From contig DXHY01000060.1 of assembly GCA_019113175.1 (NCBI GenBank), positions 1-64,000 of the forward strand: 64,000 bases of DNA, in the 5' to 3' direction. How positions within the stretch are numbered: position 1 is the first letter of the stretch; the number at the start of each line of letters is the position of its first letter. Shown piece after piece: positions 1 to 64,000 of this stretch. Below the pieces are notes generated by a model, which searched no databases, was not told the DNA's origin, and saw nothing but the letters and a program-made list of their open reading frames with translations. Source of the DNA: Candidatus Eisenbergiella stercoravium. Its GTDB lineage: Bacteria > Bacillota > Clostridia > Lachnospirales > Lachnospiraceae. Position numbers and translations under genes: made by a program.

Positions 1-1953
1 GTGGACGGCGTGACCAAGCTGCAGCACATCAATTTCCGCAGCGATAAGGAGAACGGGGAAAGCAGGACGCCGGATCAGCAGGAGGTGCAGGCGGAGAACT
101 TAAGAAAGATGTTCCTCGCCATGGCAAAGGATATCCGTGTGATCATGATCAAGCTGGCGGACCGGCTGCACAATATGCGTACGCTCAAGCACCAGCCGCC
201 GGAAAAACAGCAGCGCATCGCGCGGGAAACCATGGAAATCTATGCGCCCATCGCTCAGCGTCTGGGTATTTCCAAGATCAAGGTAGAGCTGGATGATCTG
301 TCCTTGAAATATCTGGAGCCAGAGGTCTATTATGATCTGGTGGACAAAATCGCTATCCGCAGAAGCGAGCGGGAGGCCTATATCCGCCAGATCGTGGAGG
401 AAGTGGCCGAGCACATGAAGAACGCGGGCATCAAAGCCCGCCTGGACGGAAGAGTCAAGCATTTTTTCAGTATTTATAAAAAAATGAAGAACCAGCATAA
501 AACGCTGGATCAGATTTACGACCTTTTCGCGGTAAGAATCATCGTGGATACGGTGAAGGACTGCTATGCGGCTCTGGGCGTGATCCATGAGATGTATAAG
601 CCTATTCCGGGACGTTTCAAGGACTATATCGCCATGCCGAAGGCGAACATGTACCAGTCCCTGCACACCACGGTAATCGGGTCCTCAGGCCAGCCCTTTG
701 AGATCCAGATCCGGACAGTGGAGATGCATAAGGCGGCGGAATTCGGTATTGCTGCCCACTGGAAATATAAGGAAGCCTCTGACGGCAAGAAGGTGGAGGC
801 GCAGGAGGAGGAAAAGCTGGCCTGGCTGCGTCAGATTCTGGAGTGGCAGCGGGATATGTCGGACAACAGGGAGTTCATGAACCTCTTAAAGAGCGACCTG
901 GATCTGTTCTCCGATACCGTTTACTGCTTTACGCCCACCGGCGATGTGAAAACCCTTCCTGCGGGAAGCACCCCCATTGATTTTGCCTACAGCGTGCATA
1001 CGGCGGTGGGAAACCGGATGATCGGCGCCAGAGTGAACGACAAGCTGGTGAATATCGATTATGAGATCCAGAACGGGGACCGGGTGGAAATATTGACGTC
1101 CCAGAATTCCAAGGGCCCCAGCCGGGACTGGCTGAACCTGGTGAAATCCACTCAGGCCAAGAGCAAGATCAACCAGTGGTTCCGCAACGAGTTCAAGGAA
1201 GAGAATATTGTAAAGGGCAAGGAAATGCTGCTCGCCTACTGCAAGGCGAAGGGCCTTTCCGCCACCGATCTGTTAAAGCCTCCCTACATGGAGGCTCAGA
1301 TGAAAAAATACGGCTTCAAGGACTGGGATTCTCTGCTCGCCGCAGTGGGACACGGCGGTCTGAAGGAGGGCCAGATCCTGAACCGCATGCAGGAGCTCTA
1401 CGACAGAGATCATCCGAAGGTGCTGAGCAACGAAGAGGTTCTGGCGAATGTGGCGGAGAACGCCCAGGCCCGCCAGATGCTGCCGCGTGCCAAGAGCAAA
1501 AACGGTATCGTGGTGAAGGGCATTCATGACGTGGCGGTGCGTTTCTCCAAGTGCTGTTCTCCCGTGCCCGGCGATGAGATCATCGGTTTTGTGACCAGAG
1601 GAAGGGGAATTTCCATTCACAGAACCGACTGTGTCAACATCCTGAACCTGCCGGAGATCGAACGTGCAAGGCTGATCGACGCGGAATGGGAAGCTTCTCC
1701 TGAGGAGATTCAGGGAGAAAAGTATGTGGCGGAAATCGTGATCTACGCCAACAACCGCAGCGGCCTCCTTGCGGATATCTCCAGGGCACTGACGGAAAAG
1801 AACATCGATATTCTTTCCATGAACACCCGCACCAGCAAGCAGGGACTCGCCACTCTTTCCGCCTCCTTTGAGGTGGGAAGCAGGGATGAACTGAATCGGG
1901 TGATTGATAAGATCCGGACCATTGAAAGCGTCATTGATATTGAACGCAGCTAG
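1..1953 (+). CDS. relA: RelA/SpoT (p)ppGpp synthetase/hydrolase, 5' end missing
   Basis: This is the C-terminal 650 residues of a long RelA/SpoT homologue, which makes and degrades the stringent-response alarmone (p)ppGpp in the cytoplasm. The frame is open at base 1, so the true start lies upstream; full-length family members are about 730-770 residues. The rest of the HD hydrolase domain is visible (KLADRLHNMRT, residues 51-61). The synthetase domain follows, with GRFKDYIAMPK near residue 204, then a TGS domain from about residue 305 (FTPTGDVKTLP) and a C-terminal ACT domain over the last 75 residues. A GloB-like hydrolase gene starts 53 bp downstream on the same strand, probably in the same transcript. 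Whether both activities are intact cannot be judged without the N-terminus. Confidence 0.95.
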   Translation: MDGVTKLQHINFRSDKENGESRTPDQQEVQAENLRKMFLAMAKDIRVIMIKLADRLHNMRTLKHQPPEKQQRIARETMEIYAPIAQRLGISKIKVELDDLSLKYLEPEVYYDLVDKIAIRRSEREAYIRQIVEEVAEHMKNAGIKARLDGRVKHFFSIYKKMKNQHKTLDQIYDLFAVRIIVDTVKDCYAALGVIHEMYKPIPGRFKDYIAMPKANMYQSLHTTVIGSSGQPFEIQIRTVEMHKAAEFGIAAHWKYKEASDGKKVEAQEEEKLAWLRQILEWQRDMSDNREFMNLLKSDLDLFSDTVYCFTPTGDVKTLPAGSTPIDFAYSVHTAVGNRMIGARVNDKLVNIDYEIQNGDRVEILTSQNSKGPSRDWLNLVKSTQAKSKINQWFRNEFKEENIVKGKEMLLAYCKAKGLSATDLLKPPYMEAQMKKYGFKDWDSLLAAVGHGGLKEGQILNRMQELYDRDHPKVLSNEEVLANVAENAQARQMLPRAKSKNGIVVKGIHDVAVRFSKCCSPVPGDEIIGFVTRGRGISIHRTDCVNILNLPEIERARLIDAEWEASPEEIQGEKYVAEIVIYANNRSGLLADISRALTEKNIDILSMNTRTSKQGLATLSASFEVGSRDELNRVIDKIRTIESVIDIERS

Positions 1954-2006
1954 CAGGAGCAGATTTGCTTCGCTTCCAGGGCATATTTTGAAAAACAGAG
2001 GTAAAC

Positions 2007-2657
2007 ATGTCAGATATCAAAATCGGGCGGATGGTGTTGAGCATCTGCCAGACAAACTGCTATTTTTTATACCATGAAGGAGTGAAGGGAGAAAACGGCC
2101 TCACAGAAACGATTGTGATCGATCCGGGAGACCGGGGCGCGCAGATCTATGATGCCCTTACGCAGAAGGGCTTTCATGTGAACGCGATTCTTCTGACCCA
2201 TGGCCATTTCGACCATATCTGGGGAGCAAATGAATTAAGAAGGCTTTCCGGAGCGAAGATCTATGCTTACGAAGGAGAAAAGGCGCTCTGCGAGGACGCG
2301 GAAAAGAACGTGTCTTCACAGGCGGGAAGGTCCGAGACGGTGCAGGCGGATTTTTATGAAAAGGACGGGGCGGTTCTTACGCTTGCGGGCTTTTCTCTGA
2401 AGCTGATCGCCACGCCCGGCCATACCGGAGGAAGCTGCTGCTACTATCTGGAGGAGGAAAAGGTGCTCTTTTCCGGAGACACCCTGTTCGAGGGATCTGT
2501 TGGAAGAACTGATTTCCCCACGGGGAGCATGAGCAGCCTGGTTCGTTCCATCAAAGAGAAGCTGCTGGTTCTTCCGGAGGATGTGGTGGTTTATCCGGGG
2601 CATGGAGACACCACCACCATTGGCGATGAGAAAAAATACAATCCCTATTGTCAGTAA
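2007..2657 (+). CDS. MBL-fold hydrolase, glyoxalase II / YqgX type
   Basis: This 216-residue protein has the metallo-beta-lactamase fold metal site: H65-x-H67-x-D69-H70 (THGHFDHIWG), then FSGDTLF with the bridging Asp and a late YPGHGD histidine. No signal peptide is visible, so it is cytoplasmic. The length fits the short GloB-like proteins of Gram-positives (B. subtilis YqgX type), which hydrolyse thioesters such as hydroxyacyl-thiol adducts; the natural thiol here is unknown. An AGAGGT ribosome site lies just before the ATG. It sits between relA and hemZ and is probably co-transcribed with them. Confidence 0.85.
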   Translation: MSDIKIGRMVLSICQTNCYFLYHEGVKGENGLTETIVIDPGDRGAQIYDALTQKGFHVNAILLTHGHFDHIWGANELRRLSGAKIYAYEGEKALCEDAEKNVSSQAGRSETVQADFYEKDGAVLTLAGFSLKLIATPGHTGGSCCYYLEEEKVLFSGDTLFEGSVGRTDFPTGSMSSLVRSIKEKLLVLPEDVVVYPGHGDTTTIGDEKKYNPYCQ

Positions 2658-2658
2658 G

Positions 2659-2676
2659 GGCGGGGGCTTCCCCGCC
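2659..2676 (+). other. GC-rich hairpin in the MBL-hemZ gap
   Basis: A perfect 7-bp inverted repeat (GGCGGGG / CCCCGCC) around a GCTT loop starts one base after the stop codon of the upstream gene. No T-run follows it, so it is not a standard terminator. The rest of the 125-bp gap up to hemZ is GC-rich and contains a short palindrome (GTACATTGTAC) but no gene. Similar small hairpins occur before other genes in this window. Confidence 0.5.
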
Positions 2677-2782
2677 TTTGGCATGCGGAGGAAGTTTGCG
2701 GCCTGGCGGAGGGCGAAGTGCGGAGCGCAGTGCACAGTGTACATTGTACGGGCGAAAAACTTTTTTCTATATGGAGGTAAGA

Positions 2783-4228
2783 ATGCTTGCAGTAACATTG
2801 AACCAGCTGCGGTTTGAATATGATATCCATTCTCTGGTGAAGGCCTTTTATCCGGCGGAAACGGTAAAGGTCTTTCTGGAGGGAACGAAGGATCTGGTCT
2901 CCGACGGGGATAACCCGGAGATCGCGGTGATTTTTGAAGAAAACAGGATCCGGATCCGGGTGGACGGTTCCGAGGGGCAGACGGAGCTGAGCCGTCCGGA
3001 AGAAAAAAATGTGGTAAAAAATGAGCTGAAGCAGCTCCTTTACCGGATACTTTCAGCGAAAACGGGAAAACAGCTGCCATGGGGAAGTCTGACGGGCATC
3101 CGTCCGGCCAAGATTGCCATGCAGCTTCTGGAGGAAGGTAAGACGCAGGAGGAGATCCGCTCCTATATGGAACAGACCTATTACTGCAGCCGGGAAAAAG
3201 CGGATCTTGCCATCGGAATCGCCTGCCGGGAGAAGGAAATCCTGAAGGACATCCATTATGAACAGGGCTACAGCCTGTATGTCGGAATTCCCTTCTGCCC
3301 TACCACCTGCCTGTACTGCTCCTTCACCTCCTTCCCGATTTCTGCCTGGAGGCAGCGGGTGGAGGAGTATCTGGGCGCGCTGGAAAAGGAAATGGATTTT
3401 GTACAGGAAGCCTTTCAGGATAAGGTGCTGGACAGCGTGTACATAGGCGGCGGAACGCCCACCACACTGGAGCCGGATCAGCTCAGACGCCTGCTTTCCC
3501 GGATCCGGGAAACCTTTGATTTTTCTCAGGTGAAGGAATTCACCGTGGAGGCCGGCCGGGCGGACAGCATCACGGCGGACAAACTGCGGGTGCTGAAGGA
3601 ATTCGGCGTGACCCGGATCTCCGTGAATCCCCAGACCATGAACCAGAAGACACTGGACCTGATCGGCCGCAGACACACGGTGGAGCAGGTGAAGGAGGCC
3701 TTTTTTCTGGCGCGGCAGGAGGGCTTTGACAACATCAACATGGATCTGATCCTGGGGCTGCCCGGAGAGGACCTGCCCGAGGTGCAGCACACCATGGAGG
3801 AGATAAAGAAGCTGTCTCCGGACAGCCTGACCGTCCACTCCCTGGCGGTGAAGAAGGCCTCCCGCATGATGCAGTGGATCGAGAAGAACGGGCTGGGCCT
3901 GCTTCATAACACGGAGGAAACGATCCAGCTGGCCGCCCGGACGGCGGCGGAGATGAACCTGCATCCCTATTATCTCTACCGGCAGAAAAACATGACCGGA
4001 AACCTGGAAAACGTGGGTTATGCCAGAGAGGGCTGCTACGGCCTCTACAATATCCTCATCATGGAGGAGAAGCAGTCCATCATGGCCGTCGGTGCCGGTA
4101 CCATCTCCAAGGCAGTCCATCCGGACGGGCGGATTGAGCGGTGCGAGAATGTGAAGGAGCTGCCGCTGTATCTGGAAAAGATCGATGAGATGATTGAGCG
4201 GAAGAGGAGATTGCTGGAAGGTGTGTAA
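2783..4228 (+). CDS. hemZ: Coproporphyrinogen dehydrogenase HemZ-like radical SAM protein
   Basis: This 481-residue radical SAM enzyme of the HemN/HemZ family is expected to catalyse oxygen-independent decarboxylation of coproporphyrinogen III or a related porphyrin/heme step. The [4Fe-4S]-binding cysteines are C172-x3-C176-x2-C179 (FCPTTCLYCSF). They are followed by YIGGGTPTTL and the VNPQTMN and NMDLILGLPGE segments typical of the family. The N-terminal 160 residues form the extra domain seen in HemZ (about 500 residues in B. subtilis). The frame is open from 2648, but the ATG at 2783 has an ideal TGGAGG site five bases upstream, so it is chosen as the start. A terminator follows at 4297. 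Confidence 0.88.
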   Translation: MLAVTLNQLRFEYDIHSLVKAFYPAETVKVFLEGTKDLVSDGDNPEIAVIFEENRIRIRVDGSEGQTELSRPEEKNVVKNELKQLLYRILSAKTGKQLPWGSLTGIRPAKIAMQLLEEGKTQEEIRSYMEQTYYCSREKADLAIGIACREKEILKDIHYEQGYSLYVGIPFCPTTCLYCSFTSFPISAWRQRVEEYLGALEKEMDFVQEAFQDKVLDSVYIGGGTPTTLEPDQLRRLLSRIRETFDFSQVKEFTVEAGRADSITADKLRVLKEFGVTRISVNPQTMNQKTLDLIGRRHTVEQVKEAFFLARQEGFDNINMDLILGLPGEDLPEVQHTMEEIKKLSPDSLTVHSLAVKKASRMMQWIEKNGLGLLHNTEETIQLAARTAAEMNLHPYYLYRQKNMTGNLENVGYAREGCYGLYNILIMEEKQSIMAVGAGTISKAVHPDGRIERCENVKELPLYLEKIDEMIERKRRLLEGV

Positions 4229-4296
4229 ATGGTTTCGGCTGCTTTGAAGATACAATGAATGGTGAAAATTTACCAAATTGAAATATCAGGACTGAA

Positions 4297-4335
4297 AGGA
4301 TATTCCCATGTGAACGGGTGGGAATGTCCTTTTTG
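4297..4335 (+). terminator. Rho-independent terminator after hemZ
   Basis: A 12-bp stem (GGATATTCCCA pairing with TGGGAATGTCC, one G-T pair) encloses a 10-nt loop and runs into TTTTT. It closes the relA-MBL-hemZ group 70 bp after the hemZ stop. Confidence 0.85.
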
Positions 4336-4365
4336 TATTACATGGAAAAAAATTTCAAAAACCCC

Positions 4366-4392
4366 TTAATTTTTTCTAAAAAGAGTCGATAT
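4366..4392 (+). promoter_or_regulatory. Sigma-28 (SigD/FliA)-like promoter of the flagellin relic
   Basis: TTAA at 4366-4369, exactly 15 bases, then GTCGATAT at 4385-4392 closely resembles the flagellar sigma-28 consensus (TAAA, 15 bp, GCCGATAA). It lies about 205 bp upstream of the flagellin-like frame and downstream of the hemZ terminator, where such a promoter would be expected. No other sigma-28-like site was noticed in the window. This is a visual match only. Confidence 0.5.
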
Positions 4393-4597
4393 ATATATTG
4401 GAAATATCTTTTTAAGCTTTTGCAACGGACAAATTTATCTTTCGATGAAAGGCCTGGATGATATCTTCTTGTCCTTTGACGGGTAAATATTTTCCCGGTA
4501 GCAGTCATAAGTTGTATGACGCGGCAAAGGGCCCTGTTGCCGCGGAAATAAAATAGTACCAGGGTAAAAGAATACCCAGATAAAAGGAGGAAAATTT
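4393..4597 (+). other. Leader region of the flagellin-like gene
   Basis: This 205-bp gene-free stretch holds one clear 8-bp hairpin (CGCGGCAA 4520-4527 with TTGCCGCG 4537-4544) that lacks a T-run, and a strong ribosome site (AAAGGAGG) just before 4598. No known riboswitch core was recognised. Confidence 0.4.
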
Positions 4598-5398
4598 ATG
4601 ATATTTTTTTACTTCCCGTTCCCGAATGTATGCCGCAACTGGTCACAAAATCATTCAACAGTATCTGCGGATATAAAAAAGCTGCCTTCCGGAGGCCGGA
4701 TCAAGCGTGCCGGCGATGATGCTGCCGGGCTGGCAGTTCCCGAGAAGAGGAGTGATCAGATCATTAGGCTGGAGACCGCGCGGAAGAATGTGAACGACAG
4801 TCTTTTCCAGCTGGCGGCCATGGAAGACGTTCTTTGCAGAGTGCTTTTGAATCTGGCCCACATGGCCAATCTGGCTGAAAAGGTTCGAAACGGAGCATGT
4901 CAGGATGCGGCTGCCCGTGAGAATCTGCAGAAAGACATCACTTCGCTGAAGGTGGAAATTGATCGTATCAGCGGAACTGCCGGTTTCAACGGGATCCGGC
5001 TGCCGGATGGCTTCCTGAGCGGCGGAGAAAGTAGAAGAGGTATTTTCGGCACAGCGAGCAATACGTTTGTTCATATTGATCAGAATAACGTCCTTTACAT
5101 AGACACCAGAGCCCTTGGCATTTTTGACATTGATATAAGCACACGGGAGGGAGCTGTAGTAGCAGTGGAGCTGATTAAGAAGGCGATATCCTCTATAGAA
5201 AAAGATCTTGAAGACATTCAGAACCGTTTGAGAGCGATAGTCAAATATATGACTATAGCGGAAAGCCAGTTCAGCAGTGTGGGAAATACGATAAATATAA
5301 AGGCTTAGAGCAGACAATATACCCCGGCGTACTCTTTTGAGGCAATGCTCGCACAGGCAAATCAGGTTCCACAGGGGGTTTTGCGGATTCTCCAGTAG
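4598..5398 (+). pseudogene. Flagellin gene relic with in-frame amber stop
   Basis: The frame from 4598 encodes 236 residues that clearly come from flagellin. The conserved N-terminal D1 segment reads LPSGGRIKRAGDDAAGLAV, followed by an EIDRISGTAGFNGIRLPDG-like stretch. A C-terminal D1 helix begins at ISTREGAVVAVELI. The first 25 residues are badly degenerate. Translation stops at a TAG (5306-5308), but the same frame continues with 29 more codons ending in EAMLAQANQVPQGVLRILQ before a second TAG at 5396-5398. That is the almost universal flagellin C-terminus (D0). So one amber codon splits an otherwise recognisable short flagellin. The ribosome site and a sigma-28-like promoter remain. It is most simply a decaying gene; readthrough is possible but unsupported. 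Confidence 0.8.
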
Positions 5399-5422
5399 AG
5401 GCTGTGCTATGGCATGAAACAC

Positions 5423-5451
5423 TTGACATTCCGTATTACGGAAAATATACT
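5423..5451 (+). promoter_or_regulatory. SigA promoter with palindromic operator filling the spacer
   Basis: TTGACA (5423-5428) and TATACT (5446-5451) are separated by exactly 17 bp, a near-consensus housekeeping promoter. Bases 5429-5443 form a perfect palindrome around one central base, TTCCGTATTACGGAA, lying wholly between the two boxes. A protein bound there would block RNA polymerase. The gene 30 bp downstream encodes a ribbon-helix-helix DNA-binding protein, so autoregulation is the natural reading. Confidence 0.75.
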
Positions 5452-5480
5452 GAAAAATGGCTGTGGAGAGGAGCGTGATC

Positions 5481-5726
5481 ATGGGAAAGAAAGGACGGCC
5501 CAAATCGGATGTCGTCAGAGAGCGCATCGTAACCATAAGAATGTCTGAAGAGGAATATCATGCACTGAAGGAATACTCAGACAAACATCAGCAGACGATA
5601 ACCAGAACGATCAAAACTGGAATTGACTTGCTGTACAAAATCGGAGCGCAGGGAGATTTTTTGGAGGAAAAGCCCTCTGCCCCTTGCGGGATACGGGAAA
5701 AAAGTGTAAAATCGGAACAGATTTGA
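5481..5726 (+). CDS. Ribbon-helix-helix (CopG/Arc-like) transcriptional regulator
   Basis: This 81-residue protein starts GKKGRPKSD, followed by a beta strand (RIVTIRMSEEEYHAL) and two helices (LKEYSDKHQQTITRTIKTGI), the pattern of a ribbon-helix-helix dimer that inserts a beta ribbon into DNA. The ATG at 5481 has a GAGAGGAG site; the in-frame ATG at 5457 does not and is rejected. It probably represses its own promoter through the palindrome at 5429-5443. No toxin gene is adjacent, so it is not an obvious antitoxin. The C-terminal 25 residues are not recognisable. Confidence 0.75.
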   Translation: MGKKGRPKSDVVRERIVTIRMSEEEYHALKEYSDKHQQTITRTIKTGIDLLYKIGAQGDFLEEKPSAPCGIREKSVKSEQI

Positions 5727-5786
5727 CAGCCGGGCCGCTGCGGCGCTGTCCGGCTGGCCAGTTTGGAAGGCCAGCCTGGAAGGCCA
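5727..5786 (+). other. Hairpin and short direct repeat before hisS
   Basis: A compound hairpin (CAGCCGG 5727-5733 with CCGGCTG 5750-5756, inner GCCG-CTG-CGGC) is followed by two copies of TGGAAGGCCA at 5764-5773 and 5777-5786. The T-box signature TGGNACCGCG is absent, so this is not a histidine T-box. Its role is unknown. Confidence 0.45.
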
Positions 5787-5813
5787 ACTTGGCTTGGAAG
5801 AAAGGAAGATACT

Positions 5814-7073
5814 ATGGCACTCAGTAAGAAGCCGGTCACCGGCATGAAGGACATCCTTCCCGCGGAGATGGAGATCCGGGATTACTGCATCAGCGTGATC
5901 AAGGACACCTACGCGAAGTTTGGATTTACATCCATAGAGACTCCCTGTGTGGAGAATATTGCTAACCTGACCAATAAGCAGGGCGGCGACAATGAAAAAC
6001 TGATTTTTAAGATCCTGAAAAGAGGAGAGAAGCTGAATCTGGAGACGGCGCAGAGCGAAGCCGATCTGGTGGACGGTGGACTGCGGTATGATCTTACCGT
6101 TCCGCTTTGCCGTTTCTATTCCAATAACGCGAATAATCTCCCTACCCCCTTCAAGGCGCTTCAGATGGGAAATGTCTGGCGCGCGGACCGGCCGCAGAGA
6201 GGAAGATACCGCCAGTTCATGCAGTGTGATATCGATATTTTGGGAGAGCCCTCCAATCTGGCGGAGATTGAGCTGATTCTTGCAACCACCACCACCCTGG
6301 GAAGACTGGAATTTAAAAATTTCCAGATCCGCATCAATGAGCGCAGAATTCTGAAGGCCATGGCCGCCTACAGCGGCTTCCCGGAGGAGAGCTTTGATAC
6401 GGTGTTCATCATTCTGGACAAGATGGATAAGATCGGCAAAGACGGCGTGGCGCAGGAGCTGAAGGAAAGCGGCTTTGATCCGGCAGGCGTGGAAAAATAT
6501 CTGTCCCTTTTTGAATCGCTGGAACAGGCGGAGGACGGACTGGAGTGGCTGAAGGAAACGCTGGGTGAGACGCTGGAGAGCGGTGTGATTGAGAATCTGC
6601 AGGAAATCGTGGAGAGCGTGACGCAGACGAAGGCTGCTGATTTTGAGATGGTGTTTGATCCCACCCTTGTGCGCGGCATGTCCTATTATACCGGAACCAT
6701 TTTTGAAATCGCCATCCCGGAATTCGGCGGAAGCTGCGGAGGCGGCGGAAGATACGATAAGATGGTGGGGAAATTTACCGGAAACGACGTTCCTGCCTGT
6801 GGTTTTTCCATCGGCTTTGAGCGGATTATTCTGCTCCTGATGGAGAGCGGCTTTCAGATCCCGAACCGCCCGAAGAAAAAGGTGTTCCTGATCGAAAAGG
6901 GCGTGAGCGGCAAAGCGCTTGCAGACTGTATCGCCCAGGCTCAGAAGGAGCGTGAGACCGGCACGCAGGTACTGGTAGCAAGGATGAACAAGAACAAGAA
7001 ATTCCAGAAGGAACAGCTCATGAAGGAGGGCTGGGAAGAATTTCAGGAATTTTATAAAGAACCGCTGAAATAG
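5814..7073 (+). CDS. hisS: Histidyl-tRNA synthetase
   Basis: This 419-residue class II aminoacyl-tRNA synthetase charges tRNA-His. Motif 1 lies near the N-terminus. Motif 2 contains RADRPQRGRYRQFMQCD, and the histidine-specific loops are RGMSYYTGTIFEI and the glycine-rich GGSCGGGGRYD. A short anticodon-binding domain closes the protein. The ATG at 5814 with AAAGGAAG upstream is preferred to the longer open frame from 5763, whose 17 extra residues look unlike any synthetase start. aspS follows after 43 bp, and hisS-aspS pairing is a common Gram-positive arrangement. Confidence 0.96.
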   Translation: MALSKKPVTGMKDILPAEMEIRDYCISVIKDTYAKFGFTSIETPCVENIANLTNKQGGDNEKLIFKILKRGEKLNLETAQSEADLVDGGLRYDLTVPLCRFYSNNANNLPTPFKALQMGNVWRADRPQRGRYRQFMQCDIDILGEPSNLAEIELILATTTTLGRLEFKNFQIRINERRILKAMAAYSGFPEESFDTVFIILDKMDKIGKDGVAQELKESGFDPAGVEKYLSLFESLEQAEDGLEWLKETLGETLESGVIENLQEIVESVTQTKAADFEMVFDPTLVRGMSYYTGTIFEIAIPEFGGSCGGGGRYDKMVGKFTGNDVPACGFSIGFERIILLLMESGFQIPNRPKKKVFLIEKGVSGKALADCIAQAQKERETGTQVLVARMNKNKKFQKEQLMKEGWEEFQEFYKEPLK

Positions 7074-7078
7074 GAGGC

Positions 7079-7099
7079 GGGAAAAGCTCTGCTTTTCCC
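7079..7099 (+). other. Perfect hairpin between hisS and aspS
   Basis: A 9-bp perfect stem (GGGAAAAGC / GCTTTTCCC) with a TCT triloop fits exactly between the hisS stop and the aspS ribosome site. There is no T-run, so it is an intercistronic hairpin rather than a terminator. Confidence 0.65.
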
Positions 7100-7116
7100 T
7101 GGAAGGAGAGAAAATT

Positions 7117-8931
<1,815 letters not shown>

Positions 8932-8994
8932 TCTGTAAAAGGACGTTCTGTGGAGGGCAGGAATGGCCCGGAAAATGGCAGATTGTTCATCATT

Positions 8995-9026
8995 CGGCCT
9001 GTGCGCATGCGCACAGGCCGTTTTTT
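8995..9026 (+). terminator. Terminator after aspS
   Basis: A 26-bp perfect palindrome (8995-9020, half-site CGGCCTGTGCGCA) is followed directly by TTTTTT. It ends the hisS-aspS transcript. The remaining bases to 9283 hold no gene or repeat that I can support. Confidence 0.9.
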
Positions 9027-9283
9027 CAGTTCTTCTGGAAGAAAAATTCGTGTATATGCCGAAATTTAATGCTATTATTTTTACAGGCATAAATTTTCTT
9101 ACAGTGCCGTTCGGCCGATCTGTCAGGACAGAGATTCTGTCCATTCTGACATCATTTCAGAAACTCTATGCTGAATTTATTTACCCCAAGGACACGTACA
9201 GACTGGCAGGAGCGGCTGAAAGGAAAATGCGGCTCCTGCCTGCACAGGCGTCATATGAAGTATGCCGGAAAGGAAGGAGCAAT

Positions 9284-9584
9284 ATGGCAGATGCGTTAAC
9301 TGTGAACCGGGAACATAAGGATACTGTTTTCCGGATGATCTATAAGGAAAAGAAGGAACTGCTCACATTATACAATGCGCTGAACGGGACGGATTATCAG
9401 AACCCGGAGGAGCTTACTGTTACCACGCTGGAGAACGCGATCTATTTCGGAATGAAAAATGACGTATCCTTTCTGCTGGATTCCAGGCTGATGCTTTACG
9501 AGCGTCAGTCCACATGGAATCCGAACATCCCCCTGCGGGACGCTGGAGGATTTCCTGGAGAAAGCCAGGCTGGAGGAAAACTGA
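9284..9584 (+). pseudogene. Rpn-family nuclease/putative transposase, internally deleted
   Basis: From the ATG at 9284 (AAGGAAGGAG upstream) the first 85 residues match the start of the Rpn/PD-(D/E)XK 'putative transposase' family common in Lachnospiraceae: NREHKDTVFRMIYKEKKELL, LYNALNGTDY, and YERQSTWNPNIPLRD. After LRD the frame loses the family sequence. A family-like tail (LEDFLEKARLEEN then TGA at 9582-9584) appears one base out of frame from 9543. The core of the roughly 300-residue protein, including the nuclease centre, is missing, so an internal deletion with frameshift is the simplest explanation. Reading the first frame on to 10150 would run antisense through the decarboxylase gene and is not coding. 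Confidence 0.75.
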
Positions 9585-9758
9585 GAAAAAGGCAAAAACA
9601 TTCCTGTAGGGTTAAGGTCCTTCGGGAGAGGATATGGTCGGAAGAGATGAAACGTTATCAGGCGGTTCCATCAGTTCGGGCAGATGGCTTGCATCGCCCC
9701 GGACTAATGGAGCCGCCTCGTAATATTCGTCCGGAAAGATTCCGCGCGTTTTCAGCAG

Positions 9759-11216
9759 TTATGCCGATACCGCTTCCATTTTCATCTGCACTTTCCTCAT
9801 ATGCTCCAGCGGATGGTTCAGAAGGGCAATGGTGCTGCAGATATCGTCTTCATCTGTCTCCGGGTTGGGCGTGCACATGCGGAGAACCTTCCTTCCGTTC
9901 AGCTGAGTGGTCAGGATCTGAGCGTAGCCGGTGTCGGAAAGCTCCCTGGCAAGCTGCACATTCAGGGCATCGCATTCCCGGTCGGAAAGTTCCTTTGGCG
10001 CATAACGGAAGCAGACCACGCCCTGTCCTGCGGGGGAGACGATTTCCCAGCCCGGATATTTCAGGATTTCCTCCTGAGCAAGCTCTGCCATCCGGCAGCC
10101 GTGATCGATCATTTCTCCAAACCGGTCTGTGCCCACAATCTGCAGGGTAGTCCACAACTTAAGCGCGCGGGCGGGACGGGTGAGTTCGGGGCCCAGATCC
10201 CAGAAATCGGGCAGGCTTCCCTCCGTCTTTGCATCTTCCAGATATTCCGGATGGGTGGAAAAGCTGCGAAGCAGATTTTTCTGCTCGCGTACCAGAACCA
10301 CGCTGCAGCCGTAGGTCTGCATCATCCATTTATGCGCGTCCCAGCTGATGCTGTCGGAAAGCCCGATTCCGGATAGCAGCCGCCGTCCCTGCCCGGACAA
10401 AAGCAGGGATGCACCGTAAGCGCCGTCCACGTGCATCCAGAGATCGAAACGGCGGCAGATATCGGCGATTTCCTCAAGGGGGTCAATGCTTCCCGTGTTT
10501 GTGGTTCCGGCGGTGGCAACCATAACGAAGGGCCTCCGGCCCGCCGCCAGATCCTTTCTTACTGCCATTTCCAGAGCACCGGTGTCCATGCGGAAGGCGG
10601 CGTCCGAGGGAAGTATGCGGATCTGTTTCTGACAGAAGCCGATGATATGAAGGGCTTTTGCCACGGAGGAATGGGTCTGATCGGAAAGATAGGCGACGGC
10701 GCGTCCGCGGTCCTGTGGCGTGAGCTTTGCATCCCTTGCGGCGGTGAGCGCGGTCAGGTTTGCCATGGAGCCGCCGGAGACGAAGAGACCTCCGCAGGCC
10801 TTCGGATAACCGGCAAGGCCGCCCATCCATTGGATGAGCCTGCGCTCGATGAGTCCGGCGCCTGGCGCGTTCGCCCAGCAGCCTGCATGGTGGTCAAAAG
10901 CATTGGTCATCAGATCGCCCATCCAGGAATAGGGAGAGACCGGGCTTGGCACACAGGCGAAGCAGCGGGGATGCTGTACCAGCGCGCCAGAGGAGCAGAT
11001 GTTCTTTATTTCTTCAAAAACTTCCTCAGCCGTCCGTCCCGCCGATGGAAGATCCATTTCAAAAGAGGTGTCCTGCGCTTTTTGAAAATCCGGATTGCTC
11101 CGGGTAACCACCTTCTGCTTCTTCATATCCCGGTAAAAGGTAAGGGTGGAATCCAGAAAGTCCTTCATCCATTCTCCTGCCTGTTGTATGTTTTCCTGAC
11201 TGCTATTATTATTCAT
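9759..11216 (-). CDS. PLP-dependent aromatic L-amino acid decarboxylase (gut tryptophan decarboxylase-like)
   Basis: This 485-residue group II pyridoxal-phosphate decarboxylase has the internal-aldimine lysine at about K296 in WDAHKWMMQTYGC. VSGGSMANLTALTAARD, SDQTHSSVAKALHIIG, TAGTTNTGSIDPL and HVDGAYGASLLLS flank it. As I recall that sequence, these segments closely resemble the characterised tryptophan decarboxylase of Ruminococcus gnavus, so tryptamine or phenethylamine formation is plausible; the substrate is inferred. The ATG at 11228 lies inside the GGAGG site, so the start is the ATG at 11216. It is divergent from a LysR regulator at 11575 and has its own promoter at 11289-11317. It has no signal peptide and is cytoplasmic. 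No amine exporter is adjacent. Confidence 0.9.
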   Translation of the reverse strand: MNNNSSQENIQQAGEWMKDFLDSTLTFYRDMKKQKVVTRSNPDFQKAQDTSFEMDLPSAGRTAEEVFEEIKNICSSGALVQHPRCFACVPSPVSPYSWMGDLMTNAFDHHAGCWANAPGAGLIERRLIQWMGGLAGYPKACGGLFVSGGSMANLTALTAARDAKLTPQDRGRAVAYLSDQTHSSVAKALHIIGFCQKQIRILPSDAAFRMDTGALEMAVRKDLAAGRRPFVMVATAGTTNTGSIDPLEEIADICRRFDLWMHVDGAYGASLLLSGQGRRLLSGIGLSDSISWDAHKWMMQTYGCSVVLVREQKNLLRSFSTHPEYLEDAKTEGSLPDFWDLGPELTRPARALKLWTTLQIVGTDRFGEMIDHGCRMAELAQEEILKYPGWEIVSPAGQGVVCFRYAPKELSDRECDALNVQLARELSDTGYAQILTTQLNGRKVLRMCTPNPETDEDDICSTIALLNHPLEHMRKVQMKMEAVSA

Positions 11217-11288
11217 CGTGACCTCCATCCCGGAGCCTGTGTGCGCCTGACAGCGCTGCTCCGCATTTCTTGACTTTTTCTGATGGGT

Positions 11289-11317
11289 ATTGTACGATTC
11301 TTTTATCTATTTGTAAA
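11289..11317 (-). promoter_or_regulatory. SigA promoter of the decarboxylase gene
   Basis: Read on the minus strand, TTTACA (11317-11312) and TACAAT (11294-11289) are separated by exactly 17 bp, about 73 bp upstream of the decarboxylase start. The surrounding AT-rich 11280-11370 stretch is the natural place for LysR binding between the divergent genes. Confidence 0.7.
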
Positions 11318-11403
11318 ATTCATAGTTTTCATAAAAAGATTGAAAAATTTTAATAGATATCGTATGGAAGTTGGCGTGACCCTCTGGTTCGCGCAAAAAT
11401 AGA

Positions 11404-11562
11404 TGCCGCCTGCGGCGGCAGGAGCGGAGGTAAGATTGAAAAATAAGCCCGATGGCTTATTTTTCAATCAACAGTTTTGCGCCGAAGCACAAAACTGCTG
11501 TGATCGCAGAGGAGAAATCACCTGCGTGATTTCTCCTCGCGGCCTCAGCGTATCGCTTCGGC
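11404..11562 (+). repeat. String of five tandem hairpins in front of the LysR gene
   Basis: Five inverted repeats are packed end to end before the ribosome site. 11404-11420: stem TGCCGCC, loop TGC. 11434-11469: 16 bp perfect, loop CGAT. 11472-11497: 8-bp CAGTTTTG/CAAAACTG. 11509-11538: 13 bp perfect, loop CTGC. 11542-11562: GCC and AGCG steps with loop TAT. None is followed by a T-run. The stretch starts just after the divergent promoter area and ends one base before the overlapping ATGGAGG. Similar strings occur at 12.8 and 26.7 kb. Confidence 0.75.
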
Positions 11563-11574
11563 ATGGAGGTAAAA

Positions 11575-12504
11575 ATGGAAATCAGAAATCTGACTACTTT
11601 TATCCGGGTGGCAGAGCTGCAGAGCTTTTCCGGAGCGGCGGAGCAGCTGGGCTATTCCCAGTCCGCGGTCACAGTGCAGATCCGTCAGCTGGAGCAGGAA
11701 TTGGGAACGCTTCTGTTTGAACGGATCGGCAGACATGTCCGCCTGACGGAGGAAGGGGAGGCGCTGGTGGAACGGGCTGTCACCGTGCTTCGGGCGGTAC
11801 AGGAGGCGGAAAATGTGGGAAAGGTAGGAAGGCAGGGGGGTGGAAAGCTGCGTATCGGCACGGCGGAATCTCTGCTGATCAGCGTCCTTCCGCCGGTTTT
11901 TGTGGAATTTGGCCGAAAATGTCCTGATGCCCTTCTTTCCACCAAAACCGGGCCGGTGGAGGATCTGTTTGAAATGGTGCGGCAGAATGAGATTGACCTT
12001 CTGTATTTTCTGGACCGGAAAACGGATTTCCCGGAGTGGATCAAGGTTTCGGAGCATCGGGAAAGGGCCATCTTTGTGGCATCAGCCGCCCATCCGCTGG
12101 CGGGGGAGAAGCATATCAGCGTAGAGCGGCTGCAGAAAGAACCGCTGGTTCTGACGGAGCGGGGAATCAGTTACCGTTATGCGTTAGAGCAGGCGCTTGC
12201 GGCGGACGGAATCGCGCTGGAGCCCTTTCTGGAAACGGGAAATACGGACGTGATTACCCGGCTGGTGCGGGAAAACAGAGGCGTTTCCTTCCTGCCGGAA
12301 TTCGTGGTGAGGGAGGATCTGGATTGCGGAAGGCTGGCGGCGCTTTCCGTGGACTGCCCGCAGATCGAAATGTTCAGCCAGCTCGTTTATCACAGAAACA
12401 AACTGGTTACTCCCCAGATGGAACTGTTTATCCGGCTGCTTGAGGAACGGATTCAAAAGGGATCGGGGGTTGACAAAACGGATTTTCTTGCATATTCTGT
12501 ATAA
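11575..12504 (+). CDS. LysR-type transcriptional regulator
   Basis: This 309-residue LysR regulator has an N-terminal winged helix-turn-helix (residues 1-60, FSGAAEQLGYSQSAVTVQIRQLEQELG) and a substrate-binding co-inducer domain from about residue 90. The upstream in-frame ATG overlaps the GGAGG site, so the ATG at 11575 is the start. It is divergent from the aromatic amino acid decarboxylase and probably controls it, possibly responding to an amino acid or amine. A hairpin string occupies its own leader. Its 3' end contains the promoter of the cys T-box transcript. Confidence 0.88.
   Translation: MEIRNLTTFIRVAELQSFSGAAEQLGYSQSAVTVQIRQLEQELGTLLFERIGRHVRLTEEGEALVERAVTVLRAVQEAENVGKVGRQGGGKLRIGTAESLLISVLPPVFVEFGRKCPDALLSTKTGPVEDLFEMVRQNEIDLLYFLDRKTDFPEWIKVSEHRERAIFVASAAHPLAGEKHISVERLQKEPLVLTERGISYRYALEQALAADGIALEPFLETGNTDVITRLVRENRGVSFLPEFVVREDLDCGRLAALSVDCPQIEMFSQLVYHRNKLVTPQMELFIRLLEERIQKGSGVDKTDFLAYSV
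12470..12498 (+). promoter_or_regulatory. Promoter of the cysE-cysS T-box transcript
   Basis: A consensus TTGACA (12470-12475), a 17-bp spacer and TATTCT (12493-12498) lie in the last codons of the LysR gene. A TATAAT at 12500 is also present but would need a 24-bp spacer from the same -35. Transcription would begin just before the T-box. Confidence 0.6.
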
Positions 12505-12776
12505 TAGATCGAAAAAGGCATGGAACGGAAAAAAGCAGTCCATCATCCGGCCGCAGAGAGGGAGTGTCACCGGCTGAAAGCATTCCCGGCGCGGAGGGCT
12601 GAAGTGCATCCGGGAGCCGGTCCGGTGAAGAGGTGTTTACCCTGTACAGCCGGGTCCGTTTTGCGCTCGTTACGCGCTGCAAGTGCAGAAGGGATGGGGC
12701 ATTCCATCCTTCTGAATCGGAGTGGAACCGCGGCCCTGCCGTCTTCGGAATATCGGAGACGGTGGGGCCTTTTTTA
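12505..12776 (+). ncRNA. T-box leader, cysteine-specific, with terminator
   Basis: The T-box core TGGAACCGCGG is at 12723-12733. A stem III hairpin (CAGAAGG.../...CCTTCTG, about 12686-12713) precedes it. A terminator hairpin follows: GGCCC 12732-12736 with GGGCC 12765-12769, about 16 pairs including wobbles, running into TTTTTT. A TGC codon at 12605-12607 in the context GAAG-TGC-A, on the 3' side of a long stem I region, is the likely specifier and matches cysteine, as do the downstream genes cysE and cysS. T-boxes let transcription continue when the uncharged tRNA binds. Boundaries of stem I were not folded. Confidence 0.9.
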
Positions 12777-12793
12777 TACGATGGGAAATTTCA

Positions 12794-12952
12794 TTTCATA
12801 TCGTATGAAAAAAGACGCTCCGCTGTGGATGCGCACTCGCGTGCAAGGTAGATGTTGCCTGAAGGCAACCGCGCTCGGCGCGAGTGGTGCGCATGATGCG
12901 TACCGCATCAGGGCGCACACTTTTTTATGATTAAAATGCTGCCTGCGGCAGC
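12794..12952 (+). repeat. Hairpin cluster between the T-box and cysE
   Basis: Downstream of the T-box terminator, 190 bp before cysE hold more small hairpins. These are TTTCATA with loop TCG (12794-12810), GTTGCC with loop TGAA (12854-12869) and CGCGC with loop TCG (12870-12882). At 12887-12918 a nested stem (GTGCGC outer, GATGCG inner with loop TAC) is followed by AC and TTTTTT, so it looks like a second terminator. The last is GCTGCC with loop TGC (12938-12952). CACTCGCG (12834-12841) can also pair with CGCGAGTG (12879-12886). The final hairpin is identical in sequence to one at 26676-26690. Confidence 0.7.
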
Positions 12953-12968
12953 AAAACAGGAGAGGGTT

Positions 12969-13658
12969 ATGGGACTGATTGGCAATATCAGAGAAGAGAT
13001 CCGCATCATAAGGGAGCGGGATCCGGCGATCCATTCCTCGCTGGAGGTATTTCTGTATCCCAGCTTTAAGGTGATGCTCCATTACCGGGTGGCGCACAGG
13101 CTGTACCAGTCGGGCCATTTTTTCCTGGCAAGATGGATTTCCCAGCGCGGCGCAAGAAAAACCGGAATCGAGATTCATCCGGGCGCGCAGATCGGAAAGG
13201 GTTTCTTCATCGACCATGGAAACGGGGTGATCATTGGAGAAACCACGGTGATCGGCGACAACGTGACCCTCTATCAGGGCGTCACTCTGGGCGGCACGGG
13301 AAAGGAACATGGCAAGCGTCATCCCACGGTCTGCGACAACGTGATGATCAGCGCAGGCGCGAAGGTGCTGGGCTCCTTCACCATCGGAGAGAACTCCAAG
13401 ATCGGCGCAGGAAGCGTGGTGTTAAGCGAGGTGCCGCCAAACTCCACGGTGGTGGGCGTGCCGGGCCGGGTGGTAAAGCGGGGCAACCAGCCCATTCCCA
13501 GAGAAACCATGGATCAGGTGCATCTGCCCGATCCTGTGCGGGAGGAAATCTCCGCGCTGCAGAAAGAAAATTCGGAACTGGTAAACAGACTGCTTGACCT
13601 GGAGGCGCAGGTGCGGTACCTTAGAAGAGCGGAAGAAAAGGAGAAACAGACGAAATGA
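12969..13658 (+). CDS. cysE: Serine O-acetyltransferase
   Basis: This 229-residue enzyme acetylates L-serine with acetyl-CoA, the first step of cysteine synthesis. The left-handed beta-helix is evident from hexapeptide repeats (GIEIHPGAQIGKGFFIDHG, VVIGDN-type turns). The catalytic region is HGNGVIIGETTVIGDNV, followed by TLGGTGKEHGKRHP. A C-terminal charged tail (about residues 185-229) is heptad-like and may be a coiled coil; many bacterial CysE proteins lack this extension. The start at 12969 has GGAGAGGG upstream. It overlaps cysS by 4 bp (ATGA) and is controlled by the cysteine T-box. Confidence 0.93.
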   Translation: MGLIGNIREEIRIIRERDPAIHSSLEVFLYPSFKVMLHYRVAHRLYQSGHFFLARWISQRGARKTGIEIHPGAQIGKGFFIDHGNGVIIGETTVIGDNVTLYQGVTLGGTGKEHGKRHPTVCDNVMISAGAKVLGSFTIGENSKIGAGSVVLSEVPPNSTVVGVPGRVVKRGNQPIPRETMDQVHLPDPVREEISALQKENSELVNRLLDLEAQVRYLRRAEEKEKQTK

Positions 13659-15064
13659 AGATTTACAATACTCTCACAAAGAAAAAGGAAGAATTTGTCC
13701 CCATCACCCCGGGCGAGGTAAAAATGTATGTATGCGGCCCCACCGTATACAACCTGATCCACATCGGCAACGCCCGTCCCATGATCGTGTTCGATACGGT
13801 GCGCCGCTATTTTGAACACAGGGGTTATAAAGTGAATTATGTCAGCAACTTCACCGATGTGGACGATAAAATCATCAAGAAGGCCATCGAGGAAGGCGTG
13901 GACGCCGACGTGATTTCCGAGCGCTACATCGCGGAGTGCAAAAAGGATATGGCATCCCTGAATGTGCGCCCCGCCACAGTGCATCCCCAGGCCACCCAGG
14001 AGATCTGCGGCATGCTGGAGATGATCCAGAAGCTGATCGATGACGGCCATGCTTACGTGGCGGACGATGGAACGGTGTATTACCGGGTGAGAAGCTTCCG
14101 TGACTATGGAAAGCTGTCTCACAAGAATCTGGACGATCTGGAGGGAGGAAAGCGTTCCCTTCTGGTGTCCGGTGAGGATCAGAAGGAGGATCCGCTGGAC
14201 TTCGTGCTCTGGAAGCCCAAGAAGGAAGGAGAGCCCTACTGGGAGTCTCCCTGGTGCAACGGCCGTCCCGGCTGGCACATCGAATGCTCCGTGATGAGCA
14301 AAAAATATCTGGGAGATGAGATTGACATCCATGCGGGCGGAGAGGATCTGATTTTCCCGCACCATGAAAACGAAATCGCCCAGTCCGAGGCGGCGAACGG
14401 AAAGCCCTTCGCCCATTACTGGATGCACAACGCTTTCCTGAATATCGATAACAGGAAGATGAGTAAATCCGCAGGAAACTTCTTCACCGTGCGGGATATT
14501 ATTTCCAAATATGATCCCCAGGTGCTGCGCTTCTTCATGCTGTCCGCTCATTACAGAAGTCCTCTGAATTTCTCCGCGGAGCTGATGGAGGCGGCGAAGA
14601 ACGGTCTGGAGCGCATTCTGACCGCGGTTTCCAATCTGAATTTCCTTCTCTCCAAAGCAGAGGACAGAGAAATGACGGAAGAGGAAAAGAAGCTGCTGGA
14701 GGAGGCAAAGGTTTATACCACCCGTTTCGATGAGGCCATGGATGATGATTTCAATACGGCGGACGCCATTGCGGCCATCTTTGAGTTGGTGAAATTCATC
14801 AATACCAACACGAACGGTGAATCTTCCAAAGCCTGTCTGTCCGCCCTTCATGAACAGATCCGGGAGCTTTCCGATGTATGCGGCCTGATCGTGGATCAGA
14901 AGGAGGAAATGCTGGATGCGGATATTGAAAAGCTGATCGAGGAACGGCAGGCGGCCAGAAAGGCGAAGGATTTTGCCAGAGCCGACGCGATCCGAGGCGA
15001 GCTTCTGGAAAAGGGGATTGTCCTGGAGGACACCCGCGAGGGCGTAAAATGGAAGAGAGCCTGA
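13655..15064 (+). CDS. cysS: Cysteinyl-tRNA synthetase
   Basis: This 469-residue class I synthetase charges tRNA-Cys. The first zinc ligand cysteine lies in MYVCGPTVY, with the HIGH-type signature IHIGNARP just after it. The remaining zinc site is WHIECSVMS plus [13 protein letters not shown], and the KMSKS motif is [10 protein letters not shown]. The length matches the family (about 460-470). Its start codon overlaps the cysE stop. Being downstream of a cysteine T-box ties its expression to uncharged tRNA-Cys. Confidence 0.96.
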
Positions 15065-15489
15065 CACTGCTGAAGCTGATCAAACGGGATTTCGGGCTGG
15101 GGGAGGTGGATCTGAGAACCCTGTCTCCCCTGACGCTGGCCTTCGTGGGAGACTGCGTGTATGATCTGATCCTGCGGACCGTGATCGTGGAGCGGCACAA
15201 TGCCAGCCCCAATCAGCTGCACCGGGAAAAGAGCCGGCTGGCAAAGGCGCCCGCTCAGGCGGAGATGGCGGAGGCTCTGCAGGAGCATCTGACCCAGGAG
15301 GAGATTGCCGTCTACCGCCGTGGGCGTAACGCCAAATCCCATACCACGGCGAAAAATGCCTCCGTGCTGGACTACCGGAAAGCCACCGGGCTGGAAGCTC
15401 TTTACGGCTGGCTGTATCTTTCCGGACAGGAGGAGCGCTTGCTTCAGCTGATCCGCCTTTCGCTGGATGTGCTTGGCTGGAGGCTCTGA
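15049..15489 (+). CDS. mrnC: Mini-ribonuclease III
   Basis: This 146-residue protein is an RNase III catalytic domain without the double-stranded RNA-binding domain, as in MrnC, which matures 23S rRNA ends in B. subtilis. LAFVGDCVYDLILR carries the conserved Gly-Asp-x-x-Tyr of the active site. GRNAKSHTTAKNASVLDYRKATGLEALYGWLYL is typical of the family, here cited from residue 105 to the C-terminal third. The ATG at 15049 overlaps the end of cysS by 16 bp, and the cysS-mrnC-rlmB order is conserved in Firmicutes. Confidence 0.92.
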   Translation: MEESLTLLKLIKRDFGLGEVDLRTLSPLTLAFVGDCVYDLILRTVIVERHNASPNQLHREKSRLAKAPAQAEMAEALQEHLTQEEIAVYRRGRNAKSHTTAKNASVLDYRKATGLEALYGWLYLSGQEERLLQLIRLSLDVLGWRL

Positions 15490-15530
15490 GTGCGGCTGGC
15501 CGGGAGGCCTGCAGAAACCGACGGACTGTG

Positions 15531-15574
15531 CGGAGCGTCACAGCCACGGGATACCCTTAAGAGCCAACGCTCCG
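15531..15574 (+). other. Inverted repeat in the mrnC-rlmB gap
   Basis: CGGAGCGT (15531-15538) can pair with ACGCTCCG (15567-15574) across a 28-nt loop just before the rlmB ribosome site. There is no T-run. It is a weaker example of the intercistronic hairpins seen elsewhere here. Confidence 0.4.
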
Positions 15575-15588
15575 GAATGGAGAGTATT

Positions 15589-16332
15589 ATGCGATATCAG
15601 GAAATGACCATAGAAGGAAGAAACGCGGTGTCGGAAGCCCTGCGGGCGGGAAAGCCCATCGACCGGCTTTTCATCCAGGATCACTGCCAGGATGGGCCGG
15701 TGCTGACGATCAAACGGCTTGCCAGAGCAAAGGACATCCCGGTCAAATATGTGGAAAAGGAGCGGCTGGATCAGCTTTCGGAAACCGGACGTCATCAGGG
15801 AGTTATCGCCTACGCTGCGGCATATGAATATGCGCAGGTGGAGGACATGCTGGCGGCGGCACAGGAAAAGGGCGAGCCTCCCTTCCTCATCCTGCTGGAT
15901 GGGATAGAGGATCCCCACAATCTGGGGGCTATCATCCGTACGGCAAACCTGGCCGGAGCCCACGGTGTCATCATCCCGAAGGACAGGGCGGCTGGTCTGA
16001 CGGCTACTGTGGCCCGCACCTCTGCCGGAGCGCTGAACTATACGCCGGTGGCGCGGGTGACCAATCTGGCCAAGACCATGAAGGAACTGAAAAAGCAGGG
16101 CATGTGGTTCGTCTGTGCAGACATGGACGGAACCTCCATGTACGATCTGGATCTGAAGGGCTCCATCGGCCTGGTGATCGGAAACGAGGGAGAAGGAGTT
16201 GGAAGGCTGGTGAAGGAAACCTGCGATTTCACGGCTTCCATTCCCATGAAGGGAGACATTGACTCTCTGAATGCTTCCGTGGCGGCCGGGGTGCTCGCCT
16301 ATGAAATAGTGCGGCAGAGGCTGGGAAAATAA
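15589..16332 (+). CDS. rlmB: 23S rRNA (guanosine-2'-O-)-methyltransferase, TrmH/RlmB family
   Basis: This 247-residue SPOUT methyltransferase uses S-adenosylmethionine to 2'-O-methylate RNA, probably 23S rRNA. An N-terminal substrate-binding domain (EGRNAVSEALRAGKPI) precedes the three knot motifs: DPHNLGAIIRTA, GLVIGNEGEGV and SLNASVAAGVLAYEI. The frame is open from 15490, but the ATG at 15589 with GGAGAG upstream gives the standard family N-terminus. It follows mrnC as in other Firmicutes. Confidence 0.92.
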   Translation: MRYQEMTIEGRNAVSEALRAGKPIDRLFIQDHCQDGPVLTIKRLARAKDIPVKYVEKERLDQLSETGRHQGVIAYAAAYEYAQVEDMLAAAQEKGEPPFLILLDGIEDPHNLGAIIRTANLAGAHGVIIPKDRAAGLTATVARTSAGALNYTPVARVTNLAKTMKELKKQGMWFVCADMDGTSMYDLDLKGSIGLVIGNEGEGVGRLVKETCDFTASIPMKGDIDSLNASVAAGVLAYEIVRQRLGK

Positions 16333-17640
16333 ATGAAGGGAACCGGATATCTGACAATCGTCGGCTGCGGCCTGATGGCCGCCTTCCTTTTTTCCCTGGC
16401 CGGTCCGGCCCTTTCGGCCGCACCGCGGCAGGAAGCTGTTGCCGCCATGGAGGGCGAAGAGGAAAAGGAAACAGATCGGGAAGAAGCGGAAACAGAAAAA
16501 GATGCGCGCTCGGATCAGAAAACGACGCGGGAACAGGCTGTTTCCGTGAACAGTGTTTCCGATAACCGGATCCCGGCAAGGCTGCTTCTGCGGCCCTCCG
16601 GAGGAAGAAGGAAGGCCGTCTCAGGGAACGGTGTTTCAGAAAACGGTGTTTCAGAAAACAGCGTCTCCCAAAATGAAATTTCAGAAAAGGACATTCCCGA
16701 AAGCAGTGTCTCAGGGAATCATACTTCAGGAAATGACATTCCACAAGAGGATGTTTCCGCAAATGATGTCTCCGAAAAGCGTGTTTCCGGAAATGATATT
16801 TCAGGAAACACTATCTCCGGAAATACGATTTCCGGAAATACAATTTCAGGAAACGGCCTGCCGGATCCGGATCTGGCCCATCGGCTGACATTGAAGGAAC
16901 GGCAGAAGGGGATGAGCTCCCACAAGCAGACGATGATGGCAAACGAACAGGACAGAAAGACCATTTCCGGAAACGATATTGATTTTTCGAAGATCAAAAT
17001 TGCCTGTCTGGGAGACAGCATCACTCAGGCCGTGAATCTGGATACGCTGGAAAATTATCAGGAACTTGCCTGGCCGAATGTTCTGAAGGAGGCGCTGGGC
17101 GCCGGGAAGGTCGTGAATCTGGGAATTGGTGGCTCCTCCATCGGAAGGTACTGGGCGGATGCCTTTGTGGACCGGTATACGGAGATCCCGGAGGATACGG
17201 ATCTGATTCTGGTCATGGGCGGAACCAATGACGGCTTCTGTGCCAGCTTTGTGGAGTTCGGCAATCCAGTGGATCGCGCACCCCGCACCTTCTGGGGAGA
17301 TCTGGACGAACTGATGGACGGTCTGAAGGAGGATTACCCGGAGGCAGAAGTGATTTTTCTGACGCCTCTGCCCAACAGCCTTCAGGATTATCTGAAGGCG
17401 GAGCGGAAATATCTGATGCCTCAGGAAAAGTTTCCTGAGGTGATTATCACGCTGGCAGAAGAACATGATATGGAGGTTTTCGATCTGTACAACTCCAATA
17501 TCCTGGACGGGCACGATAAGGACAATGTTCTGCATCTGATGCCGGACGGCGTGCATCCCAATGCGGATGGCTACCGCATTCTGGGCGAGCATATAGCGGC
17601 GGAGCTCATCCGGCTGCTGGATGGCAGGAAAGAGGCTTAA
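16333..17640 (+). CDS. Secreted SGNH/GDSL hydrolase with pentapeptide array
   Basis: This 435-residue protein has an N-terminal hydrophobic signal (residues 5-29, ending in ALSAAPRQ) and an acidic linker. Sixteen tandem pentapeptides of the form [V/I]-[S/P]-x-[N/D/K]-x follow (residues 96-175, ending in four ISGN units). The last 210 residues are an SGNH hydrolase: IACLGDSITQ carries the nucleophile Ser, VMGGTNDG the Asn block, and MPDGVHPNADGY the Asp/His pair. Such enzymes deacylate or deacetylate sugars and lipids; the substrate is unknown. The array is probably an extended spacer outside the cell or a wall-binding region. The gene starts right after the rlmB stop and precedes sigH by 12 bp. 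Confidence 0.85.
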   Translation: MKGTGYLTIVGCGLMAAFLFSLAGPALSAAPRQEAVAAMEGEEEKETDREEAETEKDARSDQKTTREQAVSVNSVSDNRIPARLLLRPSGGRRKAVSGNGVSENGVSENSVSQNEISEKDIPESSVSGNHTSGNDIPQEDVSANDVSEKRVSGNDISGNTISGNTISGNTISGNGLPDPDLAHRLTLKERQKGMSSHKQTMMANEQDRKTISGNDIDFSKIKIACLGDSITQAVNLDTLENYQELAWPNVLKEALGAGKVVNLGIGGSSIGRYWADAFVDRYTEIPEDTDLILVMGGTNDGFCASFVEFGNPVDRAPRTFWGDLDELMDGLKEDYPEAEVIFLTPLPNSLQDYLKAERKYLMPQEKFPEVIITLAEEHDMEVFDLYNSNILDGHDKDNVLHLMPDGVHPNADGYRILGEHIAAELIRLLDGRKEA

Positions 17641-17652
17641 GAAGGAGTCAAA

Positions 17653-18279
17653 TTGAGCGCATTATACGGAGATTACAGCGACGAGGAGCTGATCAGCCTG
17701 CTTCGTGATGGCAGGCGGGATATTACGGACTATATCATGGAAAAGTACAAGGGAATGGTGAAGGCGAAGGCAAAGTCCATGTTCCTTTTGGGCGGGGACA
17801 GTGACGACCTGATCCAGGAGGGGATGATCGGTCTGTTCAAGGCTGTCAGGGACTATGACAGCGGCAGGGACGCCAGCTTTTCCACCTTCGCGGAGCTGTG
17901 CGTGTCCCGGCAGATGTATACGGCAGTGCAGGCGTCCACAAGGAAAAAGCATATGCCGTTGAATACCTATATTTCTCTTTACGATTCCCAGGGAGAGACA
18001 GAGGAAGCGGAGCTCGTGAACGCGATTCCGGCCGAAAGTGAGAAAAGTCCGGAGGAGCTCATCATAGACCGGGAGAACGTGGAGCTTCTGGAGCAGACCA
18101 TCGAGAAGGAACTGAGTGCCTTTGAAAAACAGGTGCTGGACCTGTATATCACGGGGATGCGGACGCCGCAGATCGCAAGAGTGCTGGGAAGGGATGCCAA
18201 AAGCACGGATAACGCGCTGTCACGAATCAGGAGCAAGCTGAGAAAGGCGATAGGCGATGAAGGAAGAAAAAGGAAATGA
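17653..18279 (+). CDS. sigH: RNA polymerase sporulation sigma factor SigH
   Basis: This 208-residue sigma-70 family protein resembles Spo0H, which drives early stationary-phase and sporulation transcription. Region 2 contains DDLIQEGMIGLFKAVRDYD and FSTFAELCVSRQMYTAVQ. Region 4 carries a helix-turn-helix (TPQIARVLGRDAKSTDNALSRIRSKLRK). B. subtilis SigH is 218 residues. Translation starts at TTG (17653) with GAAGGAG six bases upstream; no ATG fits the conserved N-terminus. The position after mrnC and rlmB is the conserved Firmicute arrangement. Confidence 0.9.
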   Translation: MSALYGDYSDEELISLLRDGRRDITDYIMEKYKGMVKAKAKSMFLLGGDSDDLIQEGMIGLFKAVRDYDSGRDASFSTFAELCVSRQMYTAVQASTRKKHMPLNTYISLYDSQGETEEAELVNAIPAESEKSPEELIIDRENVELLEQTIEKELSAFEKQVLDLYITGMRTPQIARVLGRDAKSTDNALSRIRSKLRKAIGDEGRKRK

Positions 18280-18283
18280 CCAC

Positions 18284-19675
18284 ATGATCAAGTTGAATTT
18301 TGCCGGAATACATACCAGACAGGAGCTGCATGAATATCTGGAGGAAAAGCTGCAGCTGCCCCGCACTCAGGGAGAGAGTCTGGATAATATTTACGATTTT
18401 CTGACCATGGCAGCCGGACGGCTGCATATTATTGTGGAAGGGATATCCCGGAATCATTCCAGACTGAGCGGATATCTGGATGGTGTGGTCAGGACGCTGC
18501 GCGCGGCAGAGGCTGTGACAGAAGGGCTGACGCTGGAGGTAAGGGAGCAGATGGATGCGGATAAGGAATGGCTGGATAATCCGGCTGTTGTGGAGCAGTC
18601 CTGTGCTTTCCATCGTCCGGTCATGCTGGAGCTTGGAGAGGATCCGGTGCCCGTTTCCGGACAGGAGGGACTGTTTTACCGCGCAGAAGGAATGCCATAT
18701 CTGCGGCTGTGCTTTGCAAATGCCGCGGATGTACAGATTGAGATCAGCGGAGTACGATATCCTTTCCTGGAAACGGATAAGGATGTGTGGACGGTGGATC
18801 TGCCGCTGGATTCCGGCTTTTATTACGTAAGCCTGTACGTGGATAACTGCCTGGTACTGAGCCCTTTCCTGCCCATTGGATATGGCTGCTGCCGGCCGAT
18901 CAATTTCCTGGAGATAGGGCCGATGGAGGACTTCTGCCTTATGAGGAATGTGCCGCACGGGACGATCCGGCATGAGTATCTGAATTCCACCGTGACGGGC
19001 AGAACGGAGACCTGTATCTGCTACGTACCTCCGGGCTATGAGGAAGGAGAAGAAGAATATCCGGTTCTGTACCTTCAGCATGGCTTCGGGGAGAATGAAA
19101 GGGGCTGGATCTGGCAGGGAAAAGTCAACCATATCATGGACAACCTGCTGGCGGAGAAAAGAACGGTTCCCATGCTGATCGTGATGGCGGATGGAATGGT
19201 GATGACGGATTGCGGGCCGGGAAAGATTCGGCTGAAGCAGGATCTGTTTCCGGAGGTGCTTGTTCAGGATATCATTCCCTTTATCGAAAAAAAATACAGG
19301 GTGAAAAAGGACAGACAGCACAGGGCCATGGCCGGGCTGTCCATGGGATCTGTTCAGACCAGCATGCTGCTCGGAAAGCATCCGGAGCTGTTCGCCTGGG
19401 GAGGGCTGTTTTCCGGCTTTCTGCACAACATCATGGGAGAGAACCCGGACGACAGCCATCTGGACACCATCAAAAAGCCGGAATTTTCTCAAAGCATGAA
19501 TCTTCTGTTCCGTGGCATGGGCAGACAGGATGGCTTCTGGAAAAAATTTGAGGAGGATGACGCTTTCTGTGAGAAATACGATGTGAAATGCGTGCGCCGG
19601 GAATATGAGGGCGGCCATGACTGGAACGTGTGGAGAAAGTGTATCCACGATTTTCTGCCGATGCTGTTCTGCTGA
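18284..19675 (+). CDS. Barstar-domain / esterase fusion protein
   Basis: This single uninterrupted 463-residue frame joins two unrelated parts. Residues 1-90 align by eye with barstar, the barnase inhibitor: TRQELHEYLEEKLQLP, then GESLDNIYDFLT, the counterpart of barstar's LD-x3-D-x-LT core; the paired tyrosines before it are absent. Residues from about 120 form an Ig-like esterase N-terminal domain and then an alpha/beta hydrolase of the putative esterase (EsteraseD/FaeE-like) family. It has YVPPGYEEGEEEYPVLYLQHG, the nucleophile S353 in AGLSMGS, and H445 in GGHDWNVW. No signal peptide is present, so it is cytoplasmic. The ATG at 18284 with AAGGAA upstream lies 4 bp after sigH. Function of the fusion is unknown. 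Confidence 0.85.
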   Translation: MIKLNFAGIHTRQELHEYLEEKLQLPRTQGESLDNIYDFLTMAAGRLHIIVEGISRNHSRLSGYLDGVVRTLRAAEAVTEGLTLEVREQMDADKEWLDNPAVVEQSCAFHRPVMLELGEDPVPVSGQEGLFYRAEGMPYLRLCFANAADVQIEISGVRYPFLETDKDVWTVDLPLDSGFYYVSLYVDNCLVLSPFLPIGYGCCRPINFLEIGPMEDFCLMRNVPHGTIRHEYLNSTVTGRTETCICYVPPGYEEGEEEYPVLYLQHGFGENERGWIWQGKVNHIMDNLLAEKRTVPMLIVMADGMVMTDCGPGKIRLKQDLFPEVLVQDIIPFIEKKYRVKKDRQHRAMAGLSMGSVQTSMLLGKHPELFAWGGLFSGFLHNIMGENPDDSHLDTIKKPEFSQSMNLLFRGMGRQDGFWKKFEEDDAFCEKYDVKCVRREYEGGHDWNVWRKCIHDFLPMLFC

Positions 19676-19723
19676 ACGGGAGCCTTAAAACCACATAAAT
19701 GTGGTAAAAATTTCCCATAAGGG

Positions 19724-19752
19724 TTGGCACGGAAGTTTCTGCCATATATAAT
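19724..19752 (+). promoter_or_regulatory. SigA promoter of the 19845 gene
   Basis: TTGGCA (19724-19729), a 17-bp spacer and TATAAT (19747-19752) form a good housekeeping promoter about 90 bp upstream of the next gene. Confidence 0.7.
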
Positions 19753-19844
19753 AGACTGCAAGTGGCGGTTATACCGGCAGGGTTCATGACAGAACCGGGC
19801 AGAAAAAGGATGGCCGGATGGCTGCCTGCAGTGGAGGAGACACG

Positions 19845-20249
19845 ATGGAAAGAACAGTGGATGCGGAAAAAATGAACGAACTACAGGAGAAAAGAAAGGC
19901 TGCTGTTGAGGCTGTAAAAGGCTGTGAAAAGCCGGAGGAGCTTGGACCGCTTCTGTGGAGAGTGATTGAGCTGTATGCCGGAGAACCCTTTTTTACAAGC
20001 AAGCAGCTTCCCTTTACCTATACTGTCAGGGGGAGGGAGCTGTTCTGTGACCGAAAGGAAAAGTCGATCACAGAAGCCACTTTTGCGCGTGCCTATGCAA
20101 AGATTCAGTCGGCAAAGGCGGCCGGGGACCCTATTAAGGGGCCGAAGAAGCTCTGCATGTTCGGTGCGCCCTATATCTGGGGGATTTTGAAGGGAACGGG
20201 ACTGGCTGGACTGGATGAGACGGACGGGCTTGAGATGCAGACTTTCTGA
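19845..20249 (+). CDS. Unrecognised small protein
   Basis: This 134-residue cytoplasmic protein starts at an ATG with GTGGAGGAG upstream. The N-terminal 45 residues are charged and probably helical (MNELQEKRKAAVEAVK). The centre contains PFFTSKQLPFTYTVRGRELFC, and the C-terminal third GPKKLCMFGAPYIWGILKGTGL. I do not recognise a domain. It has its own promoter and terminator, so it is a single-gene unit. It could be a nucleic-acid-associated or regulatory protein, but nothing in the sequence decides this. Confidence 0.7.
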   Translation: MERTVDAEKMNELQEKRKAAVEAVKGCEKPEELGPLLWRVIELYAGEPFFTSKQLPFTYTVRGRELFCDRKEKSITEATFARAYAKIQSAKAAGDPIKGPKKLCMFGAPYIWGILKGTGLAGLDETDGLEMQTF

Positions 20250-20299
20250 AAATGCCATGCCTGACTCAAAAAAAACGAAAAACAGGATTCTTTTCTTAT

Positions 20300-20351
20300 G
20301 TTTGGACATTCGGAAACAGAAAAAAAAATTCCCGGATGTCCAAACTTTTTT
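20300..20351 (+). terminator. Terminator after the 19845 gene
   Basis: A 14-bp stem (20300-20313 with 20332-20345, one G-T pair, GTTTGGACAT half-site) and an A-rich loop run into TTTTTT. It closes the single-gene unit. The following bases to 20500 carry only the ribosome site of the lipoprotein gene. Confidence 0.85.
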
Positions 20352-20500
20352 CTGCCCTTCCGCATCTTTAAAATGGAAAGCAAAAAAAGGTCGGGTATGG
20401 CCCGGCAATATAAAAGGGATACCGCCTGCAGAGCGGAGACCGGCATGAACACGGTTCATGCCTGAATTGCAGCCGCCTGTCGGCAGCAAAAGGAGGAAAC

Positions 20501-21112
20501 ATGAAAAAGAAATCAGTGATTGCAGCAGTGGGAATAATGAGTCTGTGGCTTGCGGCCTGCGGCCAGACGGGTGGAACCGGGAACGTGCAGACGGAGCCTT
20601 CCGTGGTGGAAACAGTGCAGGAAACGCAGAGCAGTGAGACAACGCCTGCCGTCGGAGAAACGCAGGCCGCGCAGACGGAGGGTCCTGCGGAGCCAACTGT
20701 TCCGGCACAGACAGAAATGGAAGAGGATTCAGAGACATCTTCTTCAGAAACGCGGCCTGCCGGCGGATACGAGGACAACTTTGCGGTTGACAGCGAGGCG
20801 GCTGCAGCGTTCGGAACTCGGGTAAAGGATGCCGTTGCAGCCCAGGATCTGGAAGCTCTGGCGGACCTGACGGCGTATCCGGTTTATGTGGGATTTACGG
20901 ATGGAAGCGTGAGTGTGGAGTCCAGAGAGGAATTCGTGGAACTGGGGGCAGAGCGGATTTTTACCCCTGAACTGGTGGAATCTGTGGAAAATGCGGATGT
21001 GGACAGTCTTACCCCCAGCATGGCAGGATTTGTCCTGGCGGCTGACAGCAAGCCGAACATTATTTTCGGAGTAGTGGACGGAGAGCTTGCCATTCAGGGT
21101 ATCAATTACTGA
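20501..21112 (+). CDS. Secreted lipoprotein of unknown function
   Basis: This 203-residue protein begins with a lipoprotein signal peptide; the lipobox LAAC places the lipidated cysteine at C20. A low-complexity Thr/Glu/Gln/Ser linker (about residues 25-88) separates the anchor from a globular domain of roughly 110 residues. That domain contains FGTRVKDAVAAQDLEALADL and ends in IIFGVVDGELAIQGINY. It resembles small NTF2-like or uncharacterised lipoproteins that recur in Lachnospiraceae, but I cannot name a function. AAAGGAGG precedes the ATG, and a terminator follows directly. Confidence 0.8.
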   Translation: MKKKSVIAAVGIMSLWLAACGQTGGTGNVQTEPSVVETVQETQSSETTPAVGETQAAQTEGPAEPTVPAQTEMEEDSETSSSETRPAGGYEDNFAVDSEAAAAFGTRVKDAVAAQDLEALADLTAYPVYVGFTDGSVSVESREEFVELGAERIFTPELVESVENADVDSLTPSMAGFVLAADSKPNIIFGVVDGELAIQGINY

Positions 21113-21130
21113 ATTGAAATATAGGATGAG

Positions 21131-21200
21131 AACGGGCATATCCGGAAGAGTTCCGTGCTTTTGGGCACAGGGATTCAGAGGATATGCCTGTTTTATTTTT
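21131..21200 (+). terminator. Terminator after the lipoprotein gene
   Basis: A 13-bp stem (21131-21143 with 21180-21192; GGGCATATCC half-site) with a 36-nt loop ends in a TTTT-A-TTTTT run. Confidence 0.75.
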
Positions 21201-21557
21201 AAAAAAAGAGGAAAATAACGGATTGCCAATGATGCAATCGGATGAAAAATGTGTTATGCTTTCAGACGTAGCGGAAACCATGACAGAATGGAAAACCTGA
21301 AGGCCTGTGAACAACAGAGAATTAAACAGTGAATGCTGGCATGGACCAGCTGTGCCGGCCGCATGGCAGGGCGGCACAGGCGGATGTACTGAAGGAGCCT
21401 GGGATTCTGAACGGACGGGAATATGGGAACCGGCGGTTCGGCAGGTTGGATTACCTGGAACGGGTCTGCCATGCAAACCCCTGCGGTTCAGTAAAAGCGG
21501 AGATGCCGGGGGTAAGAGATGGTATGCGACGCATTTTGTGGAGAAAAAGAGGAAATG
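21201..21557 (+). other. Gene-free structured leader before the corrinoid operon
   Basis: This 357-bp stretch has no convincing gene. Several short inverted repeats occur: GCTGG 21335-21339 with CCAGC 21346-21350, TGTGCCG 21351-21357 with CGGCACA 21372-21378, and GGCAG 21440-21444 with CTGCC 21466-21470. This suggests a folded leader RNA in front of two corrinoid-related genes. I could not match it to the conserved core of the cobalamin riboswitch. Confidence 0.35.
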
Positions 21558-22241
21558 ATGATAAAAGCCGGTTCAGACAGTACAATCATGGAATACAGGC
21601 TTCATCTGGCTCTGACCCCGAAGGAGCTGGAAGAGACGGCAGAGAAATACCATTTTTCCGGGATGGATGTAAGGACAGGCACGGAAGAACTTCAGGGAAT
21701 CCATGAAATGCTGTGTAAGGCGGCAGACTGCCGGGCAGTCTGTATGGTGGAGAAAGAAAAAATGGAGGCGGAGGCTGTTCTTACACTGGGCGCACAGGTG
21801 GATGCGCTTCAGGAGGAATATCAGAAGCAGGGGCTTTTGATGGAAGCTTATCTGACGGACTGTCTGTGCAGGGAGCTTCTGCGGAAGGGAAACCGGGCAC
21901 TGGACGAACGCATACAGGAGCGGATGAATCTGTATGCCGTTCGTTACCTCTTTCCGGGACAGAATCTGCCGCTGGAGGAAATGGAGAGGATTTTTCTCTG
22001 CTTCGACGGAAAGGCTCCGGTGAAGCTGCACCCCGGCTTTGTGCTGGTTCCCAGGCAGAGCGTGGCATACAGAATCGTGCTTTCCGACAGGGAGCCGGAA
22101 ACCTGTGCGGATATCTGCGCAGATTGCGTTAGACGCGCATCCTGTGAGAGATATACATCCGGTGAGAGGTATGGAAACCGGGAAAAGGGGGCGGATGACG
22201 CTTTTCCCAATACAGATTTGCAACCTTCAGATTTTCATTGA
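21558..22241 (+). CDS. Corrinoid-associated protein resembling the B12-methionine synthase activation domain
   Basis: This 227-residue cytoplasmic protein reads like the small stand-alone relatives of the cobalamin-dependent methionine synthase activation domain found in clostridia. The middle holds AVLTLGAQVDALQEEYQKQG and LMEAYLTDCLCRELL, then a YLFPGQNLPLEEME block, and LVPRQSVAYRIVLSD near the end. A cysteine cluster follows (C-x3-C-x2-C-x5-C, CADICADCVRRASC), which may bind a metal or cluster. The next gene, 27 bp downstream, is a corrinoid adenosyltransferase, which supports a corrinoid role. The start at 21558 is chosen for spacing from AGAGGA; 21555 is possible. Family assignment is from memory of sequence pattern and is moderate. 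Confidence 0.6.
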   Translation: MIKAGSDSTIMEYRLHLALTPKELEETAEKYHFSGMDVRTGTEELQGIHEMLCKAADCRAVCMVEKEKMEAEAVLTLGAQVDALQEEYQKQGLLMEAYLTDCLCRELLRKGNRALDERIQERMNLYAVRYLFPGQNLPLEEMERIFLCFDGKAPVKLHPGFVLVPRQSVAYRIVLSDREPETCADICADCVRRASCERYTSGERYGNREKGADDAFPNTDLQPSDFH

Positions 22242-22268
22242 CGTATTGCAGCAGGAATGGAGGAAAGA

Positions 22269-22805
22269 ATGGAAAAAGGTCTGATACATTTATATACAGG
22301 AGAGGGAAAGGGAAAAACTACGGCTGCAGTCGGGCTTGCGGTGCGTGCTGCAGGCGTGGGAAAGCGGGTGATTTTTCTTCAGTTCATGAAGGGAAGGGAC
22401 ACGGGAGAGCTTCATGCGCTGGATAAACTGCCGGGAATTGAAATTTTAAGAAGTGAAAAGGATTTCGGATTCTATTTTCAGATGACGGAGGAACAGAAGG
22501 AGGAGCTGACCCGCATTCATAACGGCCTTTTGGAGCAGGCCTTCAACCGGACTGCTGCCGGAGAAGCGGACGTTGTTGTGCTGGATGAGGTGAGCTATCC
22601 CATAAACTGGAAGCTTCTTGATGAAACGCTTTTGCGGAGGCTTCTGAGCCGGGAGGATGATAAGCCGTATTTTCCGGAAATCGTCTGCACCGGAAGAGAC
22701 CCGCAGGAATGGCTTGTGGACTGTGCGGATTATGTGACCAGAATGGAGTGCGTAAAGCATCCATTTGACAGGGGGATCGGCGCGAGGGAAGGAATCGAGT
22801 ATTGA
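22269..22805 (+). CDS. cobO: Cob(I)yrinic acid a,c-diamide adenosyltransferase
   Basis: This 178-residue CobA/CobO/BtuR-type enzyme transfers the adenosyl group of ATP to the cobalt of reduced corrinoids, forming adenosylcobalamin precursors. The N-terminal P-loop is YTGEGKGKTTAAVGLAVRA. Also visible are VIFLQFMKG, VVVLDEVSYPI and a late VCTGRDPQEWL. The start at 22269 follows GGAGGAAAG at the right distance; 22257 is in frame but worse. It is coupled to the corrinoid-associated gene upstream and overlaps the GH20 open frame downstream. Confidence 0.92.
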   Translation: MEKGLIHLYTGEGKGKTTAAVGLAVRAAGVGKRVIFLQFMKGRDTGELHALDKLPGIEILRSEKDFGFYFQMTEEQKEELTRIHNGLLEQAFNRTAAGEADVVVLDEVSYPINWKLLDETLLRRLLSREDDKPYFPEIVCTGRDPQEWLVDCADYVTRMECVKHPFDRGIGAREGIEY

Positions 22806-22825
22806 CCGCAAAGAAAGGAAAGTGC

Positions 22826-25348
22826 ATGCGAAAGCGGCGTTTGAAAGCAGAGGGGGAGCACATGGGGGGCGTTGGAAAAATAAGGAAAAAGAGAACCGGT
22901 ACTGTGCGTTCCGGCCGCTTTTGCTGCTTCCGGCTGCTTTTGCTGTTTCTTCTGCTTTTGGCGGCGGCAGGGCTGCTCCTTGACGGGGATGATCCGAAAA
23001 AAAGCGGTGCAGGAGCGGAAGGTACGGGTGTCTTTCCGGCGGACTCCTTTCCGGTTGGAAGCGTGACGGGAGCAGAGCTTGTAAATCTTGCTCTGCAGGA
23101 AGGCGTGACGGTGACGGCGGACAGTGTGGAAACAGAAACATTTTCGCCGGAAAAGGCGGCGGACGGAAACCGGACCGATTCATCCAGCCGCTGGTCTTCT
23201 GCCAATGAAACGGGGCAGCCTGTCCACTGGCTGATGTTCGAATTCGCGGAGGAAAAACAGGTTTCCTTCGTGCGTCTGTACTGGGAACGGCTGAATGTGG
23301 AGGGCTTTGTGCTGGAAAGCTCCCGGGACGGAGAGAACTGGACTATGGCTGCAGAAATCACGGAAAGCCCGGAAGCGAACGAGCAGTGTATCGTGCTGGA
23401 CAATCCGGTTCCGGGGAGGTATTTCCGCATCCGCACCACTGCGGTATCCGACAGTGAGGAAAATCAGTATCTTTACTATCAGAACGTTTCTCTGATGGAG
23501 GCAGAGCTGTATGAGGAGGTTCCGCTGAGCTGGTCCCTTGGTGAACTGTCGGTGGAAACAGCGGAAGACGGAAACCGCCGTCTCATATTTCCTTCAGTAC
23601 CGGCGGACGTGGAAATTGAGATCGCGGGAGCAGATTATGAGCAGGTGATCGGGCCGGATGGCACGATTTATCCCACGGTGGAGGAAAAAGAGGTGGAGGT
23701 GGGCTTCCTTCTCACCAGGAACGGCGTGTCTGAGGAGACGCCAGGCTATGTGGTAACGGTTCCGGCGGCGCAGCCAGCAGCACAGGGGGATTCTCAGAAG
23801 CCTTCGCCGCAGGAAGAAGCGGAGAGCGCCACAAACCCACGTCCCTCCATCACGCCGGAGGCAGCGGAATGGCGCGGAGGCAGCGGAACCTTTTCTCCGC
23901 GGGAAGACAGCCGGATTCTGGTGGATGAAAAATGGCAGGAGGAGGCTGCGTCAGCTCTGTCCTCTCTGCAGACGGTGCTGAAGGCAGCAGCCGGTCATTC
24001 GGATTCTGACAGCGGAGAGATACAGATACTCATTGGTACGAAGGCGGAGATGCAGGAAGGAGACATTTATCTGGGAATCGCGCCGGAGAAGCTGGGACTT
24101 GGCGAAGAAGGCTATCTGTGTGAAATCCGCCCGGACGGAATCACCCTGCTGGCACAGGAAAGAAGAGGCATGATCTGGGGCGTGAATACGCTCTGTCAGC
24201 TTTTGGGCGCGGAAGCTGCGGGGACAAAAAAATCTGAACCCAGAAGCGCGGAACCGGAAGGAATCGCCTGCGGCGTCATTCGGGACTATCCGCGCTATTC
24301 TGTTCGGGGCTTCTCCATCGATATCGGAAGAAAAATGGTTTCCATGGAGACGCTCCGAAAAATGGTGCTGGAGCTTTCGGCAAATAAGATGAACACGCTG
24401 GGCGTGCATCTAAACGATAACGAGATTCTGTCCACCAGTGGGAAAAACGACAGCATTGCGAACGCTTTTACCGCTTATTCCGGTTTCCGCCTGGAATCCT
24501 CCCTGCAGAATGAAAGGGGGGAGAAAATTACTTCTCAGGACGGAGCCTTCACCAAAGAGGAATGGAAGGAATTCACCGAATGGGCAGCCGGCCTGGGCGT
24601 GGAGGTGGTGCCGGAAATCGATACACCGGCGCACAGCCTTGCCATCACAAAGGTATTCCCGGAGACCGCGCTTGCGGACGAGCCGGAGAATGTGGATCAG
24701 CTGGATCTGTCCAAAACGGATACGATTTCTCTCATGGAAGGGCTCTGGAAGGAATACCTGGACGGAGCGGAGCCTGTTTTTGCCGAAGGGGGAACCGTGC
24801 ACATCGGCATGGATGAGTATTTCGGAAATGCGCAGGATTATAAGGCCTATATGCAGAGACTGATCAGCCTGGTAACGGAAAGCGGACGGAGCGTCCGGAT
24901 GTGGGGAAGTCTGAGCCTGATTGAGCAGGCGAATGGGAAAGCCGCACAGGAAGGACAGTCCGCCTACAGACTGTGGAACGGGGAAGAGGAGGGAGCAGTT
25001 TCTCCGGAACAGATTCAGGTACAGGTCTGGAGCTCTCAGTGGGCGGACCCGCAGGAAACCTACCGGGCGGGCTATACGGTTATCAATTCCCTGAACAGCA
25101 GCCTGTACATCATTCCGGGCGGCGGCTACGATTCTCTGGATCTGGGGGCTCTTTCAGACTGGGAGCCAAATGAATATCCCATGGGTGGAGAGACCCAGGT
25201 GCTCCCGGCATGGTCTCCGCGGGCGGCAGGAGCCATCTACTGCCTGTGGAACGACACCATCGGCAGCCTGGAGGCGGGAATTACCGAAGAAGGAATCTAT
25301 GACCGGTTTCTGGAGCCGCTTTCGCTGCTGTCCGGAAAGCTGTGGTAA
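22826..25348 (+). CDS. Membrane-anchored GH20 beta-N-acetylhexosaminidase with discoidin-like domain
   Basis: This 840-residue protein has a basic N-terminus and one hydrophobic segment (about residues 35-52, LLLLFLLLLAAAGLLL), so it is probably anchored outside the cell. Residues about 85-235 resemble an F5/8-type (CBM32-like) carbohydrate-binding domain (AADGNRTDSSSRWSS, YFRIRTTAVS). The GH20 catalytic region starts near residue 490 (YSVRGFSIDIGRKMVS), with VVPEIDTPAHSLA and the catalytic Asp-Glu pair D663-E664 in HIGMDEYFG. Substrate-assisted release of terminal GlcNAc/GalNAc or lacto-N-biose from host glycans is expected. The start could instead be the ATG at 22862. Its 3' end overlaps the opposing AraC gene by 52 bp. 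Confidence 0.88.
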   Translation: MRKRRLKAEGEHMGGVGKIRKKRTGTVRSGRFCCFRLLLLFLLLLAAAGLLLDGDDPKKSGAGAEGTGVFPADSFPVGSVTGAELVNLALQEGVTVTADSVETETFSPEKAADGNRTDSSSRWSSANETGQPVHWLMFEFAEEKQVSFVRLYWERLNVEGFVLESSRDGENWTMAAEITESPEANEQCIVLDNPVPGRYFRIRTTAVSDSEENQYLYYQNVSLMEAELYEEVPLSWSLGELSVETAEDGNRRLIFPSVPADVEIEIAGADYEQVIGPDGTIYPTVEEKEVEVGFLLTRNGVSEETPGYVVTVPAAQPAAQGDSQKPSPQEEAESATNPRPSITPEAAEWRGGSGTFSPREDSRILVDEKWQEEAASALSSLQTVLKAAAGHSDSDSGEIQILIGTKAEMQEGDIYLGIAPEKLGLGEEGYLCEIRPDGITLLAQERRGMIWGVNTLCQLLGAEAAGTKKSEPRSAEPEGIACGVIRDYPRYSVRGFSIDIGRKMVSMETLRKMVLELSANKMNTLGVHLNDNEILSTSGKNDSIANAFTAYSGFRLESSLQNERGEKITSQDGAFTKEEWKEFTEWAAGLGVEVVPEIDTPAHSLAITKVFPETALADEPENVDQLDLSKTDTISLMEGLWKEYLDGAEPVFAEGGTVHIGMDEYFGNAQDYKAYMQRLISLVTESGRSVRMWGSLSLIEQANGKAAQEGQSAYRLWNGEEEGAVSPEQIQVQVWSSQWADPQETYRAGYTVINSLNSSLYIIPGGGYDSLDLGALSDWEPNEYPMGGETQVLPAWSPRAAGAIYCLWNDTIGSLEAGITEEGIYDRFLEPLSLLSGKLW

Positions 25349-26220
25349 ACGCCCTCCTTCCGGTACTGCCTCGGGCTGATGTGATAATAATTTTTAAAGG
25401 CTGAAGAAAAATGTTCGATGGAGGAATAGCCCAGATCCTCCGCCACGGAGGTGATGCTCCGGGAGGTATCGGAAAGCAGGATGGCCGCGGCGGACATGCG
25501 GGCTTCCGCTTTTTTCTGGAGGAAGGTTTTGCCGTACTGACGCTGCAGAAGGCGCTCCGTCTGCCTGGCGCCAAGGCCGAGCCTGCCCGCCAGATCCTCC
25601 AGCGACAGGTTCCTGTACTCATAAAGGAAATATTCCTCAATGATAAAAGCGGTTTTGTCCGCGGCTGCGGAAAGGCTTGCAGCCTTCGGATGGCCGCTTT
25701 TTTCATAATTTTCAAAGTTGCGTACCAGACTGACCAGAAGCTGTCGCAGCAGCGCTTCCACCTGAAAAATGCAGCCCGTCCTCCGGCTCTGCAGCTCTTC
25801 AAAAATCTCCATCATCAGCGCCCCGGCTTTCTGCGTATCCTGACCGAACCAGAAGGGGGTGTTTTCAAAGACGGAAAGCAGCTCCTCTTCCCCTGTGGAA
25901 AAGGAGGAGCTGCTTTTCCTCCTTTTTTCCGTTTTCAGATAAATGCAGTATTCGCACATGGGATCCTCCAGAAGCGGACTCTGCGCGTGCTCCACATGAG
26001 GCCCGGTGACATAGAGGGTGCCGGGTATGACCTCATGATAAACGCCGTCTATGAGCGCCCGCCCGCGGCCCTGCGGAATATAGTGGATCTCATAGCTGCC
26101 GTTCCCGTGGGAATGGCTGGGAATGGAACGCTCAAACCTTTCATAGACAAAATTCAGCGTATGAAAGCGGGTATCCGCGATGGTAAAATGAATATCTGCG
26201 TCCTTGTAGTCTGTCCACAT
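25297..26220 (-). CDS. AraC-family transcriptional regulator
   Basis: This 307-residue regulator has an N-terminal cupin-like sensor domain (SHSHGNGSYEIHYIPQGRGRAL, with VIPGTLYVTGPHVEHAQ). Two C-terminal helix-turn-helix motifs follow (SLEDLAGRLGLGARQTERLL and SITSVAEDLGYSSIEHFSSAF). It faces away from the alcohol dehydrogenase-fucosidase operon across a 660-bp gap and converges with the GH20 gene. It is therefore the likely sugar-responsive controller of one or both. Its 3' end overlaps the GH20 3' end by 52 bp. Confidence 0.88.
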   Translation of the reverse strand: MWTDYKDADIHFTIADTRFHTLNFVYERFERSIPSHSHGNGSYEIHYIPQGRGRALIDGVYHEVIPGTLYVTGPHVEHAQSPLLEDPMCEYCIYLKTEKRRKSSSSFSTGEEELLSVFENTPFWFGQDTQKAGALMMEIFEELQSRRTGCIFQVEALLRQLLVSLVRNFENYEKSGHPKAASLSAAADKTAFIIEEYFLYEYRNLSLEDLAGRLGLGARQTERLLQRQYGKTFLQKKAEARMSAAAILLSDTSRSITSVAEDLGYSSIEHFSSAFKNYYHISPRQYRKEGVYHSFPDSSESGSRNRS

Positions 26221-26645
26221 GACGGGCCTCCTTTTGACCAGAAGGCAGTTCCGGAGCGGCTGACCCGCCCGTCCTGCCCGAAAAGTTTGAACAGTTTATT
26301 TTTCAAAATAGCTGTCTGATCATGGGATCAGTGTATCAGAGTAAATTTTAAAAATCAATCCGGTAACTCAGAATGGTCTTTCGTTGTTACATGCCACGGG
26401 TATTTCTTACTCCAAGAGTGATCCTCAAAAAAGACATCAGTGCAGAGTAGAGGTTTTAAGAGAAAAATTATAAAAATAACGGCCCCGCAGGTTTCTATTC
26501 AGAATGCTGAGAGCACAGCAGACCGGAACGTGACCAGCGGGGCATTTTAATGCCATACGGACAATTTAAAACCTGCGCTGATGCGACATAAAAAAGGACA
26601 AGTTGTCAAAAGTTTCTCTTATCCTTTTACGAGGGGAAATTTATA
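26221..26645 (+). other. Gene-free region between divergent AraC and fucose operon
   Basis: This AT-rich stretch must hold the AraC promoter and the operon promoter, but neither could be assigned with confidence. GCCCCGC (26482-26488) can pair with GCGGGGC (26537-26543), followed by ATTTTAAT, around an inner GCTG/CAGC hairpin. A second inverted repeat (AAAAGGA near 26592 with TCCTTTT near 26626) lies 15 bp before a GAGGGG ribosome site and the ATG at 26646. These could be attenuators. No gene is seen. Confidence 0.35.
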
Positions 26646-26673
26646 ATGAAGGTACAAAGAGACAAGAAAATCA

Positions 26674-26865
26674 GTGCTGCCTGCGGCAGCGGGAAAGGCG
26701 GAGAAAACCTGCGGTTTTCTCCTGGAAATTGGGCTTACGCCCAATTCCTCACGGAATTTAGTGCTGCCTGTCGGCAGCGGGAAAGGCGGAGAAAACCTGC
26801 GGTTTTCTCCTGGGAATTGGGCTTACGCCCAATTTCTTACGATTTTAGAGCCGCCGTTCGGCGGC
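26674..26865 (+). repeat. 87-bp tandem duplication of a hairpin string before the alcohol dehydrogenase gene
   Basis: Unit 1 (26674-26760) and unit 2 (26761-26847) are near-identical 87-bp copies. Each carries three perfect hairpins. GCTGCC/GGCAGC has loop TGC in unit 1 and TGTC in unit 2. GGAGAAAACC/GGTTTTCTCC is a 10-bp stem with loop TGC. AATTGGGC/GCCCAATT has loop TTAC. In unit 1 the right arm of the third can alternatively form AATTCC/GGAATT with loop TCAC. A further GCCGCC/GGCGGC hairpin (26850-26865, loop GTTC) follows. The AGAAAGGGG ribosome site and ATG at 26880 come next. The frame is open from 26646, but a one-base insertion and a one-base deletion shift unit 2, so the encoded peptide is not conserved between units. 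Confidence 0.85.
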
Positions 26866-26879
26866 AGAAAGGGGTAGAA

Positions 26880-27932
26880 ATGGAAAAAATGAGAATGCGG
26901 GGAGCGACGCTGCCCGGAAACAGCACGGTGGAGATGAAGGAATTTGACATTCCGAAGCCGGGACATGGACAGGTGCTGATTCAGACGAAGGCCACGACGA
27001 TCTGCGGAAGCGATATCCGCTGCATCTACCGGGCGCATGTGGGAAAGGGACCGGAAGGCTATATTCCCGGTATGGTTGCAGGACATGAGCCCTGCGGCGT
27101 GATCGTGGAAGAGGGAGAGGGACTGAGACGCTTTAAGAAGGGCGACCGTGTAATCGTTTATCACATCTCCGGCTGCGGCGTGTGCAACGACTGCCGCAGA
27201 GGCTATTACATTTCCTGCAAGAGCCGCTTCCGTCAGGCGTACGGCTGGCAGAGAAACGGCGGAATGGCGCCCTACATTCTGGCGGAGGAAAAGGATCTGA
27301 TCGCCCTTCCCGACGAGTTGACCTACAAGGATGGTGCGCAGGTGGCCTGCGGTTTCGGTACGGTATACGAGGCCATTGAAAAAATCGGAATCTGTGGAAA
27401 CGACGCGGTTCTGGTGACCGGTCTTGGCCCGGTCGGCCTGGCGGCACTGATGCTGGCAAAAGCCATGGGGGCCAACATGCTCATCGGTGTGGAGATGAAT
27501 GAGTACCGCGTGGAGCTGGCGAAAAAGCTGGGACTGGTGGATTATGTATTCACCCCTGACGAGGCACTGGAAGGAATTATGAAGGTGACGAACGGCAACG
27601 GCGTGGAGCGCGCCATTGATGCCAGCGCCAGCGATCCGGGACGGCAGCTTGCTATCCGTGCCACCAGAGAATGGGGTAAGATCGCTTTTGTGGGAGAGGG
27701 CGGAACCTGCACCTTCAATCCCAGCCCGGACATCATCCACGGTCAGAAGACCATCTACGGCTCCTGGGTGACCTCTCTGTGGAGAATGGAAGAGCTTGTA
27801 GAGCGGCTGGTGCGCTGGGGCATCCATCCGGAGGATCTGATCACCCACGAATTCCCGCTGGAGAAGGCAGGAGAGGCCTACGCCCTGATGGCAGGAGGAA
27901 ACTGCGGCAAGGTCGCGGTGGTATTCGATTGA
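26880..27932 (+). CDS. Zinc-dependent alcohol/sugar dehydrogenase (MDR family)
   Basis: This 350-residue medium-chain dehydrogenase oxidises an alcohol or sugar with NAD(P). The catalytic zinc site is CGSD near residue 41 and GHEPCGVIVEEGEGLRRFKKGDRV around residue 66, here cited as GHE. The structural zinc cysteines lie in SGCGVCNDCRRGYYISC. The Rossmann motif is VTGLGPVGLAALMLA. The start at 26880 with AAAGGGG upstream gives the normal family N-terminus; the in-frame extension to 26646 is the hairpin string. It leads an operon with an aldo-keto reductase, FucU and a fucosidase, so a fucose-related substrate is a reasonable guess. Confidence 0.88.
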   Translation: MEKMRMRGATLPGNSTVEMKEFDIPKPGHGQVLIQTKATTICGSDIRCIYRAHVGKGPEGYIPGMVAGHEPCGVIVEEGEGLRRFKKGDRVIVYHISGCGVCNDCRRGYYISCKSRFRQAYGWQRNGGMAPYILAEEKDLIALPDELTYKDGAQVACGFGTVYEAIEKIGICGNDAVLVTGLGPVGLAALMLAKAMGANMLIGVEMNEYRVELAKKLGLVDYVFTPDEALEGIMKVTNGNGVERAIDASASDPGRQLAIRATREWGKIAFVGEGGTCTFNPSPDIIHGQKTIYGSWVTSLWRMEELVERLVRWGIHPEDLITHEFPLEKAGEAYALMAGGNCGKVAVVFD

Positions 27933-27969
27933 GACGGCCGGAGACAGCCGTATTTAAAGGAGAACAGCA

Positions 27970-28983
27970 ATGTCAGAAATCATAGAACAGAGCAGAATTC
28001 CGCGCAGGACTCTGTATGACGGAACCACAGTTCCCGCGGTTGGAATGGGAACCTTCGGGAGCGATAAATACGGGCCGGAGCAGATTGCGGCAGCCGTGTA
28101 CGGGGGTATCCGGGCCGGATACCGGCTGATTGACTGCGCTTCCGTTTACATGAACGAGGATAAAATTGGGGATTCGCTGACCCGCGTGATGCAGGAGGGC
28201 GTGGTGAAAAGGGAGGAGCTTTTCATCACCTCCAAGGTATGGAACGACATGCATGCGGAAGGAAAGGTCATCGAATCCTGCGAAAAGAGCCTGAAGGATC
28301 TGAAGCTTTCCTACATAGATCTTTATTTTGTGCACTGGCCCTTCCCCAATTACCATGCGCCGGGCTGCGACGGGGATTCCCGCAATCCGGATTCCAGACC
28401 TTTTTCGGTGGAAGAATTTATGGTAACATGGAGACAGTGCGAGCGGCTGGTGGACGAAGGGAAGGTCAGATACATCGGCATGTCCAACATGACGATTCCG
28501 AAGCTGGAGGCAGTTCTGCCTCTCTGCCGCATCAAACCTGCGGCCCTGGAAATGGAACTGCATCCCGGATTCCAGCAGCCGGAGCTGTTCGAGTACGCGA
28601 AGGCGCATGATATCCTTCCGGTGGGATACTGCCCCATCGGCTCCCCTTCCCGCCCGGAAAGAGACAGGACAGCAGAAGATGTGGCGGATACTCAGATGCC
28701 GGAGATTGTAGAAATCGCGGAGCGCCACCATGTCCATCCCGCTCTCATCTGCCTGAAATGGGCGGTGCAGAGAGGACAGGTTCCCATTCCGTTTTCCGTG
28801 AAGGAGCCGCAGTATATCAGCAATCTGAAGTGCGCCACGGAGGACCCGCTGACGGAAGAGGAGATGGAAACCATCCGCCTTGCGGATAAGAACTGCAGGC
28901 TGGTAAAAGGACAGGTGTTCCTCTGGCCCGGCGCGAAGGGGTGGGAGGACCTTTGGGATCTGGACGGAACAATCACAGGTTAA
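27970..28983 (+). CDS. Aldo/keto reductase
   Basis: This 337-residue NAD(P)H-dependent TIM-barrel oxidoreductase interconverts carbonyls and alcohols. The N-terminal VPAVGMGTFGSDKY is followed by the catalytic tetrad positions: Asp in LIDCASVY, the Tyr of that motif, Lys in ITSKVWND and His in DLYFVHWPFP. A C-terminal cofactor segment (RGQVPIPFSVKEPQYISN) is present. AAAGGAG precedes the ATG 37 bp after the dehydrogenase. Together with that gene it may oxidise or reduce L-fucose or its degradation products, but the substrate cannot be read from sequence. Confidence 0.88.
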   Translation: MSEIIEQSRIPRRTLYDGTTVPAVGMGTFGSDKYGPEQIAAAVYGGIRAGYRLIDCASVYMNEDKIGDSLTRVMQEGVVKREELFITSKVWNDMHAEGKVIESCEKSLKDLKLSYIDLYFVHWPFPNYHAPGCDGDSRNPDSRPFSVEEFMVTWRQCERLVDEGKVRYIGMSNMTIPKLEAVLPLCRIKPAALEMELHPGFQQPELFEYAKAHDILPVGYCPIGSPSRPERDRTAEDVADTQMPEIVEIAERHHVHPALICLKWAVQRGQVPIPFSVKEPQYISNLKCATEDPLTEEEMETIRLADKNCRLVKGQVFLWPGAKGWEDLWDLDGTITG

Positions 28984-29019
28984 CACCATTATAGAGGGCA
29001 AAAATACGACAGCCTGAAC

Positions 29020-29083
29020 TGCTATAATTCAATTGTAAAAGGATAGACCGGACAGCGCAGACGACAGGGCTGCGCATCCGGTC
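29020..29083 (+). promoter_or_regulatory. Possible internal promoter and hairpin before fucU
   Basis: An extended -10 (TG-C-TATAAT, 29020-29028) without a clear -35 lies 37 bp after the aldo-keto reductase stop. A strong hairpin follows at 29046-29083: GACCGGA with TCCGGTC outside, GCGCAG with CTGCGC inside. The fucU ribosome site comes next. FucU and fucosidase may thus be transcribed separately as well as from the operon start. Confidence 0.45.
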
Positions 29084-29101
29084 AGTCAGGAGGGAAAACA
29101 T

Positions 29102-29542
29102 ATGCTGAAGGGAATACCCAAAATCATATCACCGGAGCTTTTAAAGGTCCTGTGCGAGATGGGCCACAGCGACCGGATCGTGATCGCGGACGGAAACTTT
29201 CCGGCGGAATCCATGGGAAAGAACGCGAAGGTGATCCGCATGGACGGACATGGAATTCCGGAGATTCTGGACGCCATCCTGCAGCTTTTTCCGCTGGATA
29301 CCTATGTGGAAAAGCCGTTTAATCTGATGCAGGTCATGCCGGGGGATGACGTGGAAACACCCATCTGGGATGTATATGAAAAGATCGAGGAAAAATATGA
29401 GCCCCGGGGAAAGGCTGCCATCGGACAGATTGAACGATTTACTTTTTATGAGGAAGCGAAAAAGGCCTATGCCATCATCGCAACAGGGGAGACGGCGCTT
29501 TACGCCAATATCATGCTGCAGAAAGGTGTGGTGACAGACTGA
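29102..29542 (+). CDS. fucU: L-fucose mutarotase FucU (RbsD/FucU family)
   Basis: This 146-residue protein belongs to the RbsD/FucU sugar mutarotases, which interconvert alpha and beta anomers of the free sugar. MLKGIPKIISPELLKVL and the histidine region MGHSDRIVIADGNFPAES are diagnostic; RMDGHGIPEILDAIL is typical of FucU rather than RbsD. The C-terminal IATGETALYANIMLQKG matches the family end. Its last base overlaps the ATG of the alpha-L-fucosidase gene. It would supply the anomer released by fucosidase to the next enzyme. No fucose isomerase or kinase gene lies nearby. Confidence 0.92.
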   Translation: MLKGIPKIISPELLKVLCEMGHSDRIVIADGNFPAESMGKNAKVIRMDGHGIPEILDAILQLFPLDTYVEKPFNLMQVMPGDDVETPIWDVYEKIEEKYEPRGKAAIGQIERFTFYEEAKKAYAIIATGETALYANIMLQKGVVTD

Positions 29543-31017
29543 TGAAGGATATGTATGAATACTTAAAACAGATCGATGAGGTGATCGCGCGCGGCCCATA
29601 TAAGGATGACTGGGATTCCTTAAGCGCCCATCCTCTGCCGAAGTGGTTCCGGAATGCAAAATTCGGAATTTTCATTCACTGGGGCGTCTACAGCGTGCCC
29701 GCCTTCGGCAGCGAGTGGTACTCCAGAAATATGTACATCCAGGGTTCGCCTGAATTTGAGCATCATGTGAAAACCTACGGTCCCCATAAGGATTTCGGCT
29801 ACAAGGATTTCATTCCCATGTTTAAAGCGGAAAAGTTCAACGCCGAGGAGTGGGCGCAGCTGTTTGAGGAAGCGGGAGCGAAGTATGTGGTTCCCGTTGC
29901 GGAGCATCATGACGGCTTCCAGATGTATAAAAGCGAGCTTTCCCACTGGAATGCGGCGGAAATGGGACCGAAGCGGGATACCCTGGGCGAGCTGTGCCAT
30001 GCGTTTGCGGAGCATGGACTGGTAAACGGCGCTTCCTCCCACCGTGCGGAGCACTGGTTCTTCATGGGACACGGGAAGGAATTTGACAGCGACATCAAGG
30101 ACCCCATGCAGCGCGGCGATTTCTACTGGCCTGCCATGCCGGAGCGGGATCATCATGACATTTTCAGCGAGCCCGCGCCGACAGAGGAATACCTTCAGGA
30201 CTGGCTGACCAGAACCTGTGAGATCATCGACGAATACCATCCGAAGCTCATTTATTTTGACTGGTGGATCCAGCATCAGTCCTTCCGTCCTTATCTGAAG
30301 AAGCTGGCGGCCTACTACTATAACCGCGCGGAGGAATGGGGCGAAGAGGTGCTGATCAATTACAAGCATGACGCCTTCATGTTCGGTACCGCGGTGGTGG
30401 ACATCGAAAGAGGCCAGTTCGCGGACGTGAAGCCCTATTACTGGCAGACGGATACGGCTGTAGCCCTGAATTCCTGGTGCTATACGGAGAACAACAGCTA
30501 CCGCCCTGCCGCAGACATCATCTGTGACCTGGTGGACATCGTCAGCAAGAACGGAAACCTGCTTCTGAACGTCGGCCCCAGGGCGGATGGAACCATTCCG
30601 GAGGAGGATGCGGCGATCCTGCGGGAGATCGGTGCATGGCTGAAGGTGAACGGAGAGGCCATCTATGACAGCCATCTGTGGAGAAAGTACGGAGAAGGCC
30701 CTACGCAGGTGGTGGAAGGTCAGTTCTCCGATAAGATCAAGAAGGAATTCACCTCTGACGACATCCGTTATACCATGAACGGAGACAGGCTGTACGCGAT
30801 CGTGATGCGCTGTGCGCAGGACGGAAGCTACACCTTCCCGTCCCTCGGAAAGCAGGATGCATCCAGCAAGCCCAATTTCGCCGGAATCATCAAAGATGTA
30901 TCCGTACTCGGCTTTGATTCCCCCTGCGAATGGACGCGGGATGAGAGCGGCCTTCATGTGAAGGTGGACGGCGTGAAAACCGATAAGCCTGTGGTGTTTA
31001 AGGTGAAGCTGGTTTAA
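29542..31017 (+). CDS. Alpha-L-fucosidase, GH29
   Basis: This 491-residue GH29 enzyme removes L-fucose from glycans by retaining hydrolysis. Family markers are WFRNAKFGIFIHWGVYSVPA, the VVPVAEHHDGFQMYKSELS block, and the nucleophile region LIYFDWWIQ (D240). GNLLLNVGPRADGTIPEED is the late conserved loop, here cited from about residue 334, and a C-terminal beta domain follows. No signal peptide is visible, so it probably acts in the cytoplasm on imported fucosylated oligosaccharides. It overlaps fucU by one base. A strong terminator follows at 31069. Confidence 0.93.
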   Translation: MKDMYEYLKQIDEVIARGPYKDDWDSLSAHPLPKWFRNAKFGIFIHWGVYSVPAFGSEWYSRNMYIQGSPEFEHHVKTYGPHKDFGYKDFIPMFKAEKFNAEEWAQLFEEAGAKYVVPVAEHHDGFQMYKSELSHWNAAEMGPKRDTLGELCHAFAEHGLVNGASSHRAEHWFFMGHGKEFDSDIKDPMQRGDFYWPAMPERDHHDIFSEPAPTEEYLQDWLTRTCEIIDEYHPKLIYFDWWIQHQSFRPYLKKLAAYYYNRAEEWGEEVLINYKHDAFMFGTAVVDIERGQFADVKPYYWQTDTAVALNSWCYTENNSYRPAADIICDLVDIVSKNGNLLLNVGPRADGTIPEEDAAILREIGAWLKVNGEAIYDSHLWRKYGEGPTQVVEGQFSDKIKKEFTSDDIRYTMNGDRLYAIVMRCAQDGSYTFPSLGKQDASSKPNFAGIIKDVSVLGFDSPCEWTRDESGLHVKVDGVKTDKPVVFKVKLV

Positions 31018-31068
31018 TAACCTCCGCAGAACGGCGGACTGAAAATATGAGCTTTTAAAACGGCAGAG

Positions 31069-31114
31069 AGCATGGCAGGACCATTTTGAAGCGATGGTCC
31101 CGTCATGCTTTTTG
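31069..31114 (+). terminator. Terminator after the fucose operon
   Basis: The outer stem AGCATG/CATGCT (31069-31074 with 31104-31109) and inner stem GGACCAT/ATGGTCC enclose a 9-nt loop and end in TTTTT. It closes the dehydrogenase-fucosidase operon. Confidence 0.88.
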
Positions 31115-31182
31115 TGTTATACTTGATGCGGAAGAGGGAGAATATTCAAATATTTGAAAGGACTTAAAGGAGGCAGGAAGGA

Positions 31183-31728
31183 ATGCGTTATGAAACGAAA
31201 ATAATAGCTCTGAAAAACGGACAGGAGGCAGTTTTAAGAAGTCCGTGCAAATCGGAAGGCGCGCAGATGATGGAATTTCTGAAAACCCTTTCTTCGGAAA
31301 CCGAGTTTATTCTCCGCTATCCGGAGGAATGCACGGAGACGGCGGAGCAGGAAGCGGAATTTCTGGAGGGGATGAATCAGTCGCAGACCAGCCTGATGAT
31401 CGTCTGTACGGTGGATGGGAAGATTGCCGGGAACTGCCAGATCAGTTTTTCAAACAGAATCAAGACCAGGCACCGGGCGACGCTTGCTGTTGGAATCCTG
31501 AAGGAATACTGGGGGCTGGGGATAGGAACGGCCATGTTCACGGAACTGGAGAGGATAGCCAGGGAAAAAGAGATTCTTCAGCTTGAGCTGGATTATATAG
31601 ATGGAAATGAGCGTGGCAAAAGGCTTTATGAAAAGCTGGGATTTGTCCGGGTGGCGGAACATCCGGATGCCATCAGACTGAAGGACGGAACGATGAGAAA
31701 GATCATTTCCATGATAAAAAAGCTTTAA
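31183..31728 (+). CDS. GNAT-family N-acetyltransferase
   Basis: This 181-residue acetyl-CoA-dependent acetyltransferase has the GNAT core: a beta strand TLAVGILKEYWGLGIGTAMF carrying the pyrophosphate-binding Q/RxxGxG/A-type loop (GLGIGT), and the late YIDGNERGKRLYEKLGFV. It resembles RimJ/RimL-type or small-molecule acetyltransferases. The substrate is unknown. AAAGGAGG precedes the ATG, and it stands alone after the fucose operon terminator. Confidence 0.88.
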   Translation: MRYETKIIALKNGQEAVLRSPCKSEGAQMMEFLKTLSSETEFILRYPEECTETAEQEAEFLEGMNQSQTSLMIVCTVDGKIAGNCQISFSNRIKTRHRATLAVGILKEYWGLGIGTAMFTELERIAREKEILQLELDYIDGNERGKRLYEKLGFVRVAEHPDAIRLKDGTMRKIISMIKKL

Positions 31729-31817
31729 ATAAAAAAACTGTGAATGGATTCTCCGTGGCCAGTCGTATTTATAGTGAAGTCATAAAAACTATCTGAAACA
31801 GACGGAGGATAATGAAC

Positions 31818-32177
31818 ATGAAAAAAGGATTAACGGGAATTTTAACGGCTGCAGTAATTTTGTCCATCAGTACGACGACCGTTTGGGCGGCGGGCCCCGG
31901 AACCGGATGCCGCTTTGTAGACGCGGATGGGAATGGAATCTGTGATTACGCGGGAAGCGGCTGTTACTATGCGGACGCGGACGGAGACGGGATCTGCGAT
32001 AACCATGGAGAAAACATCTGCCTGCACTGCGATGCGGACGGGGATGGAATCTGCGACAGCTGCGGGGGAGAATACGTCCGCAGAGAAAGCCGCAGCCGCG
32101 GCCATCACGGCGGATATGCGTCCGGTTCCGGCTGTGAAGGCGCTTACGGCCATCATGCTTCCCATCATAACAGGTGA
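31818..32177 (+). CDS. Secreted Asp/Gly-Cys repeat protein with His-rich tail
   Basis: This 119-residue protein has a signal peptide (MKKGLTGILTAAVIL..., cleavage probably after VWAA). Three units of the form DADG[N/D]GICD follow (near residues 33, 51 and 71). The repeats resemble EF-hand-like or thrombospondin type-3 calcium loops and each carries a Cys. The tail is rich in Gly, His and Ser (GHHGGYASGSGCEGAYGHH). It could bind calcium or transition metals outside the membrane. The ATG at 31812 is also possible, but GGAGG spacing favours 31818. It is followed by an ECF sigma factor and an RsgI-like protein on the same strand. Confidence 0.75.
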   Translation: MKKGLTGILTAAVILSISTTTVWAAGPGTGCRFVDADGNGICDYAGSGCYYADADGDGICDNHGENICLHCDADGDGICDSCGGEYVRRESRSRGHHGGYASGSGCEGAYGHHASHHNR

Positions 32178-32237
32178 AGAGTGTGAGAATGAGACGGTTT
32201 ACTGCGGCCGGTACGGCAGATATGAGGCGGAGATATC

Positions 32238-32720
32238 ATGCGGAGCGAAGAAGAGGCGAACAGGGCGGTCGAACGGTATGCTGACATGGTCCGGCGGCTC
32301 TGTATGGTTCACTTGAAAAATTATGCGGATACGGAGGACATATTTCAATCGGTTTTTCTGAAGTATGTCCTTAGTTCCGTTTCCTTTGAAAGCGAAGAGC
32401 ATGAGAAGGCCTGGCTCATCCGTGTTACGATCAATGCCTGTAAGGATCATCTGAAAAGCTTTTTTTGCAGCCGCACGGTGCCTCTGGACGAACTGATCGA
32501 ACAGCCGGCCTCCCTTCCGCCTGACCACAGGGAGGTCCTGGAAGCGGTGCTTTCTCTTCCTGCCAGATACAGGGATGTGGTGTATCTTCACTATTATGAG
32601 GATTATACGGCTCCGCAGATCAGCCGGATTCTGGGGAAAAACGTGAATACGGTTTACACGCTCCTGACCCGCTCAAAAAAGCTGCTGAAAGAAAAGCTGG
32701 GAGGTGATGGGTATGAATGA
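32238..32720 (+). CDS. ECF-type RNA polymerase sigma factor
   Basis: This 160-residue protein has sigma region 2 (YADTEDIFQSVFLKYVLS and EKAWLIRVTINACKDHLKS) and region 4 (LPARYRDVVYLHYYEDYTAPQISRIL, here cited from residue 114, a helix-turn-helix). It lacks regions 1 and 3, so it is an extracytoplasmic-function sigma factor. Its end overlaps the start of an RsgI-like membrane anti-sigma factor, which presumably holds it inactive. Targets are unknown; the secreted repeat protein upstream and the glucuronidase downstream are candidates. Confidence 0.9.
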   Translation: MRSEEEANRAVERYADMVRRLCMVHLKNYADTEDIFQSVFLKYVLSSVSFESEEHEKAWLIRVTINACKDHLKSFFCSRTVPLDELIEQPASLPPDHREVLEAVLSLPARYRDVVYLHYYEDYTAPQISRILGKNVNTVYTLLTRSKKLLKEKLGGDGYE

Positions 32721-33459
32721 CAGGATTCATGAAAGGATCAGAGACTCTTTCCGTGAGATCCATGCGGAAGAGGAATTAAAGAGGGAGACAAAGGCCTTTC
32801 TTTCCGAAAGAATGCGGAAACCGGCCGTATGCCGGAGGGAAAGCTTCCGGCTTCTGATTCCCGTCATGGCATGCCTGCTTTTCATTGCGGCGGCAGGAAG
32901 CGGGTGGAGGCTGTACTTTACCCCCACAGCGGCTATCAGTATAGATGTAAATCCTTCTCTGGAACTGGAGATTAACCGTTTTGACAGAGTGCTTTCCGTG
33001 GAAGGCTATAACGATGACGGCAAAAGTCTGGCAGAGTCGCTGCATATCAGATTTATGAGTTATGAAACTGCGGTCAGGCAGATCCTGGAAATGAAAGAGA
33101 TTTCTGTTCTGCTGTCACAGGATGAAGCCCTGACGATTGCGGTTTCAGGATCGGATCGGGACCAGTGCGGGCGGATCCTTTCCGACATGGAGGCCTGTAC
33201 CCGGGGCCACGGAAATGCTCATTGCTATCATGCTGATTCCGTGGAGCTGGAAGAAGCCCATGAAATGGGACTTTCCATTGGAAAATACAACGCTTTCCTG
33301 AGACTCAGAGAGCTGGATCCCGATATTACTCCGGAAGAGGTGCAGAATATGACCATGCGGGATATTCTGGACCGGATTGAGACCCTCTCCCCCGGCGGAT
33401 GGGAGAAGGGGCACGGAGGACACCACGGGAAAGGACATACGTCTGAAAAGCCGCAATGA
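32713..33459 (+). CDS. RsgI-like transmembrane anti-sigma factor
   Basis: This 248-residue protein has a cytoplasmic N-terminus of about 50 residues that would bind the ECF sigma factor and one transmembrane segment (about residues 51-67, LLIPVMACLLFIAAAGS). An extracytoplasmic domain opens with AAISIDVNPSLELEINRFDRV, the hallmark of RsgI-type anti-sigma factors. The C-terminus is His/Gly-rich (GHGGHHGKGHTSEKPQ), echoing the tail of the secreted protein two genes upstream. The ATG at 32713 has GGGAGG at 8 bp; two earlier in-frame starts lie in that site. It overlaps the sigma factor stop by 8 bp, indicating translational coupling. Confidence 0.82.
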   Translation: MNDRIHERIRDSFREIHAEEELKRETKAFLSERMRKPAVCRRESFRLLIPVMACLLFIAAAGSGWRLYFTPTAAISIDVNPSLELEINRFDRVLSVEGYNDDGKSLAESLHIRFMSYETAVRQILEMKEISVLLSQDEALTIAVSGSDRDQCGRILSDMEACTRGHGNAHCYHADSVELEEAHEMGLSIGKYNAFLRLRELDPDITPEEVQNMTMRDILDRIETLSPGGWEKGHGGHHGKGHTSEKPQ

Positions 33460-33484
33460 CAAAAACAGAAGGAGAGGAAAAAGA

Positions 33485-35302
33485 ATGAGAACATGTCAGA
33501 TGTTGTATCCAGAAGAATCATCCACCAGACGTTCGGTGAGTATGGATGGAATGTGGAAATTTTCACTGGACTGGAAACAGGAGGGGGAAGAGAAGAACTG
33601 GAAGAACGGTGTGCCGGGAAATGAGATGATTCCCGTTCCGGCGAGCTTTCAGGATTTTTATACGGACAAGGAGATCAGGGAATATACGGGAGATGTCTGG
33701 TATGAGACGGATTTCTTCGTTCCCGGAGAGTGGCAGGGAAAAGAGGTTGCCATCCGCTTCGGCAGCGCGACGCACTGTGCCTGCGTCTACGTGAACGGCG
33801 TGCAGGCAGCAGTCCATGAAGGCGGATTTCTGCCGTTTCTGGCGGTGGCGACGGATCTCGTAGAGTATAATGCCTTTAATAAGGTGGTGGTAAAGGTCAA
33901 TAACGAACTGAGCGAGACCCGCATTCCCTGCGGAACAACGAAGGTTCTGAAGAACGGGAAAAAGATGTCCAAACCGTATTTTGATTTCTTCAATTATTCC
34001 GGACTGCAGAGACCGGTGAAGCTGGTTGCCTGGCCGAAGGAGCATATCGAGGATTACTCTGTGGCTTATGAGTTTGACGGAGCGGATGCTCTGGTTCATT
34101 ATACCGTGGAGACAACGGGTGAGCATGAGGTGCTCGTGGAGCTGTATGACAGGGAGCACAGGCACGTGGCATCCGCCTCCGGAAAGGAGGGCGTGCTCCG
34201 TGTGCCCGATGCCCATAAGTGGGATGTGGGAGACGGCTATCTTTATGAAATCCGGCTGAGGATTATGGATGGAGATGTATCGGTTGACGAGTACACGGAC
34301 CGGATCGGCATCCGTACGGTTGAGGTGAAGGGCAGAGACATCCTGATTAACGGCAGAAAGGTCTATCTGAGAGGCTTCGGAAAGCATGAGGACAGCGATA
34401 TTGTGGGCAGGGGCTTCAACATCGGTGTGATGAAACGGGATTTTGAGTGCATGAAGTGGATCGGGGCAAACTGCTTCCGTACCTCTCACTATCCCTACAG
34501 CGAGGAAATCTACCAGATGGCGGACCGGGAAGGCATCCTGATCATCGACGAGGTGGCGGCGGTAGGCATGTTCCGCAGTCTGATGAATTTTGCCGAGGCC
34601 TCTTCCGGAAAGAAAACCTCGTTTTTTGAGGCTCCCACGGTTCCGCAGCTTCTCGCCCATCATCTCCAGTGTGTGGAGGACATGATCTGCCGGGACAAGA
34701 ATCATCCCAGCGTCATCGCGTGGAGCCTGTTCAATGAGCCTGAGACCACAGAGGATGCCGCAGTACCGTACTTTGAAAAGATTTTTGCCAGGGCCAGGGA
34801 GGTGGACCCGCAGAAGCGGCCCAGAACCTTTGCCATGATCGGAAACTCCGGCCCGGATACCTGCAAATGCTGCCAGCTCTGCGATTTCCTTTCTCTGAAC
34901 CGTTATTACGGGTGGTACAATATGGGCGGATATGAGATTTCGGACGCTGAAGAGGCCTTCCGGGAGGAAATGGACAGCTGGGCGAAGAAGCAGATGAACA
35001 GGCCTGTGATTTTCACGGAGTATGGCGCGGACACCAATCCGGCGGAACACAAGCTTCCTTCCGTGATGTGGAGTCAGGAATATCAGGTGGAGTATCTGGA
35101 AATATGCCATCGCGTGTTTGATTCCTATGATTTCGTGGCAGGAGAGCTGGTCTGGAACTTCGCCGATTTTCAGACCACGGAAGGAATCATGCGGATGAAC
35201 GGAAACAGGAAGGGAATTTTTACCAGACAGCGCCAGCCCAAGGAAGCGGCTTACTATTTTAAGAAGCGCTGGGAGGAGCTGCCGGTGGATTATAAAAAGT
35301 AA
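33485..35302 (+). CDS. uidA: Beta-glucuronidase, GH2
   Basis: This 605-residue GH2 enzyme hydrolyses beta-D-glucuronides. The order is sugar-binding jelly roll, Ig-like domain, then TIM barrel from about residue 285. The acid/base is E418 (SLFNEPET) and the nucleophile E512 (IFTEYGADT). The N-x-K motif that recognises the glucuronate carboxylate is N574-R575-K576 in GNRKGIF, which separates it from beta-galactosidases. The segment after AAVGMFRSLMNF is about as long as the active-site Loop 1 of the E. coli enzyme (603 residues). It has no signal peptide. The ATG at 33485 with AAGGAGAGG is used; the longer frame overlaps the anti-sigma gene. Only 25 bp separate it from that gene. Confidence 0.92.
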   Translation: MRTCQMLYPEESSTRRSVSMDGMWKFSLDWKQEGEEKNWKNGVPGNEMIPVPASFQDFYTDKEIREYTGDVWYETDFFVPGEWQGKEVAIRFGSATHCACVYVNGVQAAVHEGGFLPFLAVATDLVEYNAFNKVVVKVNNELSETRIPCGTTKVLKNGKKMSKPYFDFFNYSGLQRPVKLVAWPKEHIEDYSVAYEFDGADALVHYTVETTGEHEVLVELYDREHRHVASASGKEGVLRVPDAHKWDVGDGYLYEIRLRIMDGDVSVDEYTDRIGIRTVEVKGRDILINGRKVYLRGFGKHEDSDIVGRGFNIGVMKRDFECMKWIGANCFRTSHYPYSEEIYQMADREGILIIDEVAAVGMFRSLMNFAEASSGKKTSFFEAPTVPQLLAHHLQCVEDMICRDKNHPSVIAWSLFNEPETTEDAAVPYFEKIFARAREVDPQKRPRTFAMIGNSGPDTCKCCQLCDFLSLNRYYGWYNMGGYEISDAEEAFREEMDSWAKKQMNRPVIFTEYGADTNPAEHKLPSVMWSQEYQVEYLEICHRVFDSYDFVAGELVWNFADFQTTEGIMRMNGNRKGIFTRQRQPKEAAYYFKKRWEELPVDYKK

Positions 35303-35352
35303 CGGAAACTGGACGAATATATATTCTCGAAACATTAGTATAAATAAAAAGT

Positions 35353-35393
35353 AGGCTCTGTACACTTGCGGAGAAAGCGTATAGAGCCTTTTA
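35353..35393 (+). terminator. Terminator after the glucuronidase gene
   Basis: AGGCTCT (35353-35359) pairs with AGAGCCT (35383-35389), extended by four further pairs, and is followed by TTTATT. The next 130 bp are AT-rich and hold the promoter of the sensor kinase. Confidence 0.8.
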
Positions 35394-35440
35394 TTAAGCT
35401 TTTAATTGTTTAATCAAGAAGCAGACAAAATGAAAGTTCA

Positions 35441-35469
35441 TTGCATTTTGAAAGCATTTTCAATACAAT
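35441..35469 (+). promoter_or_regulatory. Promoter with cre-like operator before the sensor kinase gene
   Basis: TTGCAT (35441-35446), a 17-bp spacer and TACAAT (35464-35469) form a promoter 54 bp before the kinase start. Within the spacer, TTGAAA (35448-35453) and TTTCAA (35458-35463) form an inverted repeat around GCAT. This fits the CcpA catabolite-repression (cre) consensus except at the central CG, which is CA here. Catabolite repression of the whole importer locus is therefore possible. Confidence 0.55.
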
Positions 35470-35522
35470 ATATCTAAAATATAAATGTTGAAAAAAATAA
35501 ACATGAATAAGAGGGAAGGATA

Positions 35523-37262
35523 TTGAACAAAAAGTATAAAATTCCCATACTGCATTCCATACAAAGCAAAATTTTGATTATTACCCTGGCATTAACAATA
35601 GGGACAACTCTGGTTTCTTTGTTGATTTCCTACTACACGGAGATAAATACCATCAGGAATACAACAGAGAGCTATATGACGCAGTATATTGCTTTTGCTG
35701 ACGAACGGTTTAATAATTTGCTTTCTGAAGTGAGAAAAACGGCGCTTTCTGTGGCCACGGAACAGGAAATTATATGGCCCGGGGTTCTGCATGGAAAAGA
35801 AAACGCATCCTATGAAGAGTACATGCGTAAAAAAAGAATTGCAAGTTTTCTCTCCGGTTTGATGAATCAGAAGCAGTATATGGAAAACGTTATGGTTATC
35901 ACGGAGGACAGGCGGATTTTTCAGGCGGATACAGCGCTGGTGATGAAGAGGGACCTGGAAACTTCTGTGATGCAGGTTGCTCTGCAGACCGACCGGGCTG
36001 GAATCTTTTATGACAGACAGGCGCGTGAGGTATATTACAGCTGCCCGATTCTGCGCGGCGGTGATATCGTGGCGGTGAATCTCATAAAACTGAATTATGA
36101 TGAGCTGACTGCAGCCTATGAGCAGGAGCCGCTCGAAGAAGTGGATATTTATGTATTTGACGATGACCAGGGACTTTTTTATACAAATGCTGAGTTGACG
36201 GGAAAAGAAGGAGAGCTTTTACAGAAAATAGAGCGGAAAGAGGCAGGAGGTGGCTATGTGGAATGGAATGGGCAAAGGTGGTATGCCCTTTCCTGGCAGC
36301 ATGGGACAGAAAAGATGACTACTGTGGGGCTGATTCCATATGAAGTCCTTTTACGTGATGCAAATGCGCTTCGCCAGAAGCTTTTGCTTGTTGGAGCCTG
36401 TGCGGTGCTTCTTGCAGTGGTGGCATCGGTGTATCTGTCGGGAAAACTTTGCACGAATCTGAAGATGCTGACGGAAAATATGGAAGAAATCCGGACGGGC
36501 AACTTGATGGTCAGATCAAATATTCATTCTGCAGATGAGATAGGGAAGCTGTCGGAAACCTTCAATGAAATGATGGAGCGGATACAGATGCTTCTGGAAG
36601 AGGTGAAGCAGAAGGAACGTCTGAAAAGAGAAGCGGAGCAGAGTGTACTTGCCACACAGATAGAACCCCATTTTTTATACAATTCCATTGACAGCATACA
36701 GCATGTGGCACATATGAGAAAGGAAGAGGAAATTGAACATGTGGCAGAAGCGCTGTCCGAACTTCTGCGAAGTGTACTGACAGACCGGAATGAGTTTATT
36801 ACATTGTGGGAAGAAAGGGAGTATATTGAAAATTACATCTATATCGAGCGATTTAAGTACAGAGGGGATTTCCAGCTCGTTTGGGATGTAGATGAATCGC
36901 TCTGGGTATGGCGGTTGCCCAAGCTTCTTTTACAGCCGGTTGTGGAAAATGCGCTGATCCATGGAATCTCTGCGAGGGACAGTGGGGGTATCATACAGGT
37001 GAAAATTTATTGTCAGGATGATTATGTGATTGTAAAGGTGATGGACAATGGAAAAGGAATGAGTGAGGAAAAGGTAGAGCAACTTCTGGCGGATATCAGA
37101 AAAAAGGATATTACCGGCTTTCGGAGAGTCGGACTGGCAAATGTGTTGAGCCGGATCAGACTGATATATGGAGAGGAATACGGAGGTACGGTCTACAGCT
37201 GTCAGGATATGTTTACGTGTGTGGAACTGAGACTCCCGGTTAAGGAGATACAAAGCCGCTAA
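35523..37262 (+). CDS. Sensor histidine kinase, YesM type
   Basis: This 579-residue membrane kinase has an N-terminal transmembrane helix (about residues 14-35), an extracellular sensor (to about 280) and a second helix (LLLVGACAVLLAVVASVYL). A HAMP linker and the His_kinase domain with H383 in IEPHFLYNSIDSIQ follow. An ATPase domain (VVENALIHGI, DNGKGM) closes it. The start is TTG with AAGGA upstream. It is coupled to an AraC-type response regulator 21 bp downstream. Such pairs sense extracellular sugars and control the neighbouring importer. Confidence 0.9.
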   Translation: MNKKYKIPILHSIQSKILIITLALTIGTTLVSLLISYYTEINTIRNTTESYMTQYIAFADERFNNLLSEVRKTALSVATEQEIIWPGVLHGKENASYEEYMRKKRIASFLSGLMNQKQYMENVMVITEDRRIFQADTALVMKRDLETSVMQVALQTDRAGIFYDRQAREVYYSCPILRGGDIVAVNLIKLNYDELTAAYEQEPLEEVDIYVFDDDQGLFYTNAELTGKEGELLQKIERKEAGGGYVEWNGQRWYALSWQHGTEKMTTVGLIPYEVLLRDANALRQKLLLVGACAVLLAVVASVYLSGKLCTNLKMLTENMEEIRTGNLMVRSNIHSADEIGKLSETFNEMMERIQMLLEEVKQKERLKREAEQSVLATQIEPHFLYNSIDSIQHVAHMRKEEEIEHVAEALSELLRSVLTDRNEFITLWEEREYIENYIYIERFKYRGDFQLVWDVDESLWVWRLPKLLLQPVVENALIHGISARDSGGIIQVKIYCQDDYVIVKVMDNGKGMSEEKVEQLLADIRKKDITGFRRVGLANVLSRIRLIYGEEYGGTVYSCQDMFTCVELRLPVKEIQSR

Positions 37263-37283
37263 AGCGGCAGAATGAGAGGAAGA

Positions 37284-38780
37284 ATGGAACGCTCGGTATT
37301 GCTTGTGGATGATGAAAAAGTGTTCAGAAATTATATCAGACAGATGGAAATATGGGAAGACAGTGAATTTTGTATAACGGCCGAGGCCAGATCCGCAGAA
37401 GAAGCTATTCGCATTCTCGAAAAACAGAAGATTAATCTTGTTATACTGGATGTTTCCATGCCGGGGAAAAATGGAGTCTTTCTTTCGGAGATCATTGCGG
37501 CAAAGTATCCGGAGACAGCGATGATAGCGGTTTCCAGCTATGATGATTATGATTATGTACGGGAAATTCTGAAAAATGGAGCCCATGATTATATTCTGAA
37601 AAGCCGGCTGACTGAAGAGACGCTTATGCGTGCTCTGAAAAGTGCAGATCTGAGGATGCGGCAGAAATCCTCCTGGGAGCTTCGAAAAGAGCTGAGGAGT
37701 CAGGTCGCAGAGTGGATATTTCATGGCGCATCGAGCCCATTCACCTCAGATAATTCCAGAAAGGCGGCAGCAATTGTTAAGGTCAGGTTCCTGAACCGTT
37801 ATTCAGAGGAAAACGTTGAAACATTGGCAGAAGGCATCGGACGGATCCTTGAGTCTGCAGGTGACAGAAGTCAGGGACTGGATATTCTGGCTATTTACTG
37901 TCGACCGGAGAAGTTTATCCTGATTTACCGGTTTTATGAGGAAATATCCGAGGCGAAAATACAGGAAAAGATTGCAGCCTGTACTTTTATCAGTCAGGAT
38001 AATATCCGCCGTATTTATGGCCTGCAGTTGACAGTGCAGTCATGTCCGGCCTTTTTCAGCGACAATGCAATGCGCTCCTATCTTTTATTTCAAATGAAGG
38101 AAAAAAAGGAAGAAACATCAGTGGTTACACCGCTGGCAATGACAATTGGACAGCAGAAAAAACTGCTTGCCGCGGTGGAAATTCTTGATGGGGATGGAGC
38201 CGGGACTCAGGTCAGACAGCTGTATGAACAGATTCCGGAAGGCCAAGAGGCACTCTGTCTTATGATGACGAAGGAATTGCTGGATCTGTTGGTTCGTATT
38301 TCCGAAGAATATCAGATCAGTCTGGATTTCCTCCCTGAGAATAACCGTCTGTTTGCCTATACACAGGGGAAAAGTAAAGAGACTCTGGCTGCAAATGTGG
38401 CGGGACTGTATGGAAATGTGCTGAGAGAGATTCGGGAGCGGAAGGGAACGAAGCGATATACCGGGCTTGTGGGGAACGCGATTGAAATGATGGAGGAAAG
38501 ATATGGGGAACACATTGGCTTGAGGGAAATTGCCGGAGCGATAGGAACAAACAGTTCCTATTTAAGCAGACTGTTTCATGAGGAAACGGGAATGACGGTG
38601 ACAGAATATCTGAATCGTGTCAGAGTAGAACGGGCCAAAGACCTGCTGGAAGAAGATGTACCGCTAAAGGAAATCGTACATCGATGCGGCTTCAGGAGTT
38701 ATGGGTACTTTCTGAAAATTTTCAAAGAGTATATAGGAAAAACGCCGAAAGAATTTTTGCGCGATGAGAATAAACGATAA
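37284..38780 (+). CDS. Response regulator with AraC DNA-binding domain, YesN type
   Basis: This 498-residue regulator has a receiver domain (residues 1-120) with phospho-acceptor D56 in VILDVSMPGKNG. A middle region of unknown fold follows, then two C-terminal AraC helix-turn-helix motifs (GLREIAGAIGTNSSYLSRLF and PLKEIVHRCGFRSYGYFLKIF, here cited as separate helices). It is the partner of the kinase just upstream and likely activates the solute-binding-protein/permease/sulfatase operon. The ATG at 37284 with GAGAGGA is preferred to the one at 37272. A terminator follows at 38811. Confidence 0.9.
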   Translation: MERSVLLVDDEKVFRNYIRQMEIWEDSEFCITAEARSAEEAIRILEKQKINLVILDVSMPGKNGVFLSEIIAAKYPETAMIAVSSYDDYDYVREILKNGAHDYILKSRLTEETLMRALKSADLRMRQKSSWELRKELRSQVAEWIFHGASSPFTSDNSRKAAAIVKVRFLNRYSEENVETLAEGIGRILESAGDRSQGLDILAIYCRPEKFILIYRFYEEISEAKIQEKIAACTFISQDNIRRIYGLQLTVQSCPAFFSDNAMRSYLLFQMKEKKEETSVVTPLAMTIGQQKKLLAAVEILDGDGAGTQVRQLYEQIPEGQEALCLMMTKELLDLLVRISEEYQISLDFLPENNRLFAYTQGKSKETLAANVAGLYGNVLREIRERKGTKRYTGLVGNAIEMMEERYGEHIGLREIAGAIGTNSSYLSRLFHEETGMTVTEYLNRVRVERAKDLLEEDVPLKEIVHRCGFRSYGYFLKIFKEYIGKTPKEFLRDENKR

Positions 38781-38810
38781 AAATGCAGATAAAATAATAT
38801 TGCAAAAAGG

Positions 38811-38846
38811 GAGATCTGTGCATAAATGCATAGATTTTCTTTTTTT
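38811..38846 (+). terminator. Terminator after the YesN-type regulator
   Basis: GAGATCTGTGCA (38811-38822) pairs imperfectly with TGCATAGATTTT (38827-38838, several G-T pairs) and runs into CTTTTTTT. It separates the regulatory pair from the transport operon. Confidence 0.65.
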
Positions 38847-38913
38847 GAGTAAAAAAAGTAGATAAGAAAGTAAAAATAGAGAAGAAATTCACAAAAGAGG
38901 AAAAGCACAGGCG

Positions 38914-38922
38914 TGATACAAT
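38914..38922 (+). promoter_or_regulatory. Extended -10 before the solute-binding protein gene
   Basis: TG-A-TACAAT at 38914-38922 is a good extended -10 box with no clear -35, lying about 50 bp before the solute-binding protein gene. A promoter that depends on an activator, as expected for YesN-type control, would look like this. Confidence 0.45.
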
Positions 38923-38973
38923 GCATGTAGAAAAAAGAGGAAACAACGATAAGGAAGAAATGGAGGAAAGGGT

Positions 38974-40602
38974 ATGAAAATGAGAAAGGTTCTGACTTGT
39001 TTTATGAGCATGGCTCTCTGTGTCAGTATGCTGGCAGGCTGTTCCGGTGGCACATCCAATAGTAAGATCAGTGCAGGTGAGGGAACGGAATCTGCTACAC
39101 AGGCAGAAAGTGCTGAAAATGGGGATTCCAATCTCAATGCGGAAGGATTTCCCATTGTGAATGAGCCGATTACGCTGACTGTATATGGGCAGCGTGATCA
39201 GAATCAAGCGGAATGGGAGGATATGTACGTTTTTCAGCAGTATGAAAAAATGACGAACATTCATATGGATTTTCAGGAAGTTCCGGCAGATGGATTTGCG
39301 GAAAATAAGCAGCTGTTGTTCGCATCCAATGAGCTTCCGGATGTGTTTCTGAGAGCGGGAATTTCGGCGAATGAAATTTCTACCTATGGTGTAGGTAGTG
39401 GACAGTTGATGGTTCTGGACGATTTGATCGAACAGTATGCACCGAATCTGACGAAGCTGTTCGAGGAGAATCCTCAGGCGAAGCAGGCATGTCTTGCAAC
39501 AGACGGTCATATTTACACTCTTCCCTTTATTGATCTGAGTCCTACGGGAAAGATGGATACCAAGCAGTGGATCAATACAAAATGGCTGGATAATCTTGGG
39601 CTGGAAATTCCGACCACGCTGGATGAATTTAAAGAAGTGTTGATCGCTTTCAGGGATCAGGATCCGAACGGGAACGGGGAGCAGGATGAGATTCCGCTGG
39701 GGTACCGGGATCCTGTGATGATTTATCAAACAGGAGGTGCATTCGGGCTGCAATATCAGATGGCGGATACCTACAATGTGGATGCTGACGGAAAGATTCA
39801 TAACTGGTTGTGTGATGACGAATTTAAGGAATATCTGGTATGGCTGAATGAACTGTACGGTGAGGGGCTGATCTGGAAGGATTATTACAAAAATGACCGG
39901 GCTGCCTGGAGAAGTAATCTGTCAGGTGAATATTTCGGAGCCATGTATATGCCGTATTCTGATGTGTTTTTAAACTGTGAACAAGACTATTCCGGATATG
40001 AACCGTTACTTGGACCAACTGGTGAACAGATGTGGGGAGATGCAAGGACAGGTGTACAAATTGGATGTTTTGCTCTCAGTACAACCTGTTCCAATCCGGA
40101 AGCAGCAATGCGTTGGGTGGATTATTTTTATAGCGATGAAGGAGCGCTCTTCTATACCTATGGAGACGAAGGCGTGCAGTACGATATGGATGAAAACAAC
40201 ATTCCTCATTTCAAGGATGAGATCCTGAATGCAGAAGAAGGATTTATGACGGCACTTGGAAAGATTAACATGGTTCCCGGAGGTGGGTTCCCTCATTTGA
40301 GAACAGAACAGACGGAGGGAGTTGTAGCGAGTGACCGCACGAAGGAAGCTGCGAAAATCCTGGAGCCTTTCCTTCCTGATACAGTATACGCAAAACCGGC
40401 AGTGAGCGTGGATGATATGGACAGAGTAGTTTCTATCGAACAGGATCTGACAACTTATCGTGATGAATCCGTAGCGAAATTTATTATTGGCGAATGGGAC
40501 TTTGATATGTGGGATGAATACTGCCAGACGCTAGAACAGATTGGAATCCGCGAACTGGAAGAAATATATCAGAAGGCGCTAGACGCCATAGCAGAGGGCT
40601 GA
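38974..40602 (+). CDS. ABC transporter solute-binding lipoprotein (LipO-like)
   Basis: This 542-residue extracellular binding protein is anchored through C23 (lipobox LAGC). The length and PNGNGEQDEIPLGYRD, a calcium-loop-like motif, are typical of LipO-type binding proteins for oligosaccharides. WDEYCQTLEQIGIRELEEIY near the end is a family marker, given here from about residue 513. It is the first gene of an operon with two permeases and two sulfatases. The ligand is unknown; the context suggests a sulfated host-derived saccharide. No ATPase gene is present, so a shared MsmK-type ATPase encoded elsewhere is implied. Confidence 0.9.
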   Translation: MKMRKVLTCFMSMALCVSMLAGCSGGTSNSKISAGEGTESATQAESAENGDSNLNAEGFPIVNEPITLTVYGQRDQNQAEWEDMYVFQQYEKMTNIHMDFQEVPADGFAENKQLLFASNELPDVFLRAGISANEISTYGVGSGQLMVLDDLIEQYAPNLTKLFEENPQAKQACLATDGHIYTLPFIDLSPTGKMDTKQWINTKWLDNLGLEIPTTLDEFKEVLIAFRDQDPNGNGEQDEIPLGYRDPVMIYQTGGAFGLQYQMADTYNVDADGKIHNWLCDDEFKEYLVWLNELYGEGLIWKDYYKNDRAAWRSNLSGEYFGAMYMPYSDVFLNCEQDYSGYEPLLGPTGEQMWGDARTGVQIGCFALSTTCSNPEAAMRWVDYFYSDEGALFYTYGDEGVQYDMDENNIPHFKDEILNAEEGFMTALGKINMVPGGGFPHLRTEQTEGVVASDRTKEAAKILEPFLPDTVYAKPAVSVDDMDRVVSIEQDLTTYRDESVAKFIIGEWDFDMWDEYCQTLEQIGIRELEEIYQKALDAIAEG

Positions 40603-40647
40603 TGCAGAAGGAAAGCAGCCTCAGAGAACGAAGGAATTAATCCCATT

Positions 40648-40692
40648 TGCAGGCAACGGGCCGGAGACAGAGTCTGACGGCCCTTTCCTGCA
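40648..40692 (+). other. Intercistronic hairpin between binding protein and permease genes
   Basis: TGCAGG (40648-40653) with CCTGCA (40687-40692) outside and GGGCCG (40658-40663) with CGGCCC (40678-40683) inside make a strong hairpin without a T-run, just before the permease ribosome site. Hairpins at this position usually protect the upstream binding-protein mRNA or reduce readthrough. The second importer operon has one at the same place (58729). Confidence 0.65.
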
Positions 40693-40709
40693 GAAAAAAG
40701 GAGGTATTT

Positions 40710-41627
40710 ATGCTGGAAAAATTTAAGAAAACAGGAAAAGGGATTCGGAAAAATGTGGGACTGTACATTATGTTTGCCATACCGTTTGCATGGTATCTGA
40801 TATTCAAATATGCGCCTATGTATGGAATTCAGATTGCATTCCGGAGATTCAATCCAACACTGGGAATTACAGGGAGCCCCTGGGTTGGACTGACCTATTT
40901 TAAACAGTTTTTTGAATCCTATTATTTTACCAATATTTTGTGGAATACAATTTCACTGAGTGTTTTTACAATGCTCATAGGCTTTCCTGTTCCTATTCTG
41001 CTGGCGCTTCTGATTAATGAAATTAAAAACGTGAAGTTTAAAAAGCTGATTCAGAACATTACATATATTCCGAATTTTCTCTCTGTGGTCGTAATTGTCA
41101 GTATGCTGACGCTTTTTTCCAACAGTGACTATGGACTGTTTAATAAGATTACAGGCCTGTTTGGAATAGCTCCGGTGGATTTCATGTCAAAGCCGGCCCT
41201 TTTTCAGCCGCTGTACGTGTTCTCTAACGTGTGGCAGTTTATGGGATTTAATGCCATCATTTACATAGCGGCTCTTTCCAGTGTGGATCAGGAGCTCTAT
41301 GAGGCTGCTTCCATTGATGGTGCTACAAGACTGCAGAAAATTATTCATATTTCCATTCCCTGCATTATGAGTACGATTATTGTTTTGTTCATCATGAGAA
41401 TTGGAAGTCTGATGTCGGTTGGATTTGAAAAGGTTTATCTGATGCAGAATTCTGTAACACTATCTGCGAGCGAAGTAATTTCCACTTTTATCTATAAAAA
41501 CGGAATACAAAAGGGGCAATTCAGCTACAGTACGGCAGTGGGGCTGTTTAATTCAGTCATCAATTTTGTACTTCTTGTAAGCGCGAATTTTGCGAGCAAA
41601 AAACTGACCAAAACCAGTCTGTGGTAA
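40710..41627 (+). CDS. Sugar ABC transporter permease, LplB type
   Basis: This 305-residue membrane protein has about six transmembrane helices. The EAA loop that docks the ATPase is visible as EAASIDGATRLQKIIHISIP. The N-terminal LYIMFAIPFAWYLIFKYAPMYG is typical of LplB-like permeases. The ATG at 40710 with AAAGGAGG is used rather than the longer frame from 40647. It pairs with the next gene to form the channel for the upstream binding protein. This gene is notably AT-rich. Confidence 0.92.
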   Translation: MLEKFKKTGKGIRKNVGLYIMFAIPFAWYLIFKYAPMYGIQIAFRRFNPTLGITGSPWVGLTYFKQFFESYYFTNILWNTISLSVFTMLIGFPVPILLALLINEIKNVKFKKLIQNITYIPNFLSVVVIVSMLTLFSNSDYGLFNKITGLFGIAPVDFMSKPALFQPLYVFSNVWQFMGFNAIIYIAALSSVDQELYEAASIDGATRLQKIIHISIPCIMSTIIVLFIMRIGSLMSVGFEKVYLMQNSVTLSASEVISTFIYKNGIQKGQFSYSTAVGLFNSVINFVLLVSANFASKKLTKTSLW

Positions 41628-41645
41628 AGGAGGCAGGATTGTGGC

Positions 41646-42539
41646 ATGAAAGGAAGAACAGGAAAAATACTGCACAGCGATCTGGCTTTTGACACAATAG
41701 TAAATGCGATTGGAGCCGCCATTGTATTAATTGTTCTGGTTCCGCTGATTTTTGTTATAGCGGCCTCGTTTTCAGATCCGGATCTGGTTATCAGAGGAGA
41801 GGTGCTTCTCTGGCCGAAAGGATTTACGACGAAAGCCTATACCATGGTTTTTGAAAACGAAGATATCTGGAGAGGATTCATCAATTCCTGCTTTTATACA
41901 GTGGCTGGGACTACGATCAGCGTGGTTTTGACCATTCTGGCGGCATATCCTCTGTCCAGGGGAAATTTTCAGGGCCGCAATATTTTCATGATGCTGATTC
42001 TTTTTACCATGTATTTTAACGGTGGAATGATCCCAACCTATCTGCTGGTCAGAAATCTGGGCATGTACAATACTGTCTGGGCGTTGCTGATTCCGGCAGC
42101 TCTGTCCACTTATAATCTGATTGTAGCAAAGACCTTTTTTGAAAACAGTATCCCCGGAGAGCTTTACGAAGCCGGAACACTGGACGGCTGTAATAATATG
42201 CAGATGCTTCTGCGTATTGTACTGCCGTTGTCGAAAGCAATTCTTGCAGTGCTGGTTCTGTATTATGCGGTGGATATCTGGAATGCCTATTTTGACGCTC
42301 TGATTTATATCAGGGATGAGGATATGCATCCCCTGCAGATAGTTCTGAGGAATATTCTGCTTCTTGGTCAGACGGAGCAGATGGGGACAAATGATGCGGG
42401 GATGGCGGAAAAGGTAAAGATGGCAGAAGCAGTTAAATATTCTGCCATTGTGGTATCCAGTATTCCTATGTTGTTGATTTATCCGTTCGTACAGAAATAT
42501 TTTGTGAAGGGTGTTATGATCGGAGCGGTAAAGGGATAA
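41646..42539 (+). CDS. Sugar ABC transporter permease, YtcP/LplC type
   Basis: This 297-residue permease has six predicted helices and the EAA loop YEAGTLDGCNNMQMLLRIVLP. Its middle MYFNGGMIPTYLLVRNLGMYN and the C-terminus QKYFVKGVMIGAVKG are characteristic of YtcP/LplC. It starts 18 bp after the first permease with a distant GGAGG. A sulfatase gene follows after 40 bp, in which TCTGCC (42547-42552) and GGCAGA (42560-42565) form a small hairpin. Confidence 0.92.
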   Translation: MKGRTGKILHSDLAFDTIVNAIGAAIVLIVLVPLIFVIAASFSDPDLVIRGEVLLWPKGFTTKAYTMVFENEDIWRGFINSCFYTVAGTTISVVLTILAAYPLSRGNFQGRNIFMMLILFTMYFNGGMIPTYLLVRNLGMYNTVWALLIPAALSTYNLIVAKTFFENSIPGELYEAGTLDGCNNMQMLLRIVLPLSKAILAVLVLYYAVDIWNAYFDALIYIRDEDMHPLQIVLRNILLLGQTEQMGTNDAGMAEKVKMAEAVKYSAIVVSSIPMLLIYPFVQKYFVKGVMIGAVKG

Positions 42540-42579
42540 CAAAATATCTGCCGCTAGTAGGCAGAGAAAGAGGCAGGCT

Positions 42580-44139
42580 ATGAAAAACAAACCGAATATT
42601 ATCATTGTTATGACGGACCAACAGAGAGCCGATTTGCGCAAAAGTTGCGGATATGAGCTAGATACGATGCCTTTCTTGGACGAGTGGGCGCAGGGGGGAG
42701 TGGATTTTCAGCGGGCTTATACATCGAACCCTACCTGTATGCCGGCAAGAGTGAGTATGTATACCGGGCGTTACAGTGAGAGCCATCATGTCAGGACGAA
42801 TCATAACATGAAGGATGCAGTGTATACGAGAGATCTGCTGGATGTGCTAAAAGAGAATGGCTATATGACTGCATTGTGTGGGAAAAACCATTCTCATCAT
42901 GAACCGGAGGAATTTGACTTTCATGAAACCTGTGGACATCTGGGCTATGAAGGAGAAATCAATACGACGCCGGAAGAATTTGTCTTTGCGGACTTTCTAA
43001 AAAGTACTGATCATATGGAAATGCACCGTCCTTCTCCGGGAGGGGTGGAGGTTCAACACCCTTACAGGAATGTGTCTTCGGCATTAAAGTTTATCGATGG
43101 ACTGGACGGAAGCGCCCCCTTCTTTGCTTGGGTATCCTTTGCGGAACCTCATAATCCATATCAGGTTCCGGAGCCGTATTTTGATATGTTTCCGCCGGAA
43201 ACCCTGCCGCCGGTAAAAGGTAAGGAGGAGGATCTGCCCAAAAAGGGAGAACGTTTTGTATGGTTGAGGCAGGTCTGGGAGAAAATTCTGGGAGAAAATA
43301 TAGAAAGTCGCATCCTGCGGGCAAGGTCCAATTATCTGGGTATGCTGAGGCTGATTGATGATCAGATGAAGCGGCTGGTAGAAGGCGTCAGAGAACGGGG
43401 GCTGGAGGATAATACGATATTTCTTTACCTTTCCGATCACGGTGACTTTGCAGGAGAATATGGCCTGATCAGAAAGGGACCCGATCTGCCGGACGTGCTG
43501 TGCCATATTCCGTTTGTCTGGAGAGGACCTGGAATCAGACAGATAGGGAGAACAGCAGAAGGGTATGTGAGTATTGTGGATATCCTTCCCACTATCTGCG
43601 ATTATCTGGATGTTCCGGTTCCCTTTGGCTGTCAGGGAAAAAGTATTCTGCCTCTTTTAAACGGGACAGAATATCCTCATGGCGAATATGAATGTGCATT
43701 TGCAGAAAGTGGATTCGGGGGGCTGTATTGGAACAATGGAGATCAGCTTGATCTGGTATCGGAAGGGGCATCCAGAAATATGGAAACTTTTGACTGCCTC
43801 AATACATGGACGCAGTGTGGACAGGTACGCGCTCTGTGGAAGGACGACTGGCATATTCAGTTGGATATGATGGGGAAAGGCTTTCTGTACCGGCTTTCCG
43901 ATGACCCGGCAGAGCTACATAATTTATGGGACGATCCTGCATGTCGGGAAAAGAAGCAGGAACTTCTTGCCGCGCTGGCAGCAGATATGATGAAGCAGGC
44001 AGATTCACTGCCGGTTCCGCATTACCGTTATCGGGTAAAGATTCATCCAAAGGGTTTCTGGTACCAGAATTTCGTTGCTGAGGATCCGGGGGTTCGAAAA
44101 ATGAAGCCGATAGGGGAGAGACATCTGGAAGAAGGGTAA
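42580..44139 (+). CDS. Sulfatase (cysteine type)
   Basis: This 519-residue alkaline-phosphatase-superfamily sulfatase starts IIIVMTDQQRADL, with the metal-binding Asp. The formylglycine precursor is C53 in NPTCMPARVSMYTG (C-x-P-x-R). LYLSDHGDFAGEYG supplies later metal ligands. A Cys rather than Ser still needs an anaerobic sulfatase-maturating enzyme in a strict anaerobe, and none is encoded here. No signal peptide is visible, so it acts in the cytoplasm on imported substrate. It is in the operon with the importer and a second sulfatase. Sulfated glycan or mucin fragments are the likely substrate, by context. Confidence 0.9.
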   Translation: MKNKPNIIIVMTDQQRADLRKSCGYELDTMPFLDEWAQGGVDFQRAYTSNPTCMPARVSMYTGRYSESHHVRTNHNMKDAVYTRDLLDVLKENGYMTALCGKNHSHHEPEEFDFHETCGHLGYEGEINTTPEEFVFADFLKSTDHMEMHRPSPGGVEVQHPYRNVSSALKFIDGLDGSAPFFAWVSFAEPHNPYQVPEPYFDMFPPETLPPVKGKEEDLPKKGERFVWLRQVWEKILGENIESRILRARSNYLGMLRLIDDQMKRLVEGVRERGLEDNTIFLYLSDHGDFAGEYGLIRKGPDLPDVLCHIPFVWRGPGIRQIGRTAEGYVSIVDILPTICDYLDVPVPFGCQGKSILPLLNGTEYPHGEYECAFAESGFGGLYWNNGDQLDLVSEGASRNMETFDCLNTWTQCGQVRALWKDDWHIQLDMMGKGFLYRLSDDPAELHNLWDDPACREKKQELLAALAADMMKQADSLPVPHYRYRVKIHPKGFWYQNFVAEDPGVRKMKPIGERHLEEG

Positions 44140-44165
44140 AAACGTTCGAAGAGGTGAGAACCAGT

Positions 44166-45596
44166 ATGGATATAGAGACAGGAAAGCCGAATCTTATTTA
44201 TGTATTTGCAGATCAACTCAGGTATTTCAGCATGGGGTATGCGGGGGATGAAAATGCGGTTACGCCGAATCTGGACGCATTCTGTGCAGAAAGCACAAAT
44301 TTGTGTCAGGCTATTTCCGGTCATCCGGTATGTGCGCCATATCGGGCGTCATTACTGACCGGAAAGTATACAACCAGTACCGGCATGGTAATCAACGAGA
44401 TCCGTATTAATCCATCAGATCATCATACACTGGCCCAGGTGCTGGATGAAAATGGATATGAAACAGCTTATATTGGGAAATGGCATATGTATGCCGCTGA
44501 GCTTGGCAATCATTATGATCCGAAAAATTCCTATATACCAAAGGGAGCGGATCGGCTGGGCTTCAATGATTTTTTCGCGGCGTATAATTTCCGACATGAA
44601 TATGAGATAGGAACAGCTTACTATCACCTGGATAGTCCGGAAAAGATTTTTTATGAAAAATATGAGCCGGATGCACAGACGGATATGGCAATTGAGCAGC
44701 TACGCCGCCTTTTAGCGGGAGAAAAACCATTCGCTCTGTTTCTTTCCATCGGTACACCGCATGACCCATGGGTAAAGGAAAATGTGCCGGAGAAGTATCT
44801 GGAAAAGATAAGCACCAAAAAATTCCATCTTCCGGAAAATTACCTTCCGGAAAATGACTCGCGTGCGGATGAATGGGCGCAGTTGTCCAGGGAGGAGAGA
44901 GCGCAGCTGACCGAATGGATGAGAGTATATTATGCGATGGTAGCCAATCTGGATGAAAATTTCGGCAGACTCAGGCAGGCGGTGCATGAGCTGGGACTGG
45001 ATGAGAATACGATTCTGATATTTACCTCGGATCATGGAGAGATGTTTGGAGCGCATGGAAGAAGGGCAAAAAATATTTTCTATGAAGAAGCCGTAAGGGT
45101 GCCTTTTCTGATTAGTTGGAAGAATCATCTGGTGGAAGGGGTAAGAAGAAATTTCGTGTTTAATACGGTGGATATCATGCCGAGTCTGCTGACGATGATG
45201 GGACTTCCTATCCCGGAGGAAGTGGAGGGAACAGACCTCAGCAGATGTATCGAAGGGAAGGCGGATACGCAGGAAGGTGCCCTTATGATGGGAACAGGGC
45301 CGACAGCGGTCTTTGGTGATGGTTATGAATGGAGGGCATACCGAACCAGAAGGCACACCTATGCGGTTTATCTGGCGGATGGACAGGAATATCTTTTCGA
45401 TAACGAAAAGGATCCGAAACAGATGCATAATCTGATACATGATCCAGCATATGAAGCATTGGCAGAGAAATTGAAGGCGAAAATGTATGAAAAGATGGAG
45501 AAGATAGGAGATACCTTTGAGAAAAATTCCTATTATGAGAAAAACTGGGTATGCGACAGGATAATCTTAAAAAAAGCAGAAAGACTGGATGTATGA
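44166..45596 (+). CDS. Sulfatase (cysteine type), second copy of different subfamily
   Basis: This 476-residue sulfatase is only distantly similar to its neighbour. The N-terminal metal site is LIYVFADQLRY and the formylglycine precursor is C56 in HPVCAPYRASLLTG. IFTSDHGEMFGAHG is the later metal motif. There is no signal peptide. The ATG at 44166 follows GAGGTGA at 8 bp; a GTG four codons earlier is the alternative. The two sulfatases probably attack different sulfate positions on the same imported saccharide. It ends the importer operon. Confidence 0.9.
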   Translation: MDIETGKPNLIYVFADQLRYFSMGYAGDENAVTPNLDAFCAESTNLCQAISGHPVCAPYRASLLTGKYTTSTGMVINEIRINPSDHHTLAQVLDENGYETAYIGKWHMYAAELGNHYDPKNSYIPKGADRLGFNDFFAAYNFRHEYEIGTAYYHLDSPEKIFYEKYEPDAQTDMAIEQLRRLLAGEKPFALFLSIGTPHDPWVKENVPEKYLEKISTKKFHLPENYLPENDSRADEWAQLSREERAQLTEWMRVYYAMVANLDENFGRLRQAVHELGLDENTILIFTSDHGEMFGAHGRRAKNIFYEEAVRVPFLISWKNHLVEGVRRNFVFNTVDIMPSLLTMMGLPIPEEVEGTDLSRCIEGKADTQEGALMMGTGPTAVFGDGYEWRAYRTRRHTYAVYLADGQEYLFDNEKDPKQMHNLIHDPAYEALAEKLKAKMYEKMEKIGDTFEKNSYYEKNWVCDRIILKKAERLDV

Positions 45597-45636
45597 ATGG
45601 AAAGAGAAGGAGTGTCTGGAAGTAAATGATTTTCCC

Positions 45637-45678
45637 CAGGGGGCAGGCGTGATTCGCACGAATTACGCCTGCCCCCTG
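45637..45678. other. Long inverted repeat at the end of the sulfatase operon
   Basis: A 19-bp stem with a single G-T pair (45637-45655 with 45660-45678, CAGGGGGCAGGCG half-site) and a GCAC loop. No T-run follows on either strand, so it is a strong hairpin that may end transcripts or protect their 3' ends. It coincides with the end of the AT-richer block. Confidence 0.6.
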
Positions 45679-45706
45679 AAAGTTATTCATTAAAACAGCA
45701 AGATAG

Positions 45707-45736
45707 TTGCGCCTGCTACTATTTTGCGATATAGTA
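45707..45736 (+). promoter_or_regulatory. Promoter and putative MarR operator
   Basis: TTGCGC (45707-45712), a 17-bp spacer and TATAGT (45730-45735) form a promoter. TACTAT (45717-45722) and ATAGTA (45731-45736) make an inverted repeat around 8 bp that covers the -10 box. That is a typical place for a MarR-family repressor to bind, and the next gene encodes one. Confidence 0.6.
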
Positions 45737-45788
45737 CCCATCTGGGCAGAAACCCGAATCAGAGAAAAGAAAAAGGAGGCGCAGTAAA

Positions 45789-46280
45789 ATGGACAGCTTT
45801 TCCAATATAGGCCGCTACATTTCCATCCTGGACAGGCTCATGCGGATGTACTACGATCATGGCCTGTCCGATTTTGAGATCGGATGGGGACAGCAGTTTT
45901 ATGTGGAATATCTCTACGACCATCCCGGTGCGTCGCCGCAGGAAATGACGGAATATATCCGCGTGGACAGGGCGACCCTGACGAAAACCATCCAGAAGCT
46001 GACGGGAGTGGGCTACATCAGGGTGGTTGGAGATGAGAGGGACCGGAGAGTGAAGCATCTGTATCTGACGGAAAAAGCGGTTCCGGCGGCAAGGCAGATC
46101 AAGAAAATTCACGCTGAATTTTATGAATCGCTGGGATTGGGGCTTTCCGGGGAAGAACTGGAGCGGACGGAACACATTCTCCGGCAGATGGCGGAGAATA
46201 TCAACCGGAAGGTCTGGCACAGAATGGAGACGCAGGGCGGAAACGTCCGGGAAGGAGATCAGCATGAAAAAGGATCATGA
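45789..46280 (+). CDS. MarR-family transcriptional regulator
   Basis: This 163-residue winged-helix regulator contains the recognition region SPQEMTEYIRVDRATLTKTIQKL and the wing DERDRRVKHLYLT. N- and C-terminal helices form the dimer interface. AAAGGAGG precedes the ATG. It overlaps the MFS transporter gene by 17 bp and presumably represses this two-gene operon until a drug-like ligand binds. Confidence 0.9.
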   Translation: MDSFSNIGRYISILDRLMRMYYDHGLSDFEIGWGQQFYVEYLYDHPGASPQEMTEYIRVDRATLTKTIQKLTGVGYIRVVGDERDRRVKHLYLTEKAVPAARQIKKIHAEFYESLGLGLSGEELERTEHILRQMAENINRKVWHRMETQGGNVREGDQHEKGS

Positions 46281-47670
46281 AAGCATACAACTGACGGACA
46301 GGAAGAGGAGCCTGATTTTTATCTGCCTGGTGGTTTCAGGCATCGCTTCCTCGACTCTGTCCACGGCAATGACGACGGCGCTGCCGAATGTGGTGGAATA
46401 TTTTGGGATCAGCACATCTGTGGGCCAGTGGGTGACCAGCGGATATTCCCTTGCCATGGGGATGATCATGCCGCTGACTGCTTTTCTCATTACCCGGTTT
46501 CCCACAAAACGGCTGTATCTGACCGGAATCGGAGGCTTTATTATTGGGCTGCTTCTGAGCATTTTTGCCGGAAACTTCGGGATGATGATGGCAGGAAGAA
46601 TCCTGCAGGCCTGTGGAAACGGCATTCTGATGGCGGCGGCGCAGGTGGTCATTCTGACGGTATATCCCATAGAGAAAAAGGGAACCATGATGGGAACCTA
46701 TGGTCTTGCGACAACGGCGGCTCCGATCATCGCGCCCACCATTGCCGGGCTGATGATCGACGCGTTCGGCTGGAAATCCATTTTCTGGCTGGTTCTGGTG
46801 ATCATGTGCCTTTCCTTTGTGCTGTCCTGCTTCGTCTTTGAGGATGTTCTGGAGCTGCAGGATAAAAAATTCGACGGGATTTCCTTCCTGGAGAGCATTT
46901 TCGCCTTCGGGGGCATTACGCTGGGCATCGGCAATATCAGCGAATTCGGGTTGATCAGCGTGCAGGCAGGCCTCCCGCTTCTGATCGGCGCTATGGTGTG
47001 CGTGTTCTTTGTTCAGCGCCAGTGCGGGCTGGAAAAGCCCTTCCTGGATGTGAAGATTCTGCGCAACCGGAATTATGCCGTGAGCGTGATTTCCAGCATG
47101 GTACTCTATCTGGTCATGATGGGTTCCTCTGTGATGATGCCGCTGTATGTGCAGAGCGTCATGGGGTATTCCGCCGTGGTTTCCGGCCTGGTCACCCTGC
47201 CCGGCTCCCTTGCCACTGCGGTGATCAGCCCCTTTGCAGGGAGACTTTACGATAAAATGGGGATCAAAAAGATTTTTGTCGCGGGCTCCGCGGCCCTGGT
47301 GGTCAGCAACATCGGCATGTTCTTCCTTTCCATGAGCACGCCGCTCTGGGTGGCCGCTGTTCTGAACGTGATCCGCAATATCGCCATCGGAAGCCTGATG
47401 ATGCCGCTTCTGACCTGGGGCACCGGCAACGTGGAATCCAAAAAGGTGGCCGACGCGTCCTCACTGCTCACATCCTTCCGTACCATCTCGGGCTCCATCG
47501 GCTCTGCGGTGTTTGTGGGCATCATGACGGCGGTCAGCGCCTCTTCCGCCGCCGTTTATGGAGATCAGGCGCAGATGCACGGCATGAACGTCGCCTTTTT
47601 CGGCATGACGGCGGGCGCGGCCGTTCTTCTGCTGATTTCCATTTTCGCGGTGAGAAAAGAGAAGCGGTAA
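46264..47670 (+). CDS. MFS drug/metabolite exporter, DHA2 type
   Basis: This 468-residue membrane protein has multiple hydrophobic helices and the DHA2 (EmrB/LmrB/QacA) pattern. The N-terminal ALPNVVEYFGISTSVGQWV and GYSLAMGMIMPLTAFLITRF include motif A-like FPTKRLYL. GRILQACGNGILMAAAQVV is motif C-like, here cited from residue 101. The ATG at 46264 with GGAAGGAG lies within the MarR 3' end. It probably exports a toxic compound sensed by the MarR protein. A terminator follows. Confidence 0.88.
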   Translation: MKKDHESIQLTDRKRSLIFICLVVSGIASSTLSTAMTTALPNVVEYFGISTSVGQWVTSGYSLAMGMIMPLTAFLITRFPTKRLYLTGIGGFIIGLLLSIFAGNFGMMMAGRILQACGNGILMAAAQVVILTVYPIEKKGTMMGTYGLATTAAPIIAPTIAGLMIDAFGWKSIFWLVLVIMCLSFVLSCFVFEDVLELQDKKFDGISFLESIFAFGGITLGIGNISEFGLISVQAGLPLLIGAMVCVFFVQRQCGLEKPFLDVKILRNRNYAVSVISSMVLYLVMMGSSVMMPLYVQSVMGYSAVVSGLVTLPGSLATAVISPFAGRLYDKMGIKKIFVAGSAALVVSNIGMFFLSMSTPLWVAAVLNVIRNIAIGSLMMPLLTWGTGNVESKKVADASSLLTSFRTISGSIGSAVFVGIMTAVSASSAAVYGDQAQMHGMNVAFFGMTAGAAVLLLISIFAVRKEKR

Positions 47671-47694
47671 GAGAATTGATTGAAACAGAACCGG

Positions 47695-47723
47695 AAACGG
47701 CCAGCGTTCAGCCGGCCGTTTTT
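47695..47723 (+). terminator. Terminator after the MFS gene
   Basis: AACGGCC (47696-47702) pairs with GGCCGTT (47714-47720) around a short loop containing GC/GC, followed by TTT. A TATAAT at 47763-47768 downstream may be the -10 box of the next gene, but no good -35 was seen. Confidence 0.7.
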
Positions 47724-47814
47724 GCCGTCTACAAAGATATGGCCCTCATCCGAAAGTTCGTCTATAATATGTAAAGGAGCGGAAGGCGAAGACAGAAAAA
47801 GGGAGGAATTTTCC

Positions 47815-49164
47815 ATGATAAAAAAGAAAAGCGAAGAGGATCTGATTTTTGACCTGTATTCTGTGTCCATCGTGCCCGGTGAAAGGCAGCTCGCCTGGCA
47901 GCAGACCGAATTCTACGCGTTCGTGCATTTTACGGTGAATACCTTCACCGACAGGGAATGGGGAGACGGGACGGAACCTGAGTCCTGCTTCAATCCGACG
48001 CGCCTTGACGCCATGCAGTGGGCGGAAAGCATCCGGGCGGCCGGGATGAGGGGAGCCATACTGACCTGCAAGCATCACGACGGCTTCTGCCTGTGGCCGA
48101 GCAGATACACGGAGCACACCGTTGCAAACAGCCCCTGGAAGGACGGGAAAGGAGATGTGGTGCGGGAATTCGCGGACGCCTGCCGGAAGTGCGGCCTGAA
48201 ATTCGGCGTCTACCTTTCCCCCTGGGACCGCAACAGCAGCCTGTATGGAACCGGGAAGGCCTATGACGATTATTTTGTGAACCAGCTGGAGGAGCTGCTC
48301 ACCGGCTATGGAGAGATTTTTTCAGTCTGGTTTGACGGGGCCTGCGGAGAGGGCCCCAACGGGAGGAAGCAGGTTTACGACTGGGAGCGCTATTACGCGG
48401 TGATCCGCAGGCTCCAGCCCGGCGCGTGCATCAGCGTCTGCGGGCCGGACGTCCGCTGGTGCGGCAATGAGGCGGGGCATACCAGAGCCTCTGAATGGAG
48501 CATTGTTCCCGAAAGAATGCAGGATACGGAGAAGATTAAGGAAAATTCCCAGCAGGAGGACAGTGAGGAATTCCGGCAGCGGGCAATCCGGGCAGAGGAT
48601 GAGGATCTGGGAAGCAGAGAAGCGGTGCGCGGCGAAAAGGAGCTGATCTGGTATCCGGCGGAGGTGAACACCTCCATCCGTCCCGGCTGGTTTTATCATG
48701 CCGCGGAGGACGATCAGGTGAAGAGCCTGGAGGAACTGATTCATGTTTATGAGAATTCCGTGGGCGGAAACGCCACGTTTCTGCTGAACATTCCTCCCAC
48801 GCCCGAAGGCCTGTTTCATGAAAGGGATGTGGAGCGCCTGAAGGAGCTGGGAGATTATATCCGGAATACCTACCGGGAAAATCTTGCGGATGAAGCGCAG
48901 ATTTCGACGGAGGAGGATACGGTTACGCTCAGATGGGATTCACAAAAAGCGTTTTCCAGAGTGGTGCTGATGGAGGATATCCGAAGGAGCCAGAGAGTGG
49001 AGGAGTTCGCGGTTTATGACGGTCAGAACCGGGAGCTGTATCATGGCACGGTGATCGGCTATAAGAAAATCGTTCCGCTTAAGGGATGCCATGCGGACAC
49101 ACTCATCATAAAGATCCTTTCCAGCCGGATGGAGAGCCATATTTCCTTTGTGGGAGTATATTGA
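47815..49164 (+). CDS. Alpha-L-fucosidase, GH29 (subfamily B-like)
   Basis: This 449-residue GH29 enzyme is quite different from the one at 29.5 kb. The N-terminal WQQTEFYAFVHFTVNTFTD and AILTCKHHDGFCLWPSRYT are family blocks. The nucleophile is probably D174 in VWFDGACGEGPNG, a pattern typical of the alpha-1,3/4-specific subfamily B. A C-terminal beta-sandwich (from about residue 365) may bind carbohydrate. It has no signal peptide. The ATG at 47815 follows GGGAGG; the frame open from 47680 is not used. It stands alone between the MFS gene and the ABC exporter. Confidence 0.88.
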   Translation: MIKKKSEEDLIFDLYSVSIVPGERQLAWQQTEFYAFVHFTVNTFTDREWGDGTEPESCFNPTRLDAMQWAESIRAAGMRGAILTCKHHDGFCLWPSRYTEHTVANSPWKDGKGDVVREFADACRKCGLKFGVYLSPWDRNSSLYGTGKAYDDYFVNQLEELLTGYGEIFSVWFDGACGEGPNGRKQVYDWERYYAVIRRLQPGACISVCGPDVRWCGNEAGHTRASEWSIVPERMQDTEKIKENSQQEDSEEFRQRAIRAEDEDLGSREAVRGEKELIWYPAEVNTSIRPGWFYHAAEDDQVKSLEELIHVYENSVGGNATFLLNIPPTPEGLFHERDVERLKELGDYIRNTYRENLADEAQISTEEDTVTLRWDSQKAFSRVVLMEDIRRSQRVEEFAVYDGQNRELYHGTVIGYKKIVPLKGCHADTLIIKILSSRMESHISFVGVY

Positions 49165-49207
49165 TGATGGAAGGCGGAGGAAAGGAGACAGAACAGGATT
49201 TTATCAG

Positions 49208-49273
49208 CCATTCGTGCACCATACAGACCATTCGTGCAAAGACGGTTCACAACAATGTATTCCATGTTATACT
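49208..49273 (+). promoter_or_regulatory. Promoter with VirR-box-like tandem repeats before the ABC exporter
   Basis: CCATTCGTGCAC (49208-49219) and CCATTCGTGCAA (49228-49239) are direct repeats separated by 8 bp, a 20-bp period. Six bases later comes TTCACA (49246-49251), a 16-bp spacer and TATACT (49268-49273). Tandem sites with this spacing just upstream of -35 are the signature of LytTR-type regulators. The first box matches the VirR box CCAGTTNTNCAC at all but two specified positions. A LytTR regulator is encoded at 60.85 kb. Confidence 0.7.
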
Positions 49274-49380
49274 GATACCGGAAAACGACCTGGGGAGAAC
49301 AGTTCGTGGAAAACGGGCCGAACAGTTTTGAAAAAGAACTGACAGAGGGACCGGAATCAGAAAAAGAGGGTGAAAAACGA

Positions 49381-51360
49381 ATGGCTGAAAAAAAGAGAAA
49401 CGGAACAGAAAAGGGGACGGAGCGGCGTTACAGCTTTATCAGCAACGCCGCCTGGCATTGGCGGGAGCAGTTTACAAGGGAGCCGAAGGCTGCGGTTTCG
49501 GTACTGCTTCTTTCGTTTGTGGCAATTTCTCTGCCCCTGCTGAACGCACGGCTTCCAAAGCTGGTGCTGCAGGGGCTGGAGGAGCGCTGGGAGTTGAGGC
49601 GGTTTGCGGCTGTGCTTCTGCTGCTTGTGGCGGTGCTGGCTGTCGCCAACATGCTGCAGGCGGCGCTGAAGGCTTATATGAGAAGGATGCAGGGGCCGTT
49701 TGAAGACGATTTCAATCTCAGGCTGTTAAAAAAGAGGCTGCGGGTGGACTACGAGATCCTGGAGAGCAGGCAGTTCAATGAGGACGCCCATGCGGTGTAC
49801 GATTCCCTCTACCGCCCGCACTCCGTGGTGCGGGATGGCTCCATGATCTGGCAGCAGAGCCTGACGGCGGCGGGCGGCCTTCTGCTTTACGGGCTGATTC
49901 TGCTTCGGCAGAGCCCTCTCGTTCCCCTTCTGGTGCTGGTTCCGGCACTGCTGGTATTCCTCCTGAAAAGGAAGGCGATGCGGAGGGATCATGAGCTTCG
50001 GCCTGCGGCGGATGAGGCGGCCCGGAAAATGCGCTATGTGGAGGAGCGGGGCTGGGACCTGCAGGCGGGAAAGGACATCCGCATGTATGATCTGGGCGGA
50101 TGGCTGCTCGGCATCCTGAAGCGGGAGCGGAAAACCGGGGAGACAAACGTGCGCCTTTGGGAGAACGGCTATTTTGCGGCCAATCTCTGCGACGCCTTCC
50201 TGTGCTTTGTCCGGGACGCGGGCGCCTATCTGTATTTTATTCTCCAGATCGTGCGGGGCAGTCTTCCGGTTTCGGATTTCGTCTGGTACATTTCCGTGGT
50301 GGCCAGCTGCCAGCAGGCCTGCAGCGCTTTTCTGGAAAACGTAGAGCTGCTGGGGAGGCTGAGCTTCGATTACTCCAGACTGCGGCTGTTTCTGGAATCG
50401 GGTGAAGGGGACATTTTTCAGGGAACCGGAGCGGAAAGAAGCGGGAAAGAGGAGGGATCCGATTTTGCATCTCCCTCCCGCGGGAAGGAAGCGGAAGGAA
50501 AAGGACGAAAGACGGGCTTTGATTCCACAGCACTCTCCCCCACGAAGGAAGCGGTAGGCATCGAGCTGGAGCACGTGAGCTTCACCTATCCGGGAAGCCG
50601 GGTTCCCACCCTGAAGGATCTGAACCTGACTATCCGGCCGGGGGAGAAGATCGCGCTGGTTGGCTTAAACGGGGCGGGAAAGTCCACCCTGGTGAAGCTC
50701 TTATGCGGCCTGTATCGGCCCACTTCCGGCACGATCCGGGTGGGAGGAAGACCTTTGTCTTCCTTTGGAAGGGAAGAATACTTTTCCATGATTGCAGCGG
50801 TTTTTCAGGATGTGAAGCTTCTCCCCCTCACCATCGCCCAGAATGTGGCTTCGGATAACGGAGAGGACATCGATAGACAGCGGGTCAGACAGTGCCTGTC
50901 CCTTGCGGGGTTGTGGGAAATGGTGGACGGCCTGCCGCAGAAGGAGGACACGCCTCTGGGACACGGCGTGCTGGATGACGGCATCGATCTGTCCGGCGGG
51001 GAGAGACAGAAGGTATGGATGGCCAGGGCTTTTTACAAGGAAGCGCCCATTCTCATTCTGGATGAACCGACAGCGGCGCTGGACCCGCTGGCGGAGCAGG
51101 AAATCTATGAAAAATATGTGGAGATGTCGGAGGGAAGAACCTCTCTGTTCATTTCCCACCGGCTGGCGAGCACCCGCTTCTGCGATAGAATCTGGCTGAT
51201 GGAAAACGGCAGGATCACGGAGCAGGGAAGCCATGAGGAGCTGATGGAAAAGAACGGCGCATATGCCAGACTGTTCGCGGTACAGGGAAAATATTACCGG
51301 AAAGAAGAGAGCGGGAAGGAATGGAACGAAGCCATGAAGATGGGAGGTGCACAGGCATGA
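49381..51360 (+). CDS. ABC exporter subunit (membrane and ATPase domains fused)
   Basis: This 659-residue half-transporter has six predicted helices (about residues 25-330) and a C-terminal ATPase. Its Walker A is GLNGAGKSTLVKL, the signature LSGGERQKVWMARAF and Walker B ILILDEPTAALDP. Between them lies an unusual low-complexity charged linker of about 45 residues. It overlaps the next half-transporter by 4 bp (ATGA), so the two form a heterodimeric exporter of lipids, peptides or drugs. The ATG at 49381 is chosen; a GTG at 49306 preceded by GGGGAG is also possible. Expression is probably under LytTR control. Confidence 0.88.
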   Translation: MAEKKRNGTEKGTERRYSFISNAAWHWREQFTREPKAAVSVLLLSFVAISLPLLNARLPKLVLQGLEERWELRRFAAVLLLLVAVLAVANMLQAALKAYMRRMQGPFEDDFNLRLLKKRLRVDYEILESRQFNEDAHAVYDSLYRPHSVVRDGSMIWQQSLTAAGGLLLYGLILLRQSPLVPLLVLVPALLVFLLKRKAMRRDHELRPAADEAARKMRYVEERGWDLQAGKDIRMYDLGGWLLGILKRERKTGETNVRLWENGYFAANLCDAFLCFVRDAGAYLYFILQIVRGSLPVSDFVWYISVVASCQQACSAFLENVELLGRLSFDYSRLRLFLESGEGDIFQGTGAERSGKEEGSDFASPSRGKEAEGKGRKTGFDSTALSPTKEAVGIELEHVSFTYPGSRVPTLKDLNLTIRPGEKIALVGLNGAGKSTLVKLLCGLYRPTSGTIRVGGRPLSSFGREEYFSMIAAVFQDVKLLPLTIAQNVASDNGEDIDRQRVRQCLSLAGLWEMVDGLPQKEDTPLGHGVLDDGIDLSGGERQKVWMARAFYKEAPILILDEPTAALDPLAEQEIYEKYVEMSEGRTSLFISHRLASTRFCDRIWLMENGRITEQGSHEELMEKNGAYARLFAVQGKYYRKEESGKEWNEAMKMGGAQA

Positions 51361-53228
51361 AGCGGGTTTCTTTGAATCGGGAGTCTTCGGGTCTGAAGGA
51401 TGATATCCGTGTCTATCTGCGCCTGCTTAGGCTGTTGAATCAGTACAATCGGGGCTGGCTGGTGATCCTGCTGGGCGCGTTTCTGGACGGCGCCCTGCCC
51501 TTTGTGGCGATCTGGCTGTCCGCCATGCTGCTGGACGCCCTCTATGCGGGACGGCCTGCAGCGGAAATGATGGCCTGGGCGCTTGCGGGAGCGGGGCTGA
51601 GCCTTGCGATGGCGTCCCTGCGGCATTTTGCCACTAGGCAGAAGAACATCATGTGGTGGGGGATGCAGCACCGGATGGCGGAGCCCCTGATGAGAAAGAC
51701 CATGGAAATGGATTACGGCCTGACGGAAAGCGCGAGAGTGCGCGCCCTGCGGGCGAGGCAGGATGAATACCGGAAAAAGGAGCGGGATGTGTTCGAACGC
51801 TTCCTGGAGCAGCTGGAGCTTTTTCTTACAGCCTGTGTGAGGCTGATTTTTTCTCTGGTCACGGTGTGGCCTTTTTTCGCGGGACAGCTTTGGGGCGGAA
51901 GAAACGGACAGACGGACGGCAGAGGAACCGGGCTGTTCACGCTTCTTGCGGCGGCAGCCCTGATCGGCAGCCTGCTCTTAAACCACTGGTCGGTCAGGCA
52001 GCAGGGGAAGAAGAGACGGGCGATCCACAATGAGCATGAGGATGAAAACCGGCTGAACGACTATATGATGGACGAGGTGGTTCTGTCCACGGAAGCCGGA
52101 AAGGACATCCGCATCTTTCATCAGCAGAAGATGATGGAAAGCTACGGGAATCAGATGAACCGCAACTGGCGGCGCATGACCCTGCAGTACGCGGCCAATG
52201 ACGTCCGCCATTTCGGCCTGCAGGGGATGCTGTCCTCCTGCGTCGGCGGCATCGTCTATCTGTATGTGGCCTTCTGCGCCTGGGCAGGCAGCATCAGCAT
52301 CGGAAATGTGGTGCGTTACGCGGGTGCGGTACAGCAGTGCATTCAGGCCATGACGGATCTGCTCGCCAGCTGGAATCAGATGCACTATGACAGAAGGCAG
52401 GTGGACGAATACCTGGAATATCTGGATCTGAAAAACGAGATGAAGAAGGGAACGATCCCGGTGGAAAAAAGACGGGACGGCCGTTTCCTGGTGGAATTTC
52501 GGAACGTGTCCTTCCGTTATCCGGAATCAGACCGGTACGCCATCCGGAATCTGAACGTGAAGCTGGAAATCGGGGAACGGATGGCGCTGGTGGGAAGAAA
52601 CGGCTCCGGGAAGACCACCTTTGTGAAGCTCCTGTGCAGGCTGTATGATCCTACGGAGGGGACGATCCTGTTAAACGGCGTGGACATCCGCAAATATGAC
52701 GAACAGGAATACCGCCGGCTGTTTTCCGTGGTGTTTCAGGATTTCCAGATTTTTTCCTTCGCTCTGGGAGAAAACATAGCTGGGAGCATGCAGGTGGATG
52801 AAGCAAAGGCGATGGATGCCATCTGCCGGGCCGGTCTGGAAGGGCTGTACCGGAAAATGCCGGACGGTCTTGCCACCATGATCAACCGGGATTTTTCCGA
52901 TACGGGAATGGAAATCTCCGGCGGGGAGGCGCAGAAGCTGGCCATGGCAAGGGCGATCTACAAGGACGCGCCCTTCGTCATTCTGGATGAGCCCACGGCT
53001 GCCCTCGACCCCATCGCGGAGAACGAGATCTACACGGGCTTTCATGAGATCATCGGAAACAAAACCGCCCTGTTCATCTCCCACAGGCTGTCCGCCTGCC
53101 GCTTTTCCAAAGAGATTCTGGTATTTGAAAACGGAAATGTGGTTCAGCGGGGAAGCCATGAGGAGCTGGAGAAACAGGAAGGCCTGTACCGCCGGATGTG
53201 GCAGGCACAGGCGCAGTATTATCAATAG
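51357..53228 (+). CDS. ABC exporter subunit, partner half
   Basis: This 623-residue half-transporter has a membrane domain (about residues 30-340) and an ATPase with Walker A GRNGSGKTTFVKL, signature ISGGEAQKLAMARAI and Walker B FVILDEPTAALDP. Its start codon overlaps the stop of the first half, with GGGAGG inside that gene, so the subunits are translationally coupled. Both ATP sites look canonical, with Glu after the Walker B Asp. The substrate cannot be inferred from sequence. Confidence 0.9.
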   Translation: MKRVSLNRESSGLKDDIRVYLRLLRLLNQYNRGWLVILLGAFLDGALPFVAIWLSAMLLDALYAGRPAAEMMAWALAGAGLSLAMASLRHFATRQKNIMWWGMQHRMAEPLMRKTMEMDYGLTESARVRALRARQDEYRKKERDVFERFLEQLELFLTACVRLIFSLVTVWPFFAGQLWGGRNGQTDGRGTGLFTLLAAAALIGSLLLNHWSVRQQGKKRRAIHNEHEDENRLNDYMMDEVVLSTEAGKDIRIFHQQKMMESYGNQMNRNWRRMTLQYAANDVRHFGLQGMLSSCVGGIVYLYVAFCAWAGSISIGNVVRYAGAVQQCIQAMTDLLASWNQMHYDRRQVDEYLEYLDLKNEMKKGTIPVEKRRDGRFLVEFRNVSFRYPESDRYAIRNLNVKLEIGERMALVGRNGSGKTTFVKLLCRLYDPTEGTILLNGVDIRKYDEQEYRRLFSVVFQDFQIFSFALGENIAGSMQVDEAKAMDAICRAGLEGLYRKMPDGLATMINRDFSDTGMEISGGEAQKLAMARAIYKDAPFVILDEPTAALDPIAENEIYTGFHEIIGNKTALFISHRLSACRFSKEILVFENGNVVQRGSHEELEKQEGLYRRMWQAQAQYYQ

Positions 53229-53305
53229 GAAGGAGATGGACTTTGCAAATGGTGCGGAGTAAACTGTAACGAAAATATCCGCTGTAGATACGCATAAAGA
53301 AATGC

Positions 53306-53334
53306 TTGCCCCGTCTCCGGGTGGATGATAAACT
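53306..53334 (+). promoter_or_regulatory. Putative promoter of the second kinase/regulator operon
   Basis: TTGCCC (53306-53311), a 17-bp spacer and TAAACT (53329-53334) lie 41 bp before the kinase start. The match to consensus is moderate. Confidence 0.45.
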
Positions 53335-53375
53335 TTGAATAAGAGCAGAAGGTTCCGTGGGGGAGGCGGACTGTT

Positions 53376-55199
53376 ATGGATCAGGGCGGATGGAATAAAA
53401 TCAGGAATGGACTTCGGCGGGGAAAGCGAATCGTGGCGGATTTCATCGGAAATTTTCTGGATGATATCAGTCTGCGCCATAAGCTGCTCGGAATGTATCT
53501 GGTATGCGTTCTGCTTCCGCTTGTTCTTACGGACAGCGTGATATTGTCCGTAGTGGTCGGCGCGGAGCGGGATTCCGGCATGCAGGAAATGAGGAATACG
53601 ACAGAGGCCGTAGTTTACAATATGAGTACCACGATGGAAAACGCGGTGAAGCTGACGCAGACGGTTTATCAGAACCGCTATGTGAATGAGTTTATTGAGG
53701 GAGAATACGATACGCCGCTGGATTATTACAATGGTTACATGGAGCTGATGAAGGATTCTCTTTATGAGATCGTGATGGGGAGCAGCAGTTTTCAGACGGT
53801 CATCTATGCGGATAATCCGGGCTTTGTCAACGGCGGATATTTCTGCCGCCTGGAATCAGTCCGGGAGAAGGAATGGTATCACCGTTTTTTGGAAAGCGGC
53901 AGGGAGATTATGGTGATCCCATACCTGGAAAGAACACCGGCTGCCGGAAATTCACAGAGAAAGCTTTCCATTGTCAGGAAGATGGACTACTATCATAAAG
54001 GGCAGAGCGATGATGTGCTGAAGCTGGATCTGGACTACGGAGCGATGGCCAGAAGCCTGACCAATGCCCGGTATGTCAATACCGTTTATGTCTGCTGTGA
54101 GAACCGGATTCTGTTTTCCAATGATGGCAGAGGCGGCGTTAATATGGCTTTTGAGGAGCTGGGCAGGGATAAAATCAGGAAAGCCGGTATCCACACAAGC
54201 GTACAGATGTATGGAAATGAGTGGGATATCTATGTGATGCGCAGTCCCGTGACGGCAATACAGATCATCAGACAGAACCTGACAATGATCCTCTTTCTGC
54301 TGACAGTCAACGTGCTGCTTCCCCTGCTCTTTGTGAGGCTTCTGAACCGTTCTTTCATCCTGAGGCTCAGAGCGCTGGGAGAGGTATTTGAAAAGGAAGA
54401 TTCAGACCATCTGCAGCCGCTTTCGGAAGCGAAGGGAAAGGATGAAATCGGAATGCTCATGCGCAGCTATAACCATATGGCAGAGCGGATGAACGAGCTG
54501 ATTCAGACAGTCTATAAGGACCGGCTGAAGGAACAGGAAATGGATATTGCCAGGCAGACGGCCGAGCTTCTGGCACTGCACAGCCAGATCAACCCGCATT
54601 TTCTGTTTAATGCACTTGAGAGCATCCGCATGCACAGCATTCTGAAGAAGGAATACGAAACCGCAGATATGGTGGAAAAGCTTGCGCTCATGCAGCGGCA
54701 GAATGTGGAATGGAGCAGCGATTCCGTGACGGTGGAAGAGGAGCTTCGTTTTGCACAGGCTTATCTGGAACTTCAGAAATACCGGTTTGGCGAACGGCTT
54801 TCCTATCGGATGGAGGCAGAGGAAGAGTGCAGGATGTTACGTATTCCAAAACTGAGTCTGGTTACATTTGTGGAGAATGCCTGTGTACATGGAATTGAAA
54901 AAAAGACCTCGCCCGGCTGGATTTTCGTGAGAATAACCTGCCGGCAGGAGGAAGAAGGCAGAGTGCTGTGCATGGAGATCGAGGATACGGGGGCAGGCAT
55001 GCCGCAGGAGGAGCTGTCTGAGATGCAGGCAAGAATGAACCATGCCAGTATTGAACGGCTCAGAGAGAAGGAAAGAGTTGGCATTCTGAATGCCTGCATC
55101 CGCCTGAAAATGGCGACAGGGGACAGAGTGGCCTTTGAAATGGAAAGCGAAGAAGGAGTTGGAACCATCGTGACCATTCGGGTTCCGATGGAGAACTGA
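53376..55199 (+). CDS. Sensor histidine kinase, YesM type
   Basis: This 607-residue membrane kinase has an N-terminal helix (about residues 37-60, LLGMYLVCVLLPLVLTDSVIL, cited in part) and a large extracellular sensor. A second helix (LFLLTVNVLLPLLFVRLL) and HAMP linker lead to the kinase domain with H408 in INPHFLFNALES. The ATPase boxes are FVENACVHGI and EDTGAGM. GGGAGGCGG precedes the ATG. An AraC-type response regulator follows after 16 bp. It presumably senses the sugar handled by the importer at 57-60.7 kb. Confidence 0.9.
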   Translation: MDQGGWNKIRNGLRRGKRIVADFIGNFLDDISLRHKLLGMYLVCVLLPLVLTDSVILSVVVGAERDSGMQEMRNTTEAVVYNMSTTMENAVKLTQTVYQNRYVNEFIEGEYDTPLDYYNGYMELMKDSLYEIVMGSSSFQTVIYADNPGFVNGGYFCRLESVREKEWYHRFLESGREIMVIPYLERTPAAGNSQRKLSIVRKMDYYHKGQSDDVLKLDLDYGAMARSLTNARYVNTVYVCCENRILFSNDGRGGVNMAFEELGRDKIRKAGIHTSVQMYGNEWDIYVMRSPVTAIQIIRQNLTMILFLLTVNVLLPLLFVRLLNRSFILRLRALGEVFEKEDSDHLQPLSEAKGKDEIGMLMRSYNHMAERMNELIQTVYKDRLKEQEMDIARQTAELLALHSQINPHFLFNALESIRMHSILKKEYETADMVEKLALMQRQNVEWSSDSVTVEEELRFAQAYLELQKYRFGERLSYRMEAEEECRMLRIPKLSLVTFVENACVHGIEKKTSPGWIFVRITCRQEEEGRVLCMEIEDTGAGMPQEELSEMQARMNHASIERLREKERVGILNACIRLKMATGDRVAFEMESEEGVGTIVTIRVPMEN

Positions 55200-55215
55200 A
55201 AAGAGGGGGAAGAAA

Positions 55216-56817
55216 ATGCTGAGGGTAATGCTGGTGGATGATGAGCCATTTATTCTGCAGGGACTTTCCGTCCTGATAGACTGGAACGGGCTGGGCTTCG
55301 AAATTGTAAAAACCGCGGCGAATGGCCTTGAAGCGTTGGAGTTCTTGAAAAAGGATGAGGTGGATCTGATTATTGCGGATATCAGGATGCCTGGTATGTC
55401 GGGGCTGGAGCTTCTGGAAAATGTGCGGAAAAGCCGTATAACGGACGCCTATTTTGCCATCGTGAGCGGCTATAATGATTTTGCGTATGCGAGACAGGCG
55501 ATCTGTAATGCCTGTGTGGATTATCTCCTCAAGCCTGTGGCAAAGGATGAACTGATCCGGCTTTTGACCCGGGTACGTTCTCTGCATCAGGAATCCCAGA
55601 GAAGGAGACAGGAAGAAAGCCGGCAGGAAAAAGCGTACTTTTCCAGACAGCTGATTTCCATCATCTGCGGTAAATATGACAGGGAAAATCTGGAATATGT
55701 GAACGAAAGGCTGAAGCTTTCCGGGGGAATCCGTTATATTGCGGTTGAGATCGACGCCAGAGACGAGGCGGCACGCAAGATGACGGAGGAAGAAAAACGG
55801 GGGCAGCAGAGAGCGCTCTACACGGCCTGCCTGACGATTCTGGGAAAGGACGGATATCACTGCATCTTTGACGTTTCCAGGAAGGAAAACAGCTATGACG
55901 TCGGACTGATCTATTGTGACCGCCTCGCGCAGGAGGCGGAGATGGAGGAACAGGAGTACCTGGATCATTTTCTGGACCAGATTCGAAGAATGATGAATGT
56001 GCCGGTGGTGATGCTGGTGGGAAACCGGGTGGAAACGCTGGAAGAAATTGGCGAATCCTCCAGAAGCGCTGCAATCGCGCGGTCATTTCAGGACTTCCGT
56101 CTGGAGGAGTCAGGAGCACAGCTTGAAGGAGAGATTGCCGGAGGCAGCGGAAGGCTGTGCAAGCAGACGCTCGACGGACTGGTTTCCGCAGTAGAGCAGA
56201 ATGACCGGGCAGAGATTTCCAGGTGCGTTGCAGCGCTCTATGAGGAAATGAACAAAGGAGGTCTGGACGCCCATCTGATCGGAGTGAACATCAACTACCT
56301 GCTGTTTCAGCTCGTGTATCTGGCGGCGGCTCAGGATGAAAATGTGAATCAGGAGGAAGTCCTGCATTTCATCAGTGCAAATGCGTTTGAGGAAGGAACA
56401 ATCCGGGGCAGCCGGGTTCATCTGGTACAGTTCGCCAGAGAATATGCAGATTATCTTACCCAGCTTCGAAGCAGGAGCGCGAGAGGTGTTCTGGCGGAGA
56501 TTGAGAAGGAAATACAGGAGAATTATTCCCGGAATCTGACGCTCAGGGAGCTGAGCCGGAAATATTTTATCAACAGCGCCTATCTGGGGCAGCTTTTTCG
56601 GAAAAAATATGGCGTTGCCTTTAAGGACTATCTGAATGCTTATCGAATGGACAGGGCGGCAGGACTGCTGCTTCATACGGATATGAAGACGGTGGAGATT
56701 GCGGAACGTGTCGGTTATCATGATACGGATTATTTTATTAACCGGTTTATTGCGGTGAAGGGCTGTACACCGGCAAAGTTCCGAAAACAGATGAGAGAAG
56801 GAAAACGGGAATTGTGA
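55216..56817 (+). CDS. Response regulator with AraC DNA-binding domain, YesN type
   Basis: This 533-residue regulator has a receiver domain with acceptor D55 in LIIADIRMPGMSG, a long middle region (about residues 130-420) and a C-terminal AraC domain (LTLRELSRKYFINSAYLGQLF and TVEIAERVGYHDTDYFINRF). It is the partner of the preceding kinase and probably activates the adjacent binding-protein/permease operon. A terminator separates the two operons. Confidence 0.9.
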   Translation: MLRVMLVDDEPFILQGLSVLIDWNGLGFEIVKTAANGLEALEFLKKDEVDLIIADIRMPGMSGLELLENVRKSRITDAYFAIVSGYNDFAYARQAICNACVDYLLKPVAKDELIRLLTRVRSLHQESQRRRQEESRQEKAYFSRQLISIICGKYDRENLEYVNERLKLSGGIRYIAVEIDARDEAARKMTEEEKRGQQRALYTACLTILGKDGYHCIFDVSRKENSYDVGLIYCDRLAQEAEMEEQEYLDHFLDQIRRMMNVPVVMLVGNRVETLEEIGESSRSAAIARSFQDFRLEESGAQLEGEIAGGSGRLCKQTLDGLVSAVEQNDRAEISRCVAALYEEMNKGGLDAHLIGVNINYLLFQLVYLAAAQDENVNQEEVLHFISANAFEEGTIRGSRVHLVQFAREYADYLTQLRSRSARGVLAEIEKEIQENYSRNLTLRELSRKYFINSAYLGQLFRKKYGVAFKDYLNAYRMDRAAGLLLHTDMKTVEIAERVGYHDTDYFINRFIAVKGCTPAKFRKQMREGKREL

Positions 56818-56830
56818 AAAAAACATAAAA

Positions 56831-56883
56831 ACCGGACGGATTTTGGATGAACATTGTGCAACTGTAATTTGTCCGGTCTTTTT
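56831..56883 (+). terminator. Terminator between regulator and importer operon
   Basis: ACCGGACGGATT (56831-56842) pairs with AATTTGTCCGGT (56866-56877, two G-T pairs), followed by C and TTTTT. An A-run on the other side means it could act in both directions. Confidence 0.75.
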
Positions 56884-56960
56884 CTATCCTTTCTCCGGTA
56901 GAAAAATGACAGAGATGAGATAGAATAAAGATGTCGAAAGGATGAAAGGAGGATTTGAGA

Positions 56961-58715
56961 ATGAAAAGGGAAAAAATCATGGCGCTTTTGCTGACAGCGG
57001 TGCTTGGGGCTTCCGTGCTGGCGGGGTGCGGAAACAGCGGCAGCGATTCTGCGGCAGCCGGAAATACTGCAGCCGGAAGCGCTGCATCTGAAACCGGAGC
57101 TGAGACTGGTGAATCAGAGCAGGGAGAAACGGTCTCAGATAAAGGGAATTCAGAGATTAAGGAGTTCACTGCGTTCTTTGCCGTTCCCGGATCGGAGATC
57201 AATGATGACAACGAGATCCAGCAGATCATCGCGGAGAAAACGGGGGCAAAGGTGAAGGAAACCTGGCTGACCGGACAGACTGCTGAGGAAGCGGTTGGAA
57301 CCATGATTGCAGGAGGAGAATATCCGGACTTCATCGACGGAAGCGACGGCATGCAGCAGCTTTATGAGGCGGGAGCGCTGGTGGCTCTGGATGACTATAT
57401 CGATGATTATCCGAATATTAAGGCATATCTGAGCGATGCACAGTGGAATAAGCTCAGAAGGGATGATGGTCATATTTACTGGATTAACCAGTTCAGTGCC
57501 ATTTATGAAAAGGATATGACTACCACCCATAATGACGAGGCGTTCTGGATTCAGACGAGAGTGCTGGAATGGGCAGGTTATCCGGAGATCAGAACCATGG
57601 ATCAGTATTTTGATCTCCTGGAGGATTACATGGAAGCAAATCCGACCATGGAAGATGGAACGGAAAATATTGCCTATACCATTCTCTGTGAGGACTGGCG
57701 TTATTTCTGCCTGGAAAATGCGCCGCAGTTTCTGGATGGATATCCGAACGATGGATCCGTAATCGTGAAGGATGGGACCACGATTGTGGATTATAATACG
57801 ACACCCACGGCAAAACTGTACTTTGGCAAGCTGAACGAGGAATTTAAGAAAGGTATCGTGGATCCGGAATCCTTTACCCAGACTTATGATGAATATATCG
57901 CAAAGCTGTCTACGGGGCGCGTGCTCGGCATGATCGATCAGTGGTGGGATTTCGCATATTCAGTCAATGACTCTCTGAAGATGCAGGGGCTTGAGGAACA
58001 GGGCTGCAATTATGTACCTCTTCCGGTCACGATTTCCGAGGATGTGAAAAATCAGTGGCATACCACGGGACTGAGTGGAGATAACATCAACGAAGGCAGC
58101 GGACTGGCCATTACGGTGAGCTGTGATGACGTGGAAGGAGCGCTTCAGTTCATCGACGATCTTCTCAGTGAAGAAATTCTGAATCTGAGAAACTGGGGAG
58201 TAGAAGGAGTAGACTATCTGGTGGATGACAACGGTCTGTTCTATCGTAACGATGAAATCCGCAGCCGGGTCGCGGATACCGCATATAAGGCTTCGCATCT
58301 GTGCACCTATTCTTATTTCCCGAATTATACCGGAATGAGCAAGGACGGCATCAATGCGGCGACTCCCGCGGAACAGCCTCAGGAATTTCTGGACAGCCTG
58401 CCGGATAACGTGGCAAAATGTCTGGAAGCATACGGCTGCGCTACCTATGTGGATATGCTGGGAAACAACGATATTCCCGGAATATGGTATCCGATGTATT
58501 CCTACAGCAGCTCTATGACAACCGCTACTCCCGGCGGACTTGCATGGACAAAGATGGGAGAACTGAAGCATGAATGGCTTCCCAGAGTTGTCATGGCGGA
58601 TGACTATGACAGCGCATGGGAGGAATACATGGATGCATACGCCGCCTGCAAGCCGGAGGATTTCCTGAAGGAAATGCAGGAGGAGCTTGACAGAAGAATA
58701 GCAATGACCGAGTAA
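56961..58715 (+). CDS. ABC transporter solute-binding lipoprotein
   Basis: This 584-residue extracellular binding protein has a lipoprotein signal with the lipidated cysteine at C23 (LAGC). A short Gly/Ser/Ala linker is followed by two binding lobes. The N-terminal lobe includes EIQQIIAEKTGAKVKETWL. It is larger than the binding protein at 39 kb and not obviously its duplicate. AAGGAGG precedes the ATG at 56961; a TTG two codons earlier is unlikely. It heads an operon with two permeases. The ligand is probably an oligosaccharide, by context. Confidence 0.9.
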   Translation: MKREKIMALLLTAVLGASVLAGCGNSGSDSAAAGNTAAGSAASETGAETGESEQGETVSDKGNSEIKEFTAFFAVPGSEINDDNEIQQIIAEKTGAKVKETWLTGQTAEEAVGTMIAGGEYPDFIDGSDGMQQLYEAGALVALDDYIDDYPNIKAYLSDAQWNKLRRDDGHIYWINQFSAIYEKDMTTTHNDEAFWIQTRVLEWAGYPEIRTMDQYFDLLEDYMEANPTMEDGTENIAYTILCEDWRYFCLENAPQFLDGYPNDGSVIVKDGTTIVDYNTTPTAKLYFGKLNEEFKKGIVDPESFTQTYDEYIAKLSTGRVLGMIDQWWDFAYSVNDSLKMQGLEEQGCNYVPLPVTISEDVKNQWHTTGLSGDNINEGSGLAITVSCDDVEGALQFIDDLLSEEILNLRNWGVEGVDYLVDDNGLFYRNDEIRSRVADTAYKASHLCTYSYFPNYTGMSKDGINAATPAEQPQEFLDSLPDNVAKCLEAYGCATYVDMLGNNDIPGIWYPMYSYSSSMTTATPGGLAWTKMGELKHEWLPRVVMADDYDSAWEEYMDAYAACKPEDFLKEMQEELDRRIAMTE

Positions 58716-58728
58716 CCGGAGGTGAAAA

Positions 58729-58764
58729 CGGGCAGCCGGACAAAACAGAGGGTACGGCTGCCCG
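58729..58764 (+). other. Intercistronic hairpin between binding protein and permease genes
   Basis: A perfect 10-bp stem (CGGGCAGCCG 58729-58738 with CGGCTGCCCG 58755-58764) encloses a 16-nt loop, with no T-run. Its position matches the hairpin at 40648 in the other importer operon. Confidence 0.7.
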
Positions 58765-58788
58765 ATTTACGGCATGCGGGAGGTAATC

Positions 58789-59739
58789 ATGGCTGCGATA
58801 ACAAAGAAGTCCGGCGCTTTCGGAAAGAACAGGAAAATCACCTGGAAAGAGGTGAAACGGCAGAAATTTCTGCTGCTCTGGAGCGCTGTTTTTGTAATAT
58901 ATGGTTTTATTTTCTGCTATCTGCCACTGGGCGGCTGGATCATGGCTTTCCAGAACTACAAACCGAAGGATGGGCTGATGGGGTCCCGGTTTGTGGGAAT
59001 GGCAAAGTTTCAGCAGCTTTTTTCAGACGCAACATTTCTCCGTGTGATCAGGAATACGCTTGCCATGGGGATTTTGAATCTGGCAGCAACATTTATCATG
59101 GCAATCGTATTTGCAATTCTGCTCAATGAGGTGAGAACCGTATGGTGGAAAAAAACGATTCAGACCATTTCCTACCTGCCTCATTTTCTTTCCTGGATTA
59201 TCGTGACGGGGATTCTGCACGATGCTTTGTCCACAACAGGAATTGTCAACGAACTTCTGGTAAAGGCGGGAATCCTGGACACGGCCATTAACTTCTTTGC
59301 CTATCCGAAATACTTCTGGTGGATTGTTGCCTTTGCAAATGTCTGGAAGGAAACAGGATGGAATGCCATTATCTATCTGGCGGCGATCACATCCATTGAC
59401 CCTTCTCTGTATGAGGCGGCGTCCATTGACGGAGCCGGCCGCTGGGCGAAAATCTGCCATATTACACTGCCCGGCATCAGGCCTACCATTATGATCCTGC
59501 TTTTGATGAATGTGGGGAACGTTCTGAACGCCGGATTCGAAGTACAGTACCTGTTAGGAAACGGCCTTGTACAGAGCGTTTCCCAGACCATTGACATTTA
59601 TGTACTCAAATGGGGAATCAGCCAGGGAGACTACTCCATGGGTACTGCCGCAGGTATCTTCAAGAGCGTTGTCAGCATCGTCCTGATTGTGCTGGCAAAT
59701 CAGATCGCGAAGCATATCGGCGAGGAAAGCTTATTCTGA
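58789..59739 (+). CDS. Sugar ABC transporter permease, LplB type
   Basis: This 316-residue permease has six predicted helices and the EAA loop YEAASIDGAGRWAKICHITLP. The N-terminal FCYLPLGGWIMAFQNYKP is typical of LplB-type permeases. The ATG at 58789 with GGGAGG is preferred to the in-frame ATG at 58774. It forms a channel with the next gene product; the energising ATPase must be encoded elsewhere. Confidence 0.92.
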   Translation: MAAITKKSGAFGKNRKITWKEVKRQKFLLLWSAVFVIYGFIFCYLPLGGWIMAFQNYKPKDGLMGSRFVGMAKFQQLFSDATFLRVIRNTLAMGILNLAATFIMAIVFAILLNEVRTVWWKKTIQTISYLPHFLSWIIVTGILHDALSTTGIVNELLVKAGILDTAINFFAYPKYFWWIVAFANVWKETGWNAIIYLAAITSIDPSLYEAASIDGAGRWAKICHITLPGIRPTIMILLLMNVGNVLNAGFEVQYLLGNGLVQSVSQTIDIYVLKWGISQGDYSMGTAAGIFKSVVSIVLIVLANQIAKHIGEESLF

Positions 59740-59753
59740 GGGAGGCCTGATTT

Positions 59754-60680
59754 ATGAGAAAAGCGAAAGAACCGGAAGCAAAACAGATGAGATACAGAGC
59801 GTCGCTTCCCGGTGTCATATTTGTTGGACTGAATACTTTATTTATGATCTTTTTCGTGGTGATCACCCTCTATCCGGTGCTGAATACGCTGGCAATATCT
59901 CTGAACGATGGAACGGATGCGCTGCGGGGAGGAATCCATCTGATTCCCCGCAAATGGACTCTGAACAATTATAAAACGGTGATCCAGAAAAACAACCTGA
60001 TTACGGGTGCCTTCATTTCCGTGTCCCGTACCGTGGTCGGCACCGTCAGCTCGCTGGCGGCAAATGCCCTGCTCGCCTTCATTGTCAGCAGAAAGCGTTT
60101 TTTGTTCAGAAGAGAACTGTCCCTGTTCTGGGTGATTACCATGTATGTTAATGGGGGGCTGATTCCCGTGTTCCTGCTTTACAAGAGCCTGGGACTGACC
60201 AACAGCTTCTGGGTGTATATCATCCCGGGAATGGTGAGTGCATTTAATGTGCTGGTAATCAGGACCTATATGGAGGGAATTCCGGAAAGCCTGGAGGAAT
60301 CTGCTCAGCTGGACGGGGCGGGTTATATGAAGATTTTTATAAAAATCATTTCTCCTCTCTGCAAGCCGGTATATGCGACGGTGGCCCTGTTTGCAGCGGT
60401 GGGACAGTGGAATTCATGGTTCGATGCCATGCTGTATAACCGGATGAGTGATCAGTATACAACCCTGCAGTATGAACTGATGAAGCTTTTGTCCTCTGTG
60501 ACGACACAGGGAGCCAGCGCGGAGTCCATGAAAAATGCGGCATCTGCAACGGGAGCCGTAACACCTGCCTCTGTCCGGGCGGCGGCAACCATAGCAACCA
60601 TGCTCCCCATCGTTTGTCTGTATCCTTTTCTGCAGCGCTACTTTGTCACGGGAATGACGATCGGCGGAGTGAAGGAATGA
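59754..60680 (+). CDS. Sugar ABC transporter permease, YtcP/LplC type
   Basis: This 308-residue permease has the MYVNGGLIPVFLLYKSLGLTN block, EAA-type loop ESAQLDGAGYMKIFIKIISP and C-terminus QRYFVTGMTIGGVKE, all characteristic of the YtcP/LplC group. GGGAGG lies before the ATG. It ends the second importer operon, and a terminator follows 22 bp later. Confidence 0.92.
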   Translation: MRKAKEPEAKQMRYRASLPGVIFVGLNTLFMIFFVVITLYPVLNTLAISLNDGTDALRGGIHLIPRKWTLNNYKTVIQKNNLITGAFISVSRTVVGTVSSLAANALLAFIVSRKRFLFRRELSLFWVITMYVNGGLIPVFLLYKSLGLTNSFWVYIIPGMVSAFNVLVIRTYMEGIPESLEESAQLDGAGYMKIFIKIISPLCKPVYATVALFAAVGQWNSWFDAMLYNRMSDQYTTLQYELMKLLSSVTTQGASAESMKNAASATGAVTPASVRAAATIATMLPIVCLYPFLQRYFVTGMTIGGVKE

Positions 60681-60702
60681 GAAAACAGGAAAATTTTTGA
60701 GT

Positions 60703-60738
60703 ACAGGCGGGATAATGCGTATGCCGCCTGTCTTTTTT
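60703..60738 (+). terminator. Terminator after the second importer operon
   Basis: ACAGGCGG (60703-60710) pairs perfectly with CCGCCTGT (60724-60731), followed by C and TTTTTT. Downstream, a TATAAT at 60815-60820 is the only promoter element seen before the LytTR gene. Confidence 0.88.
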
Positions 60739-60853
60739 GTATGAGCCGCTGGCCGGCGGACAGTAACATCACCTCACAGAAGTAAAATATCTGGCGCTTC
60801 CTTCAAAGTTCAGCTATAATAATCTGAGAAGCTTCAGAAGGGAGTATGTCAGC

Positions 60854-61570
60854 ATGAACATCGCAGTCTGCGACGATGAGGAAATACAGCGGAGCCTCTT
60901 AAAGGGGTATCTGGAAGCGTGGGCCGAAGCGGGCAGCCACGCTCTTTGTATTTCCCTGTTTTCCACAGGCAGACAGTTTCTGGAGAGCCTGAAGAAGACA
61001 CATTTTGATATTGTGCTTCTGGACATCCAGATGCCGGATATGGACGGGATGAGCGCGGCAAAAGCGCTGCGGGAGACAGATGATCAGATGGGGATTTTTT
61101 TCGTGACAGGTTACGAGGATTATCTGGTACAGGGCTATGAGGTGGAGGCCTTCCGTTATCTGATTAAGCCGGTATCGGAGGAGAAGCTCTGGACGGCACT
61201 GGATCAGTTCCTGAAGAAGAGAGGCGGGCAGAAGCGCATTCTGATGGCGGAGACGCCGGAGGGCATGCGGCGGGTGGACGCGGAGAAAATCTGTTATATG
61301 GAAGCCTTTGCACACAGCTGCGAGCTGCATACCCTGTCTGAATGCATCACCGTAAAAAGCGGCATTTCTGCCTTGGAGAAGGAAGCGCTCCGGCTTGGGA
61401 TTCCTCTTTTCCGGTGCCATCGTTCCTATGCGGTCAACATCGCGCAGATCAGGGCGATCGAACGGGAGGCGGCCCTGCTTTCAGACGGAAGCCGGATCCC
61501 GGTGAGCCGGAGGCTGTATCAGGAGCTGAACCGTCGTTTTATCGATTATTTCCTGAAAAGGGAGAGGTGA
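60854..61570 (+). CDS. LytTR-family response regulator (AgrA/VirR type)
   Basis: This 238-residue regulator has a receiver domain with acceptor D57 in IVLLDIQMPDMDG and a C-terminal LytTR DNA-binding domain from about residue 130. In it, KICYMEAFAHSCELHT, FRCHRSYAVNIAQIRAI and RIPVSRRLYQELN are the usual blocks. Such proteins bind paired direct repeats about two helical turns apart. Its gene overlaps or abuts a GHKL kinase gene. The VirR-box-like repeats at 49208 are the best candidate target in the window. Confidence 0.92.
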   Translation: MNIAVCDDEEIQRSLLKGYLEAWAEAGSHALCISLFSTGRQFLESLKKTHFDIVLLDIQMPDMDGMSAAKALRETDDQMGIFFVTGYEDYLVQGYEVEAFRYLIKPVSEEKLWTALDQFLKKRGGQKRILMAETPEGMRRVDAEKICYMEAFAHSCELHTLSECITVKSGISALEKEALRLGIPLFRCHRSYAVNIAQIRAIEREAALLSDGSRIPVSRRLYQELNRRFIDYFLKRER

Positions 61571-61581
61571 ACGGAACTGTT

Positions 61582-62370
61582 ATGACAGGATGGATCATTG
61601 GAGGACTTGTGCTTTTTGCGGCCGCGGACGCGGTCTTTCTTTTGTTCTGGGTGCCCCGTCTGGTGGACCGGAAGCTGGAGCACTTTCAAAGCGACCTCAT
61701 GGACAGGCACTACGACGAGGTGGAAAACATGTATCGCACCATGCGGGGCTGGCGGCATGATTACCATAATCATATCCAGGCCATGAAGGCTTATGCTGAG
61801 CTTGGAAAATATGAGGAGCTGATCGCCTATCTGGGACGGCTGGATGAAAATCTGTATCAGGTGGATACGGTGATAAAGACCGGAAATCTGATGATGGATG
61901 CCGTTCTGGGAAGCAAGCTGGGACTGATGAAAAAACGGGGGATACGGACGGATGTGACGGTTCATGTGCCGAAACGGATGAAGCTGACGGATATGGAGCT
62001 GTGTGTGCTGGTGGGAAATCTTCTGGACAACGCCATCGAAGCCTGTGAAGAGGTGGAAGAGGAGGAAAACCGTTTCATCCGGATCTATATGGACACCCTG
62101 CAGGAGCAGTTTTACCTTTCCGTCATGAACGGAATGAACGGCAGGGCACAGCGGAAGGGGACGGGCTTTGTGAGCCGCAAGCGTCCGGGCGGTCTGCCCG
62201 GCTTCGGCCTGCAGAGAGTGGACCGGATTGTGGAAAAATACGGCGGCTTTTTAAACCGGCAGACGGAGGAGGGGGTATTCGCCACGGAGATTATGCTGCC
62301 CCTTGCCGCCGGAGGCGGAGAGCGGGAAATCCGCGAAAAAAACGGCACGGAGAGAAAAGAAGATGACTGA
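61582..62370 (+). CDS. GHKL-domain sensor histidine kinase
   Basis: This 262-residue kinase has a single N-terminal hydrophobic segment (about residues 3-24, IIGGLVLFAAADAVFLLFW). The histidine motif RHDYHNHIQAMKAY has H59 as likely phospho-acceptor. A GHKL ATPase follows (LVGNLLDNAIEA, GLQRVDRIVEKYGG). It lacks the long multi-helix sensor of AgrC or VirS, so it may sense through a partner or within the membrane. A GTG at 61567 overlapping the regulator stop is an alternative start. It overlaps the next gene by 8 bp. Confidence 0.85.
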   Translation: MTGWIIGGLVLFAAADAVFLLFWVPRLVDRKLEHFQSDLMDRHYDEVENMYRTMRGWRHDYHNHIQAMKAYAELGKYEELIAYLGRLDENLYQVDTVIKTGNLMMDAVLGSKLGLMKKRGIRTDVTVHVPKRMKLTDMELCVLVGNLLDNAIEACEEVEEEENRFIRIYMDTLQEQFYLSVMNGMNGRAQRKGTGFVSRKRPGGLPGFGLQRVDRIVEKYGGFLNRQTEEGVFATEIMLPLAAGGGEREIREKNGTERKEDD

Positions 62371-63082
62371 CACAAAGACTGGATATACGACGCTGCTTCT
62401 GGATATGGACGGAACCTTTCTGGATTTTGAGGCGGCGGAAAAAAGCGCATTCAGGACGGCAATGATCCGGCATGGCTATCCGGCGGGAGAGCGGGAATAC
62501 GCCGTGTATGGAAAGATCAACCACGGGCTCTGGGAGGCGTTTGAACGGGGCGAGATCGATAAGCCCACGCTTCTTTCCACCCGGTTTGGAAGGCTGTTTG
62601 AGGCGCTTGGGATCAAAGGGGACGGAGCGGCCTTTGAACGGGAATATCAGGCGCTTCTGGGAGAGGGTGCGCAGCTGGTGGAGGGAGCAGAGGAGGTGCT
62701 TTCATACCTTGCGGAAAGATATGCCCTTTACGTGGTTACGAACGGTGTGGAACGTACCCAGAGGAACCGGCTGCGCCTGTCGGGGATCGACCGGTTCATG
62801 ACCGGCATTTTCATTTCCGGGACGATCGGCTGGCAGAAGCCGCAGAAGGAGTTCTTTGACTGCTGTTTTGAACGGATTCCAGGACTGGACAGGAGCCGGA
62901 CACTGATCATCGGAGATTCCCTGACCTCTGATATTCAGGGCGGCTTCAACGCCGGTATCGACACCTGCTGGTTCAACCCTAAGGGAAAGAAAAAGCCGGA
63001 GGGCTTTGGACGGACATGGGAGAAGGAAGCGCATCGGGATTTTGAAATCGGCAGCCTCTACGAGCTGAAGGAGCTGCTGTAG
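62363..63082 (+). CDS. HAD-family phosphatase, YjjG/YfnB type
   Basis: This 239-residue HAD hydrolase has motif I LLLDMDGTFLDFE (nucleophile Asp), motif II VVTNGVERTQ, the motif III lysine in GWQKPQKEFF and motif IV IIGDSLTSDIQGG. A helical cap follows motif I. This pattern matches YjjG/YfnB nucleotidases, which remove phosphate from non-canonical or pyrimidine nucleoside monophosphates. It overlaps the GHKL kinase gene by 8 bp and the opposing LysR gene by 25 bp. Confidence 0.88.
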   Translation: MTDTKTGYTTLLLDMDGTFLDFEAAEKSAFRTAMIRHGYPAGEREYAVYGKINHGLWEAFERGEIDKPTLLSTRFGRLFEALGIKGDGAAFEREYQALLGEGAQLVEGAEEVLSYLAERYALYVVTNGVERTQRNRLRLSGIDRFMTGIFISGTIGWQKPQKEFFDCCFERIPGLDRSRTLIIGDSLTSDIQGGFNAGIDTCWFNPKGKKKPEGFGRTWEKEAHRDFEIGSLYELKELL

Positions 63083-63972
63083 GAGCAGTCCGGTTCCGCC
63101 TGCGTCTGAAGATAGGAAAGAAACAGACGGGCAACGGTGGAAAGCCTGGCTGTCTGGCTGTGTACCGCCAGAATGCTGGAAACCAGCCGGTCATCCTGAA
63201 GAGGATGAATTTCGGTCCGGGAATTTCTGAGAAAGCTTCTGGAGGAGGCGGGAATGACGCCTACGCCAAGCCCGCAGTCCGCGAGTCTGGCCGCTGTTCT
63301 TGCGTCGTCTCCCAGACAGAAGCAGGAAAGGGTCAGGCCGTCCTGGGCTGCGGCTTCGGTGAGCGGCTTTTCCCACCGGCGGTACAGAATGAGGGGGAGC
63401 ATGGCAAGCTGTGTCAGAGAAATGCAGTCCGTCATGCACCCTGCTTCCACAAAGAACCGTTTCTCCCCGACGGCAAGAAGCGTTTCCCTGCAGAGAGGAA
63501 CGGAGACCAGATTTTTCGCCTCGAAGGGAGTACGGATGATGGCAAGGTCAAGAAGATTCGTGTGGAGCTGTTCCAGCAGCTGATAGGTATTGGCCTCAAA
63601 CAGCTCGAAGCGGACGGCGGGGTTCTGTGCATGAAAGCCCTGAATCCATTCCGGAAGCAGGCTGCTTCCCACGGAAGAGATCACGCCGAGGCGCAGGGCG
63701 CCCGTAACGCCGTCGCGGCAGTCGATGAGCTCTTTCCTGGTTACATCCGCCAGCTCCAGCAGGGTCACAGCCCGCTCATACAGAAGCCGTCCGGCCTCGG
63801 TCAGGATAATTTTTCTGGGGCCCCGTTCAAACAGGAGACAGCCAAATTCTTCCTCCAGCTGCTTCATCTGCGCGCTCAGAGGCGGCTGAGACAGATTCAG
63901 TTTTCTTGCGGCGCCGGATATGGTGCCTTCTTTTACCACCGTGACAAATTCGTTAAGCTGTTTCAATTCCAT
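63058..63972 (-). CDS. LysR-type transcriptional regulator
   Basis: This 304-residue LysR regulator has an N-terminal helix-turn-helix (MELKQLNEFVTVVKEG, then SGAARKLNLSQPPLSAQMKQLEEE) and a periplasmic-binding-fold effector domain. The minus-strand ATG at 63972 follows GGAAAGGAAAG. It converges with the HAD gene with a 25-bp overlap. Its target probably lies beyond the window, upstream of its own start. The Ser-rich C-terminus (SYSSSFSS) is unusual but short. Confidence 0.88.
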   Translation of the reverse strand: MELKQLNEFVTVVKEGTISGAARKLNLSQPPLSAQMKQLEEEFGCLLFERGPRKIILTEAGRLLYERAVTLLELADVTRKELIDCRDGVTGALRLGVISSVGSSLLPEWIQGFHAQNPAVRFELFEANTYQLLEQLHTNLLDLAIIRTPFEAKNLVSVPLCRETLLAVGEKRFFVEAGCMTDCISLTQLAMLPLILYRRWEKPLTEAAAQDGLTLSCFCLGDDARTAARLADCGLGVGVIPASSRSFLRNSRTEIHPLQDDRLVSSILAVHSQTARLSTVARLFLSYLQTQAEPDCSYSSSFSS

Positions 63973-64000
63973 GGCATTCTTTCCTTTCCCGTCAGGATGA

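Follow-up and report, generated by a model that had tools for sequence, protein, structure and literature searches.

The hairpin array ahead of an alcohol dehydrogenase gene

In the window, by which we mean the whole 64,000-nt stretch of DNA analysed here, a string of perfect palindromes is written twice over just ahead of a start codon, and the question raised by this locus is whether such an arrangement is a leader RNA, a palindromic mobile element or something of both. These two ideas had been put forward in the first-pass annotation and both were supported by the results given below, namely the position at start codons, operon-internal copies, covariation, presence and absence at orthologous genes, and insertion-like sites. 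The leader (26674-26880) consists of two tandem units, each made up of hairpin A, a purine linker and hairpins B and C, followed by a final hairpin A, a Shine–Dalgarno sequence (SD) and an ATG. The sequence and a repeat search bore out the earlier description of two near-identical units (offset 87-88 nt), and the sequence also bore out their perfect stems and a seventh hairpin (GCCGCC/GGCGGC) ahead of the ribosome site. The features of the region are as follows, with the evidence for each in brackets.

26642..26647, + strand: TATAAT, probable −10 box of the leader promoter (sequence; same place in all 13 ADH leaders of the genus)
26676..26690, + strand: leading hairpin A, GCTGCC-TGC-GGCAGC (sequence)
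26691..26699, + strand: purine linker 5′ of unit 1 hairpin B (sequence; purine linkers occur at most family places)
26700..26722, + strand: unit 1 hairpin B, stem GGAGAAAACC/GGTTTTCTCC (sequence, repeat search, covariation)
26727..26746, + strand: unit 1 hairpin C, stem AATTGGGC/GCCCAATT (sequence, repeat search, covariation)
26763..26778, + strand: unit 1 hairpin A, stem GCTGCC/GGCAGC (sequence, covariation)
26779..26787, + strand: purine linker separating the units (sequence)
26788..26810, + strand: unit 2 hairpin B, same stem as in unit 1 (sequence, repeat search, covariation)
26815..26834, + strand: unit 2 hairpin C, same stem as in unit 1 (sequence, repeat search, covariation)
26850..26865, + strand: terminal hairpin A, GCCGCC-GTTC-GGCGGC (sequence)
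26869..26874, + strand: SD, AAGGGG (sequence)
26880..27932, + strand: zinc-binding alcohol dehydrogenase family gene, ADH, behind the leader (Pfam ADH_N 6.8e-25, ADH_zinc_N 1.8e-24)

As the TATAAT ends 28 nt before the first stem and is kept in all 13 genus genomes, most of the 5′ leader is probably taken up by the array; a strict promoter scan gave no match at this TATAAT. A longer alternative ORF opens in frame at 26646, but its ATG overlaps the conserved TATAAT and for that reason was not taken as the start of ADH. No sense-strand intrinsic terminator or sigma-70 promoter was found within the array, the sole terminator-like site being on the − strand. A known Rfam element was rejected as there were no matches at the gathering score in the window (the highest score in the leader, for NiCo, was 19.4 bits with a threshold of 37). 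The fold of the leader RNA has a z of −5.95 relative to shuffled sequences, none of 200 shuffles being as good. Tandem palindromes can pair with one another, and this is predicted for the near-identical C palindromes of units 1 and 2. The alternative partner proposed earlier for the third hairpin of unit 1 (AATTCC/GGAATT, 26743-26748 with 26753-26758) does exist as a pairing, but its role as a switch did not hold up, since it is confined to that copy in alignments A1, A2 and A4.

A genus-restricted family of modules

With the 87-nt unit as query, a DNA search that scored 40 of 54 candidates returned at least 20 matches in the window's own genome. A covariance model (R1) was built from nine units at eight places. 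In a search of this genome that scored 150 of 1491 candidates it gave at least 143 matches at E up to 1, antisense shadows included, and over 80 fetched loci it gave 108 matches at E up to 1e-4. Removal of ten antisense shadows of palindromes from the latter left at least 98 units at 82 places, which is a lower bound because of the fraction of candidates scored, and a pattern search added five more unit places beyond the 82, with R1 matches as support. The module, of about 86 nt, comprises hairpin B, hairpin C, an A/T-rich spacer of about 12 nt and a GC-rich hairpin A, and is short, dispersed and multi-copy in the manner of a MITE or BOX-like interspersed repeat.

Related genomes carry the unit as well, a point that the first-pass annotation had proposed to check: of 13 genus genomes, Eisenbergiella by record titles, 11 gave R1 matches, and the 28 genomes drawn from other genera of the same family and order gave none. 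Ten of the genus genomes had 11-86 matches each, G003 had 2 and G001 and G012 had none, these last three being large; this search used stricter filters than that of the window's genome alone (86 matches there as against 143, antisense shadows in both). The GCCGCC hairpin showed the same split (55-177 versus 4-15 per genome), and a reversed-pattern control for it gave 4-28 per genome, equalling or exceeding the real pattern in G001, G003 and G012. When 150 genomes of the family (149 genera) were searched with the B-hairpin pattern it was found in one, the window's own. The module family is restricted to the genus. Phage or plasmid origin was rejected, there being no blastn match in collections of either.

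Position of the modules at start codons

The link to gene starts suggested in the first-pass annotation proved to be general, as in 79 of the 82 cases the last unit is closely followed, on its sense strand, by the start codon of an ORF of 50 codons or longer. Three places are without a start call, one having an ATG whose ORF is truncated at the end of the locus and two running into further units; among the 79 automatic calls L124 is doubtful, and in L099 and L106 an alternative start was chosen by rule. From the last stem base to the start codon there are 12-20 nt in 50 of the 52 loci that could be scored (of the 79). Because R1 itself contains part of the SD region, a scan was also made with a single B-hairpin pattern, which is blind to SDs. 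Of 44 Lachnospiraceae matches to this pattern 37 are found 5′ of a start codon, in company with a hairpin and SD-like letters (29/35 in records titled Eisenbergiella, three of the 29 having matched on both strands, and 8/9 in two other Lachnospiraceae MAGs). For 32 of these 37 the distance is 63-75 nt. Among 11 matches in unrelated taxa there are 2 such cases, with distances of 98 and 192 nt. Among viral contigs the exact B-hairpin pattern was seen in one, an IMG/VR contig (L217, 7919-7942), either as a family member or by chance.

Twenty-nine of the 79 arrays are operon-internal, beginning within 40 nt of the point where an open frame of at least 100 codons on the same strand ends, and the tyrS array stands after a T-box-like leader (88.8 bits, just below the cut-off of 93). 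From both observations a role as promoter is unlikely, so that the module would act, if at all, on the RNA and at the start of translation, and on the same grounds we infer its transcription within the 5′ leader or the operon spacer. A Pfam scan of 31 downstream proteins (including that of the window) from the 82 places gave a hit for 30, and the families are diverse; they include adenylosuccinate synthetase, tyrosyl- and phenylalanyl-tRNA synthetases, topoisomerase, DNA polymerase III alpha, alanine racemase, Mur ligases, glycosyltransferases and a beta-galactosidase, with no shared function of the kind that a gene-class-specific cis-regulator would have among these 31. One further unit, at about 1501-1589 of L058 (G011:C52), lies between ORFs that by eye resemble ribosomal proteins S5 and L30.

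Conservation of the stems

The stem covariation that had been anticipated for the hairpins was sought in two alignments. A3 comprises the 108 R1 matches, including the ten antisense shadows that were dropped from the unit count, and was fitted to the model and hence leans towards it; A4 is a plain MAFFT alignment, not so fitted, for which the ADH leaders of eight genomes supplied 13 units, 12 of them distinct. In A3 96.6% of cells pair and all 27 pairs have changed on both sides, in 660 cells, compared with 184 for shuffles and 34-109 when the partners are slid. In A4 97.4% of cells pair versus 94.5% in shuffles and six pairs have changed on both sides (13 cells versus 3.9 shuffled and 0 or 1 in slid versions), with no excess of further pair types, which were fewer than in shuffles (8 versus 9.6). 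Some of this paired change could come from template-switch repair of palindromes or from conversion between copies.

Exactly three perfect hairpins were found by script in 57 of the 98 units, whose B arms come in 37 different versions and whose C arms come in 32; a peptide-coding repeat was rejected since the stems persist while the letters change. In G002, G003 and G011 the plan A-linker-B-C-A-SD-ATG is kept and the letters of B and C are different from the window's. The TGC triloop, previously taken as a recurring signature, was rejected as a feature of the family because it forms the B loop in 7 of the same 57 units. More uniform than the B and A loops is the C loop, which reads T[TG][AG]C in 29 of the 57 and is possibly a recognition feature.

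Pair-keeping changes in all three stems would be expected if these were a selected cis-regulatory or mRNA-stabilising 5′ leader family that evolved in place and was copied from gene to gene by recombination, without being itself mobile. The sense-strand placement at start codons and the uniformity of the C loop also favour this explanation, as does the presence in some relatives' leaders of a single SD-proximal hairpin with no B or C, which may be an older state or a remnant. We nevertheless regard it as unlikely, given the absence of a common theme among the 31 downstream proteins and the behaviour of the unit at orthologous genes.

Orthologous leaders and insertion-like sites

Leaders of 21 genes that carry a unit in the window's genome were fetched from relatives and searched with R1 (E up to 1e-4). 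In seven close relatives the unit was present at 38 of 128 orthologous leaders and missing from the other 90, which speaks against a selected leader that evolved in place. The 38/128 is not a neutral rate because the 21 genes were chosen for the presence of the unit in the window's genome. In five other relatives it was present at none of 47 leaders of these genes. The number of units also differs between genomes at the same gene (ADH, tyrS). An HD-like gene has two copies in G008 (L307 and L335), one with a leader identical to the filled one of the window's genome and the other with a divergent, empty leader; the identical leader, which is counted in the 38, may reflect contamination or recent transfer.

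At pheS and trmD the flanks are insertion-like, which again argues against a leader family that is not mobile: comparison of empty and filled sites places a unit of about 86 nt at the SD between 7-nt direct repeats. The empty pheS leaders of G004 and G007 read TGAAAGGAG and then AACCGAA-ATG, and the filled ones of G000, G005 and G008 read TGAAAGGAG, then the unit ending in AAAAAGGAG, then AAGCGAA-ATG. At trmD four of six relatives run from GTAGGAGG straight to the ATG without a unit (the other two are also without it), and the filled leader of G000 has GTAGGAGGCATG, the unit, AGGCATG and GAAGTACG-ATG. Two more copies are flanked by direct repeats of 11-13 nt ending in the SD, GT2 in G006 (AAAACCAGGGAGG and AAACCAGGAGG around the unit) and C2:90134 in G000 (GAAATTCAGGAGG and GAAATCAGGAGG). 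As empty relatives at GT2 share only the SD part of the repeat and not its 5′ part, the clear empty/filled pairs are two, pheS and trmD. Direct repeats of the kind left by target duplication are present at four copies in all, two of them with alignable empty sites; at asnB, wzx, ntpI, ybaB, alr and nagB no clear duplication was readable. Flanks could be scored at 52 of the 79 loci, and the 5′ and 3′ flanks of one array are more alike than those of different arrays (0/5000 permutations reach the observed likeness); the likeness is marginal where the leading A hairpin is missing (24 loci, 49/5000). No terminal inverted repeats were seen by eye at the ends of the units.

Accessibility of the ribosome-binding site and a possible mechanism

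In the accessibility model the ribosome-binding site (−13 to +6) is predicted to be more open behind the native leaders (0.566) than behind dinucleotide-shuffled ones (0.510), the native value being the higher in 55 of 79 cases, but without any leader it rises to 0.655 and the native is better in 18/79. For −18 to +6 the values are 0.528 native, 0.485 shuffled and 0.639 leaderless, with native above shuffled in 53/79. In this model the module would be benign at best, because the site is more open with no leader at all, and an accessibility that lies between shuffled and leaderless fits an insertion made tolerable by self-folding, in which initiation would be restored by the copied SD. Translation rates can be strongly set by structured regions upstream of the SD (PMC3936740), so that an effect of the module on expression is plausible.

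On balance the evidence tips towards a small palindromic module that spreads by itself, has SDs as its targets, provides the gene with a copy of its SD and is folded back on itself within the mRNA. According to this model the module of about 86 nt would insert at the SD of a gene and duplicate it in part or in full. The old SD would thus come to lie 5′ of the module and the copy between hairpin A and the start codon, and the units would then amplify in tandem. Transcribed within the 5′ leader or operon spacer, the three stems would fold locally, and by changing in a pair-keeping way would leave the new ribosome-binding site fairly open, which might make the insertion tolerable, or perhaps useful, for translation or mRNA stability. 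The putative targeting of SDs is supported by a few clear sites and by the position statistics; mobility, the order of these events and any benefit to translation are inferred. A bolder version, which we would offer tentatively and think somewhat improbable, is that of a mobile RNA-structure cassette targeting the ribosome-binding site, which inserts at the SD, duplicates it and swaps in a portable, self-insulating initiation region, the genus thereby rewiring about a hundred 5′ leaders by insertion and tandem copy number. The likelihoods that we attach to these and the competing explanations overlap and do not sum to one. If insertion at the SD is true, this would be a natural system that alters translation leaders by insertion and copy number, for which close species would serve as comparisons with and without the module. 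The family also offers a clean test of whether covariation in palindromes comes from RNA selection or from DNA repair.

Comparison with known repeats

By description the nearest analogue is the pneumococcal BOX element, which is modular (boxA-boxB-boxC), present in about 100 copies per genome, stem-loop forming and variable in tandem number, and is reported to have terminal inverted repeats, target duplications and over-representation between convergent genes (PMC3049150). The modules resemble BOX in having around 100 copies, a modular build, stem-loops, variable tandem number, limitation to a clade and target duplications, and as far as that description goes differ from it in lying at SDs, on the sense strand, with covarying stems, a distinction made from the description and not from a sequence alignment. 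BOX elements, the best studied of the comparable repeats, tend to lie where harm is small (PMC3049150), whereas the modules lie almost only at ribosome-binding sites. The likeness in patchy presence, tandem expansion and clade limit (PMC3049150) raises the alternative of purely selfish MITE-like repeats that survive only where they are harmless, with the paired change arising from palindrome repair and not from selection. A leaderless ribosome-binding site predicted to be more open than the native one would fit this too, but we think the alternative improbable, since the placement is near-exclusively at start codons in the sense direction, quite unlike the over-representation of BOX between convergent genes (PMC3049150), and since the stems remain so nearly always paired (96.6% of cells in A3).

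Similar in position to the modules are the TAACTGA direct repeats of Beggiatoaceae, more than 100 short tandem sets that mostly lie just 5′ of the start codons of unrelated genes in patchy genomes (PMC4679880). The modules share this position and patchiness; the TAACTGA repeats are, however, heptamers and not hairpins, and their description, in so far as it covers the point, has no SD-flanked insertions (PMC4679880). Structured standby sites, in which hairpins and single-stranded windows upstream of the SD can set initiation rates (PMC3936740), have hairpins upstream of the SD in common with the modules but are a general property of leaders and not a repeat family. As BOX differs in gene context and probably in its termini and the TAACTGA repeats share the start-codon position, we class the family as a small interspersed repeat, with SD targeting as a candidate new property. 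Judging by titles and the openings of abstracts, we found no published description of it in the literature.

REP sequences with RAYT transposases are also dispersed palindromic repeats, for which we know of no sense-strand start-codon rule, and Neisseria REP2 is a repeat family 5′ of genes, to which the modules can be likened, by description, in being placed ahead of genes. The modules differ from the REP/RAYT system in that no Y1 transposase (PF01797) was matched in the window's 95%-complete assembly, and REP/RAYT as a resident agent in this genome was rejected for this reason. That they are a REP-type or IS200/IS605-derived element moved by a Y1 HUH transposase is very improbable, for although subterminal hairpins and a target-like 3′ end recall the logic of IS200/IS605 and PF01797 is present in the many-match genomes G008, G009 and G010, it is absent from seven of the ten genomes with at least 11 matches (that of the window and six others) and does occur in the three with 0-2 matches. 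No mobilising enzyme was found in the class searched, that of the Y1 transposases; the movement that we propose may depend on other transposases, on reverse transcription or on template switching between SD repeats.

Further weak or partial members in the window

Three weaker candidates stand directly 5′ of other ATGs in the window.

12882..12963, + strand: weaker family member, 5′ of ATG 12969 of a 229-aa ORF (R1 21.8 bits, E 6.2e-4; sequence)
20440..20497, + strand: degenerate member with B and A hairpins and an SD, 5′ of ATG 20501 (R1 11.8 bits, E 0.23, weak; sequence)
7077..7116, + strand: B-like hairpin and SD, 5′ of ATG 7117 (R1 16.4 bits, E 0.016, weak; sequence)

In addition, an isolated GCCGCC-TGC-GGCGGC hairpin at 11405-11419, with no clear gene downstream, is followed by SD-like purines and then by a long inverted repeat (GATTGAAAAATAAGCC/GGCTTATTTTTCAATC), and an inverted repeat much like this one is present in the alr leader of G005.
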